Shown here piece after piece: positions 1 through 64,000 of a DNA stretch of 64,000 nt (positions are counted from its first letter, which is position 1; each line of letters opens with the position of its first letter). The notes under the pieces were generated by a model. It was not told the origin of the DNA and did not search any database. It saw nothing but the letters and a program-made list of their open reading frames with translations. Position numbers and translations under genes: made by a program. This stretch comes from Paenarthrobacter sp. (GTDB taxonomy: Bacteria > Actinomycetota > Actinomycetes > Actinomycetales > Micrococcaceae), in assembly GCA_031179305.1 (NCBI GenBank), contig JAPSHX010000003.1:21955-85954 (forward strand), read 5' to 3'.

Positions 1-839
1 AGATCCGTGCCGCTGTTGAAGGCATCCGGCGGGCACGTCATGGGCTCCACGGCAAGGCCGATTCGGCTCGGAACGGGTGCGGGCTTATCTGCCGTATGGA
101 TCTGCAGCCAAGGGCAGCTTTCGTCCCAGGACATCCCGACGCCGGTGCCCGCCGGGTCGCGTAGCGACAGCCGCGCCAGCCCGCCGTCGAACGCTATTCC
201 TGTGAAAGCATGATCGATCTCGGTGCTGCCGATGGCGCGCGCCGAGCGGAAGTCGAACTCGTGGCCTTCCACGCCCACGACACCCACGGGCAGAAGCCGG
301 TCCGGAGTGACTTCCAGGAAAGAGTCGGCGGCGAACTCGAGAACCCACTCATTAAGTGGTGACGTGCCGGCCACAAGGTAAGGGTGCGGGCAAACGCCAT
401 AGGGGGCAGCGACGTCGGCGGCGTTCCGGGCTGTGACGGACGTATGAAGTCCGGCATCGTCAAGGCTGAATCGGGCCGACAGCTCCAGCACGAACGGGTA
501 TCCCGCCGTGGGCCCCACCGTGCAGGTTAAAGTCAGCGATCCGGCGTCGGACTCTTTCGCGGCCCAATCGAGAGGGAAGGCCAGCCCGTGCAGGGCAGTG
601 GCCCGCTCCGGTTCGTTGATTGCCACGTGGTGCTGGGCGCCGTCGAAGCTGTACGTGCCGTCGGCGATCCGGTTCGGCCACGGCGCGGCAATAACGCCAC
701 GGTAGTCCGGGATCGGACCACCCTCCGGAAACGGGACAACGAGATCGCGGCCTTCAAAGCGCAGGACGCGCAGCGCGGCCGCGCGGGCGGCAACAACTGC
801 CGTGTAGCCGCCCGCGCTCAGCGTGAATTCGGTGCTCAC
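1..839 (-). CDS. galM: Aldose 1-epimerase family protein (3' end cut by window)
   Basis: Read from a GTG at 839 (GTGAGCACC) to the window edge, giving about 279 codons without a stop; it is absent from the ORF track because its stop lies outside. The protein starts [11 protein letters not shown] and contains [22 protein letters not shown] and YGVCPHPYL, which fit the aldose 1-epimerase (mutarotase) fold, with H in the last motif as a likely catalytic residue. The GTG overlaps the araA stop by four bases (GTGA), so it is translationally coupled as the last seen gene of araB-araD-araA. The likely job is interconverting sugar anomers for L-arabinose catabolism. The family assignment is firm; the substrate is inferred from the operon. 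Confidence 0.85.
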
Positions 840-2371
840 AGGCCGCCGGCCAGCTTGTAATAGGCGGCGTTCCAGTTGAGCTCTTTCTTGAACTGTTTGA
901 TGGTGGTGCCTTCGTCGATGGTGAGGAGTTCGGTCTTGGCGATTTCGGCGAAGTCCTCGAACACGTCCAGGCCCACCTGCGTGGACAATACCGTGTGGTG
1001 CGCTGCGCCTGCGGTGAGCCACGCTGCGGCCGAGGTAGCGAAGTTGGGCTTTGGTTCCCAAAGTGCGCGGGCTACGGGCAGGTTGGGGAGTGGCTGGTCG
1101 AGGTCGACGACGTCCACCACGTTGGCGACCAAGCGGAACCGATCGCGCATATCGGACAACGCGACGACGATGCCGGGGCCAGCGTCGGTGTCGAACACCA
1201 TGCGAACGGGGTCTTCCTTGCCGCCGATGCCCAGCGGGTGGATCTCAACACGCGGCTTTTTGGCCGTGAGTGACGGGCAGACCTCCAGCATGTGCGCGCC
1301 AAGGATCTTCTCGGAGCCGGGCTCAAGGTGGTACGTGTAGTCCTCCATGAGTGACGCTCCACCGGGCAGGTCGCCGCCCATCACCTTGGCGGCGCGGACC
1401 AGGATGGCAGTTTTCCAGTCACCCTCGGCGCCGAAACCGTAACCGTCGGCCATGAGGCGCTGGACGGCCATTCCGGGAAGTTGTCGCAGCGCGCCCAGGT
1501 CCTCGAACGACGTCGTGAAAGCTGCGGACCCGTTGGCTTCCAGGAAGCTGCGGAGACCCAGCTCGATCCTGGCGCTGTAACGCAGCGACTCGTGACGGTC
1601 ACCGCCTGCTTTGAGTTCGTCAACCACCTCGTAGAGGTGCTCGTACTCGGCCACCAAGGCATCGACGTCGGACTCCGCGGTGCCGTGGACAGCGTCGGCG
1701 AGCTCGTTCACGGACCAGGTGTTCACCGAGACGCCGAAGCGGAGCTCGCCTTCGGTCTTGTCGCCTTCGGTGACGGCGACGTTGCGCATGTTGTCGCCGA
1801 AGCGGGTCAACTTCAGCGTGCGGACGGCCGCCCATCCGGCCGAGGCGCGCTGCCACGCGCCCACCTGACGGGCCACCTCGGGATTGCTGACATGCCCGAC
1901 GACGGTCTTCCGCGGCACGCCGAGGCGCGATTGGATATATCCGAATTCCCGGTCGCCGTGCGCTGCCTGGTTGAGGTTCATGAAGTCGAAATCGATGTCA
2001 GCCCAAGGAAGGTCCCGGTTGGCCTGCGTGTGCAGGTGTAGCAGGGGCTTGCGCAGGGCGTCCAGGCCCTGGATCCACATCTTTGCGGGGCTGAACGTGT
2101 GCATCCACGCCGTCACGCCGATCACGGAATCGTCCGAGTTGGCCTCCAGCGCAGTGCGACGAATGGCGTCGGAATCGGTGAGGACAGGCTTCCACACAAG
2201 CTTGACCGGAACGTTGTTGTTGGCATTGAGGACGTTGGCAATCTCCTGCGACTGCGCTGCGACCTGCTTGAGGACGTCCTCGCCGTAGAGGTGCTGGCTG
2301 CCCGTGAGGAACCAGACCTCGTACTGATCGAGGGAAGTGTTGTTAGCGGAAGTACTGACGGCGGTAGGCAT
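836..2371 (-). CDS. araA: L-arabinose isomerase
   Basis: The 511-aa protein converts L-arabinose to L-ribulose in the cytoplasm. The N-terminal signature [12 protein letters not shown], the [10 protein letters not shown] stretch and [12 protein letters not shown] are typical of AraA, and the length is close to the usual 500 residues. It follows araD after a gap of about 58 bp on the same strand and overlaps the galM start by four bases. With araB and araD it forms the complete three-enzyme route from L-arabinose to D-xylulose 5-phosphate. Regulation is expected from the operator upstream of araB. Confidence 0.97.
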
Positions 2372-2429
2372 GAGGTGCTCCTGGAGTGTGGTGGTCCGAA
2401 TTGTCTAAGTCGCTGTAAGCGGCGGCGCT

Positions 2430-3137
2430 TTAGCGGCCGTAAACGTTCTGGTATCGGTCGTAGAGGGACTCAATCTTGGCTTGGTCGATAGGCAGCGGCT
2501 CGCCGAGTTGGCGGGAAATGTGGACTGTCCTGGCCACTTCCTCGCACATGACCGCAGCCTTGACGGCGTCGCGGGCGGACTTGCCGATGGTGAAGGGGCC
2601 ATGGTTCTGCATGAGCACCGCGGGGGAGTTGGAGTTCTTCAGCGTCTCCACGATGCCTTGGCCGATGGAATCGTCGCCGATCAACGCGAACGGTCCCACC
2701 GGGATGGGCCCGCCGAATTCGTCGCCCATCATGGTCAGCACGCAGGGGATTTCCTCGCCGCGGGCAGCCCAGGCCGTGGCATAGGTGGAGTGCGTGTGGA
2801 CCACGCCACCCACCTTCGGCATATGGCGGTAGACGTACGCGTGCGCGGCGGTATCCGATGACGGAGAAAGGTTCGGGTTACCCCAGTCCACGGTCCCTGC
2901 GCTGCCGGTGTTCATTCCCCGCACAGGTGTGCCATAAAGGTCGGTGACCACCATGAGCTCGGGTGTCAGGTTGTCATAGGAGACGCCGGATGGCTTGATG
3001 ACCATGAGGTCATGTCCCGGGATCCGACCCGAAACGTTGCCGGCGGTCCAAACCACAAGTTCGTACCGCGTCAGTTCGGCGTGCAGCTCGCACACTTCCC
3101 TGCGGACCTTCGCGATGGTTTCCAGAAGGGTGCTCAT
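2430..3137 (-). CDS. araD: L-ribulose-5-phosphate 4-epimerase
   Basis: The 235-aa class II aldolase/epimerase-family protein converts L-ribulose 5-phosphate to D-xylulose 5-phosphate. It has the fold's metal and phosphate signatures: VVWTAGNVSGR, IKPSGVSYDNL, VVHTHSTYATAWAA (zinc histidines) and MQNHGPFTIG. The length matches E. coli AraD (about 231). Its start overlaps the 3' end of araB by four bases (3134-3137), so it is probably translationally coupled, and araA follows. The gene order araB-araD-araA differs from the E. coli araBAD order. Confidence 0.96.
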   Translation of the reverse strand: MSTLLETIAKVRREVCELHAELTRYELVVWTAGNVSGRIPGHDLMVIKPSGVSYDNLTPELMVVTDLYGTPVRGMNTGSAGTVDWGNPNLSPSSDTAAHAYVYRHMPKVGGVVHTHSTYATAWAARGEEIPCVLTMMGDEFGGPIPVGPFALIGDDSIGQGIVETLKNSNSPAVLMQNHGPFTIGKSARDAVKAAVMCEEVARTVHISRQLGEPLPIDQAKIESLYDRYQNVYGR

Positions 3138-4879
3138 GCCGTGGCTCCTTCCAAGGTGCTGGACTGGGTGGCTCCGTTTACCGAACTCTGTTGTCCTGAA
3201 CCTTGGATAGCGGCGCGCTGAATGGCCTTGAGGCGGTGCATGACGTTGTTGGTGCCGCGGCCGAAGTAATCGTGCAGAGCTTTGTATTCCTGGAAGAGGA
3301 CCTCGTAGGCGGCAACGTCTTCGGGGATGGGGGTGTAGACGGCACCGGGAGCAGCTGCCATGGCGGCGGCTGCTTCACGGATGTCCTTGTACTTCCTGGC
3401 AGCAACAGCGGCGTGGATTGCGGAGCCCAGGGCAGGACCCTGCTCAGATCCGATCGTAGAGAGCTGCAGGCCGGTGACGTCGGCGTAGACCTGCATCAGG
3501 AACTTGTTCTTCAGCAGCCCGCCGGCCACGATGAATTCCTTGACGGGAACACCCGAATCGCGGAACGCATCCACGATGGTGCGGGTTCCGAAGGCTGTGG
3601 CTTCCAGCAGCGCCCGGTACGTGTCCTCAGGCTTGGTGGCCAGGGTCTGGCCCACCACCACGCCGGAAAGTTCGTGGTCAACCAGCACTGAACGGTTGCC
3701 GGAGTGCCAGTCCAGGGCGATCAGTCCGTGCTCGCCGATGGCCTGCTTTTCTGCGAGTCCGGTGAGGTATTCGTGGATGCCCAGGCCTTGATCTTTGGCG
3801 GCCTGGTGGTATTCCGGCGGGACCCCGTTCTTGGTGAACCAACCGAATATGTCGCCGACTCCGGACTGGCCTGCTTCGTAACCCCACAACCCGTCCACGA
3901 TGCCGCCGTCCACGACTCCACACATGCCTGGGACTTCGCGGAGGACGTCGCCGTTCATTACGTGGCAGGTGGAAGTGCCCATGATCGCTACGAGCTGTCC
4001 TGGTTCAACGGCGTTCGCGGCCGGCGCGCTGACGTGGGCGTCCACGTTTCCTACAGCCACCGCGATTCCCGCCGGAAGCCCGGTCCAAGCGGCGGCTTCT
4101 TCAGTGAGGTAACCGGCGGCGTCACCCAAGCGGCCGATGGTGTGTTCGAGTTTGCTGCTGACGAAGTCTTTGAAATCAGCGTTCAGCGCGGCCAGGAAGT
4201 CCTCGGACGGGTACTTTCCATCCTGGTAAATGCCCTTATAGCCAGCGGTGCAGGCGTTGCGGACGTAACTGCCGCAAAGCTGCCAAACGATCCAGTCGGC
4301 AGCCTCAACCCAGTGATCCATGGCGCCGTAGACCTCCGGATCCTCCTCGAGGAGCTGCAGCCCTTTAGCGAACTCCCACTCAGAGGAAATCAGGCCTCCA
4401 TACCGGGGAAGCCAGGACTCGCCGCGTTCTTCGGCGAGCTGGTTGATGCGGTCCGCTTGGGGCTGGGCCGCGTGGTGGCGCCACAGTTTGACGAACGCGT
4501 GCGGCCGGTCCGCGAAGCGTTCCAGCTCGTTCAGCGGCGTTCCGTCCGCCGTCGTCGGAACCATGGTGCATGCGGTGAAGTCGGTAGCGATGCCCACCAC
4601 ATTTTCCGGATTGATTCCGGCATCGGCGACGGCGGCCGGTACAGCATTGCGCAGGACATCGCGGTAATCGTTGGGCACCTGGAGAGCCCAGTCCGCGGGG
4701 AGGCGCTGGCCGGTGCCCGGGAGCTTTTCCGTCACGACGGCGTGCGGATACTCGAACACGCCGCTGCCGAGTTCGGCTCCGTCCGAAACGCGCACGACGA
4801 CGGCGCGGCCGGACAAAGTGCCGTAGTCCACGCCGATGACGAACTGCTCGTCCAGCGGGAGATTTTCAAAGGTATTCAT
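3134..4879 (-). CDS. araB: Ribulokinase
   Basis: The 581-aa FGGY-family kinase phosphorylates L-ribulose with ATP. The N-terminus FVIGVDYGTLSGRAVVVRVSDG is the ribulokinase phosphate-1 motif, followed by GIATDFTACTMVPTTADG, WDxx-type substrate motifs, and VAGGLLKNKFLMQVYADV near the C-terminus. It is the first gene of the ara operon. The region upstream holds a TTGACA promoter whose spacer and -10 are covered by a LacI-type palindrome, so it should be induced when the LacI-family regulator at 5084-6109 is released by its ligand. The C-terminal tail of about 30 Ser/Gln/Thr-rich residues looks dispensable. Confidence 0.97.
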   Translation of the reverse strand: MNTFENLPLDEQFVIGVDYGTLSGRAVVVRVSDGAELGSGVFEYPHAVVTEKLPGTGQRLPADWALQVPNDYRDVLRNAVPAAVADAGINPENVVGIATDFTACTMVPTTADGTPLNELERFADRPHAFVKLWRHHAAQPQADRINQLAEERGESWLPRYGGLISSEWEFAKGLQLLEEDPEVYGAMDHWVEAADWIVWQLCGSYVRNACTAGYKGIYQDGKYPSEDFLAALNADFKDFVSSKLEHTIGRLGDAAGYLTEEAAAWTGLPAGIAVAVGNVDAHVSAPAANAVEPGQLVAIMGTSTCHVMNGDVLREVPGMCGVVDGGIVDGLWGYEAGQSGVGDIFGWFTKNGVPPEYHQAAKDQGLGIHEYLTGLAEKQAIGEHGLIALDWHSGNRSVLVDHELSGVVVGQTLATKPEDTYRALLEATAFGTRTIVDAFRDSGVPVKEFIVAGGLLKNKFLMQVYADVTGLQLSTIGSEQGPALGSAIHAAVAARKYKDIREAAAAMAAAPGAVYTPIPEDVAAYEVLFQEYKALHDYFGRGTNNVMHRLKAIQRAAIQGSGQQSSVNGATQSSTLEGATA

Positions 4880-4951
4880 GGGGTCTCCATCCGGCTGGCC
4901 AAGGCCTCATTGCCGGGGGTCGGGGTGGAAAACGAAAGAAGGTCTGATGCA

Positions 4952-4980
4952 ATTGTTAGCGCTCACAACTTTGATGTCAA
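4952..4980 (-). promoter_or_regulatory. araB promoter with embedded LacI-family operator
   Basis: On the minus strand a consensus -35 TTGACA (4980-4975) is followed after 16-17 bases by TAACAA/AACAAT as -10. The palindrome TTGTGAGCGCTAACAA (4968-4953) fills the spacer and overlaps the -10 with the AGCGCT centre typical of LacI-family operators. Binding there would block RNA polymerase directly. The regulator gene immediately upstream is the natural candidate. Confidence 0.8.
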
Positions 4981-5042
4981 GAGCAGGCTACATCGAAGTG
5001 GTACTTATGGCGGGGTCAGCCGCATGCGCCCCCAAGTAGGTC

Positions 5043-5084
5043 GCAGAAGATGCCGTTATGAGCGCTCAAAACGGCATCTTCTGC
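5043..5084. repeat. 42-bp perfect-arm palindrome at the 3' end of the LacI gene, with operator-like core
   Basis: The arms GCAGAAGATGCCGTT (5043-5057) and AACGGCATCTTCTGC (5070-5084) are perfect 15-bp inverted repeats. The 12-base loop contains the perfect palindrome TGAGCGCTCA (5059-5068), which shares AGCGCT with the araB operator. The right arm includes the last base of the LacI stop codon. No T-tract follows on the minus strand, so it is not a textbook intrinsic terminator; it may act as a terminator, a second operator, or both. Confidence 0.7.
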
Positions 5085-6109
5085 TACCTGGTTGGGGCGG
5101 GAGCGGTGGTGGAGCGGATAACCAGCCGGGGCGACACAGTGGCAGGAGTACCTGTGGCGCCGCTCTCCAGCCGATCCAACAGCAGGGCGATGCAGCGCTG
5201 GCCGAGCTCCTCGAAGTCCTGGGCCACGGTGGTCAACGGCGGTATGAAGTATGCCGACTCCGGTTGGTCGTCGAAGCCCACCACGCTGATGTCCTCCGGT
5301 ACCCGGACGCCAAGTTCGTTGAACGCCCGGAGGACGCCGAGGGCCATCTGGTCATTTGCGACGAACAGGGCTGTCACGGAGCGGTCGGCGGCGATTTTCA
5401 AGCCTTCGCGATACCCGCATTCGGCGCTCCAGTCGCCCTCGATAAGCGTCAGAGGTTCAATCCCGGCCTCGGTCAGGGCATCCCGCCAACCCTCGATACG
5501 GGCGGCGGCGTCAATCCAATCAGCAGGGCCGGATAAGTGGCCGATCTGTTGGTGCCCCAGTTCCAAGAGATGCTCGACGGCGAGTTGCGCACCCTGCCGC
5601 TGGTCCACGGTGGCGCCTGTGAGGTGTTCGTCGCCGATGGACCCGACGGCGACCAAGGGCACTTGGGCGGTGATGTCTTTGAGGACGTCAAAGGTCCCCG
5701 GGTGGGGGACCGTGACCACGACGCCGTCGACGCCTTGGTCCATGAAGTGCGCCATGGCGTCCTTGATGGTCTCCGGCGTCACTTCCCGCAGGCCGGCGAC
5801 GCTGACAAAATAGCCGGCCTCCCTCGCTGCTTGCTGGACTCCGAGGAGCGTGTGTGATGGCCCATACTGCGCCATCTCGCTGCCGAGTACGCCAATGGTC
5901 TGGGACCGCCGTGTAACCAGGCTTCGCGCGGCGGTGTTCCGGCGATAGCCCAACTCTGTGATGGCCTGCTCCACGCGCTCGCGGGTCTTGGAGCTCACAT
6001 TGGGGTGGTTGTTCAACACCCGGGAAACGGTCTGGTGGGAGACACCTGCCACTCGGGCAACGTCCTCCATGACGGGAGGCCGGGGCGGTGCGGATTCTTC
6101 AGTGCTCAC
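5084..6109 (-). CDS. araR: LacI-family transcriptional regulator, probable arabinose repressor
   Basis: The LacI-family regulator has an HTH near the N-terminus (MEDVARVAGVSHQTVSRVLN, then GYRRNTAARSLVTRRS) and a periplasmic-binding-protein-like ligand domain (TIGVLGSEMAQYGP, VVGFDDQPESAYFIPPLTTV). I favour the GTG at 6109 (VSTEESAPPRP, 341 aa); the ORF track uses a GTG at 6127. It lies about 30 bp after the xylB stop and directly upstream of araB on the same strand. A LacI-type operator in the araB promoter makes it the likely ara repressor. The ligand is inferred, not shown; it could also sense xylose. Confidence 0.85.
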   Translation of the reverse strand: MSTEESAPPRPPVMEDVARVAGVSHQTVSRVLNNHPNVSSKTRERVEQAITELGYRRNTAARSLVTRRSQTIGVLGSEMAQYGPSHTLLGVQQAAREAGYFVSVAGLREVTPETIKDAMAHFMDQGVDGVVVTVPHPGTFDVLKDITAQVPLVAVGSIGDEHLTGATVDQRQGAQLAVEHLLELGHQQIGHLSGPADWIDAAARIEGWRDALTEAGIEPLTLIEGDWSAECGYREGLKIAADRSVTALFVANDQMALGVLRAFNELGVRVPEDISVVGFDDQPESAYFIPPLTTVAQDFEELGQRCIALLLDRLESGATGTPATVSPRLVIRSTTAPAPTR

Positions 6110-6139
6110 CCTGTCACGATAGAGCACACTCGACGTCGA

Positions 6140-7570
6140 TCAGCCTTTGGCCACCTTGGCAGCGTAATGGCGGTACCTCGTCAGGAATTCGGGACTCCCG
6201 GCGGTATTTCCGTGAACAACCTCTATTCCCTTGAGTGGCCATTTCGGCAAGCTACCTGTCAGAACGCCTGCAGCTTGCCGGGCTGCGCCGTCCGCCACGT
6301 ACTCTCCGGGTTCTGGGACGAACACGGGCAAAGCGAAGGCTGCGGCGGCGATCTGCTGGACCGCAGCCGATTGCGCACCTCCGCCCACGAGGATGATGCG
6401 CTGGGCCGACACGCCCTGTGCCTGCAGAGCGGCCAGCCCGTCGGCCAGAGAACATAGCACGCCCTCTACTGCTGCTCGTGCCATGTTGGCTGGAGTGTAA
6501 TTGGAAACGGTGATGCCGTGGAGGGAGCCGTTGGCTTCCGGCAAATTAGGGGTTCGTTCGCCCTCGAAGTATGGGACGAGGGTCAGCCCTTCGGCGCCCT
6601 CCGGAGCAGAGAGTGCCAAGTCGCCGAGCTCAGGCAGGGTGATGCCCAGCAGTGCGGCTGTGGCGTCAAAGATCCTCGTTGCATTCAGTGTGCAAGCCAG
6701 GGGCAGGTAGTTGCCGGTAGCGTCCGCGAATCCTGCCACGAGCCCGCTTGCATCAAACGCCGGGACATCTGAAACCGCGAAGACGGTCCCCGATGTTCCG
6801 ATCGAAATCACTACGTCCCCGACGCCCGCACTCACGCCCAGACCTGCTGCCGCATTGTCGCCTGCCCCGGGCCCGATCAGTGCCCCGCCAGGTGTCTTTC
6901 CTGCAGTTTCCAATGGCCCGGCCACAACGGGCAGGACGGGAACGTGGCCGAGCGTGTTGTTGAGGACTTCTGGAAGGTATTCGCCGCTGCTGGAAGAGTA
7001 GTAGCCCGTGCCGGAAGCATCCGAACGGTCTGTGCGGAGGAGATCCAGGGCGGCCGGCCCACTTCCGGGCCCGTGTCCGGCCAACCGCCAGGACAGCCAA
7101 TCGTGGGGTAGGCAAACCGCCGCTGTCCGTTGGGCGTTTGCGGGTTCGTTTCGGGCCAACCATCGAAGCTTGGTGGCCGTCAACGATGCCACCGGGACGG
7201 TTCCGGTGTGCGATGCCCAGTAGGACGCGCCTGCCGTGGCATCGCCATCGCCGGCGTCAAGGATCAGAGCTTCCGCGTCCGGGGCCGAGCGGGTGTCGTT
7301 CCACAACAAAGCGGGTCGGACAACGTCTCCGGACTCATCGAGGCACACCATGCCGTGTTGCTGACCGCCAACAGACACGGCGTCGACGTCATCCAAACCG
7401 CCTGCCTGTGCGATTGCTTCCTGGAGGGCTGACCACCAATGGTCCGGGTGAACTTCGGTGCCCTCCGGGTGGGAGGCCCGCCCTTGACGTACCAAGGTGC
7501 CAGTGGCTGAATCCCGGATGACCACTTTGCAGGACTGGGTGGAGCTATCGATCCCGGCTACGAGAGGCAT
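6140..7570 (-). CDS. xylB: Xylulokinase
   Basis: The 476-aa FGGY-family kinase phosphorylates D-xylulose. Diagnostic stretches are [19 protein letters not shown] at the N-terminus, [16 protein letters not shown] (the QQHGMV motif typical of xylulokinase), [15 protein letters not shown], and [18 protein letters not shown] in the C-terminal lobe. An AAGGA ribosome-binding site precedes the ATG. It lies about 100 bp downstream of xylA, separated by an 11-bp-arm inverted repeat. Its product, xylulose 5-phosphate, is the same intermediate the ara enzymes make, so the two branches join here. Confidence 0.95.
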
Positions 7571-7590
7571 GCGTTCATTCCTTATGGGGA

Positions 7591-7650
7591 CCGCCGCCGG
7601 GTGGCAAGGGAAACCCTGTAAAGAGAAGACCTTGGGGTGCCCGGCGGCGG
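7591..7650 (-). repeat. Inverted repeat in the xylA-xylB gap
   Basis: The arms CCGCCGCCGGG (7591-7601) and CCCGGCGGCGG (7640-7650) are perfect 11-bp inverted repeats around a 38-base loop, between the xylA stop and the xylB ribosome-binding site. There is no T-run. It could be an mRNA-stabilising or processing hairpin that tunes xylA against xylB; that role is inferred. Confidence 0.55.
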
Positions 7651-7672
7651 GATGACGGTGGGTGGGAGTGAC

Positions 7673-8860
7673 CTAGCGGGCGCCGAGCAGGTGCTCGATG
7701 GCCAGCTGATTCAGGCGGACGAAGGCGAACGAGCGCTCGGCGGCCTTATCGGCGTCGAACGTGTCGAACGCGCTGGCGTCGGCCAGCAGGTCCGCAGTGG
7801 TCTCTCCAGCGTTCAGCGTTGGCTCGCCCAATTCGAAGACACCTGACGTGGCGAGTGCTTCCTGGACGTCCGGGTCTGCGCGGAAGGCCAGGGCGCGTTC
7901 CTTCAACAGGAGGTACATGGACATGTTGGACTTAGCCGATTCCCACACGCCGTCGTAACCATCGGTACGAGAGGGCTTGTAGTCGAAGTGACGCGGACCG
8001 TCGTACCTCGGGCCGCCGTTGGGGAAGCCGTTCTCGAGAAGGTCCACCGTGAAGAAAGCGCTGGTGAGGTCGCCGTGGCCGAAGACAAGGTCCTGATCGT
8101 ATTTAATGCCGCGCTGGCCGTTGAGGTCGATGTGGAACAGCTTGCCCGCCCACAGGGCCTGGGCGATGCCGTGCGTGAAGTTCAGCCCGGCCATCTGCTC
8201 GTGGCCCGTCTCCGGGTTAAGTCCCACGATGTCGCCGTGTTCCAGCTGTGCGATGAATGCCAGGCCGTGGCCGACCGTGGGCAGGAAGATGTCGCCGCGG
8301 GGTTCGTTCGGCTTGGGCTCCAAGGCAATCCGGAGGCCGTAGCCCTTCTCCTTGATATACCCGGCTGCGGTGTCCACGCCTTCCTTCATGCGATCCAGTG
8401 CTGCGGAAAGGTCCTTGGAACCGTCGTATTCGCTGCCTTCACGGCCGCCCCACATCACGAAGGTCTCGGCACCCAGTTCAGCAGCGAGGTCAATGTTCCG
8501 GAGGATCTTGCTCAGGGCAAAGCGGCGGATGGAGCGGTCGTTCGAGGTGAATCCGCCGTCCTTGAACACCGGGTGGCTGAACAGGTTGGTGGTGACCATA
8601 GGTGTCTTCAGGCCGGTCTCTGCGAGGGCTGCCTTGAAGTTCTTCAGGATCAGGTCACGCTCGGATGCCGTGGCATCAAAGGGGATCAGATCATTGTCGT
8701 GGAATGTGATGCCATAGGCGCCCAGCTCGCTGAGCTTGTGAACAGCTTCCACCGGGTCCAGGGCGGGACGCGTGGCAACGCCGAACGGATCGGCGCCAGT
8801 CCAGCCGACGGTCCAAAGGCCAAAGGTGAAGCGGTCCTGCGGGGTGGGCTGCGGGGTCAT
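7673..8860 (-). CDS. xylA: Xylose isomerase
   Basis: The protein converts D-xylose to D-xylulose using divalent metal. I start it at the ATG at 8860 ([20 protein letters not shown], 395 aa), preceded by AGGAG; the ORF track's 412-aa version adds an unlikely leader. Motifs are [13 protein letters not shown] (catalytic His), [34 protein letters not shown] and [18 protein letters not shown] (metal ligands), and [17 protein letters not shown]. The length matches the actinobacterial class I enzyme (about 390). It is divergent from xylR with a shared palindromic operator between them and heads xylA-xylB. Confidence 0.97.
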
Positions 8861-8912
8861 TTTTGCTCCTTTGCAAAGCACTGGGGAAGAATTGGAAGAA
8901 GTGCATAACAAT

Positions 8913-8931
8913 TAGTTTTCAATCTGAACTA
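8913..8931. promoter_or_regulatory. XylR-type operator between xylA and xylR
   Basis: The sequence TAGTTTTCAATCTGAACTA has perfect TAGTT/AACTA arms around nine bases, AT-rich in an otherwise GC-rich window. It resembles the spaced inverted repeats bound by ROK-family xylose repressors and lies midway between the divergent xylA and xylR starts. Confidence 0.7.
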
Positions 8932-9003
8932 TATGCGGGATGATGGATCATGGTCAATGGAAGTCGGAAAGATTCTTCGAATGTGCAGGGAGGTCCCACG
9001 CCA

Positions 9004-10209
9004 GTGAATGAGCAAACCGCGCCTGGACGCGTAGGTGACGTCCGCCGTCGGAATCTTTCGTTGGTGATGGACTCCATCGCGCGGACCGGCGATGCTAAGC
9101 CAAGCCGCGCGCAGTTGGCGGCCGGAACCGGACTCACCAAAGCAGCGGTTTCAAGCCTGGTTGCCGACCTCGTGGAATCCGGCCTGGTCTCGGAAGTTGG
9201 CCTTTACCGCGACGGAGAGCGGGGGCGGCCCGGCCAGGGCTTGGAACTCAGCGCGCGCCGTGGCGTGGTGGGCATGGAAATCAACGTGGACTACCTGGCC
9301 GTGGGCCTCGTGGACCTGGGAGGAAACCTCCGCTTCCATTCCACTGTCGAATCGCGAAACCGCGGTCTGGCGCCTGAAAAGGTCATGGAGCGTCTGGGTG
9401 GCCTGGCCGCTGAAGCAATAGCCGCCGCGGCCGCTGCGGACATCTCGATCCTCGGTGGCGGACTGGCGGTGCCGGGCTTGGTGGATGAGCAGCACAACCT
9501 TGTGTTGTCCGCTCCCAATCTGCACTGGGAGCATGAAAAGCTGAATCCGCAGAACCTGCTGGAAGGCGCACCTCTTGGCGTCAGGTTGTCCAACGAGGCC
9601 AACAGCGCAGCACTCGGAGAGCTTTGGTATGGCGCAGGTCGGCCGGACTTCCTCTATGTTTCAGGCGAAGTTGGTGTTGGTGGGGGCGTCATCATCGGCT
9701 CGGAACTTTACACCGGACCAGGCGGATCAGCGGGCGAACTTGGCCACATCGTGGTCCACCCTGACGGGCCGGGCTGTTCCTGCGGCGGGGCGGGGTGCTT
9801 GGAAACCTTCGCAGGCCAGGAGGCCATTTTCGAGGCAGCAGGCATCCCCGAGGGATCGCTGGGACAGCGCACGGAGCTGCTGCTCGCGGCCTTGACTGCC
9901 CAGGAACCGCGGGCCACCCAAGCGGTTCACGACGCCGGGAGGTACTTGGGCGTTGCGCTCGCCTCGTCTGCCCGGTTGATGGATATTGAAGCCGTGGTCC
10001 TCGGTGGGCATTTTGCCGTGCTGGCGGAATGGCTCAGGCCGTCACTGATCAGTAGTTTGGAGCGCTACGCGCCGGGTCTGCTGGATCCAAGCAACCTGAC
10101 AGTTTCCACCCTCGAGCACTCCGGCACGCTCCTCGGCGCTGCCGGTCAAGTGATCCGGTCAGTCATTGAGTCGCCGTTCGAGTTCCTGCTGGCGAGCAAG
10201 TTGGCCTAG
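9004..10209 (+). CDS. xylR: ROK-family transcriptional repressor, probable xylose repressor
   Basis: The protein has an N-terminal winged HTH (RVGDVRRRNLSLVMDSIA, AQLAAGTGLTKAAVSSLVADL) and a C-terminal ROK sugar-kinase-like domain with the zinc motif CSCGGAGCLETFAG and VLGGHFAVLAEWL. I prefer the GTG at 9004 (401 aa), which has GGGAGG about 10 bases upstream; the ATG at 8950 in the track would add 18 residues without a clear ribosome-binding site. Divergence from xylA with an operator in the gap fits autoregulated repression of xylAB, relieved by xylose. The family is firm; the ligand is inferred from context. Confidence 0.88.
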   Translation: MNEQTAPGRVGDVRRRNLSLVMDSIARTGDAKPSRAQLAAGTGLTKAAVSSLVADLVESGLVSEVGLYRDGERGRPGQGLELSARRGVVGMEINVDYLAVGLVDLGGNLRFHSTVESRNRGLAPEKVMERLGGLAAEAIAAAAAADISILGGGLAVPGLVDEQHNLVLSAPNLHWEHEKLNPQNLLEGAPLGVRLSNEANSAALGELWYGAGRPDFLYVSGEVGVGGGVIIGSELYTGPGGSAGELGHIVVHPDGPGCSCGGAGCLETFAGQEAIFEAAGIPEGSLGQRTELLLAALTAQEPRATQAVHDAGRYLGVALASSARLMDIEAVVLGGHFAVLAEWLRPSLISSLERYAPGLLDPSNLTVSTLEHSGTLLGAAGQVIRSVIESPFEFLLASKLA

Positions 10210-10229
10210 GTTGCCGCAGGCGTTGGAGC

Positions 10230-11012
10230 TCACTCCTGGCTCACGTTTTCTTGGTTCGCGCCCACATCGCGCTGCACCATCAGGGCTTCCATGCCGTCCA
10301 GGTATCGTTCCAAGGCAAAGCTGAGCTCATCCCCGGCATGTTCCATGACTGCTAGTTCAGGATCACTGAACAGCCCCAAAACTTCCCTGTGTTTTTCGGG
10401 GTCCAGGAGTTTGAAGAGCAAGCCCACGTAGGCCTCGAAAGCGGCGGGGGAATCGTTGTCGGCCACATCCAGTTCCATCCGGGTGCTGGAGCGAACCAGG
10501 TTTGCCAGCATGAGGGCGGAATTCAGTTTCTCCGAGGCTGTCAGCGACGTTGGCGCGAGGGCGCGCAGGAGTTGCTCAAGCCAGAGAATCTCGTGGGGCG
10601 AGGCGGGCGGCCCGGTGATCGGGTGGTCGAGTATCCAAGGGTGTTTCCGGTACCGCTGCTCGATGGCTTTGGCCCAGTTGCGGGTGGCTGTGCGCCAGTC
10701 GGGTTCGCTGCCGGGGGTAGGGGAGCCGGGTAGTTCAGGCTCGCCGAATGCAGCGTCCACCATAAGGACCAGGAGCTCCTCCTTGGAGCGCAAATGGCGG
10801 TAGAGGGACATGGAGGTAAAGCCGAGTTCCTTGGCCACCCTCGCCATGGAAACGGCGGCCAATCCCTCCTGGTCAGCAAGGCGGATGGCCGCCTCCACAA
10901 TCCGGGCTGCGCTTAGCTCCGCTTTGGTGCCCCGCGTAGACGGGCGCTCCAAACCCCACGCGATGGCTATGCCCGGGGGTAATTCCACAGGGCTCGGTTC
11001 GTTATGCGGCAT
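10230..11012 (-). CDS. TetR/AcrR-family regulator
   Basis: The 260-aa protein has a TetR HTH at about residues 30-80 (AARIVEAAIRLADQEG, SMARVAKELGFTSMSLYRHLRSKEELLVLMVDAAFG) followed by a TetR_C-like all-helical ligand domain. It converges on xylR (20-bp gap) and is divergent from the ABC exporter pair at 11113. The near-perfect 13-bp-arm palindrome in between is its likely operator. The pairing is typical of drug-responsive repressors of DrrAB-type exporters. The ligand is unknown. Confidence 0.88.
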   Translation of the reverse strand: MPHNEPSPVELPPGIAIAWGLERPSTRGTKAELSAARIVEAAIRLADQEGLAAVSMARVAKELGFTSMSLYRHLRSKEELLVLMVDAAFGEPELPGSPTPGSEPDWRTATRNWAKAIEQRYRKHPWILDHPITGPPASPHEILWLEQLLRALAPTSLTASEKLNSALMLANLVRSSTRMELDVADNDSPAAFEAYVGLLFKLLDPEKHREVLGLFSDPELAVMEHAGDELSFALERYLDGMEALMVQRDVGANQENVSQE

Positions 11013-11067
11013 GGCTTCCTTCCTTCACAGCCAGCCTAACTGTTTCGGGTATACACAACAGAACAGC

Positions 11068-11094
11068 TTATGCTATAAACAGTTTATGGCATAA
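11068..11094. promoter_or_regulatory. TetR operator
   Basis: TTATGCTATAAAC-A-GTTTATGGCATAA is an inverted repeat with 12 of 13 arm positions paired around one central base. It is AT-rich and sits between the divergent TetR gene and the ABC exporter. It probably controls both promoters. Confidence 0.8.
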
Positions 11095-11112
11095 ACACTT
11101 GGTTGGAGGGTC

Positions 11113-12075
11113 ATGAAGACAGAATTAGCCATAGGCGTTTCACGCCTTCGGAAGAGCTTTGGGGGCAAAGCGGCCTTGGCCGACATCGACTTGAGCGTCC
11201 CCGCGGGGAGCGTTTTCGCCCTGCTCGGTCCTAACGGGGCGGGCAAATCCACGCTGGTTGCCATCCTCACCACGCTCCTGCGCGCCGACGGTGGGACGGC
11301 CACCGTGGGAGGGCTCGACGTCGGGCGTCAGGCAGCCGCGGTCCGGAACCTGCTCAGCGTCACCAGTCAGGCGTCGGCGGTGGACGAGTTCCTCACCGGC
11401 AGGGAAAACCTGACCATGATCGGTCGATTGCACCTTCTGGGCGGTGCTAAAGCCATCAGTCGTGCTGATAAGTTGCTGCGGGACTTCGATCTTCACGGAG
11501 CGGCGGATCGCAAGGTTTCCACTTACTCCGGCGGTATGGTCCGGCGCCTGGACCTTGCCATGAGCCTGGTGCGGCGTCCGGAGGTGCTCTTCCTGGACGA
11601 ACCCACCACGGGGCTCGATCCGCGAAGCAGGCTGGCAGTGTGGAATGCAGTGCGCGGCTTGTCGAAGCAAGGGGTCACCGTGTTCCTGACCACCCAATAT
11701 CTGGAAGAAGCCGATCAGTTGGCTGACTCCATTGCAGTTTTGAACGATGGGCGCATCGTGGCGCAGGGAACCGCCGACGAGCTGAAGCGGTTGGTTCCCG
11801 CCGGTCACGTGGAGTTCGGCTTCCAAGATCCGCAGGACTTCGGGAAGGCCTTGACGCTGATCCGAGCCGAAAGGGGAAATGCCGGGAATAACGTGAATAA
11901 AGACGACGAGTTTCTCACCGTCCGAGTGGCAACGACTGACAGCGCTGCCGTAATCACCTCCGTGGTCGCCAGCCTCAGCGCTGGGGGATGCACTGCCAGC
12001 AGCATCGCGATCATCAAGCCCACCTTGGACGATGTCTTCCTGGCGTTGACGGCAAAGCAGGAGGCGAAACAATGA
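11113..12075 (+). CDS. ABC exporter ATP-binding protein (DrrA-like)
   Basis: The 320-aa single nucleotide-binding domain has Walker A GPNGAGKST, signature TYSGGMVRRLDLAMSL, Walker B VLFLDEPTTGLDPRSR and the switch histidine region replaced by the drug-exporter form TTQYLEEADQLAD. The extra C-terminal segment of about 90 residues is characteristic of the daunorubicin-resistance DrrA group. Its stop overlaps the start of the permease gene (ATGA at 12072-12075). It should energise export of a hydrophobic compound under control of the divergent TetR. The substrate cannot be read from sequence. Confidence 0.93.
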   Translation: MKTELAIGVSRLRKSFGGKAALADIDLSVPAGSVFALLGPNGAGKSTLVAILTTLLRADGGTATVGGLDVGRQAAAVRNLLSVTSQASAVDEFLTGRENLTMIGRLHLLGGAKAISRADKLLRDFDLHGAADRKVSTYSGGMVRRLDLAMSLVRRPEVLFLDEPTTGLDPRSRLAVWNAVRGLSKQGVTVFLTTQYLEEADQLADSIAVLNDGRIVAQGTADELKRLVPAGHVEFGFQDPQDFGKALTLIRAERGNAGNNVNKDDEFLTVRVATTDSAAVITSVVASLSAGGCTASSIAIIKPTLDDVFLALTAKQEAKQ

Positions 12076-12833
12076 CTGCGGTATCCCTGTACGTCGCACA
12101 CGCCGGAACCATGGTCAGGCGAGAACTCATCCGAACCCTGAGGACCGTGGATTCCATCGTGATCTCGCTGATGGTGCCTGTAGGCATATTGTTTGCCTTC
12201 GTCTGGGTCTTCGGCGGTGCCATCCAATCCGGCGGAGGTTACGTGAATTATGTAATGCCCGGGCTGCTGCTCATGTGTGCTGCCTTTGGTTCGTCGCAAA
12301 CTGCTGTGAGCGTGGCACAAGACATCAAATCCGGCGTCGTGGACAGGTTCAGGACCATGCCCATCGCCGGATCCACCGTATTGGCAGGCCATGTGGTGGC
12401 CAGTACCCTCCGGAACCTGGCTACCAGCGCAGTGTTGCTTGGATGCGCGGTCCTGCTGGGATTCAGCCCGCAGGCGACGTGGGGGAGCGCGCTCGCTGCG
12501 GTGGCGCTACTCCTGGCCTTCATCCTCGCTTTCACCTGGTTGTCCACCTTGGCGGGGCTGTTGTTGAGCCCGGAAGCTGCCAGCGGCCTGACCAGTATCA
12601 CCATCTTCCTGCCGTATGTCAGCAGCGCTTTCGTGCGGCCCGAAACCATGCCGTCCTGGCTGCAGGGTTTCGCTGAGCACCAGCCGTTTACGCCGGTCAC
12701 CGAGGCGCTGCGGGCTTTCCTGCTGGGCGGTGATGCAGGTGCCACGGGTTGGATCGCTGTGGCTTGGTGTGTTGGGCTTGGGCTCGCGGGCTGGGTGGGT
12801 TCCGCGGTAATCTTCCGGGGGCGCAGGTCCTAG
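12072..12833 (+). CDS. ABC exporter permease (DrrB/ABC-2 type)
   Basis: Translation from the ATG at 12072 (MTAVSLYVAHAGTMVRRELIRTLRT) gives 253 aa; the ORF track's earlier start at 11988 lies inside the ATPase gene. About six hydrophobic segments are visible (for example SIVISLMVPVGILFAFVWVF, YVMPGLLLMCAAFG, GLTSITIFLPYVSSAFV), and the EHQPFTPVTEALR loop is typical of ABC-2 permeases. It is coupled to the ATPase by ATGA overlap, making a two-gene exporter that probably works as a 2+2 complex in the membrane. Confidence 0.92.
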   Translation: MTAVSLYVAHAGTMVRRELIRTLRTVDSIVISLMVPVGILFAFVWVFGGAIQSGGGYVNYVMPGLLLMCAAFGSSQTAVSVAQDIKSGVVDRFRTMPIAGSTVLAGHVVASTLRNLATSAVLLGCAVLLGFSPQATWGSALAAVALLLAFILAFTWLSTLAGLLLSPEAASGLTSITIFLPYVSSAFVRPETMPSWLQGFAEHQPFTPVTEALRAFLLGGDAGATGWIAVAWCVGLGLAGWVGSAVIFRGRRS

Positions 12834-12934
12834 TCGGCGTGGATTAACCGGCGTGGGCGCTTCCTAGTATTCATCAGCATGCTTACTATTGAAGGGTCAG
12901 TTGTTCGCGCAAACTACCCACGGACGAGTGCCCC

Positions 12935-14074
12935 ATGACTACACAAGATTCAGCACACACCAGTACAGCCAAGGAGCAGACTGCTCCTTCTCCTGAGGAC
13001 TCGCGCAAGCCCGACAGTCCCAATGACCTGGTCAAGCCAACCTGGATGTACGTTGCCAAGCGGACGTTGCGGGAGTTCACCAAGGATCAGTGCCCGGACG
13101 CAGCAGCAGGTCTGACCTATTACGCTGTCCTCTCGCTGTTTCCCGCGCTCCTGGCCTTGGTTTCGCTGATTGGCATCTTTGGCGACGCCGGACGCACCAC
13201 ATCGGCACTGCTGGACATAGTCCAACAGTTCGCGCCGGGGCCGGGCGTTGACGCAATGCGCCAGCCGATCGAGGAACTCTCGCAATCCAACACTGCCGGG
13301 TTCGCGTTGGTTTTCGGTATCCTGGTGGCGCTCTGGTCGGCATCCGGCTACACCACAGCTTTCAGCCGGGCCATGAACCGCGTATACGAGGTGGACGAAG
13401 GTCGCGGCTTCGTCAAGCTGCGCGGCACCATGCTCGCCGTCACCATCGTCGCCGTACTGGGTGCAGCGATCGCCGCCGCCATCCTCGTCCTCAGCGGCCC
13501 AGTGGCCGAGGCCATCGGAGGCGCTATCGGATTGTCCGAGACCGCCCTCACCGTGTGGAATATCGCCAAGTGGCCGGTCCTTATCCTCATCGTGGTCGCG
13601 ATTATCGCGGTGCTCTACTACTTCACCCCCAACGTCAAGCAGCCCAAGTTCCGGTGGATGAGCATGGGTTCGTTCATCGCACTGATAATTTTCGCCTTGG
13701 CATCCCTCGGGTTCGGTTTCTACGTGGCGAATTTCAGCAATTACAACAAGACGTACGGTGCCCTGGCAGGCGTCATCGTCATGCTGCTGTGGCTCTGGAT
13801 ACTGAACATGTCCCTGCTATTCGGTGCGGAGTTCGACGCCGAAATGGAACGCGGACGCCAACTTCAGGGCGGAATTGAAGCCGAAGAAAGCATCCAGCTG
13901 CCGCCGCGCGATACCAAGAAGAGCGACAAGATGCAGGAAAAGGAAGAAGAAGTAGTTCGCCGCGGTGAGGAACTTCGCGAAACCCACGGGAAGGATAACC
14001 AAGGGAACGACGACCACGGGAACCAGTCCCGCGTTGACGATTCCAGAAGTGGCAATTCCCGGAGGAACAAGTAG
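12935..14074 (+). CDS. YihY/UPF0761 (BrkB) family membrane protein
   Basis: The 379-aa integral membrane protein has a hydrophilic N-terminus of about 30 residues, then the family signature DQCPDAAAGLTYYAVLSLFPALLALVS and five to six membrane segments, including ALWSASGYTTAFSRAMNRVYEV and YYFTPNVKQPKFRWMSMG. The last 80 residues are a charged, Lys/Glu- and Asp/Asn-rich cytoplasmic tail (KKSDKMQEKEEEVVRRGEEL), longer than in E. coli YihY. The family was once called ribonuclease BN, but that activity is not supported for it. It is followed with one-base overlap by a 76-aa protein. Its function is unknown. Confidence 0.85.
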   Translation: MTTQDSAHTSTAKEQTAPSPEDSRKPDSPNDLVKPTWMYVAKRTLREFTKDQCPDAAAGLTYYAVLSLFPALLALVSLIGIFGDAGRTTSALLDIVQQFAPGPGVDAMRQPIEELSQSNTAGFALVFGILVALWSASGYTTAFSRAMNRVYEVDEGRGFVKLRGTMLAVTIVAVLGAAIAAAILVLSGPVAEAIGGAIGLSETALTVWNIAKWPVLILIVVAIIAVLYYFTPNVKQPKFRWMSMGSFIALIIFALASLGFGFYVANFSNYNKTYGALAGVIVMLLWLWILNMSLLFGAEFDAEMERGRQLQGGIEAEESIQLPPRDTKKSDKMQEKEEEVVRRGEELRETHGKDNQGNDDHGNQSRVDDSRSGNSRRNK

Positions 14075-14304
14075 TGGGAATGGAGGATCCGGCCATGGAA
14101 TCCAGTACAAGGAGTAAGAAGCTCAAAGCCATTAAGAATGGCGACAGCGTCCGGATCAGCGGTGAGGTTTTTCAGGTCAACTCCGTCGAACCCCAGGAGG
14201 GCTCGCGGAACATCAGGCTGGAACTCAAAGGGCCCGACGGCGGATCGGTCACCTTTATTGGCCTGCCGAAGGCCAAAGTGCAGCTCGCCGCACGAGCCTC
14301 CTAA
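14074..14304 (+). CDS. Small hypothetical protein, 76 aa
   Basis: A GTG start at 14074 overlaps the last base of the upstream stop (TAGTG), with GGAGG about eight bases before it, so it is probably coupled to the YihY-family gene. The product starts with a short basic stretch (STRSKKLKAIKNGD) followed by a predicted small beta-rich domain (SVRISGEVFQVNSVEP, NIRLELKGPDGGSVTFIGLP). I do not recognise a family. An in-frame ATG at 14080 or 14095 is an alternative start. Confidence 0.65.
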   Translation: MGMEDPAMESSTRSKKLKAIKNGDSVRISGEVFQVNSVEPQEGSRNIRLELKGPDGGSVTFIGLPKAKVQLAARAS

Positions 14305-14333
14305 GCCGGTTTCGGGAACATTTTCCTGAAAGC

Positions 14334-14507
14334 TCAGGCTTCGGTGGGAAAGCCTTGGTCGGCGTCGTCCCACCAGCCTTCCCAGGCGCTGGAGCTCAGG
14401 CGCTCCGGAGCGATGTAGGGGGAGTGCTCGGCGTTGGATTCGCCGGATGCGCCGCTCTGGTTGCCGCTGGCGTCGAGGAAAAAGTTCAGGGTCTTCAAGA
14501 GCATCAC
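14334..14507 (-). CDS. Small hypothetical protein, about 57 aa (below ORF-track cut-off)
   Basis: Reading from GTG 14507 (or the adjacent ATG 14504) gives MLLKTLNFFLDASGNQ...SPYIAPERLSSSAWEGWWDDADQGFPTEA and a TGA at 14334. AAAGGA lies about nine bases upstream. The composition (hydrophobic start, acidic Trp-rich end WEGWWDDAD) is unlike random GC-rich sequence, and it sits alone on the minus strand, convergent with the preceding small gene. I recognise no family; conservation in related genomes would decide it. Confidence 0.5.
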   Translation of the reverse strand: MMLLKTLNFFLDASGNQSGASGESNAEHSPYIAPERLSSSAWEGWWDDADQGFPTEA

Positions 14508-14949
14508 GTTGGTGTCCTTTCAGTGGTTTCGTGGACTTCTTTGTCCAGGTAAAACCAGCGTAGGAGGCCATTGTTTCCTCTCTTCGCCGCAATGTTTCAG
14601 CTGTGTACCACTTATCTCACCTAGCCACTCCACGACTCATGACGGATACACATGAGGGGTGTGCAGTCACCACCTTCTTTGGCCCCGGAGCTGCCCCGAC
14701 ACACCCGCAATGCGGCGTGTCTGGTAGTTCCGGAAATCAAAGTGGGTGGTAGCGGCACACCAGCGACAGCCAGCCACGCTCCAAGGTGCGACGGCGGCGC
14801 TCGCCCATGCGCCGTCGTCGAGCCTTTTCTTGTGGTTGCGGGGTGGCAGCGCCACGGGAATTCCTTGTCGCCGCGCAAACTCACAGGTGAGGCCAGGATT
14901 CAGGTGGCGCCGGTGCGTACCTGTGGCCCGAACGAAGGTGCGTGGCGTC
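14508..14949. other. 442-bp stretch without a supported gene
   Basis: Several ORFs of 87-106 aa overlap in different frames, but none has a recognisable domain, a convincing ribosome-binding site or consistent coding composition. The only structure I see is an imperfect hairpin GACACACCCGC-AAT-GCGGCGTGTC near 14698-14721. It may be a decayed gene or plain spacer. Confidence 0.4.
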
Positions 14950-14989
14950 AAAAAAGCGGGCCCCTGCCGTGACCTTGGCAGGAACCCGC
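14950..14989 (-). terminator. Rho-independent terminator for the sugar operon
   Basis: On the minus strand GCGGGTTCCTGCC, a short loop, then GGCAGGGGCCCGC followed by TTTTTT forms a GC-rich stem with a U-tract. It lies about 60 bp after the stop of the isomerase-like gene at 15046 and downstream of a second hairpin. Confidence 0.8.
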
Positions 14990-15001
14990 TGGTTTTGGAG
15001 C

Positions 15002-15039
15002 GATCCTCCCGCGGAGCTTAGGGCATCCGCGGGAGGATC
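15002..15039. repeat. Perfect 13-bp-arm hairpin just after the isomerase stop
   Basis: GATCCTCCCGCGG (15002-15014) pairs perfectly with CCGCGGGAGGATC (15027-15039) around a 12-base loop, six bases past the stop of the gene at 15046. Without a U-tract it is more likely a 3'-end stabiliser or part of a double terminator with the one at 14950. Confidence 0.65.
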
Positions 15040-15045
15040 ACGTGA

Positions 15046-15885
15046 TTACGCGTAGGGGAGGACCAACTCCGCATAGCGCTGCTTCATGGTTTCCAGGGTG
15101 GTATCGCCATCGGCGTCCCAGATTTCCTGGTTGAAGATTTCAACCTCGATGTCGCCTGTATATCCGGCGTCCCTGACCCAGGTGCCGATGGTCGCGAAGT
15201 CGATGACGCCGTCGCCCATCATGCCGCGGGACAGCAGCGCGTCCGCAGCGATCGGGAGGTTGAAATCGCACACCTGGTACGAGGCAATGCGGTTTTCGCG
15301 GCCGGCACGTTCGATTTGCGCCTTCAGTTCCGGATCCCACCAGACGTGGAAGGTGTCGACGGCGACGCCCACGGCCTTTGCGTCGTACGGGGCCGCGAGA
15401 TCGAGGGCCTGGCCAAGGGTGGAGATGAGCGCACGGTCCGCGGCGTACATCGGGTGCAGGGGTTCCAGCACCAGGCGCACACCGTTCTCGGCAGCGAAAG
15501 GCACCAGTTCCTCGAGCCTGTCCGCCACACGCTGACGGGCAGCGACGACGTCCTTCTCACCAGGAGCGAGCCCGCCCACCACCAGGAACAGCTCCTGAGT
15601 ATCCAAGGCAACCGCTTCGCGAACTGCCTCGAAGTTGTCAGCCAGCGCGGCTGCCTGTCCCTCGGCGTCGGCAGCGGTCAGGAAGCCACCGCGGCACAGG
15701 GAAGACACGCGGAGGCCAGCGTCCTTGATGAGTTTGGCTGCCTTATCCAGTCCGGCCTCGGCCACGCGGTCACGCCACGGTCCGATCGCGGGGATGCCGG
15801 CGCGGGCGCAACCATCCACAGCCTCAGCAAGCGTCCATTTCTTGGTGGTGGCGCTGTTGAGGGAGAGCCGTGAGAAATCGCTCAT
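15046..15885 (-). CDS. Sugar phosphate isomerase/epimerase family protein (AP-endonuclease-2 TIM barrel)
   Basis: The 279-aa TIM-barrel protein has RLSLNSATTKKW at the start, LVLEPLHPMYAADRA (metal-ligand Glu), VGVAVDTFHVWWDPEL and GDIEVEIFNQEIW (C-terminal metal Glu), as in the xylose-isomerase-like/IolE-IolH superfamily. Its start overlaps the DUF993 gene by four bases (15882-15885). It is the last gene of a three-gene operon with a Gfo/Idh oxidoreductase and a DUF993 protein, so it probably isomerises or epimerises an oxidised sugar intermediate. The exact substrate is unknown. Confidence 0.85.
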   Translation of the reverse strand: MSDFSRLSLNSATTKKWTLAEAVDGCARAGIPAIGPWRDRVAEAGLDKAAKLIKDAGLRVSSLCRGGFLTAADAEGQAAALADNFEAVREAVALDTQELFLVVGGLAPGEKDVVAARQRVADRLEELVPFAAENGVRLVLEPLHPMYAADRALISTLGQALDLAAPYDAKAVGVAVDTFHVWWDPELKAQIERAGRENRIASYQVCDFNLPIAADALLSRGMMGDGVIDFATIGTWVRDAGYTGDIEVEIFNQEIWDADGDTTLETMKQRYAELVLPYA

Positions 15886-17096
15886 GCGCCCACTCCGTTG
15901 ATCCGCAGGAAGTCTGACATCCGGAATGCCGCCAGCGACGGATCCTTCAACAGGCCGGCCTGATCGGCCAGCTCGAAGGTCTTGGCCAAGTGCAGGACCG
16001 AGCGGCCGGAGTGCAGGCCGCCCACCATCTGGAAACCGGGCTGCTTGCCGTTGAGCCAGGACATGAAGGCGATACCGGTCTTGTAGTAGAAGGTGGGTGC
16101 GCTGAAGATGTGCTTTCCGAGCTCACGGGTGGAGTCCAGGATCGCGCGCCCTTCGGCGCCTTGACCGGCGTCGTACTTCTGCAGGGCCACCGAAGCGGCA
16201 GGATAGATGGCGGCGAAGATGCCCAACAGCGCGTCCGAGTGGTGGGTTTCGTCGCCGTCGATCAGCTCCGGGTAATTGAAGTCGTCGCCCGTGTAGAGGC
16301 GGACTTCTTCCGGAAGTGCGGCGCGGAGAGCCACCTCGTGCGAGGCGTCCAGCAGCGAAACCTTCACGCCATCAACCTTGTCCGCGTGCTCGCGGATCAG
16401 GCTGAGGAACGTTTCGGTGGCCACGGAGACGTCGTTGGAACCCCAGTATCCGGCCAGTGCGGGGTCGAACATGGTGCCGAGCCAGTGCAGGATGACGGGC
16501 TGATCCACTTCCTGCAGGAGCGTCGAGTAGGCGTGCAGGTAGTCGTCGGCGCCGTTGGCAACCTTTGCCAGCGCACGGGACGCCATGAGGATGACCTTGG
16601 GGCCGGCCTCACTGACGACGGCGATCTGCTCACGGTAGGCGTCGATGACGGCCTGGATACCAGCTGCGCCCTCAGGAAGGGCAGTCATATCCAGCTGATC
16701 GGTGCCTGCGCCGCAGGAGACGAGGTCGCGGACGGACTTGCCGGTGATAGCGGCGTTACCGGCTGCAACAACGGACGCCGCCTCGGCGCCTGTGCGCTTG
16801 ATGAGCTGCTGGGTGGCCGCCCAGTCCAAACCCATGCCGCGCTGCGCGGTGTCCATGGCGTCAGCGACACCCAGGCCGTAGGACCACAACTCGTGCCGGT
16901 AGGCCAGCGTGGCGTCCCAGTCGAGCTGCGCCGGTGCGCCCGGAGTGTTGTCCGCGGCGACCTCGGGGATGACGTGGGCTGCTGCGTAGGCGCGGCGGGC
17001 CGTCAGCGGAGCGGTGGGCTTGACCCACGCCGTGGCGGGCTGCAGACGGTACTCGCGGGTGCCGCCGTCGTCAGTGGGAAGAATCAGTGACGTCAT
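15882..17096 (-). CDS. DUF993 family protein (dihydrodipicolinate synthase-like aldolase fold)
   Basis: I start it at ATG 17096 (MTSLILPTDDGGTREYRLQP, 404 aa), whose A is the last base of the upstream TAA (TAATG); the ORF track's 453-aa version runs back into the oxidoreductase gene. Stretches such as GKSVRDLVSCGAGTDQLD, EQIAVVSEAGPKVILMASRALAK and VRLYTGDDFNYPELIDGDETHHSDALLGIF fit DUF993, a family with distant resemblance to the DapA/NAL aldolases. The upstream and downstream overlaps show it is co-translated with both neighbours. A C-C bond cleavage or retro-aldol role is plausible but unproven. Confidence 0.82.
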   Translation of the reverse strand: MTSLILPTDDGGTREYRLQPATAWVKPTAPLTARRAYAAAHVIPEVAADNTPGAPAQLDWDATLAYRHELWSYGLGVADAMDTAQRGMGLDWAATQQLIKRTGAEAASVVAAGNAAITGKSVRDLVSCGAGTDQLDMTALPEGAAGIQAVIDAYREQIAVVSEAGPKVILMASRALAKVANGADDYLHAYSTLLQEVDQPVILHWLGTMFDPALAGYWGSNDVSVATETFLSLIREHADKVDGVKVSLLDASHEVALRAALPEEVRLYTGDDFNYPELIDGDETHHSDALLGIFAAIYPAASVALQKYDAGQGAEGRAILDSTRELGKHIFSAPTFYYKTGIAFMSWLNGKQPGFQMVGGLHSGRSVLHLAKTFELADQAGLLKDPSLAAFRMSDFLRINGVGA

Positions 17097-18265
17097 TAGA
17101 GGGTGATCTCCGGGATGTCGATGGTGCGGCGCTCGGCGGAGGACTGCAGGCCGAGCTCGGCAAGCTGCACGCCGCGTGCTGCGGAGAGCAAGCCGAAGCG
17201 GTGCTCGCGGCCAGCAACGACGTCGCGCAGGAATTCTTCCCACTGCAGCTTGAAGCCGTTGTCCAGTTCAGCGTTGGCGGGAACTTCCTGCCACTGGCTG
17301 CGGAAGGATTCGGTGACGGGGAGGTCCGGGTTCCAGACGGGCTTGGGGGTGTGGGCACGCTGCTGCGCAACGCACTTGTTCAAACCGGCGACGGCGGAAC
17401 CGTGCGTACCGTCGATCTGGAACTCAACCAGTTCGTCGCGGTAGACGCGGACGGCCCACGAGGAGTTGATCTGGCCGATGACGTCGTCGCCGCCCGGGGT
17501 TTCGAGTTCGAAGATGCCGTAGGAAGCGTCGTCAGCTGTGGCCTTGTATTCCTTTCCGGCCTCGTCCCAGCGGGCGGGGATGTGCGTGGCGGTCTTGGCG
17601 TTGACGCTCTTGACCTTGCCGATGATGCCTTCCAGAACATAGTTCCAGTGGCAGAACATGTCCGTGGTCATTCCGCCGCCGTCTTCCTTGCGGTAGTTCC
17701 AGGACGGACGCTGTGCCGCCTGCACGTCGCCTTCGAAGACCCAGTAGCCGAACTCGCCACGGATGGAGAGGATGCGGCCAAAGAAGCCTTCGTCCACCAG
17801 GCGGCGGAGCTTGACCAAGCCGGGGAGGTACAGCTTGTCGTGCACGACGCCCGCAGTGACACCGGCTTCCTTGCCGATCTGTGCCAGCTCGATGGCTTCT
17901 TCAAGAGTTTCTGCCGTGGGCTTCTCCGTGAAGATGTGCTTGCCGGCGCGCATGGCCTTCTTCAGGGTGGCGGCGCGGAGGCTGGTCATGGAGGCGTCAA
18001 AGACGATGTCCACGGTGGGATCGGCGATGACGGCGTCGAGATCCGTGGTCCATTCGGAAACCTTGTGGAGTTCGGCTAGTTCGCGGATCTTGGCTTCATT
18101 GCGGCCAACGAGGATCGGCTCGACCTGAACCTTGGTGCCGTCTTCCAGGGTGAAGCCGCCGGCGTCGCGGATGGGCAGGATGGAACGCAGCAAGTGCTGG
18201 CGGTAGCCCATACGGCCGGTGATGCCGTTCATGGCGATGCGGATCGTCTTTGTTTCGTAGCCCAT
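17096..18265 (-). CDS. Gfo/Idh/MocA family oxidoreductase
   Basis: ATG 18265 (MGYETKTIRIAMNGITGRMGYRQ, 389 aa) has GGAG seven bases upstream. An N-terminal Rossmann fold (NGITGRMGYRQHLLR), the family motif MRAGKHIFTEKPTAETLEEA (catalytic Lys in EKP) and a C-terminal beta-sheet domain are visible. It is first in the operon with the DUF993 and TIM-barrel genes and divergent from a LacI regulator with two operators in the gap. It probably oxidises a sugar or sugar derivative with NAD(P)+. The substrate is unknown; it does not obviously match characterised inositol or levoglucosan dehydrogenases by eye. Confidence 0.87.
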   Translation of the reverse strand: MGYETKTIRIAMNGITGRMGYRQHLLRSILPIRDAGGFTLEDGTKVQVEPILVGRNEAKIRELAELHKVSEWTTDLDAVIADPTVDIVFDASMTSLRAATLKKAMRAGKHIFTEKPTAETLEEAIELAQIGKEAGVTAGVVHDKLYLPGLVKLRRLVDEGFFGRILSIRGEFGYWVFEGDVQAAQRPSWNYRKEDGGGMTTDMFCHWNYVLEGIIGKVKSVNAKTATHIPARWDEAGKEYKATADDASYGIFELETPGGDDVIGQINSSWAVRVYRDELVEFQIDGTHGSAVAGLNKCVAQQRAHTPKPVWNPDLPVTESFRSQWQEVPANAELDNGFKLQWEEFLRDVVAGREHRFGLLSAARGVQLAELGLQSSAERRTIDIPEITL

Positions 18266-18327
18266 GTTTTCTCCAGTGCCTTGTGTGCCGGTCGCTCTGC
18301 GGTTGCCGGTGCTTGCAGTTCTTGATG

Positions 18328-18345
18328 TGGGAAAGCGCATTCCCG
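18328..18345. promoter_or_regulatory. LacI-family operator 1 of the sugar operon
   Basis: TGGGAAAGCGCATTCCCG is a near-perfect palindrome with a central GCGC, the classic LacI-family operator form. It lies about 63 bp upstream of the oxidoreductase start. The same motif recurs at 18378-18395 and 20382-20400. Confidence 0.78.
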
Positions 18346-18377
18346 CTGCAATCGATCATGCACCATGACGCGCCGCA

Positions 18378-18395
18378 TTGGCAAGCGCTTTCCCG
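18378..18395. promoter_or_regulatory. LacI-family operator 2 of the sugar operon
   Basis: TTGGCAAGCGCTTTCCCG repeats the operator pattern with an AAGCGCTT core, 50 bp centre-to-centre from operator 1 and upstream of the LacI gene. It probably gives autoregulation. Confidence 0.75.
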
Positions 18396-18462
18396 AAAAT
18401 GGTGGAAGACTGCCATAATTTTCTTAGCGCCAGTCCCGACGCTTGCAGAAAAGGAGGGCCCC

Positions 18463-19500
18463 GTGGCCGCCAGCACACTGAGTGAAGTTGCCCGATTGGC
18501 CGGGGTCTCCCTCGCCACCGCATCCCGGGTCCTGAACGGCTCGTCCCGAAAGCCAGCTGAGGACATCGCCGAGCGCGTCCGCGAAGCCGCCGACAAACTC
18601 GGCTACGTTCCCAACGCCCAGGCGCAGGCCCTGGCAAAATCGAGCTCGGGATTGATCGGCCTCATTGTTCATGACATTGCCGATCCCTACTTCTCAGCCA
18701 TCGCCCGCGGTGTCCAGGAAGCAGCCCGCCAGCAAAACCGCATGGTGTTGTTGGCCAGCACCTCCGGCGCCGCGCAGGACGAAAAAGAAGCAGTGGCCGC
18801 GTTCGCCGCCCGACGTGCCGACTCCATCGTGATCGCCGGTTCGCGCTCCGTGCGAGCCGAGGACAAGCAAGGCAACATTGAACTCGCCGCCGAATTGGAT
18901 CGATACTGCCGCAACGGCGGACATGTGGGGGTCGTGGGGCACCCGGTGGTTGGGGCCTCTACTACTGAGGGTTACCACGTGGTTGAAGTCCCCAATGAAG
19001 AGCTTGCCGCGGACCTCGCTGCGGAATTGGCCGCTACGCATGATGGTGAATTCCTCATCGTTGCGGGTCCCGAAGGTCTGTACACCTCCGACGACCGCGT
19101 CCGCGGTTTCCAACGGGGACTCGCAGACGCTGGCAGCCCCCCGGCGGAGATCATCCGCACCGGCTTCAACCGTGCCGGAGGATACGACGCCGGCCCCGCA
19201 CTCGCCAAGCGAATCAAAGCCTCCAAAGAACGGCTCTGCATCTTCGCAGTGAACGACGTTATGGCCATAGGCGTTACCGCTGCGCTCCGACCCGAAGGCG
19301 TATGGATTCCCCGGGATGCCACCATCGCGGGTTTTGACGACATTGAAACACTGCGCGACTTCCGCCCGGCCTTGTCCACGGTGCATCTGCCGTTGGAGGA
19401 CATCGGGCGCCTCGCCGCCGGAGACCCTGACACCCCGCCGGTCAGTGGCGCGGTGAAGCTGCGCCGGAGTACGGAAACCCCGGTGGAAACGCAGGTATGA
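18463..19500 (+). CDS. LacI-family transcriptional regulator of the sugar operon
   Basis: I use the GTG at 18463 (VAASTLSEVARLAGVSLATA, 345 aa), which follows AAGGAGG by five bases; the ORF track start at 18250 adds about 70 non-conserved residues. The HTH (STLSEVARLAGVSLATASRVLN) and hinge (NAQAQALAKSSSGLIGLIV) are typical, followed by a ligand domain with the LacI-type FAVNDVMAIGVTAAL and IAGFDDIETLRDFRPALSTV. Three matching operators in this locus are its likely targets. The effector should be an intermediate of the neighbouring pathway. Confidence 0.9.
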   Translation: MAASTLSEVARLAGVSLATASRVLNGSSRKPAEDIAERVREAADKLGYVPNAQAQALAKSSSGLIGLIVHDIADPYFSAIARGVQEAARQQNRMVLLASTSGAAQDEKEAVAAFAARRADSIVIAGSRSVRAEDKQGNIELAAELDRYCRNGGHVGVVGHPVVGASTTEGYHVVEVPNEELAADLAAELAATHDGEFLIVAGPEGLYTSDDRVRGFQRGLADAGSPPAEIIRTGFNRAGGYDAGPALAKRIKASKERLCIFAVNDVMAIGVTAALRPEGVWIPRDATIAGFDDIETLRDFRPALSTVHLPLEDIGRLAAGDPDTPPVSGAVKLRRSTETPVETQV

Positions 19501-19505
19501 CCGCC

Positions 19506-19553
19506 AAGGGTGCAAGGGTGCAAGGGTGCAAGGGTGCAAGGGTGCAAAGGTGC
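19506..19553. repeat. 8-bp tandem repeat (VNTR)
   Basis: Five perfect copies of AAGGGTGC and one variant (AAAGGTGC) directly follow the LacI stop codon. The repeat is intergenic and does not encode protein. It is likely to vary in copy number between strains by slippage. Confidence 0.9.
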
Positions 19554-19595
19554 CCCGGGAGCTCACAGTGATTCCCGCCGTCGGAGTAGCCAGCG

Positions 19596-20375
19596 CTAGT
19601 CTTCGCCCAAGGTGATCGTGTGCAGGAAAGCGGCGTCATTGAGGACGTTGTCCGGCAGGTCGTCCTCAACGAATTCCAGCATGATCTCCATATCCTTGCC
19701 GTTGCCGCGCAGGACATCGGTGACGGTCTGCCACAGCAGCTTTCGGTTCCTTAGCGGAAAGCGCTCAGCTTCGGGTCCCCATGAGAAACAGTGCACGCCA
19801 ACCAGATGCGGCAGGACTGCGTGGAGCGACTCAAGCGCCTGCTTGTCCGAAAGCCCGACGGCGGGCTGCCAGTAGGTGCCGACGTTGGGGTGTTTCACCC
19901 GGTTCAGTAAGTCGAGGGTGGTGGCGGGGGAGTCGGTAAGGGTGTTGCCGTGGTACTCGAAGGCGATAGCGATGCCGCGGTCGGCCGCCAGATCGGCAAT
20001 TCGCCGGGTGTCTTTGACCACCGCATCCCAGTGATCCTCATTGGCCTCGGCGGAGCCAAGTTCCCCGGCCCACACTCGGATCCTGGGAGCGCCCAGAGCT
20101 GTGGCAAGGTCCAACGCCCGCCCAAAATCGCCGAACGCGCCGCAGCGGTAGTAGGAGCCGAGCGAGAGGACGCTGAGCCCGGCCGCCACCGTGGCTTCCT
20201 TGGCGTGCGCAGCTGACTCGGAATCGCTGACGTGTACATCGGTACCCCACTCGATCCCGGCCAAGCCTGCGTCTGAAGAAATTCGGACCACATCGTCTAT
20301 CCCCTGCGAACGGAGAGTGACGGAACAGATGCCTGGCGTGAGGTCAGCCAGCGTAGTGAGGTCGATCATGGTCAC
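19596..20375 (-). CDS. Sugar phosphate isomerase/epimerase family protein
   Basis: The 259-aa TIM-barrel protein has LAGIEWGTDVHV, AIAFEYHGNTLTDSP (metal Glu), NVGTYWQPAVGLSDKQALE and EIMLEFVEDDLPDN (C-terminal Glu), as in the hydroxypyruvate-isomerase/IolE-like superfamily. The start is GTG 20375 or ATG 20369. A copy of the LacI operator ends only seven bases upstream, and no clear ribosome-binding site is seen, so the transcript may be short-leadered or leaderless. It converges on the LacI gene and probably belongs to the same catabolic regulon as the operon at 15-18 kb. Confidence 0.83.
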   Translation of the reverse strand: MTMIDLTTLADLTPGICSVTLRSQGIDDVVRISSDAGLAGIEWGTDVHVSDSESAAHAKEATVAAGLSVLSLGSYYRCGAFGDFGRALDLATALGAPRIRVWAGELGSAEANEDHWDAVVKDTRRIADLAADRGIAIAFEYHGNTLTDSPATTLDLLNRVKHPNVGTYWQPAVGLSDKQALESLHAVLPHLVGVHCFSWGPEAERFPLRNRKLLWQTVTDVLRGNGKDMEIMLEFVEDDLPDNVLNDAAFLHTITLGED

Positions 20376-20381
20376 AGGATA

Positions 20382-20400
20382 TCGGGAATGCGCTTACCCA
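20382..20400. promoter_or_regulatory. LacI-family operator 3, upstream of the second isomerase gene
   Basis: Read on the minus strand, TGGGTAAGCGCATTCCCGA matches operator 1 closely, with an identical GCGCATTCCCG half. It abuts the start of the isomerase gene at 19596-20375 and ties that separate transcript to the LacI regulator. Confidence 0.75.
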
Positions 20401-20513
20401 GTAAGGGCGTATCGCCTGTTGAACACATTTGTGCCGACTTCCGCCGTGCGCACCCCTTGAGCACCAAAGCCGCACCCGTTCCCTCCGTGCGCACCAGAGG
20501 TTACTGGTGCAAA

Positions 20514-20575
20514 GCGCGGAAAGTGCAGCGAACGCGCCAAGTCAGCCATGACAGTGACCGTGCACTTCCCCGCGC
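20514..20575 (-). terminator. Possible terminator of the GNAT gene
   Basis: GCGCGGAAAGTGCA (20514-20527) and TGCACTTCCCCGCGC (20561-20575) form a long imperfect stem directly after the acetyltransferase stop, with a large loop and only a TTTG tail on the minus strand. It is a weak candidate. Confidence 0.35.
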
Positions 20576-21138
20576 TACAGATTGATCCAGTACCGTCGGA
20601 TCGATTCGGTGACACCAAGCTCCGGGGCAAAACTCTCTGGAGTGCGGACGCTCTCAAGGACGCCTCCGCACGACTCGATGGTGCGGGCGGACGCCACATT
20701 GGGCTGCCTGCAAGTCACCAGGACGCGCTCCATTCCGAGCGTGAGTCCTTCTTCCATGGCACCCTTCAAGGCAAACTTGGCGAGTCCGTGGCCTCTTGCG
20801 CTTGGCCTTAATCCGTAGCCGATGTGTCCGCCCACTTCGGTCAGGTATTCGTTCGCGAGTGCGTGCCTCAGGCTGACGGAGCCCAGGTAGGCAGCATCCC
20901 GCACCACCCATATGGTGCTTTGCTTGGCCAACCCCTCGGGAGGCCGGAAGCTCTGCTTCGGCAATTCATGCAGTACTTCAACCCATTTCGCGAAGTCGCT
21001 GCTGTCGCGAAGATCCAAGTCGTATCTCGCTGCCACGAAGGCCGCAGAACCGTCTTGGTCCAAGGTTCCCCACTCGTCATAACTTTCCAGCCAGGAGGTA
21101 TGGAAGCTTGCCGACGGCTTAGTGAGCTTGTGAATCAT
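20575..21138 (-). CDS. GNAT-family N-acetyltransferase
   Basis: The 187-aa protein has the GNAT acetyl-CoA signature region IGYGLRPSARGHGLAKFALKGAM (Q/RxxGxG/A-type turn), and NVASARTIESCGGVLES is the usual C-terminal helix-strand. The closest style is the RimJ/RimL-like group of small-molecule or protein acetyltransferases with about 180 residues. It lies alone on the minus strand, 26 bp after the ArsR gene, possibly as read-through. The substrate is unknown. Confidence 0.82.
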   Translation of the reverse strand: MIHKLTKPSASFHTSWLESYDEWGTLDQDGSAAFVAARYDLDLRDSSDFAKWVEVLHELPKQSFRPPEGLAKQSTIWVVRDAAYLGSVSLRHALANEYLTEVGGHIGYGLRPSARGHGLAKFALKGAMEEGLTLGMERVLVTCRQPNVASARTIESCGGVLESVRTPESFAPELGVTESIRRYWINL

Positions 21139-21164
21139 TCGGTGAGCCTACTACGCCTGTTGAT

Positions 21165-21503
21165 TCAGGCCTCAGATGTGCTCGTTGACGGGCGGAGGGT
21201 GGTGCGCTTCCGGACCTCGCGCAACACCATCTGCTCGGGGCAGACAGTCGAGAGGAAGTCGCCGACTGAGAGGGCAAGCCGCTCGCCGACGAGTGAGTAC
21301 AGGATGCGATTGGCATCGCGCCGCTCCGCAATCAGGCCGGCCTGCCGGAGCACGCTCAAGTGACGGGAAATGGTGGGGCCCGTGGCGCTGAACCGCGCAG
21401 CGATCTCACCGGCAGCCAACTCGCCGTCCTTGAGGTCCTGCAGAATCTGCCGCCTTGTAGGGTGCGCAAGCGCAGCAAAGATGTCTGATGCCGTATCTGC
21501 CAT
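21165..21503 (-). CDS. ArsR-family transcriptional regulator
   Basis: The ATG at 21503 (MADTASDIFAALAHPTRRQILQ) gives 112 aa, the normal length for this family. The winged HTH (FSATGPTISRHLSVLRQAGLIAERRDANRILYSL) is complete. No cysteine pair typical of metal-sensing ArsR/SmtB proteins is present, so it is probably a non-metal member like the SdpR group. It is divergent from an NAD-epimerase-like gene with a perfect 8-bp-arm palindrome between them. Confidence 0.88.
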   Translation of the reverse strand: MADTASDIFAALAHPTRRQILQDLKDGELAAGEIAARFSATGPTISRHLSVLRQAGLIAERRDANRILYSLVGERLALSVGDFLSTVCPEQMVLREVRKRTTLRPSTSTSEA

Positions 21504-21510
21504 GTTTGCA

Positions 21511-21530
21511 ATATAGCACAACTGCTATAT
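21511..21530. promoter_or_regulatory. ArsR-family operator
   Basis: ATATAGCA-CAAC-TGCTATAT is a perfect 8-bp inverted repeat, AT-rich, between the divergent ArsR and NAD-epimerase-like genes. It begins eight bases upstream of the ArsR start, so it should autoregulate. Confidence 0.8.
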
Positions 21531-21570
21531 ACAGTTTAGCTTCATTGCTAATAAGCGAAGGAGCAAGAAT

Positions 21571-22503
21571 ATGCGTGTAGCCATTACCGGTGGAACCGGC
21601 TTTGTAGGGCGTCACTTGGCGGAGCGACTCAACAGTCCGGACACTGTTGTCATCTCCAGGCGGACGGGCGTGCAGATCAATGATGTGGATGCCTTGGCGG
21701 CTGCCTTCGCCGGCTGCGACGTAGTGGCGCATTGTGCCGGGATCAATCGGGAGATCGGCGACCAGACCTTCGATCGTGTACACGTCCATGGCACCCGGGC
21801 GGTCATTGAGGCGGCCCGACGAGCGGGCGTGCAGCGCATAGTAATGCTGAGCTTCCTCAGGGCCCGGCCTGACTGTGGCTCGGCCTACCACGAGACCAAG
21901 TGGGCGGCCGAGGAGCTCTTGCGGGAATCCGGCATCGAGCACACCATCCTCAAAGCGGGGATGATTTACGGCCTAGGCGACCATATGGTGGACCACGTCA
22001 CCCGCGCCGTGCGTACCTTTCCGATCTTCGCGACGGTGGGCTTTCACGAACGGACAGTTCGGCCGGTTCCAGTGGAAGAGGCTGTCAACGCATTGATTGC
22101 TGCCATGGAAGGCCGTGTCACCAGCCCTACTGTGACCCTACTTGGAGCCGAAGAACTTGAGCTGGGAACTGCTGTCCGGAGGATCGCGCGGCTTGCAGGT
22201 GGGCGGCCTCTGTACGTTCGGGCTCCAGTATGGGCAATCCGGGTGCTCGCGCAGCTAACGGAGTGGACCATGGTGGTGCCGCTCGTTGCCAAAGCACAAG
22301 CGCATATGCTCGCCGAAGGGGTTAGCGAACCCGCGCCCTTCGCGCCGGAGCTTCCGTTCGGACTGCGTCCCGCGCTCCCCTTCGACGACGAACGCATCAG
22401 AGCCGCGCTGCCCGAGGGGCGGTTCACGCTGAATGACCTCCGGATGATCCGAGGGTGGGTCGGGCGGCGTGCCAGCACGGGGCCGAGCCTGCACGCCCAC
22501 TAG
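21571..22503 (+). CDS. NAD(P)-dependent epimerase/NmrA-like atypical SDR protein
   Basis: The 310-aa protein has a Rossmann N-terminus (VAITGGTGFVGRHLAERLNS) and the atypical-SDR stretch GSAYHETKWAAEELLRESGIEHTILKAGMIYGLGDHM, where Y and K are candidate catalytic residues in YHETK. The pattern resembles the NDUFA9/NmrA-like group, which bind NAD(P) without always being enzymes. It is divergent from ArsR and shares its operator. Its last four bases overlap the LysR stop on the opposite strand. The metabolic role is unknown. Confidence 0.83.
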   Translation: MRVAITGGTGFVGRHLAERLNSPDTVVISRRTGVQINDVDALAAAFAGCDVVAHCAGINREIGDQTFDRVHVHGTRAVIEAARRAGVQRIVMLSFLRARPDCGSAYHETKWAAEELLRESGIEHTILKAGMIYGLGDHMVDHVTRAVRTFPIFATVGFHERTVRPVPVEEAVNALIAAMEGRVTSPTVTLLGAEELELGTAVRRIARLAGGRPLYVRAPVWAIRVLAQLTEWTMVVPLVAKAQAHMLAEGVSEPAPFAPELPFGLRPALPFDDERIRAALPEGRFTLNDLRMIRGWVGRRASTGPSLHAH

Positions 22504-23354
22504 TTCGACTTACTCAGTGTTCTGCCCATGATGGCCTGCGTGAGGGCATCGATGACCTCGGCATTGGCCAGGGGATTCCGGATCAGGGTGAAATCGACAT
22601 CACCTACAGGCGGCAGCCCGAACCGCTGCGTTATGACTTTCAGGTCCTCGGGCACCAGCGACGCCGGCATCACGGCAACTCCAATGCCGGCACGAACGGC
22701 TGCGAGCACTCCACTGATTTGCTTAGTGCTGCACGTAATCCGCCAGGTCCGGCCCTCGGCTTCCAGTGCATCAATGGCCAGCTTTCGGCTCAGGCTGGGC
22801 GCTGGGTAAGCGATCAAGGGGACAGGGGCTCCAGGTTCCAGTACGGTCTGCTCGACGCCCACCCACGCGAAGTTGTCGTGCCGGACCACAGTGCCTTCCT
22901 TCGCTCCAGCTACCCACTTCACGAACACCAGGTCCAGTTGGCCGGCATTGAGTCGCTTGTAGAGTTGGTCGCTTTGGCTGACGGTGAGCTCCAGGTTGAT
23001 CTGGGGATACAGTTGCCGGAACTCGCGAAGGATCCGGGGCAGCCCGGTGATGGCGAGGTCGTCTGCGGTGCCAAAGCGGAGGCGCCCTCGCATGGCCGAA
23101 CCGGAAAAGTAACGGGCGGCGGAGTCGTGGGCGGCGAGGATGCTGCGGGCAAAACCGGCCATGGCGTCGCCGTTGTCGGTGAGCCGGACCTCCCGCGTAT
23201 CGCGGGCAACCAGCACCCGCTTGGCAGCGGCCTCGAGCTTACGGACGTGCTGGCTGACGGTGGGCTGTGCGAGTCCGAGGCGTTCGGCAGCTTTGGTGAA
23301 ACTCAGCGTTTCTGCGACGGCCAAAAAGGAACGTAGCTGGACAGGTTCGAACAC
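22500..23354 (-). CDS. LysR-family transcriptional regulator
   Basis: The 284-aa protein has an N-terminal HTH (VQLRSFLAVAETLSFTKAAERLGLAQPTVSQHVRKLEAAAKRVL) and a C-terminal LysR substrate domain. It is divergent from the MFS transporter at 23521, the usual arrangement for a regulator and its target. The 166-bp gap holds the inverted repeat CATTGC-ATTCC-GCAATG. The effector is probably the transporter's substrate; its identity is unknown. Confidence 0.9.
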   Translation of the reverse strand: MFEPVQLRSFLAVAETLSFTKAAERLGLAQPTVSQHVRKLEAAAKRVLVARDTREVRLTDNGDAMAGFARSILAAHDSAARYFSGSAMRGRLRFGTADDLAITGLPRILREFRQLYPQINLELTVSQSDQLYKRLNAGQLDLVFVKWVAGAKEGTVVRHDNFAWVGVEQTVLEPGAPVPLIAYPAPSLSRKLAIDALEAEGRTWRITCSTKQISGVLAAVRAGIGVAVMPASLVPEDLKVITQRFGLPPVGDVDFTLIRNPLANAEVIDALTQAIMGRTLSKSN

Positions 23355-23412
23355 GGAACTCCTAAAGCGCAGGTCAGCGCCGGGCCGGAGTACTGCGCCG
23401 ATGAAGAGAGGT

Positions 23413-23429
23413 CATTGCATTCCGCAATG
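23413..23429. promoter_or_regulatory. Probable LysR binding site
   Basis: CATTGCATTCCGCAATG has perfect 6-bp arms around five bases, a T-N11-A-type dyad as expected for LysR-family sites, between the divergent LysR and MFS genes. Confidence 0.6.
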
Positions 23430-23520
23430 CTAGTTATAGGCGCAATACGCTTCCATAATTGCTGCTCGCAACCCTAGCGTTAAACGCATCCCACCGAAAC
23501 TCTCCATCCGAGGACTACCT

Positions 23521-24906
23521 TTGGCACCCCCACCGCCTTCAGCGGCAAACGTCAGCCAGCCCGTCATCGATTCCCTATCCGCACCTCAGCCCGCGGACAC
23601 CGTCACCCAGCCACTCGCCGTCGTGAGTGAAAAGCTGCCCTGGCGGTATACCTTCATCTCGCTAAAGGTCCCCAACTTCAGGATCTTCGCGATCGGCCAC
23701 TTCATCGCCGTGATCGCGATCTGGATGCAGCGCATCGCCCAAGATTGGATGGTGCTGCAGCTTTCCGGTTCCGTCACCGCCGTCGGAATTACCGTGGCAT
23801 TGCAGTTCATGCCCTCGCTTTTTCTTGGCCCTTGGGGCGGAATGATTGCCGACCGCTTTGCCAAGCGAAAGATCCTCATCATCTGCCAATCCGCGGCGGC
23901 TGTTCTCGCGGCCGCGTTGGCGGTGCTCTCCCTGAGCCAACGCGTCGAAGTGTGGCATGTGTACGTCATCGCCCTGCTTTTGGGCTTTGTGACGGTCCTG
24001 GACCAGCCGGCCCGGCAGGTTTTCGTCAACGAGCTTGTCGGTCCCAAGTACCTCCGGAATGCCATCAGCGTTAACTCCACGACGTTCCAACTCGGCGGAC
24101 TGATCGGTCCTGCCCTGGCCGGTGTCCTGCTCACAGCAGTGGGTGCCGGCTGGGCCTTCGCGGCGAACGCCGTGGCCTGCTGCTCCACTGTTGCCATGCT
24201 GATGATCCTCCGCAAGGACCAGTTGCACCTTAGCCAGCCGACTCCACGCAAGAAGGGAATGTTGCGTGAGGGACTCACGTATGCGCTCAGCAAGCCCACT
24301 ATTTACTGGCCGTGGTTGATGGCAGGCTTCGTGGCAGTTTTCGCCATGAGCCTGCCGGTGCTGCTGGCCGCGTTTGCGGATCACGTGTACGACGCCGGCG
24401 CCGGAGGCTACGGCCTGCTCAATGCGATGGTTGCGCTCGGTGCACTGATAGGCGCGGTGGCGTCCACCCGCCGTCGCCAGCTGCGGTTGCGGTCAGTGGT
24501 GACGTCGGCAGGGTTGTATGGGGTGATGCTCTGCGTGTCTTCGCTCATGCCAACAATGGTCTGGTTCAGCGTCACTATGGTCCTCGCCGGATTCTGGTGC
24601 CTTATGTTCCTTACCGCGGCCAACCAAATGGTGCAGACCAGCTCCAACATGAGCATCCGCGGCCGCGTCATGAGCCTGTATCTGGTGGTGCTGATCGGTG
24701 GGCAGGCAATCGGCGGCCCCATGATGGGCTGGCTCGCCGAGCATCTCGGCCCGCACCTGGCCGTCCTGATCTCGGGTGGCGTGCCGGCTATCGCGGCTGC
24801 GGTAGTCGCCGTCGTACTGGCCCGGAAGTCATCCCTGCACATCAAAGTGGACCTGCGCGATCGGCGTCGGGTCCTGCGGATCGTGCAGGAGCCTCAGACG
24901 GCTTAA
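23521..24906 (+). CDS. MFS transporter (DHA3-like exporter)
   Basis: The 461-aa protein starts at TTG 23521 with a GAGG-containing leader. It has a Pro/Ser-rich cytoplasmic N-terminus of about 45 residues and about 12 hydrophobic segments. WGGMIADRFAKRKILIICQS is the MFS motif A between helices 2 and 3, and DQPARQVFVNELVGPKYLRNAISVNS is typical of the enterobactin-exporter/DHA3 group. It is probably a drug or metabolite exporter regulated by the divergent LysR. A strong bidirectional terminator follows immediately. Confidence 0.88.
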   Translation: MAPPPPSAANVSQPVIDSLSAPQPADTVTQPLAVVSEKLPWRYTFISLKVPNFRIFAIGHFIAVIAIWMQRIAQDWMVLQLSGSVTAVGITVALQFMPSLFLGPWGGMIADRFAKRKILIICQSAAAVLAAALAVLSLSQRVEVWHVYVIALLLGFVTVLDQPARQVFVNELVGPKYLRNAISVNSTTFQLGGLIGPALAGVLLTAVGAGWAFAANAVACCSTVAMLMILRKDQLHLSQPTPRKKGMLREGLTYALSKPTIYWPWLMAGFVAVFAMSLPVLLAAFADHVYDAGAGGYGLLNAMVALGALIGAVASTRRRQLRLRSVVTSAGLYGVMLCVSSLMPTMVWFSVTMVLAGFWCLMFLTAANQMVQTSSNMSIRGRVMSLYLVVLIGGQAIGGPMMGWLAEHLGPHLAVLISGGVPAIAAAVVAVVLARKSSLHIKVDLRDRRRVLRIVQEPQTA

Positions 24907-24908
24907 CC

Positions 24909-24947
24909 AGGATGAAGCGCCCCCGACAGCCGGGGGCGCTTCATCCT
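24909..24947. terminator. Bidirectional terminator between convergent genes
   Basis: AGGATGAAGCGCCCCCG-ACAGC-CGGGGGCGCTTCATCCT is a perfect 17-bp stem with a 5-base loop, positioned three bases after the MFS stop and seven bases before the opposing stop. It serves both convergent transcripts. Confidence 0.85.
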
Positions 24948-24954
24948 GCGCGGG

Positions 24955-26127
24955 CTATTTTGGCTGAAGCTGGGCCACAGGCAGGTGTGGGTACTCCGAC
25001 GAGCGTCCCTGGAACTCCAGGACGTCCGGATTGCGGATAACACCTTCACGGATCTCGATGGCACGGGAGACGGTCTCGTTGGCATCCCCGCCTTCCGGTC
25101 CCGCCACTACAGTGTCCAGGAACGGAAGCAGGGCTTCGCTGATCTCCCAGCTGGCCGAGTTCCAAAGGTATGAAGGACTGTGGTCCACGGCGTAGTAGTT
25201 AACGTGCCCGCCTACGCGGAACATGGGCTCGTCGAAAGTGGTGGTTCGCGCCCAACTGAAGCCCATGCCTTCGTCGCAGGACACGTCAACGATCAGGCTG
25301 TCCGGCTGGAATTCCGCCAGGTCTTCCGTGCGGAGGTAGGTCAGCGGGGCGTTCGGGTCCTGCAGGGTGCAATTGACCACGATGTCCGCCGCGGCCAGGA
25401 ACGGCGCCAAGGGCTTACGTCCCTTGTCCGTGATGACTTCGCTGAGGAAGGGCGCCTTGTTGTCGTGGTCGAACTGCACGATCCGCACTGAATGGATCGG
25501 GGACCCGACGGCGGCGACGCCCCGGTTGGTGAGCACCTGAACGTCGTGGACGCCGTGGGCGTTCAGGGCGGTGACGGCACCTCGGGCGGTGGCCCCGAAG
25601 CCGATGACCACAGCGCTGAGGCGGCGGCCGTAATCGCCGGTGGAACCAGTCAACGCCAGAGCATGCAGCACGGAGCAATAGCCGGCGAGTTCGTTGTTCT
25701 TATGGAAGACATGCAGGCCGAAACCGCCGTCGCCCGCCCAGTGGTTCATGGCCTCAAAAGCGATGAGCGTGAGCTTCTTGTCAATCGCCAACTGGGTGAT
25801 GGTCCGGTCCTGGACGCAGTGAGGCCAGCCCCACAAGGTCTGACCATCACGGAGTTCTGCCAGGTCTTGGGCCTGCGGCTTGGGCAGGAGGATGACATCG
25901 TTGTTTGCGATCAACTCCTGGCGTGTGCCGAGCCCGCCCACCAACGATTCCAGCTTGCTGTCCGGGACACCGAACCGCTCGCCGTAGCCGTACTCAAAGC
26001 GCAGCTGTTGGCGCACTTCCGGAGCTATGCGCTCCAAGTGCTGCGGGTGGATCGGCAGGCGGCGCTCATTGGGTTTCAGCGAAGTAGCAAGGACACCAAT
26101 GCTCAGCTGGCCGGTTGGTGCGGTCAC
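24955..26127 (-). CDS. N5-(carboxyethyl)ornithine synthase-like dehydrogenase
   Basis: The 390-aa protein is of the alanine dehydrogenase/opine-type fold: an N-terminal catalytic half (LATSLKPNERRLPIHPQHLERI, LPKPQAQDLAELRDGQTLWGWPHCVQ) and an NAD(P)-binding half (RRLSAVVIGFGATARGAVTALNAHG). WGWPHCVQ is characteristic of the carboxyethylornithine synthase subgroup rather than alanine dehydrogenase. It would reductively join pyruvate to the side-chain amine of ornithine or lysine. The GTG start overlaps the stop of a 44-aa basic protein (GTGA). Substrate assignment is by subgroup only. Confidence 0.78.
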   Translation of the reverse strand: MTAPTGQLSIGVLATSLKPNERRLPIHPQHLERIAPEVRQQLRFEYGYGERFGVPDSKLESLVGGLGTRQELIANNDVILLPKPQAQDLAELRDGQTLWGWPHCVQDRTITQLAIDKKLTLIAFEAMNHWAGDGGFGLHVFHKNNELAGYCSVLHALALTGSTGDYGRRLSAVVIGFGATARGAVTALNAHGVHDVQVLTNRGVAAVGSPIHSVRIVQFDHDNKAPFLSEVITDKGRKPLAPFLAAADIVVNCTLQDPNAPLTYLRTEDLAEFQPDSLIVDVSCDEGMGFSWARTTTFDEPMFRVGGHVNYYAVDHSPSYLWNSASWEISEALLPFLDTVVAGPEGGDANETVSRAIEIREGVIRNPDVLEFQGRSSEYPHLPVAQLQPK

Positions 26128-26258
26128 TTCTTGTTGCCGGTGGAGGGCTTGGCGGCCTCGGTGGCGGAGGACTCGGAAGCCCGCTTATCCGCGCGTTTTT
26201 CCTTGATGGATTTACTGGATTTCTTTGACGCAGTTTGGCGCGGTGATTTGTCGCCCAT
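26124..26258 (-). CDS. 44-aa Lys/Ser-rich basic protein coupled to the opine-type dehydrogenase
   Basis: ATG 26258 with GGGAG seven bases upstream reads MGDKSPRQTASKKSSKSIKEK... to ...TGNKK and a TGA at 26124. It is too short for the ORF track. The last codons overlap the next start as GTGA, which is strong evidence for real translation and coupling. About a quarter of the residues are Lys or Arg and a quarter Ser/Thr, suggesting a disordered nucleic-acid-binding or regulatory peptide. I know no function. Confidence 0.72.
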   Translation of the reverse strand: MGDKSPRQTASKKSSKSIKEKRADKRASESSATEAAKPSTGNKK

Positions 26259-26388
26259 GATGGCTCCCTTAGAGCGGAGCCGAGATGGCTCCTGACTCCT
26301 GACGATACACCTCCCCGGATGGCTTTGTGGTCGGAGTCACGCGTGCTGGACCGCAGGCCTCTGGCTGATCGGGAAAGCTGGCGTCGGA

Positions 26389-26850
26389 CTATTGGGCCGG
26401 CTGAACCGCCGGACGGCCATGAGTTACACGGTGAGTGACGCGATCCGCGGTGTCGTCAACAGTCACAACCTGCTCCACAGGCTCCAGGTAGAAGCGGGCA
26501 CTGCTGATGATGCCCTCATCTACGCCGAAAATGATGACGCCGGTCATCTCATGCGGGGTGCCATCACGGCGGGCGCCTTTCAGGTGCAGCTCGGTCCACA
26601 CGCTGCTCCCCTTCACGCTGTGCGCCAACATGCGGGCTGCGATGTCCGGTACGCCGGCGAAAAGTTGCTCCCAATTGCTGCGGATGGTGTCCCGTCCCGT
26701 GAATCCCCTAGTGGGGTGGGCCGGTGTTTCGTTGACGTAGCCCGGCGCGAAACACTCAGCCAAGGCTTCAAGATCATGCTTGTTCGTGGCTTCCAGCAAG
26801 CGATTGATGACGGCGAGTGGACCCGCCTCACCATCGTCGGTGAGAGTCAT
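26389..26850 (-). CDS. SnoaL-like/ester cyclase family protein
   Basis: The 153-aa protein starts with a GGAGG ribosome-binding site. The sequence INRLLEATNKHDLEALAECFAPGYVNETP, RDTIRSNWEQLFAGVPDIAARM and RFYLEPVEQ follow the SnoaL-like polyketide cyclase/NTF2-like fold, where the Asn/Asp and His positions line a small hydrophobic pocket. Many members are of unknown function, and no partner gene gives a hint here. The C-terminal 20 residues are not part of the fold. Confidence 0.75.
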   Translation of the reverse strand: MTLTDDGEAGPLAVINRLLEATNKHDLEALAECFAPGYVNETPAHPTRGFTGRDTIRSNWEQLFAGVPDIAARMLAHSVKGSSVWTELHLKGARRDGTPHEMTGVIIFGVDEGIISSARFYLEPVEQVVTVDDTADRVTHRVTHGRPAVQPAQ

Positions 26851-26983
26851 TGGAGGACCTCCCGGATAGGTGGATGTACGTAAGAGTTTAGGCTCGCGAA
26901 GCCTCCCGGTCGACGGGTACGCGGACCTCTTTGGTGAGGTGTCGTCGTCGAGGGTTCAATTCCGGTGGAGCAGTCCGGAGACA

Positions 26984-27014
26984 AAGAAACCCCGGATCGC
27001 TGGATCCGGGGTTT
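26984..27014 (-). terminator. Terminator after tRNA-Gly
   Basis: AAACCCCGGATC pairs with GATCCGGGGTTT around seven bases; on the minus strand the stem is followed by CTTT. It lies four bases after the tRNA CCA end and looks like an ordinary tRNA terminator. Confidence 0.8.
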
Positions 27015-27017
27015 TCT

Positions 27018-27091
27018 TGGAGCGGGCGACGGGAATCGAACCCGCGTATCGAGCTTGGGAAGCTAGCGCTCTACCATTGAGCTACGCCCGC
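27018..27091 (-). tRNA. tRNA-Gly (anticodon CCC)
   Basis: The minus strand reads GCGGGCG as acceptor, TA, D-arm GCTC...GAGC, anticodon loop TTCCCAA (CCC), T-arm GCGGGTTCGATTCCCGT, acceptor CGCCCGC, discriminator T and an encoded CCA. Total length with CCA is 74. The acceptor pairs perfectly. The anticodon stem (CTAGC/GCTCG) has one T-C mismatch at the second pair, a small oddity. It reads GGG glycine codons. Confidence 0.95.
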
Positions 27092-27169
27092 ATTGCCCGG
27101 AAAAACTCCCCCGAGCGAATCCTAGCTTAGCGCAGTTGCAGGGCTCCTCATGACCGGCGCACCGGATGC

Positions 27170-28726
27170 CTACTTGAACAGCTTCATACCGTTCCAGCCA
27201 TTGCCCACCTGGCGCTGAGTGCCCCAGGCTCCGGTCCCAAGACGATAATCGACGAGGTAACCATCCACGGTTTGGGCAGTGATGCTGCGCGTGCCCGGAC
27301 CGGACAATCCGAAGCTCGGAACCAGTGCCTTCATGGTTCCCCAACCGGAACCCACTGTAATAGGCAGGCCCGCGAAGCCGCCGCCACCGTTGCCGGGGTA
27401 GCTGAGCAAGTGCCCGGAGGCAGTGGTGGCCAGAATGTCGTTGGCGCCGTCGGCATTCCAGTCGGCCATGGTCAAGCCCATGCCCGCCCAGCCACTTCCA
27501 ATGTCCACGCGGTAGGTCAACGCCCTGCCAGAGGTGTTGGGGTAGTACCGGAGCCCGCCATCCGGGAAATAGCCCACGATGCCCGGATACCCCTGCGCCG
27601 CGGACCATTTGCCCACGGTTATTGTCATCTTGTCCCAGTCACCCGTTCCCACCACGATCTGAGTGGAGAACGCACCGCCGGGCCACCCCTTGAAAAGGCC
27701 GAGAGTGCCGTTATTCCATTGCGCCAAAATGTCGTAGACGCCATCAGCATCCCAGTCCACCACGAAGGCCTGCTTCAAGCCATGCCAGTTGGAACCGATT
27801 ACCGCAGGAATGCCATAGCCGCCACCGCCGTGTGCAGGGTAGCGAAGCAGCCTCCCGGACGAGTCCGCAGCAACCAGGTCCGCGCCGGAGGTGATGCTCG
27901 CATACGCGGTGGGGTTGCCGGCGAAATACTGCTCCATAGTGGGAAAGCCGCGGCGTTTCATGTCGGTGGCGAGGTCCACTCCGACGTAGCGCAGGTGCCA
28001 CGGCTCATAGCTGTAGCCCGTGACGTTCGTATATCCGTTGGGGTACCGGACAATGAAGCCGTACTTGTGGGCGTTCGCCGCCACCCAGATCCCGGCGGGT
28101 GTGCTCCCAAAACAGGTGCTGAGACCGCAGGAACCGTTGGCGTTCCCGACGTCGACGGCGAGCCCCGTCTGGTGCTCGCTGTGCCCCGGACGTGCGGAGA
28201 TCAGGTCTGCCTGTGCTTGGCCGTAGATGCTGACGTAATAGGAGTAAACCTGCTGCTGCTGCGCATAGGACCGGTAACCGCTCACCACGGCCAGCCCTCC
28301 CGTGCCGGCATCAGCTGCACCTTGGAACAATCCATTGAGCCAGGCCGCAGTCTCGGCCCTCAGATACTGGCCGGAGCCGCGGGCGTTGACCAGGTCGCCG
28401 GGAGCGTAGCTCACGGGATTCAAGGGCCGGGACTTGTTGACCAGGACAGAGAAGTTCGCGGGGTCGCCCACAGGATCGACGCTCGGAAGAGGATTCGCAG
28501 TGGTCGGTATCGCTGCATGCACGACGGCGGCCCGTGCACTGGTCGGTTTCGCGGTCACGGCCGCGGTGGCTGGCACAGCTGTGGCCGGCACAGTCGTGGC
28601 CTGAGCAGCTGTGGCAGGAGCCGCAGCCATGACACCGCCAGCCACTGCAAGGCTGATGAATGCAGCGCAAACCGCCAGCCGTCGTCGTGCGTTCCTTCCG
28701 GAAACTGAATGGTTTTGACCTCGCAT
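27170..28726 (-). CDS. Exported M15-family D-Ala-D-Ala carboxypeptidase with FG-GAP-like repeats
   Basis: I start it at ATG 28726 (MRGQNHSVSGRNARRRLAVCAA, 518 aa; a GGGGG lies upstream). Domains in order: a signal peptide ending near AAAPATAAQA, an Ala/Thr-rich linker, a VanY/M15 peptidase domain with the zinc motifs GHSEHQTGLAVDV and EPWHLRYVG, then about 260 residues of FG-GAP/VCBS-like repeats (VVDWDADGVYDILAQWNNGTL, MADWNADGANDILATTASGHL) ending in GNGWNGMKLFK. The enzyme should trim peptidoglycan stem peptides outside the cell. The same repeat module ends the CAP-domain protein at 29456. Confidence 0.88.
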   Translation of the reverse strand: MRGQNHSVSGRNARRRLAVCAAFISLAVAGGVMAAAPATAAQATTVPATAVPATAAVTAKPTSARAAVVHAAIPTTANPLPSVDPVGDPANFSVLVNKSRPLNPVSYAPGDLVNARGSGQYLRAETAAWLNGLFQGAADAGTGGLAVVSGYRSYAQQQQVYSYYVSIYGQAQADLISARPGHSEHQTGLAVDVGNANGSCGLSTCFGSTPAGIWVAANAHKYGFIVRYPNGYTNVTGYSYEPWHLRYVGVDLATDMKRRGFPTMEQYFAGNPTAYASITSGADLVAADSSGRLLRYPAHGGGGYGIPAVIGSNWHGLKQAFVVDWDADGVYDILAQWNNGTLGLFKGWPGGAFSTQIVVGTGDWDKMTITVGKWSAAQGYPGIVGYFPDGGLRYYPNTSGRALTYRVDIGSGWAGMGLTMADWNADGANDILATTASGHLLSYPGNGGGGFAGLPITVGSGWGTMKALVPSFGLSGPGTRSITAQTVDGYLVDYRLGTGAWGTQRQVGNGWNGMKLFK

Positions 28727-28940
28727 AACGCCCCCAATTTTCATGTAGCCAGCCGGAGGCACTCTACCCGGCCGACGAACGCCTGTCAGCACTGCCCTGG
28801 AAAATTGACAGATAACCATTCGATCAAGGCTCGGCAGTCATGTGTTGCCAGCGCCCGCCGCTGACTATTCTGAAGGTGTTAGCTGCAGCGTATGGGGAAC
28901 CGGGCTACGACACTCGACCGTACGCCGAAAGAGGTTTTCC

Positions 28941-29384
28941 ATGGCATTCGCTGCCAATGAAGTGGTGATCAGCAGGGACGCCATGACCGTTTACGGATTC
29001 CTCATGGACGGGATGAACAACGCCCTGTGGCGTTCGGGCGTGCGCAGCATCGCGCTTCGCTCCGGCATTCGCGGCCAAAAAGGCGCCCTCTACCAACAGA
29101 CGGTTTCCGGCCCCGGCGGCCGACCCGTAGCCGCCGACTTCAGGATCACCGAAGCCCGTCCCGGAGCCGAAGTCCGCTATGCCGTGGTGGCTGGACCGGC
29201 CCGGCCTACCGGCGGCTTCTACCTCAGCACTGAAGGCAACACCACCCGCCTCCGGTTCGCCCTTGAGTACCATCCGAAGGGCCTGCGGAAGCTGATGAAT
29301 GGCATATTCCAGAAAGCCCTTGAGGGCGAAGTGGCGCAGCTGGAACAACTTAAGGTTGCGATCGAGTCCCACCCGGCGGCTTAG
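28941..29384 (+). CDS. SRPBCC-family protein
   Basis: ATG 28941 (MAFAANEVVISRDAMTVYGFL, 147 aa) follows AAAGAGG; the ORF track's start at 28842 is upstream of this site. The pattern of an N-terminal strand, the YGFLMDGMNNALWRSGVRSIAL helix-strand and a C-terminal long helix (LRKLMNGIFQKALEGEVAQLEQLKVAIE) is that of the START/SRPBCC small-ligand-binding fold. It lies between two exported proteins on the opposite strand. The ligand is unknown. Confidence 0.75.
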   Translation: MAFAANEVVISRDAMTVYGFLMDGMNNALWRSGVRSIALRSGIRGQKGALYQQTVSGPGGRPVAADFRITEARPGAEVRYAVVAGPARPTGGFYLSTEGNTTRLRFALEYHPKGLRKLMNGIFQKALEGEVAQLEQLKVAIESHPAA

Positions 29385-29455
29385 CCGCAGCTGTTGACGC
29401 ACGTCGACGGGTTGGCGTCCGACGGCAAACCCCGCGGTTAGGTGGGCATGCTTGT

Positions 29456-31438
29456 CTACTGGGCGAACTTCAGTCCGCCCCAGCCGATACCTATGGTCAC
29501 GGGCGTAGTAAGCCGCCCGGTGTTGAGATCCCAATATTCAACAACTCCGTTGCGGTCCAGTCCGGCGACACCCGTCGAGTCGGGACCCGTTACGCCGCGC
29601 AGTGCCCGCAACCCCGTGTAATCGGTCCATTCCGCGCCCACCACCGGACGGGATTCCTGCTTGGGTGTGCCCAGCCCGCTGCCTCGGTACAGCCGGAGGG
29701 TACCGTTTGCCTCGGTAGTGAGCAGGTCCTGGAATCCGTCGGCGTTGTAATCCACCATGCTTAGCCTGATCGCTGGGAAGCCCGTTCCGATCGGGGCCTG
29801 GGCACGAATGTAGGCAAGGCCCGCGTTCTTATAGAGATACAGGTTTCCGCCTGAGTCCATGGCAACGATCTGCGGAAGCCGGTTGTTGGCGCACCAAGTG
29901 CCCACGGTGATGTTCAGCGTCCCCCATCCTTGGCCCAGCCTAATAGGATCCTTAAACCCACCGGCCTGAAGTCCGGGGTACACCAGAAGGGCTCCGTCGA
30001 GCCTTTGAGAGACCAGATCAAACACGCCGTCGCGGTCCCAGTCCGTGATGAGGAGGTCTTTGAGCCCGGTGAAGCCGACGCCGATTCTCTTGCCGCCGCC
30101 GTACCTGCCGCCACCCCACGATGGGTAGGCAACCACCGTACCGTCGCTTGCAATTGATACGAGGTCGGCTGCGCTGCTTATCGATGCCGCGCTCAAGTTA
30201 AGGGTGGGTGGTTGGTGTTTGCTGCCCGGTTCGCAGACAGCCACAGGGTCTGTTGGAGGCGGGACCGAACCGCCCGGGCTCGTGGTGGTGCCTGCCGGCA
30301 AAGACGTGTAGCCAAAGAAATTCACCACGCCCCACAGCGTGTAGCGGTTGGGGGTGGTCTGCCAGTTGCCGTCCGTGTACGTGATACCGATACCCATGAC
30401 GTTGAATCTGGGATCACGCAGAAGGGCGTCGTGACCCGGAGAACCCTTCCACCACTCCACAAGCTGTGCTGCGTCACGGTCCCAACGGACAGCGATGACT
30501 TCACCAGCCCCGTTGTTGGGGTTGAGCGCCCGAGGATCAGTCCAGAAGTTGGCACGGTGCTGGATCACCTCACGCGTGGCAATGTTGTTGGACCAGTCCT
30601 GAGCCAGGCTGGCCACAGTTGCGTGATACTTCACCGGGGCAAGGCGGAGCGATGCGCGGTAACTGTTGATCGCGTTGAACACCGTCAGGATCGCAGCTGT
30701 GTTGCTATCAGGGAGGAGTGCCAAGGCGCCGTTTTCCGGATCCACGTTGCCGCTCGGGCTCTTTCCCGGGAAGGGGGTCGGTGTAGGGGTTGGAGACGCT
30801 TCCGGCGTTGTGGCCGGAGAGGGTAGGGCGGTTTCGAGTGTTGGGGTAGGGGACGAGGTTCCTGTAGGTGCAGGCGTCCCTATTGGTGGAGATGTTTCGC
30901 TAGGGGAAACCGAATCAGTTGGTGCCGGCGTCTCCTTCGGCGACGCAGAAGGATCAGGTCCGGCGGCCTGTGCGGATGGTGGTGGTTCGGCTGGAACAGT
31001 ACCAACGGTCTCTTGTGGAGACGGCTCCGCGACGGTTGGCTCGGTGGCACCGGGATCCGAGGGGCCATCAGGCCCCCACGAGGGCCCGATGTTCGGGACG
31101 GGTGGTGGAGTTTCAAACACCGGATCTATAGCAACGGGGCCAGTGTCCGAGCCGCTGCCAGTGCCGGCGCTTGGCATCGGCTCCGGCGTCACTGGTTCCG
31201 GCGAGGGCACAGTGGTGGGGTCCGAGGCGCTGCCAGTCCCCGGAAGGGCCGCTGAAGGTGCGGGGTCCGCCGTCGTGGTTTCCTTCGGTGCTGTCATCCC
31301 TGAAGGGACGCCGGCCGACGGGGTGACGGCGGGCCCTGGGACCGTCTGCGTGGACGGGAGAATTTGGCTGGAGGCGGCCACCCCGAGAGCCAGTACACCA
31401 GCCAGCACAATAGCGGCAGGCGCAGCCATTTTTCTCAC
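29456..31438 (-). CDS. Exported CAP-domain protein with Pro/Thr/Ser linker and FG-GAP-like repeats
   Basis: I propose the GTG at 31438 (660 aa), which gives a clean signal peptide ([22 protein letters not shown]); the track start at 31525 adds 29 residues. After a Pro/Ser/Thr/Glu-rich linker of about 200 residues comes a CAP/SCP domain ([63 protein letters not shown], with conserved His and Glu). The last 230 residues carry FG-GAP-like repeats ([42 protein letters not shown]) ending [11 protein letters not shown]. It is probably a surface protein. The CAP role is unknown. Confidence 0.83.
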
Positions 31439-31547
31439 AATTACCCCGCGAATGCTCGTTGCCCCCAAGTACGGGCGCGGTTCTACATGTCCGGGAACTA
31501 TAGTCCCATGGGGCGGCGTGGACAATGCATGGGGTATTTTTGATGCT

Positions 31548-32123
31548 GTGCTGATCTCTGACCGCGATATTCGTGCCGAAATAGACTCCCAACGGATTGT
31601 TCTTGAACCGTACGACCCCGCGATGGTTCAGCCGTCTTCCGTGGACGTCCGGATTGACCGGTTTTTCCGGCTCTTTGACAACCATAAATATGCCCACATC
31701 GACCCCGCCGAGGAACAGCCTGAACTGACCCGGCTGGTGGAAGTGGAAGGCGACGAGCCCTTCATCCTCCACCCCGGGGAATTCGTACTCGGCTCGACGT
31801 ACGAAACTGTCAGCCTGGCCGACGATATCGCTGCGCGTCTTGAAGGGAAGTCATCCCTTGGGCGCCTCGGGCTGCTGACGCACTCCACTGCCGGCTTCAT
31901 CGACCCCGGTTTCTCAGGTCACGTGACCCTGGAGCTCTCCAATGTGGCGACTCTGCCCATCAAGCTGTGGCCCGGCATGAAAATTGGGCAGCTGTGCTTC
32001 TTCCGGCTGACGTCCTCGGCCGAGCACCCCTACGGTTCCGGCGAATACGGCAACCGCTACCAAGGCCAGCGGGGACCCACCGCGAGTCGAAGCCACCAGA
32101 ACTTCCACCGGACGTCCATCTAG
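31548..32123 (+). CDS. dcd: dCTP deaminase
   Basis: The 191-aa protein starts at GTG 31548; the ORF track's 485-aa version adds unrelated upstream sequence antisense to the CAP gene. [75 protein letters not shown] (with catalytic Glu) and QLCFFRL are the dCTP deaminase/dUTPase-fold motifs. The length equals the mycobacterial and actinobacterial Dcd (about 190), some of which also hydrolyse dUTP. It makes dUMP precursors for thymidylate synthesis. It stands alone with a REP-like tandem repeat directly after its stop. Confidence 0.96.
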
Positions 32124-32136
32124 GTTCTCTGCGGGC

Positions 32137-32204
32137 CTTGGCGCCGAGGGGTTAGCTCTCGGCACTTTGGCTTGGCGCCGAGGGGTTAGCTCTCGGCACT
32201 TTGG
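32137..32204. repeat. Exact tandem duplication, 2 x 34 bp, containing a hairpin motif
   Basis: Two identical head-to-tail copies of CTTGGCGCCGAGGGGTTAG... (34 bp each, ending CTTTGG) follow dcd. Each holds GCCGAG-GGGTTAGCT-CTCGGC, an imperfect palindrome. Related units occur at 32216-32237 and 33243-33339, so these belong to a local REP-like family. Confidence 0.88.
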
Positions 32205-32315
32205 CGGGCTCTTTCGGTCGAGATCCCGCCCCTCGGCGAGTGCTTCCGGTGACCACTAGTCCTCCACACTGTGGGTAACCTCATAGGCCTCCCTCCAACG
32301 TGCCAACAATGGCTG

Positions 32316-33272
32316 ATGAGGATCACGCCGCCGCTGCCCATGGAGCTCCAAGCCCGTTCATTTACGCTCGCCGAGCAGCGCGCGGCCGGCCTTCCGGACC
32401 ACCGCGCCTGGAACAGCGACCTCCGGGTTGCGAGTAGGGGAATCCGGGTTCCGTGGGGTCGGGAGCAGGATCTTGCCCACACAGCCAGGCTCCTTACGGG
32501 CATCAGTGACGGGGCTGTCTGCTGCCGTGAAACCGCGGCGATGCTGTGGGGATGCCCTTTGCCGTGGGATGCGCAGCACGACTTTCTGGTGCACCTGACC
32601 CGGACGGATGGCACGTTCAGGCCTCAGCGGAGGGGAGTCCGGGGCCACAGAATGACCTTGGCCGATTCTGACCTCAGCTCCATAGGCGGCATTCCCGTCA
32701 CCACTCCCGCCCGCACCTGGCTTGACCTCGCGGCAGTACTGCCCTTTGAAGACTTGGTCGCAGCCGCCGACCATTTCATCTGTAGCCAAACAAGGAGCTT
32801 CGGGCACAACAGGATCCCCCTCTGCTCGGCGGTCGATTTGAAGGCCCAAGTGGAACGGCATGCCGGCGCGCGTGGCATCCGTAAGGCGCGTGCCGCGCTG
32901 GATGTCGCGCGGGTAGGGGCCGACTCCGTGCCGGAGACCAAGCTGCGGCTGGCCGCGGGGCGGGCTTTCCTGCCGGAACCAGTGCTCAGCTACGTGGTGT
33001 GCGATCCCTTTGGCCGCGAACTGGCGTGGCCGGACCTCGCCTTTCCGGATTTCAAAGTGGCGGTCAATTACGACGGCGGACATCACCTTAGTGCCGCCCA
33101 GAAGGAATCCGACATCCGACGCGAGGCGTTGCTCGCAGCGAATGGCTGGATCTCGGTGGTAGTCACGGTCGAGCACGTCCGGGAATGGGGCTACGACGGA
33201 GTGGTTCGCCGAATCCGGGAGGCCCTCATCCGTGGTGGATGGTCGCCGAGGGGTTATCTCGCGGGGGTTTGA
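32316..33272 (+). CDS. DUF559-type endonuclease-like protein with AbiEi-like N-terminal region
   Basis: I prefer ATG 32316 (MRITPPLPMELQARSFTLAEQ, 318 aa); GTG 32271 and ATG 32340 are alternatives and no ribosome-binding site decides. The middle resembles actinobacterial AbiEi/type IV antitoxin-like proteins (GGIPVTTPARTWLDLAAVLPFEDLV). The C-terminus PDLAFPDFKVAVNYDGGHH...RREALLAANGWISVVVTVE fits the DUF559/Vsr-like PD-(D/E)xK nuclease fold. REP-like repeats flank it, and the last codons (SPRGYLAGV) are encoded inside a repeat copy. No obvious partner toxin is adjacent. Confidence 0.72.
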   Translation: MRITPPLPMELQARSFTLAEQRAAGLPDHRAWNSDLRVASRGIRVPWGREQDLAHTARLLTGISDGAVCCRETAAMLWGCPLPWDAQHDFLVHLTRTDGTFRPQRRGVRGHRMTLADSDLSSIGGIPVTTPARTWLDLAAVLPFEDLVAAADHFICSQTRSFGHNRIPLCSAVDLKAQVERHAGARGIRKARAALDVARVGADSVPETKLRLAAGRAFLPEPVLSYVVCDPFGRELAWPDLAFPDFKVAVNYDGGHHLSAAQKESDIRREALLAANGWISVVVTVEHVREWGYDGVVRRIREALIRGGWSPRGYLAGV

Positions 33273-33339
33273 GGAGTTTTTTCGGTTGAGATGTCGCCCC
33301 TCGGGGAGGGTGGTGGGTTGAGATGTCGCCCCTCGCGAA
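33243..33339. repeat. Cluster of three REP-like units, two direct and one inverted
   Basis: TCGCCGAGGGGTTATCTCGCGG (33243-33264) is followed by TTGAGATGTCGCCCCTCGGGGA (33286-33307) and TTGAGATGTCGCCCCTCGCGAA (33318-33339), inverted relative to the first. The first lies inside the end of the DUF559 gene. A further unit, TCGAGATCCCGCCCCTCGGCGA, lies upstream at about 32216-32237. Confidence 0.75.
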
Positions 33340-33341
33340 GA

Positions 33342-34541
33342 CTAGGCCGGGGTTGGTTCCGGTGTCCGGGGCGGGGCGCCCGGAGTTTTCCTCAAGGTCT
33401 TGACCACGGGCTCCACAAAGCGGGCAGCCAGCGGGCCAAGGATTGCCATGATGAGGACATAGGCCGTGGCGAGTGCGGCGAGTTCGCCCGGGACGGCGCC
33501 GGAAGCAACGGCCAGACCCGCAATGACGATGGAGAATTCCCCGCGGGCAATCAGCGCAGCCCCCGCGCGGAAACGGCCGGGCATGGCAATGCCAACCCGC
33601 TTGGCAGCCCAGAATCCTGTGAGCATTTTGGTCGCTGCGGTGATGACGGCCAGCACAAGGGCCCAGCCAAGGACGGGCGGAATGGACGTCGGATCGGTGT
33701 TGAGCCCGAAGGCCACGAAGAAGATCGCTGCGAACAGATCCCGCAACGGTTCGAGGATTCTGGTGGCGTTGTGCGCTGTGGCACCGGAGATGGCAATGCC
33801 AAGCATGAAGGCGCCCACGGCGGCGGAAACCTGGAGTGCGGATGCGATGCCGGCCACCAAAAGTGCGAGACCGAGCACGTTCAGCAGGAACACCTCGGAG
33901 TTTTCGCTGTGCACTGCTTGCGAGACCTTATGGCCATGCTTGAGGGCGATGACCAGCACAACGGTTACCACGGCAAGGGCAATTCCCACCGTCTGCAGTC
34001 CGCCCCAAAATCCTACGCCGGCCAGGATCGCCGTCAGGATCGGGAGGTAAATGGCCATTGCGAGGTCTTCAAAAACAAGGATTGACAGCACCACGGGAGT
34101 TTCGCGATTACCGATCCGGCCGAGGTCCGTGATCACCTTGGCAGCGATTCCGGATGACGAAATATAGGTGACGCCACCCATGACGATGGCGCCTACAAAT
34201 CCCCAACCCAGAAGCACGGCGAGGCCCGCGCCTGGAAGGAAATTGAGGAAAAAATCCATCACGCCGGCCTGCCATGATCGCCGGAGCCCAGTGACGAGTT
34301 CCGACGCCGTATATTCCAAGCCGAGCATAAGTAGCAGGAGGATGACGCCGATTTCGCCGGAAAGATGGGCGAATTCGTGCATGCCGTCAAGCTTGACGAA
34401 CCCGCCGGCTCCGAAAGCCAAGCCACCCACCAAGTAGAGCGGGATGGGAGACATGCCTATTCGGCCCGCTAATCGAGCAAGGAGACCGAGGCAGAAGACG
34501 ACGGCCCCCAGTTCGACGAGGGCTAGTGCGAGCGGATCCAT
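33342..34541 (-). CDS. CPA2-family K+/H+ antiporter (KhtU-like)
   Basis: The 399-aa membrane protein has about 12 hydrophobic segments. The KefB/KhtU-type signature is GMSPIPLYLVGGLAFGAGGF, LLLLMLGLEYTASELVTGLRRSW, and TYISSSGIAAKVITDLGRIGNRETPVVLSILVFEDLAMAIYLPIL, in which the Asp of FEDLAM is the expected ion-binding residue. The gene encoding a soluble RCK_C protein lies just upstream with a five-base gap, as in khtTU of Bacillus. It should expel K+ in exchange for protons. There is no fused TrkA-N domain. Confidence 0.9.
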   Translation of the reverse strand: MDPLALALVELGAVVFCLGLLARLAGRIGMSPIPLYLVGGLAFGAGGFVKLDGMHEFAHLSGEIGVILLLLMLGLEYTASELVTGLRRSWQAGVMDFFLNFLPGAGLAVLLGWGFVGAIVMGGVTYISSSGIAAKVITDLGRIGNRETPVVLSILVFEDLAMAIYLPILTAILAGVGFWGGLQTVGIALAVVTVVLVIALKHGHKVSQAVHSENSEVFLLNVLGLALLVAGIASALQVSAAVGAFMLGIAISGATAHNATRILEPLRDLFAAIFFVAFGLNTDPTSIPPVLGWALVLAVITAATKMLTGFWAAKRVGIAMPGRFRAGAALIARGEFSIVIAGLAVASGAVPGELAALATAYVLIMAILGPLAARFVEPVVKTLRKTPGAPPRTPEPTPA

Positions 34542-34546
34542 TCCGG

Positions 34547-35029
34547 TCAGCCGTTGCGGAGGATGTCGGCTGCCGAGTCAAGTCCTTCCTGCGTGCCGAC
34601 CGCTACGAGCAGATCACCGGTGTGAAGTACGACGTCGGGTGCCGGCGAGGGGACAACCTCACCTTCGCGCATGATCGCCACGATGGAAACACCACTCCGG
34701 GTTCGGATCTGCGCCTTGCCCATGGGCTGGTTGACGAAAGGGGAATCAGGGGTGATGGAGAACTGGCGGGTGACGATGCCTGGTATCTCGCGATGTTCTT
34801 CGGCCAAGCGCATGGCAATGTGCTGGCCGCCCAGGAGGTTACCAAGCGTCGATGCTTCGTCCGCTGTCAGCGGGATGGAGGCTTGGCACGTGTCCGGGTC
34901 ATCCCAGGTGGAGACGAATAGCTCGGTCTCACCCTCACGAAGCTCAACCACACCGATGCGACGGCCCGATACGGTGACGAAATCCTTGCGGATCCCGAGG
35001 CCCGGGAGTTCAGTCTCATCCACGTTCAT
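34547..35029 (-). CDS. TrkA-C (RCK_C) domain regulatory subunit, KhtT-like
   Basis: The 160-aa soluble protein has an N-terminal 70-residue region and a C-terminal RCK_C domain (GKAQIRTRSGVSIVAIMREGEVVPSPAPDVVLHTGDLLVAVGTQEGLDSAADIL). KhtT gates its antiporter partner and in Bacillus binds c-di-AMP through this domain. Adjacent placement upstream of the antiporter gene fits that pair. Direct ligand binding is not readable here. Confidence 0.87.
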   Translation of the reverse strand: MNVDETELPGLGIRKDFVTVSGRRIGVVELREGETELFVSTWDDPDTCQASIPLTADEASTLGNLLGGQHIAMRLAEEHREIPGIVTRQFSITPDSPFVNQPMGKAQIRTRSGVSIVAIMREGEVVPSPAPDVVLHTGDLLVAVGTQEGLDSAADILRNG

Positions 35030-35093
35030 AGCTACACCCTAACTCTGTTGTATGGGTCTGGTACGGCGTTCATGCTCAGCCAGTCCTATGTAG

Positions 35094-36497
35094 TTAACGC
35101 TCGGGGACCACGGCTATTTCCACCTTGGCCGGTGGCTTCACTGGCAGGATCACCAACAGGCCTGCCAGCAGGACCACCATGATTCCCAGGATGCCCCAGC
35201 GCTGGGCTTCGCCCTCTGCAACAAGCGGCGAGGCAATGGCGATACACAGCGTGAAGAGCGTGGGGGCGAGGAAACTGACCGCCCGGCCGGTGGTGGCGTA
35301 GAGCCCGAAAAGCTCTCCGGATTCCCCATTTGGCGCGAGCCTGGCCAAATATGCGCGTGACGACGATTGGGCCGGTCCCACGAACAAGCAGAGCAGCAGG
35401 CCGAAGACCCAGAAGGTAGTGGCACCTGGCCAGTCATTTCCAAAGAAGACGTAGTCGCCGTTACCAAGCACGAGAATCGCCGTGCCTGCGACGAGGAGCC
35501 CAATCAGCGAGAGGATGATGACCGCCTTCGGTCCGATCCTGTCGTCGAGGAAACCTCCAATGACTGCACCGACGGCAGCCACGACGTTGCCGAAAATAGC
35601 GAAGAAGATGACGTCCTTGAGCTCGAAGCCGAACGTGCCGGCCGCGATGACGCCGCCGAAAGTAAATACCGCTGCCAAGCCGTCACGGAAGATGGCGCTG
35701 GACAGCAGGAAGTAGATGGTGTGGGGGCTGGTCCGATAGATGGCTCCGATGCGGCGGAACAACAACTTGTAGGACGCAAAGAAGCCCAGCGACGCGGTGC
35801 TCTTCTTCACGGAAACTTCAGGAACAGCGAACATCACGGGAAGGGCAAAGATGAAGAACCACAATGCCGAGAAGATGGCAACGAGCCGGATGTTCAGAGA
35901 GTCCTGGGTTGAAGCGCCAAACCATTCGAAGGAGGGCTGCACGAATAACTGCAAAACAAGGAGGAGCGCAACGATGCCGCCCAGATAGCCCATGGCCCAG
36001 CCAAAGCCGCTGACCCTGCCGATATTCCGAGGCGTGGAGATCTGGGCCAGCATGGCGTTGTAGTTCACACCGGCAAACTCAAAGAAGATGTTGCCGAGTG
36101 CTATCAGACACACGCCCAGCAGGAGGAATTCCGGCTGGGGGAAGACGAAGAAACAGAGCGCCGTCAGGACAGCCGTTGCGGCGGTGTTGACGCCGAGCCA
36201 CATCTTGCGGCGTCCACCGGCGTCAGAACGCTGGCCGGTAACGGGAGCCAGCAAGGCAATTGCGAGGCCGGCAACGGCCAAAGCGGCACCGAGGGCGGCC
36301 GATGCCGCGTCTTCCCCGCCAAAGGCATTGGACGTGAGGTAAACAGTGAAGACGAAGGTGGTCATCACCGCGTTGAAGGCCGCAGAGCCCCAGTCCCAGG
36401 ATGCCCAAGCAAGGATCTGACCCTTCTTGGAAGAGACAGGTCCTGAGGCAAGCTCGGACATCGACTGGGAGGCTTCGGGAACTGCGGCCGCGTTCAT
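35094..36497 (-). CDS. MFS transporter of the UMF1/Atg22-like family
   Basis: The 467-aa protein has about 12 hydrophobic segments. The N-terminal KGQILAWASWDWGSAAFNAVMTTFVFTVYL is the UMF1/Atg22-type first helix, followed by VTGQRSDAGGRRKMWLGVNTAATAVL and a large central loop. The family includes vacuolar amino-acid effluxers in yeast and uncharacterised bacterial members. It lies alone between khtT and the Mrp operon, running the opposite way to the latter. The substrate is unknown. Confidence 0.85.
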   Translation of the reverse strand: MNAAAVPEASQSMSELASGPVSSKKGQILAWASWDWGSAAFNAVMTTFVFTVYLTSNAFGGEDAASAALGAALAVAGLAIALLAPVTGQRSDAGGRRKMWLGVNTAATAVLTALCFFVFPQPEFLLLGVCLIALGNIFFEFAGVNYNAMLAQISTPRNIGRVSGFGWAMGYLGGIVALLLVLQLFVQPSFEWFGASTQDSLNIRLVAIFSALWFFIFALPVMFAVPEVSVKKSTASLGFFASYKLLFRRIGAIYRTSPHTIYFLLSSAIFRDGLAAVFTFGGVIAAGTFGFELKDVIFFAIFGNVVAAVGAVIGGFLDDRIGPKAVIILSLIGLLVAGTAILVLGNGDYVFFGNDWPGATTFWVFGLLLCLFVGPAQSSSRAYLARLAPNGESGELFGLYATTGRAVSFLAPTLFTLCIAIASPLVAEGEAQRWGILGIMVVLLAGLLVILPVKPPAKVEIAVVPER

Positions 36498-36700
36498 AGC
36501 TTGAATGCTATAGCGACAGTGAAGAACGGCGGGCAGATGACAGACCGCTTTGTGGAGAACGCGGCTTTAAGCCATGCGCGCAGTCGGCTTCCCATGCCAA
36601 AAACTGTCAGTTCACCTTGATAAACTAGGTAAACCGAACCCAACATATGACCGCCTGCTCCAACTTTTGACAATATGTTCCTGACTTTGCGGAGAAAACA

Positions 36701-39700
36701 TTGATCACAGTTCTCGCCATCACCTTTGTAGCGGCAACTGTGGCGCCTTTCATCTTCAGCAAACTCGGCAGGAACGCCTTCTATGCTCTGGCAGCGGTCC
36801 CCGCAAGTGCCTTCGTTTGGCTGCTTTTCCAGTACAGCCCTGTATATTCCGATGGCGGTATAGAAGAAGTCATCCCATGGATTCCCAGCCTGAAGCTGGA
36901 GCTCGCTTTCCGTATGGATCCCTTGGCATGGGTGATGTCCTTATTGATCCTCGGAGTGGGATCCCTGGTTTTGGTCTATTGCGCCCGGTACTTCAAGAAC
37001 AAGGACGCGGGCCTGGGCGGATTTGGTGCCCAACTCCTCGCTTTTGCAGGCGCCATGTTCGGTTTGGTGACCTCCGATGACCTGCTGATGCTCTTCATCT
37101 TCTGGGAACTCACCACCATCCTGTCCTACCTCCTGATCGGCTATGCCCGCACCCGTCTGGCTGCACGTCGTTCGGCGCTGCAAGCGCTTATGGTAACCAC
37201 CGCGGGCGGCTTGGCCATGCTGGTGGGCCTGATCATCATGGGCCAAGCGGCCGGAACTTATCGAATATCGGTCATCCTGGACCAAGCCGGCACGCTCATG
37301 ACCGGACCCATGCAGGGAGCGGTGACCGCCGCCGTCGTGCTTATTTTGGCCGGCGCGGTGACCAAATCGGCGCTTGTCCCGTTCCATTTCTGGCTTCCGG
37401 GAGCCATGGCCGCGCCCACTCCCGTGAGCGCGTACCTGCATGCTGCTGCGATGGTGAAAGCCGGCATTTACATCGTTGCCCGACTGGCGCCGGGTTTCGC
37501 CGAATCGGAGTTCTGGCTGCCCGTCGTGCTGGGGCTGGGCCTGGCCACCATGCTGGTGGGCGGCTACCGGGCCCTTCGACAGACCGACATCAAGCTCATT
37601 CTTGCCTACGGCACCGTCAGTCAACTCGGCTTCCTCACCATGGTGGTGGGCCTGGGGACACCGGAGGCGGCCTTGGCCGGGCTCGGCTTGCTGCTGGCCC
37701 ACGGTTTGTTCAAGGCTGCGCTGTTCCTGGTGGTTGGCATCATCGACCACCAATCGGGGACACGCGATCTCCGTAAACTCTCGGGCGTCTTCCGCTCGTC
37801 GCGTGCTTTGGGAGTGGTGGCAGCAATCGCGGCCGCCTCCATGGCCGGCATTCCGCCACTGGCCGGGTACGTTGCCAAGGAATCGGTATTCGAAGCTTTC
37901 GTCCACTACGGCATCGGCGACGACGCACCGGCCTGGGGCGTCTGGCTGCTGGTGGGCCTGCTGATCGGCTCCATCCTCACCTTCGCTTACAGCGCCCGCT
38001 TTATGTGGGGAGCGTTCGCCATCAAACCCGGCGTGGAAACCACGCCGTTCAAACCCATCAAACCCGCTTTCCTGGCCGCACCGGCCATTCTGAGCTTGCT
38101 CACCGTCGCCTACGGCGTGTGGCCCGCGCCGGTGGACACCTGGGTGCAGCCGTACGCTGCGCTCTTCGCCGAGAACCCGGACGCCGTCGACGCCGGACAC
38201 CTGGCTTTGTGGCACGGGTTCACTCCAGCTTTGGCCATGACCGCAATTACTTTCGTGGCCGGTGCCTTGATGTTCTACGGCCGCAACGTGGTGTCCCGGC
38301 TTCAGAGCCTGGTTCCCGATTGGGTGGACGGCGACCGTGCCTACCAGAACACCATCGGCGCGCTGGACGACATTGCGGTTTGGGTTACAGGCCGCACGCA
38401 GCGTGGTTCGCTGTACTTCTACCTCGCGGTGATCCTCACGGTGGCGTTCGTAGTGCCAATGACGGCGCTGATTACAGCCAATAAGCCCCTGCCCGACGGA
38501 ATGTATTTCATTGATCCGAACTCCCCACTACAGATCGTGGCTGGGTTAGGAATCGTAGTAGGGGCACTGGCTGCCGTCCGTGCCAACAAACGGTTCCTCG
38601 CCGTGCTGATGGTGTCGGTGACGGGCTACGGCATCGCCCTGATGTTCGCCCTGCAGGGCGCCCCGGACCTCGCGTTGACCCAGATGCTGGTGGAAACAAT
38701 CGTGCTGGTGGCTTTTGTCCTGGCTATGCGCAGCTTGCCTGCTGAACTGCGGGACCGGACGGGTGGTCGGCTACGGGTGATCCGAGTGATCATCGGTGCG
38801 GCTTTCGGCGTCACCATGATTTTCGTGGCCATCTACGCCATGGGAGCTCGGGTTGCCACTCCGGTCTCCCTTGAATTCCCTCGCTTGGCCTATGAAGGCG
38901 GCGGCGGGTTGAACGTGGTCAACGTGACCTTGGTTGATATCCGTGCCTGGGACACTTTCGGCGAGATTTCGGTCCTGGCGGTCGCCGCAACGGGCGTTGC
39001 CAGCCTGATCTTCGTCCGCAGCCGCGGTGATCGCATCAAAACCTCCTCGGCAGTGCCGGAAGGCAGCGTGGGGCGCAGCACCGGTGTGGACCGCGGCTCC
39101 CGGGACGGTGCCACTCTGGCAGTGGCGCGGAAGTTCACCGACGTTACGCGCGATGCCTGGCTTGTGGCTGGCCGGACCCTGGCGCCCGAACGCCGCTCGA
39201 TCATCTTCGAAGTGGTGACCCGGCTGATCTTCCACTCCATGATCATCTTCTCCATTTATCTCCTCCTGGCCGGTCACAACCTGCCAGGTGGCGGTTTCGC
39301 CGGTGGCCTGACCGCCGGGCTCGCCCTCACCATCCGATACTTGGCCGGCGGCCGGTTCGAGTTGAGCGAGGCGGCAACAATCAGCGCCGGAACCCTTTTG
39401 GGGACGGGACTTGCGACGGCGGCCGCGTCCGGTTTTGTGCCGCTCTTCCTGGGCGGGCAGGTCTTCCAAAGCGCCATCATCGAGTTCTGGTTGCCGGTCT
39501 TCGGCGACGTCAAATTCGTCACGTCCACCATTTTCGATATCGGCGTCTACATTGTGGTGGTGGGGTTGGCGCTCGACGTCCTCCGCAGCCTCGGCGCCGA
39601 AATCGACGAGCACTTTGAGGGCAAAGGCGTACCGATCGCTGAAGAAGACGCCGCAGACGCCGCTGATTCTGCTGCATCCGCTGCTTCCGGGAGAGGTACC

Positions 39701-39706
39701 GCATGA
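36701..39706 (+). CDS. mrpA: Na+/H+ antiporter subunit A with fused subunit B (MrpA-MrpB)
   Basis: The 1001-aa protein starts at TTG 36701 with GGAG eight bases upstream. The N-terminal two thirds are an NADH-quinone-oxidoreductase ND5-like proton channel (FWELTTILSYLLIGYARTRLAARRSALQ, HFWLPGAMAAPTPVSAYLHAAAMVKAG). After an MrpA C-terminal part comes a complete MnhB domain (FHSMIIFSIYLLLAGHNLPGGGFAGGLTAGLAL). A+B fusion is common in actinobacteria. It heads a tightly overlapped operon mrpA-C-D-E-F-G encoding a multi-subunit Na+/H+ exchanger for pH and salt stress. It overlaps mrpC by ATGA. Confidence 0.96.
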   Translation: MITVLAITFVAATVAPFIFSKLGRNAFYALAAVPASAFVWLLFQYSPVYSDGGIEEVIPWIPSLKLELAFRMDPLAWVMSLLILGVGSLVLVYCARYFKNKDAGLGGFGAQLLAFAGAMFGLVTSDDLLMLFIFWELTTILSYLLIGYARTRLAARRSALQALMVTTAGGLAMLVGLIIMGQAAGTYRISVILDQAGTLMTGPMQGAVTAAVVLILAGAVTKSALVPFHFWLPGAMAAPTPVSAYLHAAAMVKAGIYIVARLAPGFAESEFWLPVVLGLGLATMLVGGYRALRQTDIKLILAYGTVSQLGFLTMVVGLGTPEAALAGLGLLLAHGLFKAALFLVVGIIDHQSGTRDLRKLSGVFRSSRALGVVAAIAAASMAGIPPLAGYVAKESVFEAFVHYGIGDDAPAWGVWLLVGLLIGSILTFAYSARFMWGAFAIKPGVETTPFKPIKPAFLAAPAILSLLTVAYGVWPAPVDTWVQPYAALFAENPDAVDAGHLALWHGFTPALAMTAITFVAGALMFYGRNVVSRLQSLVPDWVDGDRAYQNTIGALDDIAVWVTGRTQRGSLYFYLAVILTVAFVVPMTALITANKPLPDGMYFIDPNSPLQIVAGLGIVVGALAAVRANKRFLAVLMVSVTGYGIALMFALQGAPDLALTQMLVETIVLVAFVLAMRSLPAELRDRTGGRLRVIRVIIGAAFGVTMIFVAIYAMGARVATPVSLEFPRLAYEGGGGLNVVNVTLVDIRAWDTFGEISVLAVAATGVASLIFVRSRGDRIKTSSAVPEGSVGRSTGVDRGSRDGATLAVARKFTDVTRDAWLVAGRTLAPERRSIIFEVVTRLIFHSMIIFSIYLLLAGHNLPGGGFAGGLTAGLALTIRYLAGGRFELSEAATISAGTLLGTGLATAAASGFVPLFLGGQVFQSAIIEFWLPVFGDVKFVTSTIFDIGVYIVVVGLALDVLRSLGAEIDEHFEGKGVPIAEEDAADAADSAASAASGRGTA

Positions 39707-40203
39707 GCATCAACCTGACCTTGCTGATCGTCATGGGTGTCCTCTATGCCTGCGGCATCTACCTGGTTCTGGAGCGCAGCCTGACGCGCGTGCTGTTGGG
39801 ACTGATGTTGTTGGCCAATGCAACCAACATCCTGATTCTCAGCACCGGAGGATATGCCGGGGTGGCGCCATTCTTCACCAAGGAAACAAGCCCCGAAGCC
39901 TACAGTGATCCCCTGCCGCAGGCCCTGATCCTGACCTCGATTGTGATCTCCTTTGCCGTCACGGCGTTCATGCTGGGCATGATCTACCGCACCTGGGTCC
40001 TGGCACGCCAAGACGAGATCCAGGATGACCTTGAAGACCGCCGCGTGGCAGAAACCCCCAGCTTCGACGCTGAGGATGACGCCATCGTTCCCTTGGAAAC
40101 TTCGGAGTTTGCTGTCACCACAACTGGTCCCACGGACCAGGAAAGGGCCGAAGCCACCGAGACTCCCGGGTCCCTGCCAAAGAAGGAAGGAGGCAGCACG
40201 TGA
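39703..40203 (+). CDS. mrpC: Na+/H+ antiporter subunit C
   Basis: The 166-aa protein is NuoK-like with three membrane helices (NLTLLIVMGVLYACGIYLVLERSLTRVLLGLMLLANATNILIL, ALILTSIVISFAVTAFMLGMIYRTW). The C-terminal 60 residues are acidic and cytoplasmic, longer than in Bacillus MrpC (about 113). It is coupled by ATGA to mrpA and by GTGA to mrpD. It is a structural membrane subunit of the Mrp complex. Confidence 0.95.
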   Translation: MSINLTLLIVMGVLYACGIYLVLERSLTRVLLGLMLLANATNILILSTGGYAGVAPFFTKETSPEAYSDPLPQALILTSIVISFAVTAFMLGMIYRTWVLARQDEIQDDLEDRRVAETPSFDAEDDAIVPLETSEFAVTTTGPTDQERAEATETPGSLPKKEGGST

Positions 40204-41768
40204 ATCTCGCAAACCTGTCGCCACTAGCTGTCCTCCTGCCCATACTGGGCGCTGCCGTGGCCTTCATGCTGATCCGGCACCACACGGCACAGCGGATGGT
40301 GAGCATCGGCGTCCTCAGCGCCACGCTGCTGCTGGAGTGCCTGCTCCTGATGTCGGTATGGGACGGTGGAACCACGTCCGTGACTCTGGGCGGTTGGCTT
40401 CCGCCCTGGGGTGTTGTGCTGGTGGTGGACCAGTTCTCCTCGCTCATGCTGGTGGTATCCACGGTGGTGAGCCTCGCGGTGCTGATCTACGCCACCGGCC
40501 AGGGCATGGCCGACGGCGATCAGGAAGCACCGGTCTCCATCTTCCACCCCACCTACCTGATCCTGGTGGCAGGGGTGTCCAACGCGTTCCTCACGGGCGA
40601 TCTCTTCAACCTGTACGTGGGCTTCGAGATCCTGCTGACGGCAAGTTATGTGCTGATGACCTTGGGCGGGACCGGGCCGCGCATCCGGGCCGGCGTCACC
40701 TACGTTGTGGTTTCAGTGGTGTCATCGGTGCTGTTCCTCGTCGCGATCGCCATGATCTACGGCGCTACAGGCACCATCACCATGGCGGACCTCGCCGTGA
40801 AGTTGGCGGAACTGGACCAGGGCACCCAAAACCTCCTGCACGTCATGCTGTTGGTGGCTTTCGGGATCAAAGCGGCCGTTTTCCCCCTGTCCTTCTGGTT
40901 GCCTGACTCCTATCCCACGGCCCCAGCCCCGGTCACGGCCGTGTTCGCCGGCCTGTTGACCAAGGTTGGCGTCTACGCCATGGTCCGCACCGAGACCCTC
41001 CTGTTCCCGGGGGACACCCTCAACGTCCCCTTGATGGTGGTGGCGCTACTCACCATGATTGTCGGTATTCTGGGCGCACTGGCCCAGAGCGACATCAAGC
41101 GTCTCCTCTCCTTCACCCTGGTCAGCCACATTGGCTACATGGTGTTCGGCCTGGCCATGAGTTCGGTGGCAGGACTGGGAGCCGCGGTGTTCTACGTCGC
41201 GCACCACATCACCGTCCAAACCAGCTTGTTCCTGGTCACCGGGCTCATAGAACGCCGCGGAGGAAGCTCATCCATGGATCGCTTGGGTGGCCTTGCCAAA
41301 CTCTCCCCGCTCCTGGCGTTGCTGTTCTTCATCCCGGCAATGAACCTGGCAGGCATACCACCGTTCTCAGGCTTCCTGGGGAAGCTGGGACTGCTGCAAG
41401 CCGGCGTGGAACTTGGGACCCCCTTGGCGATCGTGCTGGTGGTGGGCGGAGTTGTTACCAGCCTGCTGACGCTGCTGGCGATTGCCCGTGTGTGGAACAG
41501 GGCCTTCTGGCGCAAGCCTGAGGACGCCGAGTACCCGGACCCCGTACTGCAGACCCCCGGAAGCGTTGCAGTCCTGCCGCGGACCATGGTGGGTTCCACT
41601 GCCGGGCTGGTGGTGTTCGGCGTGGCATTGACGGTCTTCGCCGGGCCACTCTTCAGGGTGGCCGATGGTTCCGCCGGGAACATGCTGGACCGCTCGGCCT
41701 ATATTCATTCGGTTCTGGGCGACTCCGTCCAGGTGCCGCCGCTGCCCCGGACGGGGGATGCCAAATGA
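40200..41768 (+). CDS. mrpD: Na+/H+ antiporter subunit D
   Basis: The 522-aa ND2/ND4-like proton-translocating subunit has about 14 membrane segments. FPLSFWLPDSYPTAPAPVTAVFAGLLTKVGVYAMVR is the conserved channel helix, where Lys in LTKVG is the essential charged residue. LFNLYVGFEILLTASYVLM carries the conserved Glu. It starts with GTG in a GTGA overlap with mrpC and overlaps mrpE by ATGA. It is one of the two predicted ion pathways in the complex with MrpA. Confidence 0.95.
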   Translation: MNLANLSPLAVLLPILGAAVAFMLIRHHTAQRMVSIGVLSATLLLECLLLMSVWDGGTTSVTLGGWLPPWGVVLVVDQFSSLMLVVSTVVSLAVLIYATGQGMADGDQEAPVSIFHPTYLILVAGVSNAFLTGDLFNLYVGFEILLTASYVLMTLGGTGPRIRAGVTYVVVSVVSSVLFLVAIAMIYGATGTITMADLAVKLAELDQGTQNLLHVMLLVAFGIKAAVFPLSFWLPDSYPTAPAPVTAVFAGLLTKVGVYAMVRTETLLFPGDTLNVPLMVVALLTMIVGILGALAQSDIKRLLSFTLVSHIGYMVFGLAMSSVAGLGAAVFYVAHHITVQTSLFLVTGLIERRGGSSSMDRLGGLAKLSPLLALLFFIPAMNLAGIPPFSGFLGKLGLLQAGVELGTPLAIVLVVGGVVTSLLTLLAIARVWNRAFWRKPEDAEYPDPVLQTPGSVAVLPRTMVGSTAGLVVFGVALTVFAGPLFRVADGSAGNMLDRSAYIHSVLGDSVQVPPLPRTGDAK

Positions 41769-42331
41769 GCCGCAAACCCATCTCGTTCCGCACCGAGCTG
41801 CCGCTGCTCATTTGGCTGGTGATCGTGTGGGGTGCGCTGTGGCGGGACTTCAGCCCCGGCAACCTCCTGTTCGGTGCCCTGATCGGCCTGTTGGTGGCCA
41901 AATTCTTCTACCTCCCGCCCGTTGAGCTCAGCGGCAGGTTCAACGTTCTCCGCGCCATCCCGTTCGCCCTGATGTTCCTTGCAAAAGTGGTGGCAGCGAG
42001 CTTCCTTGTGCTGTATCTGGCTGCAGTCAAAGGACCGCAGGTGCGCAGCGCCGTCGTCGCTGTTCCGTTGCGGAGCCATTCGGACCTTATGGTGACCGCC
42101 ACGGGCCATGTCATCTCGCTGATTCCAGGCTCACTGGTGGTGGAAGTGGACCGTTCAACATCCACCCTGTACCTGCATGCGTTGAACATCCACAAGGAAG
42201 CCGACATCAATAAGATCCGCCAGCAAACGCAGGATATCGAGGCAGGTCTGATCCGCATCATGGGCACCCGCGAAGAAGTAGAAGCACTTAGGGCCGGACC
42301 GCAGACAGGCAAGGAAGGGGCAGCGCTGTGA
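41765..42331 (+). CDS. mrpE: Na+/H+ antiporter subunit E
   Basis: The 188-aa MnhE-family protein has two or three N-terminal helices (PLLIWLVIVWGALWRDFSPGNLLFGALIGLLVAKFFYLPP), followed by SLVVEVDRSTSTLYLHALN, the conserved soluble motif. Overlaps on both sides (ATGA, GTGA) place it firmly in the operon. It is needed for assembly of active Mrp antiporters. Confidence 0.95.
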   Translation: MSRKPISFRTELPLLIWLVIVWGALWRDFSPGNLLFGALIGLLVAKFFYLPPVELSGRFNVLRAIPFALMFLAKVVAASFLVLYLAAVKGPQVRSAVVAVPLRSHSDLMVTATGHVISLIPGSLVVEVDRSTSTLYLHALNIHKEADINKIRQQTQDIEAGLIRIMGTREEVEALRAGPQTGKEGAAL

Positions 42332-42606
42332 AAGAAGCAGTTCTTGTGGTCACCGCGGTGATCCTGAGCCTGGCCGCCGCGGGCGCGATAGTCCGCATCG
42401 CGATTGGACCGTCCTTGCTGGACAGGGTCCTCGCCTCTGACGTGTTGCTGGCCATTCTGGGTGCCGCACTGGCAGTGGATATGGCCATGAACAGGCACCT
42501 CAACAACTTGATGCTCCTGGTGGCCATCGCTGTCATCGGGTTTATTGGCTCAGTGACCTTTGCCCGATTCGTGGCTGACCGGAGGGGAGAGAGCAATGAC
42601 TCCTGA
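42328..42606 (+). CDS. mrpF: Na+/H+ antiporter subunit F
   Basis: The 92-aa MrpF family protein has three short helices. VRIAIGPSLLDRVLASDVLLAILGAALAVDM holds the GPxxxDRVxxxD signature. It starts with GTG in the GTGA overlap with mrpE and overlaps the mrpG start by 11 bases. Subunit F lies near the Na+ path in known Mrp structures. Confidence 0.94.
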   Translation: MKEAVLVVTAVILSLAAAGAIVRIAIGPSLLDRVLASDVLLAILGAALAVDMAMNRHLNNLMLLVAIAVIGFIGSVTFARFVADRRGESNDS

Positions 42607-42988
42607 CGCTACCGGACTGGATATGGTCATTGACGTCACCACTGCGGTCTTCCTGGTGGTGGGCGCCCTGATGTCGCTCGGCGCGGCCGTGGGCCTCCTG
42701 AGGTTCCCCGACCTCATGAGCCGCATGCACGCAGCTACCAAACCCCAGGTCCTCGGCTTGTTCCTCATGCTTGCGGCGATTGGCCTGCAGATGCGCACCT
42801 GGTGGGTGTGGCCCATTCTGGTGGTCGCCTGGATTTTTCAACTGCTTACCGCACCCGTCTCCGCCCACATGGTGGGACGCTCCGCATACCGCACCAAGCA
42901 CGGGCACCGTGAGAAACTCACCAAGGATGAGCTTGAGGCCGTGGTCCAGAGGGCCGCAGCAGGGCAGGAACCAGGGCCGGACCGTTAG
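42596..42988 (+). CDS. mrpG: Na+/H+ antiporter subunit G
   Basis: ATG 42596 (MTPDATGLDMVIDVTTAVFLVVG, 130 aa) follows GGAGGGGA; the ORF track start at 42560 lies inside mrpF. It contains LRFPDLMSRMHAATKPQVLGLFLMLAAI, the MnhG/PhaG signature, with three helices and a charged C-terminal tail. It is the last gene of the operon, and the next gene converges on it. Confidence 0.94.
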   Translation: MTPDATGLDMVIDVTTAVFLVVGALMSLGAAVGLLRFPDLMSRMHAATKPQVLGLFLMLAAIGLQMRTWWVWPILVVAWIFQLLTAPVSAHMVGRSAYRTKHGHREKLTKDELEAVVQRAAAGQEPGPDR

Positions 42989-43092
42989 GAAAACGAGTCG
43001 CGGAGCCACTGACGCCCATCACAATTCCGGTTCCGGTTCGGTTTCGGTGATGGAGCATCTGCGACCCCGCGTTGTGCTGGCGTTGCTGGTGC

Positions 43093-43353
43093 TTAGACGA
43101 TGTCGTGGGTCTTGGCGAAGCGCGCAATGGCGCGCTGCGTACCCCTGCTCGCCAGCACTTGGATGAGCGTGCTGACGAAGGCTGAAATCAGCGCGAACGT
43201 CAGGGCCGAGCGAAGGCTCGATTCCATGTCGTCGTTGCCCAAGGGGGGCTTGTTGCCAGTGGCCTTTTCCCACCCTTTGTTGACGAGTTTGGTACCAACG
43301 AAGCCTGCTCCGAGGCTTACTCCGGCACCGATCAGCTTGAAGAAGAGGTTCAT
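43093..43353 (-). CDS. DUF4235 family small membrane protein
   Basis: The 87-aa protein (MNLFFKLIGAGVSLGAGFVGTKLVNKGWEKATGNKPP, then LRSALTFALISAFVSTLIQVLASRGTQRAIAR) has two membrane helices separated by a short Gly/Pro-rich loop, the DUF4235 pattern common in actinobacteria. It is convergent with mrpG and 36 bp downstream of the NUDIX gene on the same strand, so it may be transcribed with it. The function is unknown. Confidence 0.85.
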   Translation of the reverse strand: MNLFFKLIGAGVSLGAGFVGTKLVNKGWEKATGNKPPLGNDDMESSLRSALTFALISAFVSTLIQVLASRGTQRAIARFAKTHDIV

Positions 43354-43389
43354 GCCCCCAGCCTAGCTGGCTCCCGCTCATCTCAAGCG

Positions 43390-44079
43390 CTAGCGTCGGG
43401 TTTCCCGCTCCTTGAGGAACGCAGCCATGGAACCGACAGGTGCCAGTACCGGGACAACATAGTGTTCGGCCGACCAAACAGCATCCACGGTGGCGAATCC
43501 GGCGATTTCTTTGAGCAGGTAATACGTGGGCGGCATCAGCTGAAGAGTTCCCGCAGCCTCCGCGGCAAGAATGCCCGCTACCGGCATCCACAGTGATTGC
43601 CAGGCCTCCGTGGTCTGGTGCAGAGGTTCGGCATCCGGGGAGGGCTTGGCAACGTAAAAGTAGGTGTCGAAGCGCTTGGGCATGTCTGTCGGTGTGATCC
43701 AGTTGGCCCACGGACGGAGGTCCGAGGCATCGATGCGGAGCCCGGCTTCCTCCTTGACTTCACGGATTGCGGCGGTAAGCACTGTTCCGGCGTTCTTTGT
43801 GGCTTCGCCCCGGGCAGTGGAGATGGAGCTGTGCTGCCAGTCGGTCGCGTGGCGTTGAAGCAGTTCCTCGGCGTAGTCCCACCCGGACTCGTCTGCGGCA
43901 TCCACCCGGCCGCCGGGGAAGACCACCATGCCCGCTGCGAAGTCCATGGTGCTGACCCTGTGCTGGACGAACGCTTCCAGGCCGCCCGGTGCATCGCGGA
44001 GCAGGATGACACTCGCGGCAAGGCGCGGTTGGGGCACTTCCTTGGGAAGGGGGAGGTCTTGCTGGGGGAGGTCAGTCAT
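43390..44079 (-). CDS. NUDIX hydrolase
   Basis: The 229-aa protein has N-terminal AASVILLRDAPGGLEAFVQHRVSTMDFAAGMVVFPGGRVD. The NUDIX box is split by an insertion: G near VVFPGG and TAAIREVKEEAGLRIDASDL with REVKEEAG providing the metal-binding REx2EExG core. The layout resembles the NUDT19/CoA-diphosphatase-like group with a long insertion before the helix. It should hydrolyse a nucleoside-diphosphate-linked substrate; which one is not clear. A 73-bp minisatellite lies about 50 bp upstream. Confidence 0.85.
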   Translation of the reverse strand: MTDLPQQDLPLPKEVPQPRLAASVILLRDAPGGLEAFVQHRVSTMDFAAGMVVFPGGRVDAADESGWDYAEELLQRHATDWQHSSISTARGEATKNAGTVLTAAIREVKEEAGLRIDASDLRPWANWITPTDMPKRFDTYFYVAKPSPDAEPLHQTTEAWQSLWMPVAGILAAEAAGTLQLMPPTYYLLKEIAGFATVDAVWSAEHYVVPVLAPVGSMAAFLKERETRR

Positions 44080-44131
44080 GAGGAGTGCCCCTTTGCCGAG
44101 GTGGATTCTGCTGGTTCATTCTCTCAGGTCA

Positions 44132-44421
44132 GTTGTGGGGCCTGGTGTGCGTGCCAAAACCTGGGAGGGGGGCGCAGAGCGGGCCTCGCAACGGACCCCC
44201 TCGTGTTGTGGGGCCTGGTGTGCAGGGAATGGCGTGGGAGGGGGGGCGCAGAGCGGGCCTCGCAGCGGACCCCCTCGTGTTGTGGGGCCTGGTGTGCAGG
44301 GAATGGCGTGGGGGGGGGCGCAGAGCGGGCCTCGCAGCGGACCCCCTCGTGTTGTGGGGCCTGGTGTGCAGGGAATGGCGTGGGGGGAGGGTGCAGAGCG
44401 GGCCTCGCAACGCACCCCGGG
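44132..44421. repeat. Minisatellite: about four tandem copies of a 72-74-bp unit
   Basis: Units starting GTTGTGGGGCCTGGTGTGC begin at 44132, 44205, 44279 and 44351, giving spacings of 73, 74 and 72 bases. Differences cluster in a G-run (8-10 G) and in a few substitutions in the first and last copies. The track ORFs through it only translate the repeat. The array fills the gap between the NUDIX gene and the TPP riboswitch. Confidence 0.92.
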
Positions 44422-44534
44422 GAGCCCTGCAACGCACCACCACTGCCGATTATGACCGCCCGTCGGCAACAGGCCAGCACCCGCCGCAGACTCAGGTGTA
44501 AACTGAACCCGCCCATCAGGGCAGATTTGATAAC

Positions 44535-44652
44535 GACAGGGGAGCGCCGCCGTCGGACTCTGCAGAAATGCAGGAGACGCGAGGGCGCTGAGAGTGCGGA
44601 CAGCCGCAGACCCTCGAACCTGATCCGGTTAGTACCGGCGCAAGGGAGTCGA
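44535..44652 (+). ncRNA. TPP riboswitch (THI element)
   Basis: The sequence has the conserved opening ACAGGGGAGC, the GCTGAGAGTGCGG core, and ACCCTCGAACCTGATCCGGTTAGTACCGGCGCAAGGGAGT, the THI-box pyrophosphate and pyrimidine sensor halves. It lies about 90 bp upstream of ykoE. Thiamine pyrophosphate binding should switch off the transporter. Confidence 0.95.
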
Positions 44653-44740
44653 GCTTCTCAGAGTGTCCGGATCCGGACGGCGCAGGCCAGCCGGATTCCG
44701 GGGAGCACTTTCCCCTCCTGTAACCTCAGGAGGCAGAAAA

Positions 44741-45361
44741 ATGACCACGGTAAACGTGAAGAAGTCCAGTTATAACTGGCGTGTTGTAGACATCGTAGTG
44801 GCGGCCTTGATCGCCATCGCGGGCGGCGTGATCTTCTGGGCATGGTCCCAGGGCGCCGCACTGGTATCCATCCCCATGAATGCGACGTATCCGCCACTCA
44901 CCGGCCTGATTGCCGGTGGCTGGATGATACCCGCGGTCCTGGGCATGCTCATCATTCGCAAGCCGGGTGCAGCCCTGTTCTGCGAAACTGTGGCCGCCAC
45001 CGGCGAACTCATCATGGGTTCGCAGTACGGCACCACAGTGCTCATCTCCGGTCTGCTTCAAGGCCTGGGCGCGGAACTTATCTTTGCCGCTTTCCGCTAC
45101 AAGAAGTTCAACCTGCCCACCGCCCTCCTCGCCGGTGCGGGTGCGGGCCTCTTTTGCGGCCTGAACGACTCCTTCCTCCCGTGGGGTTGGAACATCGCCT
45201 ATGAAGCCGTCGACAAGCTGGCCTACATCACCTTCACCACAATTTCCGGCGCTATCATCGCGGGCGCACTCTCCTGGGTGGCCACACGCGGCCTGGCCAA
45301 GACCGGCGTGCTGAGCTCCTTCGCCTCGCGCAAGGCCGCTTCGGAGCCTGTCTTCAGCTGA
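44741..45361 (+). CDS. ykoE: ECF transporter substrate-binding subunit YkoE (thiamine/HMP type)
   Basis: ATG 44741 follows AGGAGG by eight bases and gives 206 aa. The NWRVVDIVVAALIAIAGGVIFWAWSQG start and several hydrophobic segments (GLIAGGWMIPAVLGMLIIRKPGAALFCETVAATGE) fit YkoE, the S component of thiamine-precursor ECF transporters. The TPP riboswitch upstream strongly supports a hydroxymethylpyrimidine or thiamine substrate. It overlaps ykoD by one base (TGATG). Confidence 0.92.
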   Translation: MTTVNVKKSSYNWRVVDIVVAALIAIAGGVIFWAWSQGAALVSIPMNATYPPLTGLIAGGWMIPAVLGMLIIRKPGAALFCETVAATGELIMGSQYGTTVLISGLLQGLGAELIFAAFRYKKFNLPTALLAGAGAGLFCGLNDSFLPWGWNIAYEAVDKLAYITFTTISGAIIAGALSWVATRGLAKTGVLSSFASRKAASEPVFS

Positions 45362-46956
45362 TGCCGGCCACGCAAAGCGGCGTTGTGAGGCCTGCCGCCA
45401 TCTCAGCCGAGGGCTGGGGTTGGCGGCATGCCGGCCGGGCCCAAGCTGCTGTTCAGGGCCTCGACCTTCGGATCGAACCGGGGGAGCGCGTACTGCTGCT
45501 CGGACCTTCGGGCGCTGGCAAGTCCACACTCCTGCACGCCCTCGCGGGGGTGCTGGGGGATGAGGAAGACGACTCGGATGAGACCGGCTCACTGCTGATC
45601 GACGGCGTTGCGCCCCGCGAGCAGCGGGGACGCGCAGGATTGATGCAACAGGACCCCGAGACGCAAGTGGTTTTGTCGAGGGTTGGCGACGACGTTGCCT
45701 TCGGTGCCGAAAACCTTGCCGTGCCCCGTGATGAGATCTGGTCCCGCGTTCATGAAGCGCTCGACGACGTTGGGTTGCGTACCGCTGCGGGTGGCGGTTT
45801 GCCGTTGGATCACCCGACGGCGGCGCTCTCCGGCGGCCAGAAGCAGCGCCTTGCGCTTGCAGGCATCTTGGCGATGCGGCCCGGCCTGATCCTGCTGGAC
45901 GAACCAACGGCCAACCTGGATCCTGCAGGGGTGCTGGAGGTCCGTGACGCCGTAGGGCGATGCCTGGACAAGACCGGCGCCACTCTGGTTGTGGTGGAAC
46001 ATCGTGTGTCCGTGTGGAAAGACCTGGTGGACAGGATCGTGGTCCTGCAGCCGGGATCGGCGACCGGAATCAGTGGCACAGGATCCGGCACCGGGAAGGG
46101 TGCCGGCGGCGTCCTCTTGGACGGACCGCCCGATCAGGTCCTCTCCGAGGCCCGTACCATGCTGATGTCGGCCGGCGTCTGGGTACCGGGATACGTTCCG
46201 ACAACCCGTACCCGCCTCAACGAACCCGACACCGCGCAGCTTCTCCTCGCCGCCCAGGACCTTGCCGTTTCCCGCGAAAAGCCCCGGCGCAAAGGCTTCA
46301 AGACCATCCCGCCCGTACCGGTGCAAACGGGCATCAGCGCACAGGTCCGGGCAGGACATGCCTTGACCATTACAGGCCCAAACGGTGCGGGCAAGTCCAC
46401 GTTCGCGCTCACGTTGGCCGGCCTATTGGCGCCTGTGGAAGGCAAAGTGAGTGCCGCCGTCGAACTTTCCGAAGGTGCGGGCATTGATCCCTACAAGTGG
46501 AAGGCCGAGCAGCTGATTTCCCGCATCGGGACAGTGTTCCAAGAGCCCGAGCACCAATTCGTCACAGGCAAGGTCCTGGATGAATTGATGTTTGGGCCCA
46601 AGCATTTGGGTCATGGTGAGGAACGGGTTGATGAATTGCTGGAGCGGTTGCGGCTAACACATCTCGTCGATGCGAACCCCTACACGCTGTCCGGCGGGGA
46701 AAAGCGCCGGCTCTCGGTGGCCACGGTGCTCGCAGCACACCCCAAAGTCCTGGTGCTCGACGAACCCACGTTTGGCCAGGACGCGAATACCTGGGCCGAA
46801 CTGGCGTCGTTCCTTTCCGAGTTGCTGGACGCAGGGACCGCAGTGGTCTCCGTGACCCATGATCAGGAATTCAGCGCAGTACTCGGCGGAACGGAACTGA
46901 GGCTCGGCCCGATATCGCAGGGCAGGGCAACGCATCAGGAAGCGGGTGCAGCGTGA
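45361..46956 (+). CDS. ykoD: ECF transporter ATPase with two fused nucleotide-binding domains (YkoD)
   Basis: The 531-aa protein holds two ABC ATPase domains. The first has Walker A GPSGAGKST, LSGGQKQRLALAGIL and ILLDEPTANLDPAG; the second has GPNGAGKST, LSGGEKRRLSVATVL and LVLDEPTFGQDA. They replace the separate EcfA1/A2 subunits. It lies between ykoE and ykoC in an overlapped operon under the TPP riboswitch and powers vitamin uptake. Confidence 0.95.
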   Translation: MPATQSGVVRPAAISAEGWGWRHAGRAQAAVQGLDLRIEPGERVLLLGPSGAGKSTLLHALAGVLGDEEDDSDETGSLLIDGVAPREQRGRAGLMQQDPETQVVLSRVGDDVAFGAENLAVPRDEIWSRVHEALDDVGLRTAAGGGLPLDHPTAALSGGQKQRLALAGILAMRPGLILLDEPTANLDPAGVLEVRDAVGRCLDKTGATLVVVEHRVSVWKDLVDRIVVLQPGSATGISGTGSGTGKGAGGVLLDGPPDQVLSEARTMLMSAGVWVPGYVPTTRTRLNEPDTAQLLLAAQDLAVSREKPRRKGFKTIPPVPVQTGISAQVRAGHALTITGPNGAGKSTFALTLAGLLAPVEGKVSAAVELSEGAGIDPYKWKAEQLISRIGTVFQEPEHQFVTGKVLDELMFGPKHLGHGEERVDELLERLRLTHLVDANPYTLSGGEKRRLSVATVLAAHPKVLVLDEPTFGQDANTWAELASFLSELLDAGTAVVSVTHDQEFSAVLGGTELRLGPISQGRATHQEAGAA

Positions 46957-47747
46957 GGGATGCACTGAACATCCGCGGAAACCAAGCCCTGCTCACCCAA
47001 GCCAACCCTTTGGCGAAGTTCGTGTCGGTCTTCCTGATTTCCCTGGTGCTGGCCTTGTCCATCGACTGGGTCTCTGCGTCAACGGCGCTCCTTGCGGAAC
47101 TGGCTCTTTTCCCGCTTGCAGGACTCACCATCAGGCTCCTATGGCAGCGGGCCTGGCCCCTGATCATCGCGGCGGCGATAGGCGGCTGGAGCACTGCAAT
47201 AGTGGCGGCGGACAGCGGCGCTGTACTGCTCGACGTCGGACTCTGGTCCATCAGCGAAGGTTCCCTTGAGCTGGGGCTGGGTTTCATGCTGCGCGGTTTG
47301 GCGATTGCGTTGCCGGCGATCCTGCTGATGACATGCACGGATCCCACCGACCTGGCCGACGCGCTGGCCCAGAAAGCCAAGCTGCCGCCCCGCTTTGTCC
47401 TCGGATCCTTGGCGGCGATGAGGCTGGTAGGGCTCATGGCGGAGGAATGGCAGACCATCGGAATGGCCCGCCGCGCCCGTGGAGTCGGTTCCCAGGGCAG
47501 CCCGTTCCAGCGCTTGAAGGCTACGCTCGGCCAGAGTTTCGGTCTGTTGGTGCAGGCTGTTCGGCGGGCATCGCGGCTGGCAGTGACCATGGAAGCGCGC
47601 GGCTTTGGCGGTGGACAACGGACGTGGGCGCGTGAATCCACGTACTCAATGCTGGACGTGTGGGTGGTCCTTGGTGGGCTGGTCATCGCGGCCGGTGCAG
47701 TGCTGGCGGCTGTGGGTGCGGGAACCTGGAGTTTTGTCTGGCGCTAG
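46953..47747 (+). CDS. ykoC: ECF transporter transmembrane subunit YkoC
   Basis: The 264-aa T-component starts in a GTGA overlap with ykoD. The conserved coupling helices ARRARGVGSQGSPFQRLKATLGQSF and AVTMEARGFGGGQRTWARES include the two Ala-Arg-Gly motifs diagnostic of EcfT proteins. About five membrane segments are visible. It couples the ATPase to the substrate-binding protein YkoE. Its end overlaps the opposing acetyltransferase gene by four bases. Confidence 0.92.
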   Translation: MRDALNIRGNQALLTQANPLAKFVSVFLISLVLALSIDWVSASTALLAELALFPLAGLTIRLLWQRAWPLIIAAAIGGWSTAIVAADSGAVLLDVGLWSISEGSLELGLGFMLRGLAIALPAILLMTCTDPTDLADALAQKAKLPPRFVLGSLAAMRLVGLMAEEWQTIGMARRARGVGSQGSPFQRLKATLGQSFGLLVQAVRRASRLAVTMEARGFGGGQRTWARESTYSMLDVWVVLGGLVIAAGAVLAAVGAGTWSFVWR

Positions 47748-48343
47748 CGGGTCCGCTGCTCCTGGATCTCATCGAAGCCTGCACGCGTAAGGAACCCCAA
47801 TTGGGCCTCCTTTTCGGCGAGCTGAATGATGGGTCCCAGTTCGAAGCACGTCGCTTCCAGCCGGCGAAGGGCCTTGGCATTGCGGGAGTCCGGCTCCACC
47901 ACAACCCGGTCCTTGCCCGGCAGGGAGAACATGTACTTGATCAAGGACGTGCCCAGCTTCGGGGTGAAATGCGGAATGGGCCTTGTGGCCGGGGCGAGCA
48001 GCAGGTGCATGCCGATGTCTTCCTCCCGGGCAGGGTAGGCCTCTCCGACGGGATCGTAGAGAGGCTCGTAGGTCTGGAAGAGGGCCAGTGGCTCCCCGTC
48101 AAGGATGGCCAGGAACGCGTGGTGGGTTTCCAGCGAGTCAAGGAACTCGTAAATCCCCAGGACTTCTTCGCGGGAGTTTTCCATCATTCCCCAGAACTTG
48201 GCGCGGGGCTGGGTCACCCATTCGAAGATCAGGTCGATGTCCTCGCCGGGTACCAGTGGAACAATCCGGAGTGCACCCCATCCTTCGAGGTTTTCGGAGT
48301 AGACGGTGGTGCGGACCGAGAAGTCCTGTGTGGTGGTGGTCAT
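47744..48343 (-). CDS. GNAT acetyltransferase of the siderophore (AlcB/RhbD/IucB-like) type
   Basis: The 199-aa protein includes LRIVPLVPGEDIDLIFEWVTQPRAKFWGMMENSREEV, YPAREEDIGMHLLLAPATRP and RVVVEPDSRNAKALRRLEATCFELGPIIQLAEKEAQL, a pattern shared by N-hydroxy-lysine/cadaverine/diaminobutane acetyltransferases of hydroxamate siderophore pathways. It is downstream of the penicillin-acylase-family gene on the same strand, with an iron box at their shared divergent promoter. That supports a role in iron acquisition. The hydroxylamine substrate is not known from this window. Confidence 0.8.
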   Translation of the reverse strand: MTTTTQDFSVRTTVYSENLEGWGALRIVPLVPGEDIDLIFEWVTQPRAKFWGMMENSREEVLGIYEFLDSLETHHAFLAILDGEPLALFQTYEPLYDPVGEAYPAREEDIGMHLLLAPATRPIPHFTPKLGTSLIKYMFSLPGKDRVVVEPDSRNAKALRRLEATCFELGPIIQLAEKEAQLGFLTRAGFDEIQEQRTR

Positions 48344-48404
48344 GTTTTCCTTCGGGGGCTGTTGACTGGGCTGATGTCGGGACTGATGCGGGAACAGGAA
48401 TGAG

Positions 48405-50525
48405 TCAGGGCGTGTCGTTGGTCAGAAGCGACCAGTCAGTGACCACCGGGGCGAGTTCCCCGGCTGCCCAGAGCGGGAGTTGGTCGGCGAAGTGCATGTG
48501 ACCAGGCGCGCCGGAGGCGCCGAATGGCACGATCCAGCGGCTGTTGCTCCGGTCGGCCAGGTCCCAAACGTAGCGGGCTACGGGTCCGCGGAAGCTTCTG
48601 TCATCAACGCCGGGGAGACTCTCGGTGCACAGGACACACCCGGTATCTCCACTGAGGTCGGCAGCGGGTGCCCATGACGCGAGGGGGCCGGGGAGGACAT
48701 GAACCGGCAGGAGCTTGTGCCGGTCACCCCAAGCGGCACCATTCAGCATGGATTCTTCCAACGCGGCGTCTTCAAGCGCCGCGGCAGCTTCCACTCCGAC
48801 GCTGATGCCAAGCTCGGAGCCACGAACCAGCAGAGTCTCAAGTGCAAAACCGATGCGGGACGCCACAGACAACCACGGCCCGAACAAGGGTGAGTAGCCT
48901 GTGGGCTCATTCAAGGGCGCAAGCGCGGAATGCTGTGCCACGCGCTGGACCAGCGCACCACGCCACGCAGCGAAAACGGCGGCCTGATGGCTGCCTGTTT
49001 CCATCAGGCCATCCCAGTCCAACAGAAGGATCCGCAACTCCTTGGCCTCCTTGGACAGATTCCCGGCATCCAGGCCGGAGAGCATCGACCGGAATAATGG
49101 CCACGGACCCAGCAGGGTGTCCGTGTGGATGGCCCGCATATCGTCCACGGACAAAGGTCCGGGAGCCAGCTCCAGCAATTCCCGGATGCGCCGGGCACGA
49201 TGCGCAGGTGCGAATTCCATGGCCACCTGATCACCGCCTCCTGCCGCGCGGTCATTCGCACTCACGGCAAATTGCTGGACCTCGGTGCGTGGCAGGATCA
49301 CATACTGGCCCTCCCACTCATGACGGGCGGAGAAGGCAGGAGCGGGCAAGCGCCGGTTGGCCGGATTGCGCTGCGGGACCAGCCCGGCAACGAAATGCCG
49401 AACGGACCCGTGAGCGTCCGCGGCCACCACGCTGTTGACCGGCTCCACCCACGCATCCAAGGCAGCTTCCACCTCGGAGACGCTTTGGCTCCGTAGCAGC
49501 GGCAGGAGGGCCTCGAACCCCAACCGCCCCTCAACCCTTGCCGGGAAGCGCAAACTGAGGGCGCCGCCGTCGGGCGTTTCCGAGATGACCGGCCCCCGAT
49601 CGGTCTCGATAATCTCAACGAACACAGCCTCACCGTCGCGGACACGGATGGTTTCGGAACTTACGACGACGGGTTCCCAGCCTTCAGCTCCGCGCGCCTC
49701 GATGCGCTCACCCGTAAAGTCGCTGACCCGGCGCAACTCCTCGACAAAAAGGTCCTGGTAGTCGGCCATGGCGTTGGTAATGGCCCAAGCGGTGCTGCCC
49801 GTGTGGGCGAAATGGGGGAGGCCGGGGACGCCGGGGAACGCAAATCCGATCGCATCGAAATCCGGGCAGGCGAGCCGTATTTGCTGGTAGACGCCCGGCA
49901 GTTCCATGAGGCGGTGTGGGTCGCCGGCGATCAGCGGAAGCCCGCTGGCCGTCGTCGAGCCATGCGCTGCCCAAGCGTTGCTGCCTGACCAAACCGGCGC
50001 CTCGATGCTGAACAAGCCCACGGCGTCGTCGCCGAGTGTCCGCGCGACGTGGGCCCTGAACAGCTTGTTGGGGAAAGTGGAAAACAGGATGTGGTGCACC
50101 AGGAAGACTCCGAGCGGGGTCCACGGGTTCCACGGCTCGGGTAGGCTGCCGGATTCCTCAAACTCGGGCCCGCCGCGTCGACCGTCCGCCAAGGCCTGAT
50201 TGACGCCGGCCACGTATTGCCCGCACCAACGCCGAGTGTCGGCGTCGAGGTTCTCAAAGCAGCGACGCGCGGTGTCATCGAGCCTGGCTTGGCGCGCGAA
50301 CCGGTCCCAGACCACCACTTCGGCACCCAAAACCTCGGCTGCGCGGCCTTCCGAACGCCACCGTTCCAGCTCGATCTGCCACGAGCGGTCCACGGCCGCG
50401 TTCATGCCCTGGAGAAAGGCGAGGTCATCGGCGGAATCGGCCCACAAATGCGGGATCCCCCACTCATCGCGGTACGTTCCGCGGCCGCCTGCCGGGGCAG
50501 AAGGGTGCGTCGGGGCAGGCGTCAT
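48405..50525 (-). CDS. Penicillin acylase family (Ntn-hydrolase) protein
   Basis: The 706-aa protein has the alpha-subunit start TYRDEWGIPHLWADSADDLAFLQGMNAAVDRSWQIEL. The probable autocleavage site is WSGSNAWAAHGS, with Ser at the new beta-subunit N-terminus, followed by LIAGDPHRLMELPGVYQQIRL and SANDRAAGGGDQVAMEF. It has no signal peptide, unlike secreted penicillin acylases and PvdQ, so it probably acts in the cytoplasm. The start ATG lies 22 bp from a DtxR/IdeR-type iron box. A siderophore-linked acyl-removing role is inferred from context only. Confidence 0.85.
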   Translation of the reverse strand: MTPAPTHPSAPAGGRGTYRDEWGIPHLWADSADDLAFLQGMNAAVDRSWQIELERWRSEGRAAEVLGAEVVVWDRFARQARLDDTARRCFENLDADTRRWCGQYVAGVNQALADGRRGGPEFEESGSLPEPWNPWTPLGVFLVHHILFSTFPNKLFRAHVARTLGDDAVGLFSIEAPVWSGSNAWAAHGSTTASGLPLIAGDPHRLMELPGVYQQIRLACPDFDAIGFAFPGVPGLPHFAHTGSTAWAITNAMADYQDLFVEELRRVSDFTGERIEARGAEGWEPVVVSSETIRVRDGEAVFVEIIETDRGPVISETPDGGALSLRFPARVEGRLGFEALLPLLRSQSVSEVEAALDAWVEPVNSVVAADAHGSVRHFVAGLVPQRNPANRRLPAPAFSARHEWEGQYVILPRTEVQQFAVSANDRAAGGGDQVAMEFAPAHRARRIRELLELAPGPLSVDDMRAIHTDTLLGPWPLFRSMLSGLDAGNLSKEAKELRILLLDWDGLMETGSHQAAVFAAWRGALVQRVAQHSALAPLNEPTGYSPLFGPWLSVASRIGFALETLLVRGSELGISVGVEAAAALEDAALEESMLNGAAWGDRHKLLPVHVLPGPLASWAPAADLSGDTGCVLCTESLPGVDDRSFRGPVARYVWDLADRSNSRWIVPFGASGAPGHMHFADQLPLWAAGELAPVVTDWSLLTNDTP

Positions 50526-50546
50526 AATCTCTGGCCGCTTTCGAGC

Positions 50547-50565
50547 TTAGGTTAGGCTTACTTAA
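50547..50565. promoter_or_regulatory. DtxR/IdeR-type iron box
   Basis: TTAGGTTAGGCTTACTTAA matches the DtxR/IdeR consensus TTAGGTTAGGCTAACCTAA at 17 of 19 positions. It lies between the divergent penicillin-acylase-family and siderophore-interacting genes and probably represses both when iron is sufficient. Confidence 0.85.
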
Positions 50566-50626
50566 GCTCAAGATAAATGGCTTTGGCCCCGTTCACAAAT
50601 CGTGGACGTTCGTGAAGGAGTGTTGC

Positions 50627-51361
50627 TTGAAGCGGAATTGGGAAGGCGTCGTCCTCAAAGTCCTGGGCGCCAAAGACTTCACCCTAGAGGTCACGGGTCG
50701 GGAAGAGATCACCCCGGACTTCCTCCGCGTGCATGTGCGGGATGGGGGATTGCTGCAGCGTAGCGGCCTGCACCCCACCATGTGGATCCGACTCTGGTTT
50801 GACGATTCCGGTAAGGCCCACCAACGCGCCTACACGTTGGTCGATGCCTCGCCTGCGGACGGCACGTTCAGCATGGATTTCGCGATGCACAACGGCGTTG
50901 CTGCGGACTGGGCCCGCTCAGCGCAACCCGGTGACACCATCGACGCCACAGTCCAAGGCAGTTCCTTCACCTTCCCGCAGCCCGCTCCGCGTCGGATCTG
51001 GGTGGTGGGCGATCCTGCCTCCATTCCGGCTATCAATTCGCTCCTGGATGAGCGGCAGCGTGTTGCCGCAGGCGCGGCTCCAGTGACCGCCTGGCTCGAA
51101 TACCAGCACGACGCCGACCCCTCGCTTGAGGTGCGTACCTCCGATTCCGACGTCGTCACCTGGATTCCGCGCAAACGCGACGGCGCCGCTCTGGTGGAAG
51201 AAGTCTGCGATGGGCTCACGGCCGACACGGTTTCCGTGGGCGAAGACTTCTTCTGGATCGCGTGCGAAGCCTCAAATGCGCGGGCAATCGTCAAGCACCT
51301 TCGGAAAGAACTCGGCGTGGACAAGCACCGGATTGATGCCTTGGGGTACTGGCGGGTCTAG
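50627..51361 (+). CDS. Siderophore-interacting protein (FAD-binding ferric-siderophore reductase)
   Basis: I use the TTG at 50627 (LKRNWEGVVLKVLGAKDFTLEV, 244 aa), seven bases after GAAGGAG; the track's GTG 50612 lies within that ribosome-binding region. The protein has FAD-binding GKAHQRAYTLVDASP, ATVQGSSFTFPQPAPRRIWVVGDPASIPAI and the terminal IDALGYWRV typical of the ViuB/SIP family. It should release iron from imported ferric siderophores in the cytoplasm. It is divergent from the penicillin-acylase-family gene with a shared iron box. Confidence 0.9.
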   Translation: MKRNWEGVVLKVLGAKDFTLEVTGREEITPDFLRVHVRDGGLLQRSGLHPTMWIRLWFDDSGKAHQRAYTLVDASPADGTFSMDFAMHNGVAADWARSAQPGDTIDATVQGSSFTFPQPAPRRIWVVGDPASIPAINSLLDERQRVAAGAAPVTAWLEYQHDADPSLEVRTSDSDVVTWIPRKRDGAALVEEVCDGLTADTVSVGEDFFWIACEASNARAIVKHLRKELGVDKHRIDALGYWRV

Positions 51362-51372
51362 TTCTTCGCGCG

Positions 51373-51849
51373 TTACTCGCGCCAGTTCAGGAAGCCCTTC
51401 TGCCCCTGCGGCGGAGTGAGCACCACGTCGCGGCCGTACTTCTTCCTGGCATCGGCCCCTGAGAATGCGTCCGGGACAATGCGGACCGCTTTAGTTACCT
51501 TGCCGTCTTTCAGGAAGACGAAAAGTGCCGGTGAAGCGGTGTAGCGGCTCTCCTTGGTGAGGGGTTCGCCAAAGGCCTCCTCAATGTCCTTGGCCGGGGT
51601 TCCGGACGTGACGAAACCTGCTTGGTCCCAGTCGAAGTCCGTCGCGTCGGCCAGTTTGAGTGACGTGCCGTTCTTGGCGGACGCCAGGACTTGATCGTTG
51701 AGGTGATCGTTCGTTTCGGGCATGACGGATCCTCCGAGGGAACAGGCGGCCAAGGCGCAGGCCAGGACAAAGGTGAGCAAACTGGTAACGGTGACACGGA
51801 CCGCTGCGGTCTTGGGGCGGCGTCGTAGTTTGATGCCTGGAAGAGTCAC
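51373..51849 (-). CDS. Putative lipoprotein, 158 aa
   Basis: A hydrophobic segment (VTVTSLLTFVLACALAACSLGG) ends in a lipobox LAAC, so it is predicted to be lipidated and anchored outside. The rest (GTSLKLADATDFDWDQAGFVTSGTPAKDIEEAFG, ALFVFLKDGKVTKAVRIVPDAFSG) resembles small actinobacterial lipoproteins without assigned function. Its start overlaps the DUF6973 gene's end by four bases, so the two are co-translated. An immunity or chaperone role for its partner is speculative. Confidence 0.8.
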   Translation of the reverse strand: MTLPGIKLRRRPKTAAVRVTVTSLLTFVLACALAACSLGGSVMPETNDHLNDQVLASAKNGTSLKLADATDFDWDQAGFVTSGTPAKDIEEAFGEPLTKESRYTASPALFVFLKDGKVTKAVRIVPDAFSGADARKKYGRDVVLTPPQGQKGFLNWRE

Positions 51850-52799
51850 GACGTCGTCCTGGACTCGTCGTTGAACTCCGGATCCTCGCCAGGGGCGGGC
51901 TCGGCATTGCCGGCATCGCCCGTCTGGTCAGCGGGCACCTGGTTTGAGGGGTGCGGCAATAGGTCAGGCCCCACCACTACCGTGTCTCCGTTGTTGACGG
52001 CGTCCTCGATCAAGTCTGCAAGCTCCTCAGCACTGGCGTCCGGATTGGCAATGGCCACGTTGCGCCCAACTTCATTGTTGTACAGATCCATGGCCTCGCG
52101 GGGAGCCGGGTTTCCAGGGAGCTGTTCGTGGGCAGTGGCGTAGTCCTCAGCCCAGTCCGCGCCGAACTCCTTCACCATGAGGGCATTCCAATAGGCGTGG
52201 CGGAAAGCGTCATTGTGGTCGTCATTGCGGTCTTCGCTGGGGAAACGCTCATCGGCAACACTGAACGCGTCGTCGTGAATGCCCTTGAAAGCGTTCAGCT
52301 CGAAGGGTCCCAGGCCATTCAGCAGTTCCGCTTCCTTCTCGGTAACTACCCTCTGATCCGTCACGAAACGCAGTGGATCCCAGTCGCCGGGCCAGTTGGT
52401 TGTCTCGGCGTCACTGACTTGGTACTCGTCCAGGATTTCCTGGGGCGTGGGCTGGGTGGGGTCCGTGGCAGACGCTGTTTTCGTTCTTGCGTCGTTACCG
52501 GGGTTGCCGGAGCTGCCTGAGCCCCCGCCGCTCTCGGTAGACGCGCTCGACTGCTCGTCGGCATTGGTGAGAACCGACTTGGACGCTTCTTCTATCCCGC
52601 GTGATGTCCTTTCAAGCAGCGGCCGTAGGCGGCCCTGCCAGTCGGAAGCGAAACGCTTGGCATCTTGTCCCTGCCAGGAACCACCCTGGGTGATCAAGGA
52701 GTCGAGCTCCCGGGCGCGGCTAGTCAGCAGCGATGCTCCGCTGGCGAGCGCTTTAGATAGTGCTTTGAGTTGATCGACGTCGGCGCCGTAGAAAGGCAT
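51846..52799 (-). CDS. WXG100-like N-terminal domain with C-terminal DUF6973 domain
   Basis: The 317-aa protein starts with an ESAT-6/WXG100-like helical hairpin of about 95 residues (DVDQLKALSKALASGASLL, GGSWQGQDAKRFASDWQGRL, with the W-x-G turn). A Ser/Gly/Thr-rich linker follows, then a DUF6973-type domain (DDHNDAFRHAYWNALMVKEFGADWAEDYATAHEQ, HNDAFRHAYWN being the conserved core). The layout of secretion-leader domain plus C-terminal module resembles ESX-secreted effectors. It overlaps the lipoprotein gene by four bases. No ESX secretion machinery is in the window. Enzymatic activity is unknown. Confidence 0.78.
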   Translation of the reverse strand: MPFYGADVDQLKALSKALASGASLLTSRARELDSLITQGGSWQGQDAKRFASDWQGRLRPLLERTSRGIEEASKSVLTNADEQSSASTESGGGSGSSGNPGNDARTKTASATDPTQPTPQEILDEYQVSDAETTNWPGDWDPLRFVTDQRVVTEKEAELLNGLGPFELNAFKGIHDDAFSVADERFPSEDRNDDHNDAFRHAYWNALMVKEFGADWAEDYATAHEQLPGNPAPREAMDLYNNEVGRNVAIANPDASAEELADLIEDAVNNGDTVVVGPDLLPHPSNQVPADQTGDAGNAEPAPGEDPEFNDESRTTS

Positions 52800-53012
52800 G
52801 TTTCCCCCTGAGCTTTCCCGTACATCCTTCGCTAAACCTCGTTAGGGCACAATGGGGAGCTCTGCCCTTGAATGATTTGAGGGAAAGCGTTCGCCAAGGC
52901 TCACCTGACCGCCGTCGTGCTTTATATCGCACAGGACGGGTACGGTGTGATGTATACCGCTGATTCAGCGTTTTGCACTTCACTTCTAGCTCATCTGTGA
53001 TATTTATTGGTT

Positions 53013-54536
53013 ATGACGCAACCGACCGCCGAACACGTAGGCCTCCTGCTCCGCGACGCTCGCGGCGAAAAAGGGTGGACGCAGGGGCAGCTGGCTTCTG
53101 AGCTGGGAACCAGCCAGAGCGCAATCGCCCGAATGGAACAGGGCAAACAGAATCTCAGCCTCCGGATGATCGAACGCCTTGAAGCTATTTTCGGGCGCTC
53201 CATCGTTAAAGTGGGCAAGCCGCAGATGACCCACCTCCGCGTGGAGGGTGGACGGACCCTCTCAGGGGAAGTGGACGTCAACAGTAGTAAGAATGCCGGA
53301 GTCGCCCTCCTTTGCGCCAGCCTCATCAACCGCGGAACCACCACTCTGCGTCGGCTGGCACGGATTGAGGAAGTCAACAGGATCGTCGAAGTACTGACCT
53401 CCATCGGCGTGGAATGCACATGGCTTAACGGAAGCGACCTCCGTCTTCGCCGTCCCGAGGTCCTGGATCTTGAATCCATGGACGTTGACGCCGCCCGACG
53501 CACACGCAGCGTCATTATGTTGCTCGGTCCGCTGTTGGACGAAACCAGCGAATACCTGCTGCCCTACGCCGGTGGCTGCGATCTGGGGACGCGCACCGTA
53601 GAACCGCACATGCAGGCGCTTCGCCAGTTCGGCCTCGAGGTGGAAGCGAAGTCCGGTTTCTACTCCGTGACCGCACCTCCCGCAGACGAACTCCACCGTT
53701 CCTTCGTCCTGACCGAACGCGGCGACACCGTGACGGAGAATGCCATCATGGCGGCCGCCCACCGCGAGGGCACCACCATCATTCGGAACGCCAGCCCCAA
53801 CTACATGGTGCAGGACCTCTGCTTCTACCTGCAGGGCCTGGGCGTGGACATCGACGGCGTCGGCACCACCACGCTGAAGATCACAGGACACTCGGCCATT
53901 GACGTAGATATTGAGTACTTCCCGTCTGAAGACCCCATCGAGGCAATGAGCCTCATCACCGCAGGCATCGTGACCAACTCCGAGGTCACCATCCGCCGGG
54001 TTCCCATCGAGTTCATGGAAATCGAGCTGGCCACCTTGGAGCAGATGGGCCAGAAGCTCGAGATCTCCGGCGAGTACATGGCGCGTAACGGACGTACCCG
54101 GCTGGTGGACGTGACTACCAAGCCCTCCGAGCTCCGCGCGCCGCAGGACAAGATCCATCCGATGCCGTTCCCGGGCCTGAACATTGACAACCTGCCGTTC
54201 TTTGCAGTGATTGCAGGCAATGCCGAGGGCCAGACGATGATCCACGACTGGGTCTACGAGAACCGTGCAATCTACTTGACGGAGCTCAACAAGCTGGGCG
54301 CCCAGGTGCAACTCCTGGACCCGCACCGGATCTATGTCAACGGGCCCACCAAGTGGCGCGCCGCGGAAATTGGCTGCCCGCCGGCTCTGCGTCCCGCGGC
54401 CTGCCTGCTGCTGGCAATGTTGGCTGCCCGGGGAACCTCCGAGCTCCGCAACATCTACGTGATCGAGCGCGGTTATGAAGACCTCGCCGAACGCCTCAAC
54501 ACCATTGGCGCGAAGATCGAGTACTTCCAGGACTAG
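53013..54536 (+). CDS. HTH-MurA fusion: XRE-type HTH joined to UDP-GlcNAc 1-carboxyvinyltransferase
   Basis: ATG 53013 (MTQPTAEHVGLLLRDARGEKG, 507 aa) has no obvious ribosome-binding site, so it may be leaderless. Residues 8-65 are a Cro/C1-type HTH (GWTQGQLASELGTSQSAIARMEQGKQNLSLRMIERL). The rest is a full-length MurA (about 430 aa): SSKNAGVALLCASLINRG (substrate Lys-Asn), GGCDLGTRTVEPHMQALRQFG (with the PEP-binding Cys aligned to E. coli Cys115), and PFPGLNIDNLPFFAVIA. It should transfer enolpyruvate to UDP-GlcNAc, the first committed step of peptidoglycan synthesis. The HTH suggests DNA binding or autoregulation linked to that step. Confidence 0.9.
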   Translation: MTQPTAEHVGLLLRDARGEKGWTQGQLASELGTSQSAIARMEQGKQNLSLRMIERLEAIFGRSIVKVGKPQMTHLRVEGGRTLSGEVDVNSSKNAGVALLCASLINRGTTTLRRLARIEEVNRIVEVLTSIGVECTWLNGSDLRLRRPEVLDLESMDVDAARRTRSVIMLLGPLLDETSEYLLPYAGGCDLGTRTVEPHMQALRQFGLEVEAKSGFYSVTAPPADELHRSFVLTERGDTVTENAIMAAAHREGTTIIRNASPNYMVQDLCFYLQGLGVDIDGVGTTTLKITGHSAIDVDIEYFPSEDPIEAMSLITAGIVTNSEVTIRRVPIEFMEIELATLEQMGQKLEISGEYMARNGRTRLVDVTTKPSELRAPQDKIHPMPFPGLNIDNLPFFAVIAGNAEGQTMIHDWVYENRAIYLTELNKLGAQVQLLDPHRIYVNGPTKWRAAEIGCPPALRPAACLLLAMLAARGTSELRNIYVIERGYEDLAERLNTIGAKIEYFQD

Positions 54537-54617
54537 GGCCGCTGCGGGGGCCGGGCGGGTAAAGTCCCGGAAACACAAGCCTCTGTCCTCACCAGCCCCC
54601 GTGACGCAGAATGGAGC

Positions 54618-55814
54618 ATGCGGACTTTCGGGGTTGAGGAAGAGCTGCTCATCGTCGATCCTGTGACGGGCGAGCCCCTGGCCCTCGCGGACGCGCTCCT
54701 TGCGGGCCACGGTGAACCCGAGACTGCCACGGGCCTCAGCCACGAGCTCAAACTGGAGCAGATCGAAACACAGACCCGCCCATGCCATAGTTATGGCGAG
54801 CTCCTGCAACAGATCCGGCGTGGCAGGGCCATGGCAAACGAGGCCGCACGGCAGCATGGAGCGCGGGTTGCTGCAATCGCCACGTCGCCACTGGCCTCGA
54901 ATACGCACACCACCCCGGACCCGCGGTATGCCGCGATGCTGGATCGTTTCGGCATCATTGCCACCGAGCAACTGACGTGCGGATTCCACGTGCACACCTC
55001 GGTGGAATCACCCGAGGAAGGCGTGGTGGTACTGGACCACATCCGGGACAAACTCGCTGTCCTGACAGCGCTCACCGCCAATTCGCCTTACTGGCGTGGG
55101 CTGCCCACTGGTTTCGACAGCTACCGCACCCAAGCATGGAACCGTTGGCCGACCTCGGGGCCGTCCTCCGTTTTTGGGTCCCTTACCGCCTATCGGCGCA
55201 TCGTGAAGCGTCTCTTGGAAACGGGCGTGATTTTGGATGAGGGCATGATCTACTTTGACGCCCGCATCTCCAGGAACCACCCCACGGTGGAAGTCCGCGT
55301 CGCCGATGTCTGCCTTCGGGGTGAGGACGCGGCACTTATGGCGGTGTTGGTGCGGGCTTTGGTGGAGACGGCATCCTTGGAAATGCTCGACGGCGTAGAA
55401 CCCACCGCGGTGCCCACGGCACTCCTACGGATGGCGAGTTGGCAGGCCAGCAATTCGGGGCTGCGCGGAGATCTCCTGGACTTCGGTGACTTTCTGCCCC
55501 AACCCGCTGCGGACGTCGTATGGGCGTTGGTTGACTACCTGAGCCCGGTCCTGGACGACCAAAACGAGTTGGAGCTCGTCAAAGAAGGGATCTCGGACTT
55601 ACTGGAGCGGGGCAATGGGGCACAGGAGCAACGGGAAGCCGCTGAACGCTACAACAAAAGGCAGCGGGACGGGCAAACCCAGACGGGAAGTCCACCTACC
55701 AACGAAGCCTTGGCCGCCGTCGTCGGGCATGCTGCGAAGGTGACTGTGCGCGGGGCTGCCGCCGTTGCGCACAAGGATCCCTCGCCCATGCTGACCCGAG
55801 TCAGGAGACCTTAG
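54618..55814 (+). CDS. Carboxylate-amine ligase, YbdK/GCS2 family
   Basis: The 398-aa glutamate-cysteine-ligase-type protein has [27 protein letters not shown] (metal-binding EEE), [31 protein letters not shown] and [14 protein letters not shown]. The YbdK group has weak or unclear glutamate-cysteine ligase activity and is widespread in actinobacteria that make mycothiol instead of glutathione. It lies downstream of the HTH-MurA gene and overlaps the following opposite gene by 14 bases at their 3' ends. Confidence 0.87.
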
Positions 55815-56421
55815 GCCTCGTGTCTTCCGGCTCTTCCCAAACCATCAGATATGCGCCGGCGGTCCCCTCCACGAGGTAGAAAAAGAGCGGCGGTATGTCC
55901 TTCTTGGCCAGAAGGACAGCTCCGTAAACGGGCGCGGCGGCCGCAGCCGTGACCCCGATCCACCGTTTGGCAGGTATGGAAAGAAGGCTCCCGCCGAGCG
56001 CGGCCAAAGCCACAACATGCAACCCTGAATACGCCAGGAACGGCGCGCTGGATCCGCGGCGATAGGCGAACCCCTCAATATCGGAAGCCCGTCGGGCAAG
56101 GCTGGAGACGAACAATGGGGCGCCGGCAAGCAGCGCGGCCGCAGCGGCGTAGGCCCATTTCTTCGCCCTCCGGAGTGAAGGGCCCGAGCGCGGAATGGCA
56201 CGGGCGAAAGCAGCAAATCCCACAGGCACTGCGACGGTCCCGGCGGCAGCAATGTGCTGCCCCGTGATCCATGCGCGCTGTTCGGCTTGCAGCATGCGAA
56301 GGCGCTCGCTGTCATCGGGCGTGATGTAGACCCGTGAGACCGGCGAGATACCGACGAACCACACCAACGTGCCCGCAACAATCACTGTTCCGGCACGGCG
56401 ATAGGGGTGGTTCCCGCTCAT
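55801..56421 (-). CDS. Hypothetical membrane protein, 206 aa
   Basis: ATG 56421 ([24 protein letters not shown]) is inside the 282-aa track ORF, whose upstream part is antisense to metZ. It has about five or six hydrophobic segments ([89 protein letters not shown]), with a short charged N-terminus. I recognise no family. It lies 11 bp downstream of the metZ stop on the same strand, so it may be read-through of that operon. Confidence 0.7.
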
Positions 56422-56431
56422 GGCAGCAAGG

Positions 56432-57640
56432 TTAGACCTGTTTGAGGGCCTTCTCCAGATCCAAGATGAGGTCGTCCACATCTTCAAGACCAACAGACAG
56501 GCGAACCACACCATCGGAAAGTCCGATCGCCGCACGGCCTTCCGGCCCCATGGCCCGGTGGGTGGTGGTGGCCGGATGCGTGATGAGGGATTTGGAGTCA
56601 CCCAGGTTGTTGGAGATGTCGATGACCCTGAGGCCATCGAGCAAGGCAAACGCCGCCTCTTTGGCTGAGCACCCGGCCGAAGGCGAAAGCTCGAACGTCA
56701 GCACGGTACCGCCGGCCTTCATCTGCTTCGCGGCAAGCTCGTACTGAGGATGTGACTTCAACAGCGGGTACTTGACCCAGCTGATGGCGGGCTGCTGCTC
56801 GAGCCATCCTGCGATCTTCAGAGCAGAGGCAGAGCTGTGGTTCACACGCAGCCCGATGGTCTCCAGGCCTTTGGTCAGCACCCAGGCGTTGAACGCGGAC
56901 AGGGACGGGCCGGTGTGCCGCATGAGCTGCTTGACCGGGCCATCGATGAATTCCTTGGTGCCCAGGATCGCGCCGCCAAGGACGCGTCCCTGACCGTCGA
57001 TGTGCTTGGTGCCGGAATACACGATCACGTCTGCGCCCAACTCACCGCAGCGCTGCAGTAGGGGAGTGGCAAAGACATTGTCCACCACGACAGTCGCCCC
57101 GGCGGAATGCGCGAGTTCGCTGACGGCAGCGATATCGACGATCTCCTGCATGGGGTTGGACGGTGACTCGAAGAACACCGCGGTGGTGGGCTCGGACAGG
57201 GCTTCGCGCCACTGCTCCAGGTCGGGGCCGTCAACAAAGACCGTCTCCACGCCCCACCGGGGAAGGATCTCATTGAGGATCACGAAGCAGGAGCCGAACA
57301 GCGAGCGGGCAGCAACAACGCGGTCACCGGCCGCCAGCAAGGCACCCAAGGCGGTGAACACCGCGGACATGCCGGACGCCGTCGCAAAGCACGCCTCGGT
57401 CCCCTCGAGCAGTCGCAGCCGCTCCTGGAACGTGGCCACGGAAGGGTTGCCGTAACGGGAGTAGACGAATCGTTCGTCCTCGCCGGTGAAGGCACGCTCG
57501 GCCGCGGCAGCAGATTCGTAGACGAAGCCGGAGTTCAGGAAGACGGGCTCTGCCGTTTCCTGGAAATTGGTACGGTCAAGGCCACCGCGGACTGCCTGGG
57601 TATCCGGGCTCCAGCCGGCGGCGTCGGGATTGAAAGTCAC
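56432..57640 (-). CDS. metZ: O-succinylhomoserine sulfhydrylase
   Basis: The 402-aa PLP enzyme of the Cys/Met-metabolism family carries the catalytic Lys in IVYSGTKHIDGQGRVLGGAIL and the substrate motifs NSGFVYESAAAAERAF, FVYSRYGNPSVATFQERLRLLEGTEACFATASGMSAVF and ESPSNPMQEIVDIAAVSELAH. The overall pattern fits MetZ, which makes homocysteine from O-succinylhomoserine and sulfide, rather than a cystathionine gamma-synthase. It is last of a three-gene operon with a rhodanese and a DUF1737 protein. The operon is under a SAM-IV-type riboswitch, matching a methionine-biosynthesis role. Confidence 0.92.
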   Translation of the reverse strand: MTFNPDAAGWSPDTQAVRGGLDRTNFQETAEPVFLNSGFVYESAAAAERAFTGEDERFVYSRYGNPSVATFQERLRLLEGTEACFATASGMSAVFTALGALLAAGDRVVAARSLFGSCFVILNEILPRWGVETVFVDGPDLEQWREALSEPTTAVFFESPSNPMQEIVDIAAVSELAHSAGATVVVDNVFATPLLQRCGELGADVIVYSGTKHIDGQGRVLGGAILGTKEFIDGPVKQLMRHTGPSLSAFNAWVLTKGLETIGLRVNHSSASALKIAGWLEQQPAISWVKYPLLKSHPQYELAAKQMKAGGTVLTFELSPSAGCSAKEAAFALLDGLRVIDISNNLGDSKSLITHPATTTHRAMGPEGRAAIGLSDGVVRLSVGLEDVDDLILDLEKALKQV

Positions 57641-58051
57641 TTACTCGGTCCCCAAGTTCGTTGGCAGGCCGCGGTTCTTCCATCCGTTGACGGTGCGCTC
57701 GCCGTAGCGGTCCGGTTCGCCTTCGAAGCCCTCCAGAACGTTGTAGGCAGTGAAGCCTGCCCGTGTTGCGGCTATGGCAGCCGAAATGGAGCGTTGCCCT
57801 GAACGGCACAGGAACACCAGCTCAATGCCGTCGTCCTCGGGAGCCTGCTGCTGAAGGTCCTCGATAAAACGGGAGTTCGGGATGCCGCCGGCCAGGTTCC
57901 ACTGGATGAACAGGGGGTCGTTCTCGGTGGCTTTGGTATCCGGGATGCCGATGTGGGCCCATTCGGCCTCGGTGCGGACATCCACCAGGATGGCACCCTC
58001 TTGAAGCTTCGCCCACGCGTCCTGCGGGGTCAGGTCACCTGCGTAGCTCAT
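57641..58051 (-). CDS. Rhodanese-like sulfurtransferase
   Basis: The 136-aa single-domain rhodanese has catalytic loop VFLCRSGQRSISAAIA (Cys in CRSGQRS) and an N-terminal AILVDVRTEAEWAHIGIP. It would carry a persulfide on the Cys and may deliver sulfane sulfur to the MetZ reaction or detoxify it. It overlaps the DUF1737 gene by four bases and abuts metZ without a gap, so all three are co-translated. Confidence 0.93.
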   Translation of the reverse strand: MSYAGDLTPQDAWAKLQEGAILVDVRTEAEWAHIGIPDTKATENDPLFIQWNLAGGIPNSRFIEDLQQQAPEDDGIELVFLCRSGQRSISAAIAATRAGFTAYNVLEGFEGEPDRYGERTVNGWKNRGLPTNLGTE

Positions 58052-58314
58052 GCGTGGCCCTCGAACGCTTCTTCGTCGTCGTAGTTCTCAAGCTGATCCA
58101 CGGCGTTGGCCACGGCGGCATCTGCGCTGGCGATTGCGGTCGGCAGGACTACGGCCTGGGCGACGATGACGTCGGTGCCGTTAAACGTAGCCGCCGGGCT
58201 GCCGTGGAGGACGTAGCCTTCGGCGAGGGCATTGTGGATGCGCTCGCAGAAGTCGCGGGTATCCGGACCTGTCACCAGGCGGTAGGAGAGTTTTTCTTCA
58301 GTGGGTTCAGGCAT
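58048..58314 (-). CDS. DUF1737 family small protein
   Basis: The 88-aa protein has YRLVTGPDTRDFCERIHNALAEGYVLHGSPAATFNGTDVIVAQAVVLP, which is the DUF1737 domain. It is the first gene after a SAM-IV-type riboswitch and overlaps the rhodanese gene by four bases. The function is unknown; the genomic association suggests a link to methionine or sulfur metabolism. Confidence 0.87.
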   Translation of the reverse strand: MPEPTEEKLSYRLVTGPDTRDFCERIHNALAEGYVLHGSPAATFNGTDVIVAQAVVLPTAIASADAAVANAVDQLENYDDEEAFEGHA

Positions 58315-58354
58315 AGCTGGTGCTCCTCAGTCACGCTTGCAGTACGAGTTGTCG

Positions 58355-58443
58355 ATACGCCGAGTAGTCACCTGAGGCACCCCGCCGGAGAGAGGGTTGC
58401 CGACCAGCAAGTCAGGGCTTTGCGCTGGTGCTCATTACTCAAG
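58355..58443 (-). ncRNA. SAM riboswitch (SAM-IV-type) upstream of the metZ operon
   Basis: On the minus strand GAGTAATGAGCACCAGCG...GACTTGCTGGTCGGCAACCCTC...GGCGGGGTGCCTCAGGTGACTACTC matches the actinobacterial SAM-IV pattern (TGAGCGCCAGCG, CTTGCTGGCCGGCAACCCTC, CGGGGTGCCCCGGGTGA). The ends GAGTA and TACTC pair. It should switch off the operon when S-adenosylmethionine is abundant. The class assignment rests on remembered consensus. Confidence 0.88.
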
Positions 58444-58522
58444 AAAAACGTAGCATCCGCGGGCATCCGGCCGCACTTGCGGGCGGTGGGGCCGTCGTCA
58501 TGTTGCGTAATCGGCGGCCGTT

Positions 58523-60229
58523 TCACGCTTTGTCCCTGAGCGCACGGACGGCGGCACCGACTGTGGAGAAGAAGTGGTCCGGCGTGAACCGCGCTGCCGT
58601 TCCGAGGCGGATCAACTTGTCCTTCACAGGGCCTTTGAGTTCGGCGAACACCAGATCCACGCCGTGACGGGCCAGCCATTCATCCAACGTGACAAGGTCG
58701 TCCAAGGCTGTGGTGTCGATCCCGGTGATGGGTTCCGCGGCGAGGATGACGTGGGAGATTTCATCCGACGTTTCGTCCAGTTGCTCCCGGACAAAGCTCG
58801 CAAGGACCTGTCCGTTGCCGAAGAACAGCGGTGCATCGAAGCGGAGGATCAGGAGCCCCGGGATGCGTTCGCCTTCCGGGTGGCGGGCAAGATCGTGGTA
58901 ACCGGGCCGTCCTTCCTGCGAGCCGAGTTCAGTACGATAGGGGTCCCACGCCCGGCGAACGAAGTCCAGGAGTGCCAAGGCAATGGCTACCAGGATTCCC
59001 TGCAGCACACCCACCAAGAGCACCCCCAGGAATGTTGCCAGCATCACCACGGATTCGCTGCGGCTCATGCGCACAAGCCGGCGGACACCTGTGGGATCCG
59101 CCAAGGCAACAGCGGCCGCGATCACCACCGCAGCCAACGTGGAGGAGGGCAGGAACTCGGTGACGCCAGGTGCGAGGAGCATAAAGGCGAGGACCAGAAA
59201 GGCTCCCACAGCGCCAGTTAGTTGCGACTTGGCGCCGGCATCCACCGCCACTGGGGTGCGCGAGGAACTGCCGCAGATCGGGAATCCGCCCAAAACTCCG
59301 GTTGCTGCGTTCGCTGCCCCGAGCGCAGCCATCTCCCTGTTCCCCGATACCCTCCTTCCTTCTTTTGCGGCCAAGGACTGAGACAGCACGCCCGTATCCG
59401 CGAAGGCCATCAGGGCGATTCCGGCAGCAGCCGGCAGCAGCAGGAGCGCGTCCGCCCAAGTGATGCCGCCAAGGGAAGGAGTCGGCAGCCCTTGAGGCAG
59501 TGCCCCGGTGACCTTGACGTCGTCGTTCAGGCCCCAAACTGCGGTGGCGATGCATGAGCCGATCACTGCCAGCAGAACGCCGGGCACCTTCCACTTCAGT
59601 CCCCGCGGGATCCAAATCAGCGCCAGAGAGCCAAGACCCAACAACAACGCCGGAAAGTTGGTGCCACCATTCAGCACTGTTGTGAAAGTGGAAGCCAGTT
59701 TTTCCCAGACGGACTCGCCCTCGGGCTCGATCCCCAGAAAAGCGGGCAGTTGTGACAATCCTACGAACAGCGCCAAGCCGTTCAGGTACCCAAGCCGAAT
59801 GGGCTTGGAGAGCAGGCCTGTGACGGTTCCCAGTTTCAGCGCCGAGCCAGCCAGCATGATGGCTCCAACCAGTACAGCCAGGAGCCCCGCCAGCGCCACC
59901 GACTTTTCGCTGCTACCCGCTGCCAGAGGCACGATCGCTGCGGCAATCATGGGAGCAAGGGCCGAGTCGGGGCCGAGGACCAGGATTCGGGAAGGCCCCA
60001 CCACCGCGTAAACCAGCAGCGGGACCACGGTGGCGTAAAGACCGGTGACGGGTGGAAGGCCAGACGCCTGTGCGTAGGCCATCCCGGCGGGTACCAGCAG
60101 GGCGAACAGCGCAGCACCCGCCACCACATCATGCCGCAGCCATTCGCGTTTGTAGCCCTTGAGCGCCCAAGCGCCCGAAAGCCGGTCCTTGGCGGAAGAC
60201 TTGGGGGAAGAACGGGCGGGTGAACTCAT
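58523..60229 (-). CDS. SulP-family inorganic anion transporter with STAS domain
   Basis: ATG 60229 (MSSPARSSPKSSAKDRLSGAW, 568 aa) has AGGA upstream; the track's 673-aa form includes extra upstream sequence. About ten hydrophobic segments follow (SLC26/SulP fold: VAGAALFALLVPAGMAYAQASGLPPVTGLYATVVPLLVYAVVGPS). GGFPICGSSSRTPVAVDAGAKSQLTG is a conserved core, and the C-terminal STAS domain ends at KGPVKDKLIRLG. It probably imports sulfate or another anion. Adjacent sulfur genes favour sulfate, but bicarbonate is possible. It is divergent from the flavin monooxygenase operon. Confidence 0.88.
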   Translation of the reverse strand: MSSPARSSPKSSAKDRLSGAWALKGYKREWLRHDVVAGAALFALLVPAGMAYAQASGLPPVTGLYATVVPLLVYAVVGPSRILVLGPDSALAPMIAAAIVPLAAGSSEKSVALAGLLAVLVGAIMLAGSALKLGTVTGLLSKPIRLGYLNGLALFVGLSQLPAFLGIEPEGESVWEKLASTFTTVLNGGTNFPALLLGLGSLALIWIPRGLKWKVPGVLLAVIGSCIATAVWGLNDDVKVTGALPQGLPTPSLGGITWADALLLLPAAAGIALMAFADTGVLSQSLAAKEGRRVSGNREMAALGAANAATGVLGGFPICGSSSRTPVAVDAGAKSQLTGAVGAFLVLAFMLLAPGVTEFLPSSTLAAVVIAAAVALADPTGVRRLVRMSRSESVVMLATFLGVLLVGVLQGILVAIALALLDFVRRAWDPYRTELGSQEGRPGYHDLARHPEGERIPGLLILRFDAPLFFGNGQVLASFVREQLDETSDEISHVILAAEPITGIDTTALDDLVTLDEWLARHGVDLVFAELKGPVKDKLIRLGTAARFTPDHFFSTVGAAVRALRDKA

Positions 60230-60382
60230 ACAGCGATCATTCCTGACCCATGCTGTTTGCGGAACAAGGCGGTCGTCGTATGTGGAAATCCAAACCTTCA
60301 TGAGGCCCGCCCAAATGTGACGCCCCGGGAGCATAATTGACGCAGTACGACCCCCTGTAACTTCGCATGAAATCAGGTCGCG

Positions 60383-61711
60383 GTGAACGGACAGAGCAGT
60401 TCTACACTCAAGCCCATGCTGCACTTTGGATGGTTCGTGGGCCACGGTTTTGGTGTCCAGGGCTGGGGGACTCCCGGCTACAGCCTGGGCTACGACTGGA
60501 AGAAACCCGCCCTGTATCAGGATGCTGTCCGGGCCTTTGAGCAATCCGGGTTGGATTTGTTCATCATCGAGGATTCACTCACCGTCCCGGACACTTACGG
60601 CGGCACGGCCGAGGTCTCCCTGGCCCACGCGTCTTTCGCTCCGAAACACGATCCGTTGGCACTGGTTCCGTATCTTCTGTCCGCTACGGAGCACCTTGGA
60701 ATCGTGCCAACGGTCAGCGCTTCCTTCTACCCGCCCTTCACTGCCGCCCGGCTCCTGGCTACGCTGCAACACTTTTCGGAAGGGCAGCTTGGCTGGAATG
60801 TGGTTACGTCCGGCAGCGACCTCGCCGCTCAGAATTATGGGCTGGACCAGCAGATTGAACATGACCTCCGGTACGAGAAAGCGGAGGAATTCGTCGACGT
60901 CGTCAGGCGGCTCTGGCGTAGTTGGGAACCGGGCGCTGTGCTTGAGGACGTTGAGGCGGGAGTGTTCGCGGACCACAACAAGGTGCACCCCATCAACCAT
61001 CAGGGCGACTTCTTCAAGGTCAGGGGGCCGCTGAACACTGCGCCTTTGCCGGAAGAACCCGTGCTGGTGCAGGCCGGAGCTTCTCCCCGGGGCAAGGCGT
61101 TCGCGGGCGGGCATGCTGACGTGGCCATTGCCTTGGCTCGTGGCGTTGACGGTATGAAGTCCTACCGGGATTCGATCCGCGCTGAAGCTGCGAAGGCCGG
61201 CCGCAATCCCGACGACGTCAAGGTACTTTTTGTCCTGAAGCCCACCGTTGTTGGTTCCACGGCCGAGGCAGCGGAGTTGCGGGCACGGAGGCGTGAACTC
61301 ACCCAGCGCGACATCGACAGCCAGCTCAACTCCATCTCCTACCTTTCAGTGATCGACTTCAAACAGTTCGACCTCGACGCTCCGCTGCCGGAGTTGAGCA
61401 CCAACAGCAACCAAGGGACGCTGGAGCATTTCGCCAAGGCCGCCCCTCCGGGTTCCACACTGCGGCAGATCCTGCAGGCGCGCAGCGGGGGAGCGGGTGA
61501 TTCGATCGTTGGTACGGTTGGCGAAATCGCTGACTACCTGGAGTCGACAGGGTCTGAAGTGGGCGGCGACGGTTTCCTGTTTTCCGGCTTCGTGGACCCG
61601 GTGACCGTGCACGGTGTGCTGGACAAACTCACCCCTGAACTGCGGCGGCGCGGCTTGTTGAGGAAGAGTTATGGCAACGGTGGTTTCCGGCAGAATCTCT
61701 TGGACTTCTGA
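60383..61711 (+). CDS. LLM-class flavin-dependent monooxygenase (NtaA/SnaA/DszA family)
   Basis: The 442-aa protein starts at GTG 60383. Stretches such as HLGIVPTVSASFYPPFTAARLLATLQHFSEGQLGWNVVTSGSDLAAQNYG, PINHQGDFFKVRGPLNTAPLPEEPVLVQAGASPRGKAFAGGHADVAI and the C-terminal GGDGFLFSGFVDP are the NtaA/SnaA/DszA monooxygenase signatures. These use FMNH2 from a separate reductase and often break C-N or C-S bonds. It is first of an operon with an aromatic-lyase homologue and a cysteine-synthase-like enzyme (overlaps TGATG and GTGA). An organosulfur substrate is plausible, not shown. Confidence 0.88.
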   Translation: MNGQSSSTLKPMLHFGWFVGHGFGVQGWGTPGYSLGYDWKKPALYQDAVRAFEQSGLDLFIIEDSLTVPDTYGGTAEVSLAHASFAPKHDPLALVPYLLSATEHLGIVPTVSASFYPPFTAARLLATLQHFSEGQLGWNVVTSGSDLAAQNYGLDQQIEHDLRYEKAEEFVDVVRRLWRSWEPGAVLEDVEAGVFADHNKVHPINHQGDFFKVRGPLNTAPLPEEPVLVQAGASPRGKAFAGGHADVAIALARGVDGMKSYRDSIRAEAAKAGRNPDDVKVLFVLKPTVVGSTAEAAELRARRRELTQRDIDSQLNSISYLSVIDFKQFDLDAPLPELSTNSNQGTLEHFAKAAPPGSTLRQILQARSGGAGDSIVGTVGEIADYLESTGSEVGGDGFLFSGFVDPVTVHGVLDKLTPELRRRGLLRKSYGNGGFRQNLLDF

Positions 61712-63276
61712 TGGTGTCCGCTGAACCGCGAACCTTCCTGATCAGCGCGGCTCCGGTGCGGGCGTCGGACGTGGCGCTGGCTGCTGAAGATCCTTCGTTT
61801 CACGTGGAACTCAACCAAGAAGCGTTGTCTTTGATGGCTCGGTCGAGGGAAATAGTGGAGCTCACAGCGGCCTCCGGGAAGCGTGTGTACGGGCTCAACA
61901 CCCTGCTTGGATCAGGCCGGGATACGGCTGTGGAGGAGAAGTCGCTTCTGGCGTATCAGGTACAGGTGGTCCGATATCACAACAGTGGTGTGGGCGCGTA
62001 TTTGGACCGGGCTGCTGCCCGAGCCGTACTCCTCGCCCGGCTTATCGGTTTCAGCCGTGGTGGTTCCGGCGTGCGACCCGAAACGGCGGGCTTCTATGTC
62101 GAAATGCTCAACCGTGGGATCTTCCCCGCCATCCCTCGGGAAGGGTCAGTGGGCTCATCGGACCTGACCCAACTTGCCGCCGTCGCGGCCGTGGCCTTGG
62201 GAGAGGGCGAAGCATTCAACGCAGACGGCACGCTGATCCCCGGTGCCAAAGCGCTCGCCGACGCCGGGCTCCAGCCACTTGTTCTCGCGCCGGGCGAGGC
62301 CCTGGCCCTTGTCAGTGCCAACGCGTACTCGGTGGGCGTAGGAACCCTCGCCTTGGTGCAGTTGCAGCACCTGGCCGAACTGGCCGACGTCGCACTTTCC
62401 CTCTCCCTGGAGACGATCGCAAGGTACGACGGCGGCGGAAACCTCAGCCCGTTCTCGCCGCCAATTCAAGCGGCCAAGGCGGTTGACGGGCAGCGGGAGT
62501 CGGCTGCTGCTGTTCGCCGCCTCCTTAACGGTGGTTGGTTGGAGAACGTTCGTTCGGAAGTATCGGTGCAGGATGCGTTATCGTTTCGGGCGGCGCCTCA
62601 GACGCACGGGGCATTTCGATCCCTGGTGAAGCAGCTCGGTGCTGCGTTGGAAGTGGAGTTGAACGGCCGCGGAGACAATCCCCTGGTCGATGTCGAATCC
62701 GGGCAGATGGTGTCCGGCGGTAACTTCCAACCGATGCAGCTCGCTCTCGCCTTTGAAGGCCTGAGGCTGGCTTTGGCGCATGTCGGGATTTCCTGTGAGC
62801 GCCGCACCGCCAAGTTGTATCCCCCGCAACGTGCTATCCGGGCCCGCCACCTGCAGGCGGCATCCTCCGGGGAAGCTCTGGCCCAAGAGGAACTTCCCGG
62901 GCTTCTCTGGTACTCGGCCGCCGGGCTGCTGGCCGAGCTCAAGTTTCTGGCCGCGCCGGCGACGCTCGGGGCCCCGACGCTTTCTGCCGATGTCGAGGAC
63001 CATTCGACCCTGGCCCCGCTCGCCCTGCAGCAGCTCGAAAAGTCGTTGGAGGCTGCTGAAAAACTCTTGGTTATCGAGGCGCTGACGGCGTCTTACCTGC
63101 TGCTTGAAGCGGGAGCTTTACAGCCGCTCGGAAGGGGGACGGGCGCCGTCGTGGGACGACTAGCCGATGTGCTTGCCGACCGGCCCGCGGCTCCTGACCT
63201 GGTGGCGCGTGCGCGTGTGGAGTTGCGGGATGCCGTGACCCGGGAATTTTCGGAGACATGGGAGGAAACGTGGTGA
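61711..63276 (+). CDS. Aromatic amino acid lyase (HAL/PAL) family protein lacking the Ala-Ser-Gly MIO triad
   Basis: The 521-aa protein has the family's landmarks: YGLNTLLGSGRD, RGGSGVRPE, VQDALSFRAAPQTHGAFRSL, GRGDNPLVD and SGGNFQPMQLAL. At the place where histidine and phenylalanine ammonia-lyases carry G-A-S-G-D-L for MIO cofactor formation, this protein reads VGSSDLTQLA, one residue shorter and without the triad's Gly. It may be non-MIO, inactive or a different lyase. It overlaps the monooxygenase (TGATG) and the cysteine-synthase-like gene (GTGA), so it is part of one operon. Confidence 0.82.
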   Translation: MVSAEPRTFLISAAPVRASDVALAAEDPSFHVELNQEALSLMARSREIVELTAASGKRVYGLNTLLGSGRDTAVEEKSLLAYQVQVVRYHNSGVGAYLDRAAARAVLLARLIGFSRGGSGVRPETAGFYVEMLNRGIFPAIPREGSVGSSDLTQLAAVAAVALGEGEAFNADGTLIPGAKALADAGLQPLVLAPGEALALVSANAYSVGVGTLALVQLQHLAELADVALSLSLETIARYDGGGNLSPFSPPIQAAKAVDGQRESAAAVRRLLNGGWLENVRSEVSVQDALSFRAAPQTHGAFRSLVKQLGAALEVELNGRGDNPLVDVESGQMVSGGNFQPMQLALAFEGLRLALAHVGISCERRTAKLYPPQRAIRARHLQAASSGEALAQEELPGLLWYSAAGLLAELKFLAAPATLGAPTLSADVEDHSTLAPLALQQLEKSLEAAEKLLVIEALTASYLLLEAGALQPLGRGTGAVVGRLADVLADRPAAPDLVARARVELRDAVTREFSETWEETW

Positions 63277-64000
63277 GTACAGCGATCCGCAAACATGGTG
63301 TTCACGCGGCTGTCCCAACTCCGGACGGGCTGGACGCCTCAGTCCTGGACAAAGTGGGTAACACTCCGCTGGTGAAGTTGGAGGCGCTGGGTCACGGTCT
63401 GGGCAGCACCATCCACGTCAAGCTTGAGTCCGAAAACCCGGGTGGTTCCATCAAGGACCGCACCGCGCTGAGTATGGTTCGGGCGGCGGAAAGGTCTGGC
63501 GAACTGCAACCGGGCGCCACGATTGTGGAAAGTACGTCGGGCAACACCGGGATCGGGCTCGCCCTCATCGGACACCTGACCGGACACCCGGTGGTGGTGG
63601 TTACGGGCGACACGATCTCCCAGGAGAAGCTTGCCGCGCTGCACAACTACGGCGCCCGAGTGATCCTCACGGACTGGAACGCGCCGTCGGAATCGCCGGA
63701 GAACGCACGCGCCGTGGCAGCGCGGATTACCGCCGGGACACCTGGCGCATGGCGACCCATGCAGTTCGATAACCCTGCCAATCCCGCCGCTCACTATGAA
63801 ACCACCGGGCCGGAGATTTGGGAGCAGACAGGTGGTCTGGTTACCCACTTCGTAGCGGGTATCGGCACAGGGGGGACCATCAGCGGGAACGGCCGGTTCT
63901 TGAAGGAAAGCGTGGCTTCCTCGCGGCCAGGTGGGCACGTGGAAGTTGTTGGCGCCGACCCCTATGGCTCTGCCTACAGCGGCGGACATCCCGGCGAGAT
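63273..64000 (+). CDS. Cysteine synthase-like PLP enzyme (3' end beyond window)
   Basis: It starts at GTG 63273 with GGAGG eight bases upstream and is cut by the window end after about 242 codons. It has the OAS-sulfhydrylase/CBS fold: VGNTPLVKLEAL, ESENPGGSIKDRTALSMV (PLP Lys), VESTSGNTGIGLALIG and VAGIGTGGTISGNGRFLKE (phosphate-binding loop). It overlaps the lyase homologue by GTGA, so it is the third gene of the operon. It may capture sulfide released upstream; the true acceptor cannot be seen. Confidence 0.85.
   Translation, partial: MSTAIRKHGVHAAVPTPDGLDASVLDKVGNTPLVKLEALGHGLGSTIHVKLESENPGGSIKDRTALSMVRAAERSGELQPGATIVESTSGNTGIGLALIGHLTGHPVVVVTGDTISQEKLAALHNYGARVILTDWNAPSESPENARAVAARITAGTPGAWRPMQFDNPANPAAHYETTGPEIWEQTGGLVTHFVAGIGTGGTISGNGRFLKESVASSRPGGHVEVVGADPYGSAYSGGHPGE

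Follow-up and report, generated by a model that had tools for sequence, protein, structure and literature searches.

What might an FMN-dependent monooxygenase, a HAL-like lyase and a PLP-dependent enzyme accomplish together when their genes overlap on one strand, as they do at the right-hand end of the 64,000-nt stretch of DNA analyzed here (the window)? Our literature searches found no description of this enzyme trio. The preliminary description had read the genes as a monooxygenase, a HAL/PAL-family lyase and a PLP enzyme, and profile scores assigned them to these families. The genes and their divergent neighbor are as follows.

60383..61711, + strand: NtaA/DmoA-type FMN-dependent LLM monooxygenase, above the TIGR03860 cut-off; GTG 60383, alternative ATG 60416 (MLHFGWFVGHG)
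61711..63276, + strand: MIO-less HAL/ergothionase-like lyase, 521 aa, with GSVG-SSDL, VSANA, QDALSFR and VEDH; AlphaFold2 model
63258..64000, + strand: CBS-like PLP-dependent enzyme of the beta-replacement type, lacking CBS domains; starts at ATG 63258 or GTG 63273; runs past the window end to a stop at L004:1516
58523..60229, - strand: SulP-family transporter with a STAS domain, likely start ATG 60229; divergent neighbor, not core

The oxygenase stop (TGA 61709-61711) overlaps the lyase start (ATG 61711-61713), and the lyase stop (TGA 63274-63276) lies beyond ATG 63258 and forms a GTGA overlap with GTG 63273, the PLP-enzyme start used in relatives. The window end cuts this last gene at a 100-N scaffold gap, beyond which 127 bases are repeated and the gene continues to its stop. 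The oxygenase start at 60383 is uncertain, ATG 60416 being the alternative.

The three genes form a genuine unit, present in 26 of the 398 genomes of the family, all from two genera, and in three genomic settings. Their order is constant across Arthrobacter/Paenarthrobacter and recurs at a different locus in the second genus (lyase identity 58-61%); this is the joint conservation in other genomes on which the preliminary description had made its reading depend. L018 has the trio as well, its PLP gene being divergently oriented. Among 297 genomes of the order, an NtaA ortholog was found in six, all of which have the lyase, and all three genes are absent from each of seven trio-free metZ neighborhoods. 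A single strain (G1069) has cleanly lost the oxygenase while keeping the lyase and the PLP gene, and its lyase carries His at the otherwise invariant Tyr60 (the HAL Tyr53 position), which argues for coupling of the oxygenase and the lyase. The promoter region includes the following elements.

60338..60370, + strand: direct repeats TGACGCAGTACGA-N7-TAACTTCGCATGA in tandem with a 20-bp period, a candidate site for a regulator; arranged alike in Arthrobacter, in L018 and in genus g261
60318-60330, + strand: weaker third copy belonging with this repeat
60332..60337, + strand: CATAAT, candidate -10; GTTACA-N17-GATAAT at the same place in most Arthrobacter loci
60403..60408, + strand: TACACT, another candidate -10, located 32 nt past the repeats and a little ahead of ATG 60416; TATAGT in genus g261

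The 20-bp-phased tandem repeats mark the trio promoter in both genera, and a regulon search with them matched mostly the trio promoter alone. No consensus promoter was called in the window copy; because the GTTACA-N17-GATAAT of most Arthrobacter loci immediately precedes the repeats, leaderless translation from ATG 60416 is no more than one possibility.

The oxygenase belongs to the Bac_luciferase/TIGR03860 NtaA-DmoA family (370 bits, cut-off 279.7). Its nearest solved chain is the dimethyl-sulfide monooxygenase DmoA (6ak1; 256 bits; the first 206 aligned residues are about 43% identical), followed by DszA/BdsA (5tlc, 234 bits), whereas EDTA monooxygenase scores far below these C-S-cleaving relatives at 140 bits. 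DmoA, DszA and YxeK are listed among C-S-cleaving oxygenases (PMC10863075). Although it lies above the family cut-off with C-S-cleaving members nearest, the trio oxygenase differs from the DmoA/DszA/YxeK-CmoJ FMN monooxygenases in that its gene has a lyase gene and a CBS-like gene as partners rather than acetyltransferase/deacetylase or dsz genes. A flavin reductase, the partner looked for in an NtaA/DmoA-type operon, was not seen adjacent to the trio in the genomic contexts read; six are encoded elsewhere in the genome. Plasmid homologs of the oxygenase in Salipiger and Marinibacterium (46-47% identity) have no lyase partner.

The lyase matches Lyase_aromatic at 365 bits and falls far below the HutH cut-off (298 versus 539 bits). 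Its MIO loop reads GSVG-SSDL in place of GSVGASGDL, a one-residue deletion common to Treponema ergothionase, and the A-S-G triad is shortened by one residue in all 15 trio lyases aligned, as the earlier label "MIO-less" had implied; an MIO-forming A-S-G, C-S-G or T-S-G triad is thus lacking, whereas the separate true HutH of the host retains C-S-G. The trio lyase shares with HutH the fold and equivalents of HAL Tyr53, His83, Arg283 and Glu414, but its NGT motif is replaced by SAN (VSxNA) and QDxYSLR by QDxLSFR; the HAL-type His (H90) and the EDH motif (E429) are retained. The best PDB fold match of the AlphaFold2 model (pLDDT 87.5) is ergothionase 6s7j (TM 0.86/0.90), the ergothioneine trimethylamine-lyase of Treponema denticola, which has been reported to lack MIO (PMC13405746). 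Both enzymes combine a HAL fold without the MIO triad, the identical loop deletion and the VSxNA and QDxLSFR motifs, and the trio lyase has the active-site features VSANA (SxN), QDALSFR, Y60, H90 and E429 (EDH). On the other hand, the two are only 26% identical and fall in separate clades, the IQK/VQK lysine of T. denticola ergothionase and its rhizobial homologs is absent from the trio lyases, which have Trp400-Tyr401, a 5-residue insertion at 238-242 is peculiar to the trio clade, and the trio lyase is partnered by an LLM oxygenase and a CBS-like enzyme. In the lyase tree the trio clade (100/100) has other MIO-less lyases of actinobacteria as its sister group and does not group with ergothionase, whose long branch makes its placement unsure. 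Given this separate clade and the missing "QK" lysine, we do not claim ergothionase membership for the trio lyases. A Paraburkholderia hut-like cluster (L128) was considered as an ergothionase reference and rejected, its lyase retaining A-S-G.

The PLP enzyme matches PALP at 197 bits, and its motifs (PGGSIKDR, TSGNTG, GTGGTISG and GADPYGSAYSGG), including the PLP lysine and the phosphate/serine-binding motifs of cysteine synthase and CBS, are intact. It had been called cysteine synthase-like; the beta-replacement type stands, but cysteine synthases (≤235 bits) are not its closest relatives, the best solved one being the CBS of Mycobacterium tuberculosis (Rv1077, 298 bits). The full-length L018 enzyme lies below the curated cut-offs for CBS (356/510 bits), CysKM (306/344) and CysK (288/351). 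The trio PLP enzyme shares with Rv1077 the catalytic core, the PLP lysine and GADPxGSxYSGG but lacks the regulatory CBS domains, and a separate full-length CBS is encoded in the host genome beside a cystathionine-metabolism enzyme.

Two neighbors that the preliminary description had found consistent with a sulfur theme lend it little weight. The divergent SulP gene accompanies 9 of the 32 trio loci whose upstream side is covered and is lacking in the second genus, and as a minority companion it was rejected as a core member; the metZ operon has a SAM-IV riboswitch of its own and stays where it is in genomes that lack the trio, which makes the metZ/rhodanese operon a weak candidate for a functional partner. 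The proposed organosulfur cleavage therefore loses this argument, and the CBS-like character of the PLP enzyme also departs from it, but it gains from the oxygenase, nearest to DmoA/DszA, and from the relocated L018 copy, which adjoins the sulfur-acquisition genes for SfnB, an MsnO8 LLM and a TIGR04028 substrate-binding protein.

Ergothioneine and other organosulfur compounds are made by fungi and actinobacteria and met by soil bacteria, whose aerobic recovery of sulfur from them is poorly known. Our preferred reading, to which we give a probability of roughly 40%, is that the operon serves specifically to salvage sulfur from an imidazole-type organosulfur derivative of an amino acid. The likeliest such substrates are ergothioneine, oxidized ergothioneine or a close thiohistidine betaine, the imidazole being suggested by the retained H90 and E429. 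The LLM oxygenase, with FMNH2 from a stand-alone flavin reductase of the genome, would attack the C-S bond via a flavin peroxide; the MIO-less lyase would then expel an already good leaving group, such as the trimethylamine of a betaine, by acid/base elimination as in ergothionase; and the CBS-like enzyme would make cysteine or cystathionine from serine or O-acetylserine and the sulfide or thiol released. We infer the substrate, the order of these steps and sulfur as the purpose of the trio. A betaine-type activated alpha-amine would explain the loss of MIO better than an ordinary S-substituted histidine. EgtD occurs in 5 of 41 genus genomes, only one of which has the trio; ergothioneine recycling by producers was therefore rejected in favor of scavenging. 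Against the ergothioneine reading count the apparent separation from ergothionase of the trio lyase clade, in which the "QK" lysine is missing and a 5-residue insertion is present, the strain that keeps the lyase and PLP gene with no oxygenase, and the lack of any gene for an ergothioneine transporter, a urocanase-like enzyme or a hydantoinase alongside the trio.

A possible though rather doubtful alternative is sulfur salvage from a non-imidazole compound, in which the oxygenase would open a thioether or S-conjugate in the manner of CmoJ or YxeK, an aryl or alkyl fragment would undergo C-S or C-N elimination by the lyase and the sulfur would be recaptured by the PLP enzyme. The oxygenase family (YxeK, CmoJ, DszA, DmoA), the L018 sulfur cluster and a lyase pocket unlike that of ergothionase agree with this, but the retained His90 and EDH motif fit an imidazole ring, and no N-acetyltransferase or deacetylase is present, unlike in the CmoJ and YxeK pathways. 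In the S-(2-succino)cysteine (scm/yxe) pathway, a flavin oxygenase or a lyase similarly recovers cysteine from an S-adduct (PMC9706529), but N-acetylation is needed, PALP is missing, and the S-(2-succino) lyase, a member of the class I lyase family rather than HAL-like, was rejected as the same enzyme as the trio lyase.

NtaA and EDTA monooxygenases break C-N bonds, and it is conceivable, but improbable, that the trio supplies carbon or nitrogen by degrading a nitrogen compound, either a betaine (hercynine, for instance) or an N-alkyl histidine, with NtaA-like N-dealkylation by the oxygenase, deamination or an unrelated beta-replacement by the PLP enzyme, and sulfur incidental. MIO-less lyases other than the trio's adjoin a glycine-betaine ABC transporter, urocanase or amidohydrolase (L106/L107), in keeping with such a role; the bit scores of the oxygenase (256 and 234 with C-S cleavers, 140 with EDTA monooxygenase), the CBS/cysteine-synthase type of the third enzyme with all its PLP motifs, and the L018 sulfur cluster count against it. 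Least probable is a small biosynthetic module for a specialized metabolite, with diaminopropionate or an S-substituted alanine from the PLP enzyme and an acrylate from the lyase, since the PALP relatives SbnA and O-ureidoserine synthase and the patchy distribution (26/398) are set against the absence of carrier-protein, ligase and export genes from every context, a constant chromosomal slot beside housekeeping genes and the sulfur-acquisition neighbors in L018.

Under the preferred reading of imidazole-type sulfur salvage, the lyase family would add to ergothionase a further case of MIO-independent elimination, and the three-gene operon is compact enough for direct testing. It is a speculative and on balance unlikely proposition that Actinobacteria have a broad and largely unrecognized class of MIO-free HAL-like lyases and, jointly, that the operon provides the first aerobic route of ergothioneine-type sulfur salvage with LLM C-S cleavage and dedicated CBS-like recapture, one that differs from the routes via ergothionase, thiourocanate and ergothioneine sulfonate.

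Without MIO, these lyases probably cannot perform the histidine ammonia-lyase reaction. MIO-less lyases of this kind are labeled histidine ammonia-lyase in public records (e.g. L126).

The right end of the window carries three same-strand genes encoding an NtaA/DmoA-type FMN monooxygenase, a HAL-family lyase, and a PALP enzyme, in the following setting:

58439-58328, minus strand: SAM-IV riboswitch (RF00634, 78.1 bits), located ahead of a small conserved gene and the rhodanese and metZ genes
60338-60370: two 13-bp direct repeats, 20-bp period, consensus TRACGN5YGA

Both junctions of the trio overlap (TGATG at 61709-61713 between oxygenase and lyase; GTGA at 63273-63276 between lyase and PLP gene, or with the latter starting at ATG 63258), as would be expected of one translationally coupled operon. 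The PLP gene is truncated by the window end, which falls at a scaffold gap of 100 N followed by the last 127 bases again (L004:956-1182), an assembly join of overlapping ends and no true duplication; beyond it, the reading frame runs on to a stop at L004:1516. Downstream of the trio, Paenarthrobacter-type genomes have an AhpD-like gene and one for an amino-acid permease related to S-methylmethionine permease. The preliminary description proposed to check for joint conservation in other actinobacteria. Gene order is constant over the 33 Arthrobacter/Paenarthrobacter loci with trio genes from genome_contigs, except in L018, where the PLP gene is divergent, and L011, where the contig stops before the oxygenase is reached. 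The L037 lyase has its frame broken into two. A second genus (L108-L110) also has the trio, placed elsewhere in the genome at an unrelated site, with identities of 81-84% (oxygenase), 58-61% (lyase), and 62-63% (PLP enzyme). The lyase occurs in 26 of 398 family genomes (2 of 32 genera), and all 6 genomes of an order-wide sample with an oxygenase ortholog also have it. Together the three genes are one unit, usually lying between metZ/rhodanese and pabC-like genes; this slot held none of the three in 7 of 7 trio-free genomes, with other genes there instead. In trio-free loci L162-L168, it is a variable insertion site filled by varied unrelated genes.

The direct repeats are shared with Arthrobacter, with L018, and with the second genus. 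Genome-wide, the pattern matches mostly this site: allowing one mismatch, 9 genomes gave 13 matches, of which 9 lie at the trio (5 matches for a reversed control pattern). GTTACA-N17-GATAAT lies immediately 5' of the repeats in most Arthrobacter loci. In the copies counted by eye, a TACAST/TATAGT hexamer follows the repeats by 32 nt. The repeats may act either as an operator behind the first of these promoters or as an activator site serving the downstream hexamer; on this choice depends whether the oxygenase starts at 60383 or 60416.

The lyase was correctly described as MIO-less: its loop aligns as GSVG-SSDL, one residue shorter than GSVGASGDL of HutH, and GSVGS(S/A)DL is kept in all 15 aligned trio lyases. 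The identical deletion occurs in the ergothionase of Treponema denticola (SSIG-EGDI), with which the window lyase also shares VSxNA replacing NGT and QDxLSFR replacing QDxYSLR; ergothionase is likewise reported to be without MIO (PMC13405746). An AlphaFold2 model (pLDDT 87.5, pTM 0.90) matches ergothionase 6s7j best in the PDB (TM 0.86/0.90), HAL being slightly behind, and a true HutH with C-S-G is encoded separately in the host genome. Because ammonia should, by established MIO chemistry, be a poor leaving group when MIO is absent, the trio lyase substrate would bear a better one. On the other hand, the trio lyase is apparently not simply an ergothionase: it has Trp400-Tyr401 in place of the ergothionase/rhizobial IQK/VQK lysine and a 5-residue insertion at 238-242. 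In a tree of 31 lyases, the trio lyases form a single clade (support 100/100). Its sister group is made up of MIO-less lyases from various Actinobacteria (L098-L114), and it stands apart from both MIO enzymes and the ergothionase and rhizobial MIO-less lyases.

Among solved structures, the oxygenase is nearest to dimethyl-sulfide monooxygenase (256 bits), then to DszA/BdsA (234), whereas EDTA monooxygenase scores 140; DmoA, DszA, and YxeK are listed among C-S-cleaving flavoenzymes in a published overview (PMC10863075). Six flavin reductases are encoded elsewhere in the genome. The third enzyme, previously called cysteine synthase-like, does belong to the PALP family, but its closest relative is the cystathionine beta-synthase (CBS) Rv1077 of Mycobacterium tuberculosis (298 bits), and it has no CBS domain; a full-length CBS and a cystathionine-metabolism enzyme are encoded elsewhere in the same genome. 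To our knowledge, the ergothionase, thiourocanate desulfhydrase, and ergothioneine-sulfonate routes do not combine an LLM oxygenase with a CBS-like enzyme. The known ergothioneine routes, as one paper names them, comprise ergothionase releasing trimethylamine and thiourocanate, thiourocanate desulfhydrase, and the sulfonate pathway from Agrobacterium (PMC13405746). We tentatively favor sulfur salvage from an ergothioneine-like compound (probability about 0.4); a non-imidazole organosulfur substrate is the main rival and somewhat less likely. What the data show directly is the operon with its conservation, the MIO loss, the fold, the motifs, and the promoter repeats; the sulfur purpose, like the substrate and the order of steps, is what we infer.

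The best independent hint of sulfur comes from L018, where the relocated trio has as neighbors an SfnB-type oxidoreductase gene, an MsnO8 LLM gene, and genes encoding an AhpD-like protein and a substrate-binding protein of TIGR04028. The divergent SulP gene and the metZ operon, previously cited as consistent with a sulfur theme, do not bear this out: of the 32 genome_contigs loci that extend to the upstream side, only 9 have SulP, besides the window and two further loci, and the metZ operon, preceded by its own SAM-IV riboswitch, has its own control. Of 41 genus genomes, 5 encode EgtD and 10 have the trio, a single genome having both, so most hosts would scavenge an ergothioneine-like compound instead of recycling their own. 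In genome G1069 (L177, 7790-9460), the oxygenase alone was lost by clean deletion, with the promoter repeats retained ahead of the lyase and the PLP gene intact; its lyase carries Asp71Glu and His for Tyr60, which corresponds to HAL Tyr53 and is invariant in the other trio lyases. This resembles coupled decay or a changed substrate, a single case that proves little.

MIO-less HAL-like lyases occur in many actinobacterial families (L098-L114) with no obvious conserved partner. A further branch (L106, L107, L117) has a urocanase and an amidohydrolase nearby in L107 and a glycine-betaine-type binding protein/ABC transporter in L106, making it a candidate hercynine or ergothioneine degradation cluster; these neighbors fit quaternary amine removal from histidine betaines, which may be the wider role of MIO-less lyases. 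Such lyases are also encoded on Rhizobium plasmids (L126, L127, L129), where that of L126, annotated as histidine ammonia-lyase, adjoins a CoA-transferase, an SDR, a MaoC dehydratase, and a HutC-like repressor, suggesting possible misannotation and a further pathway.
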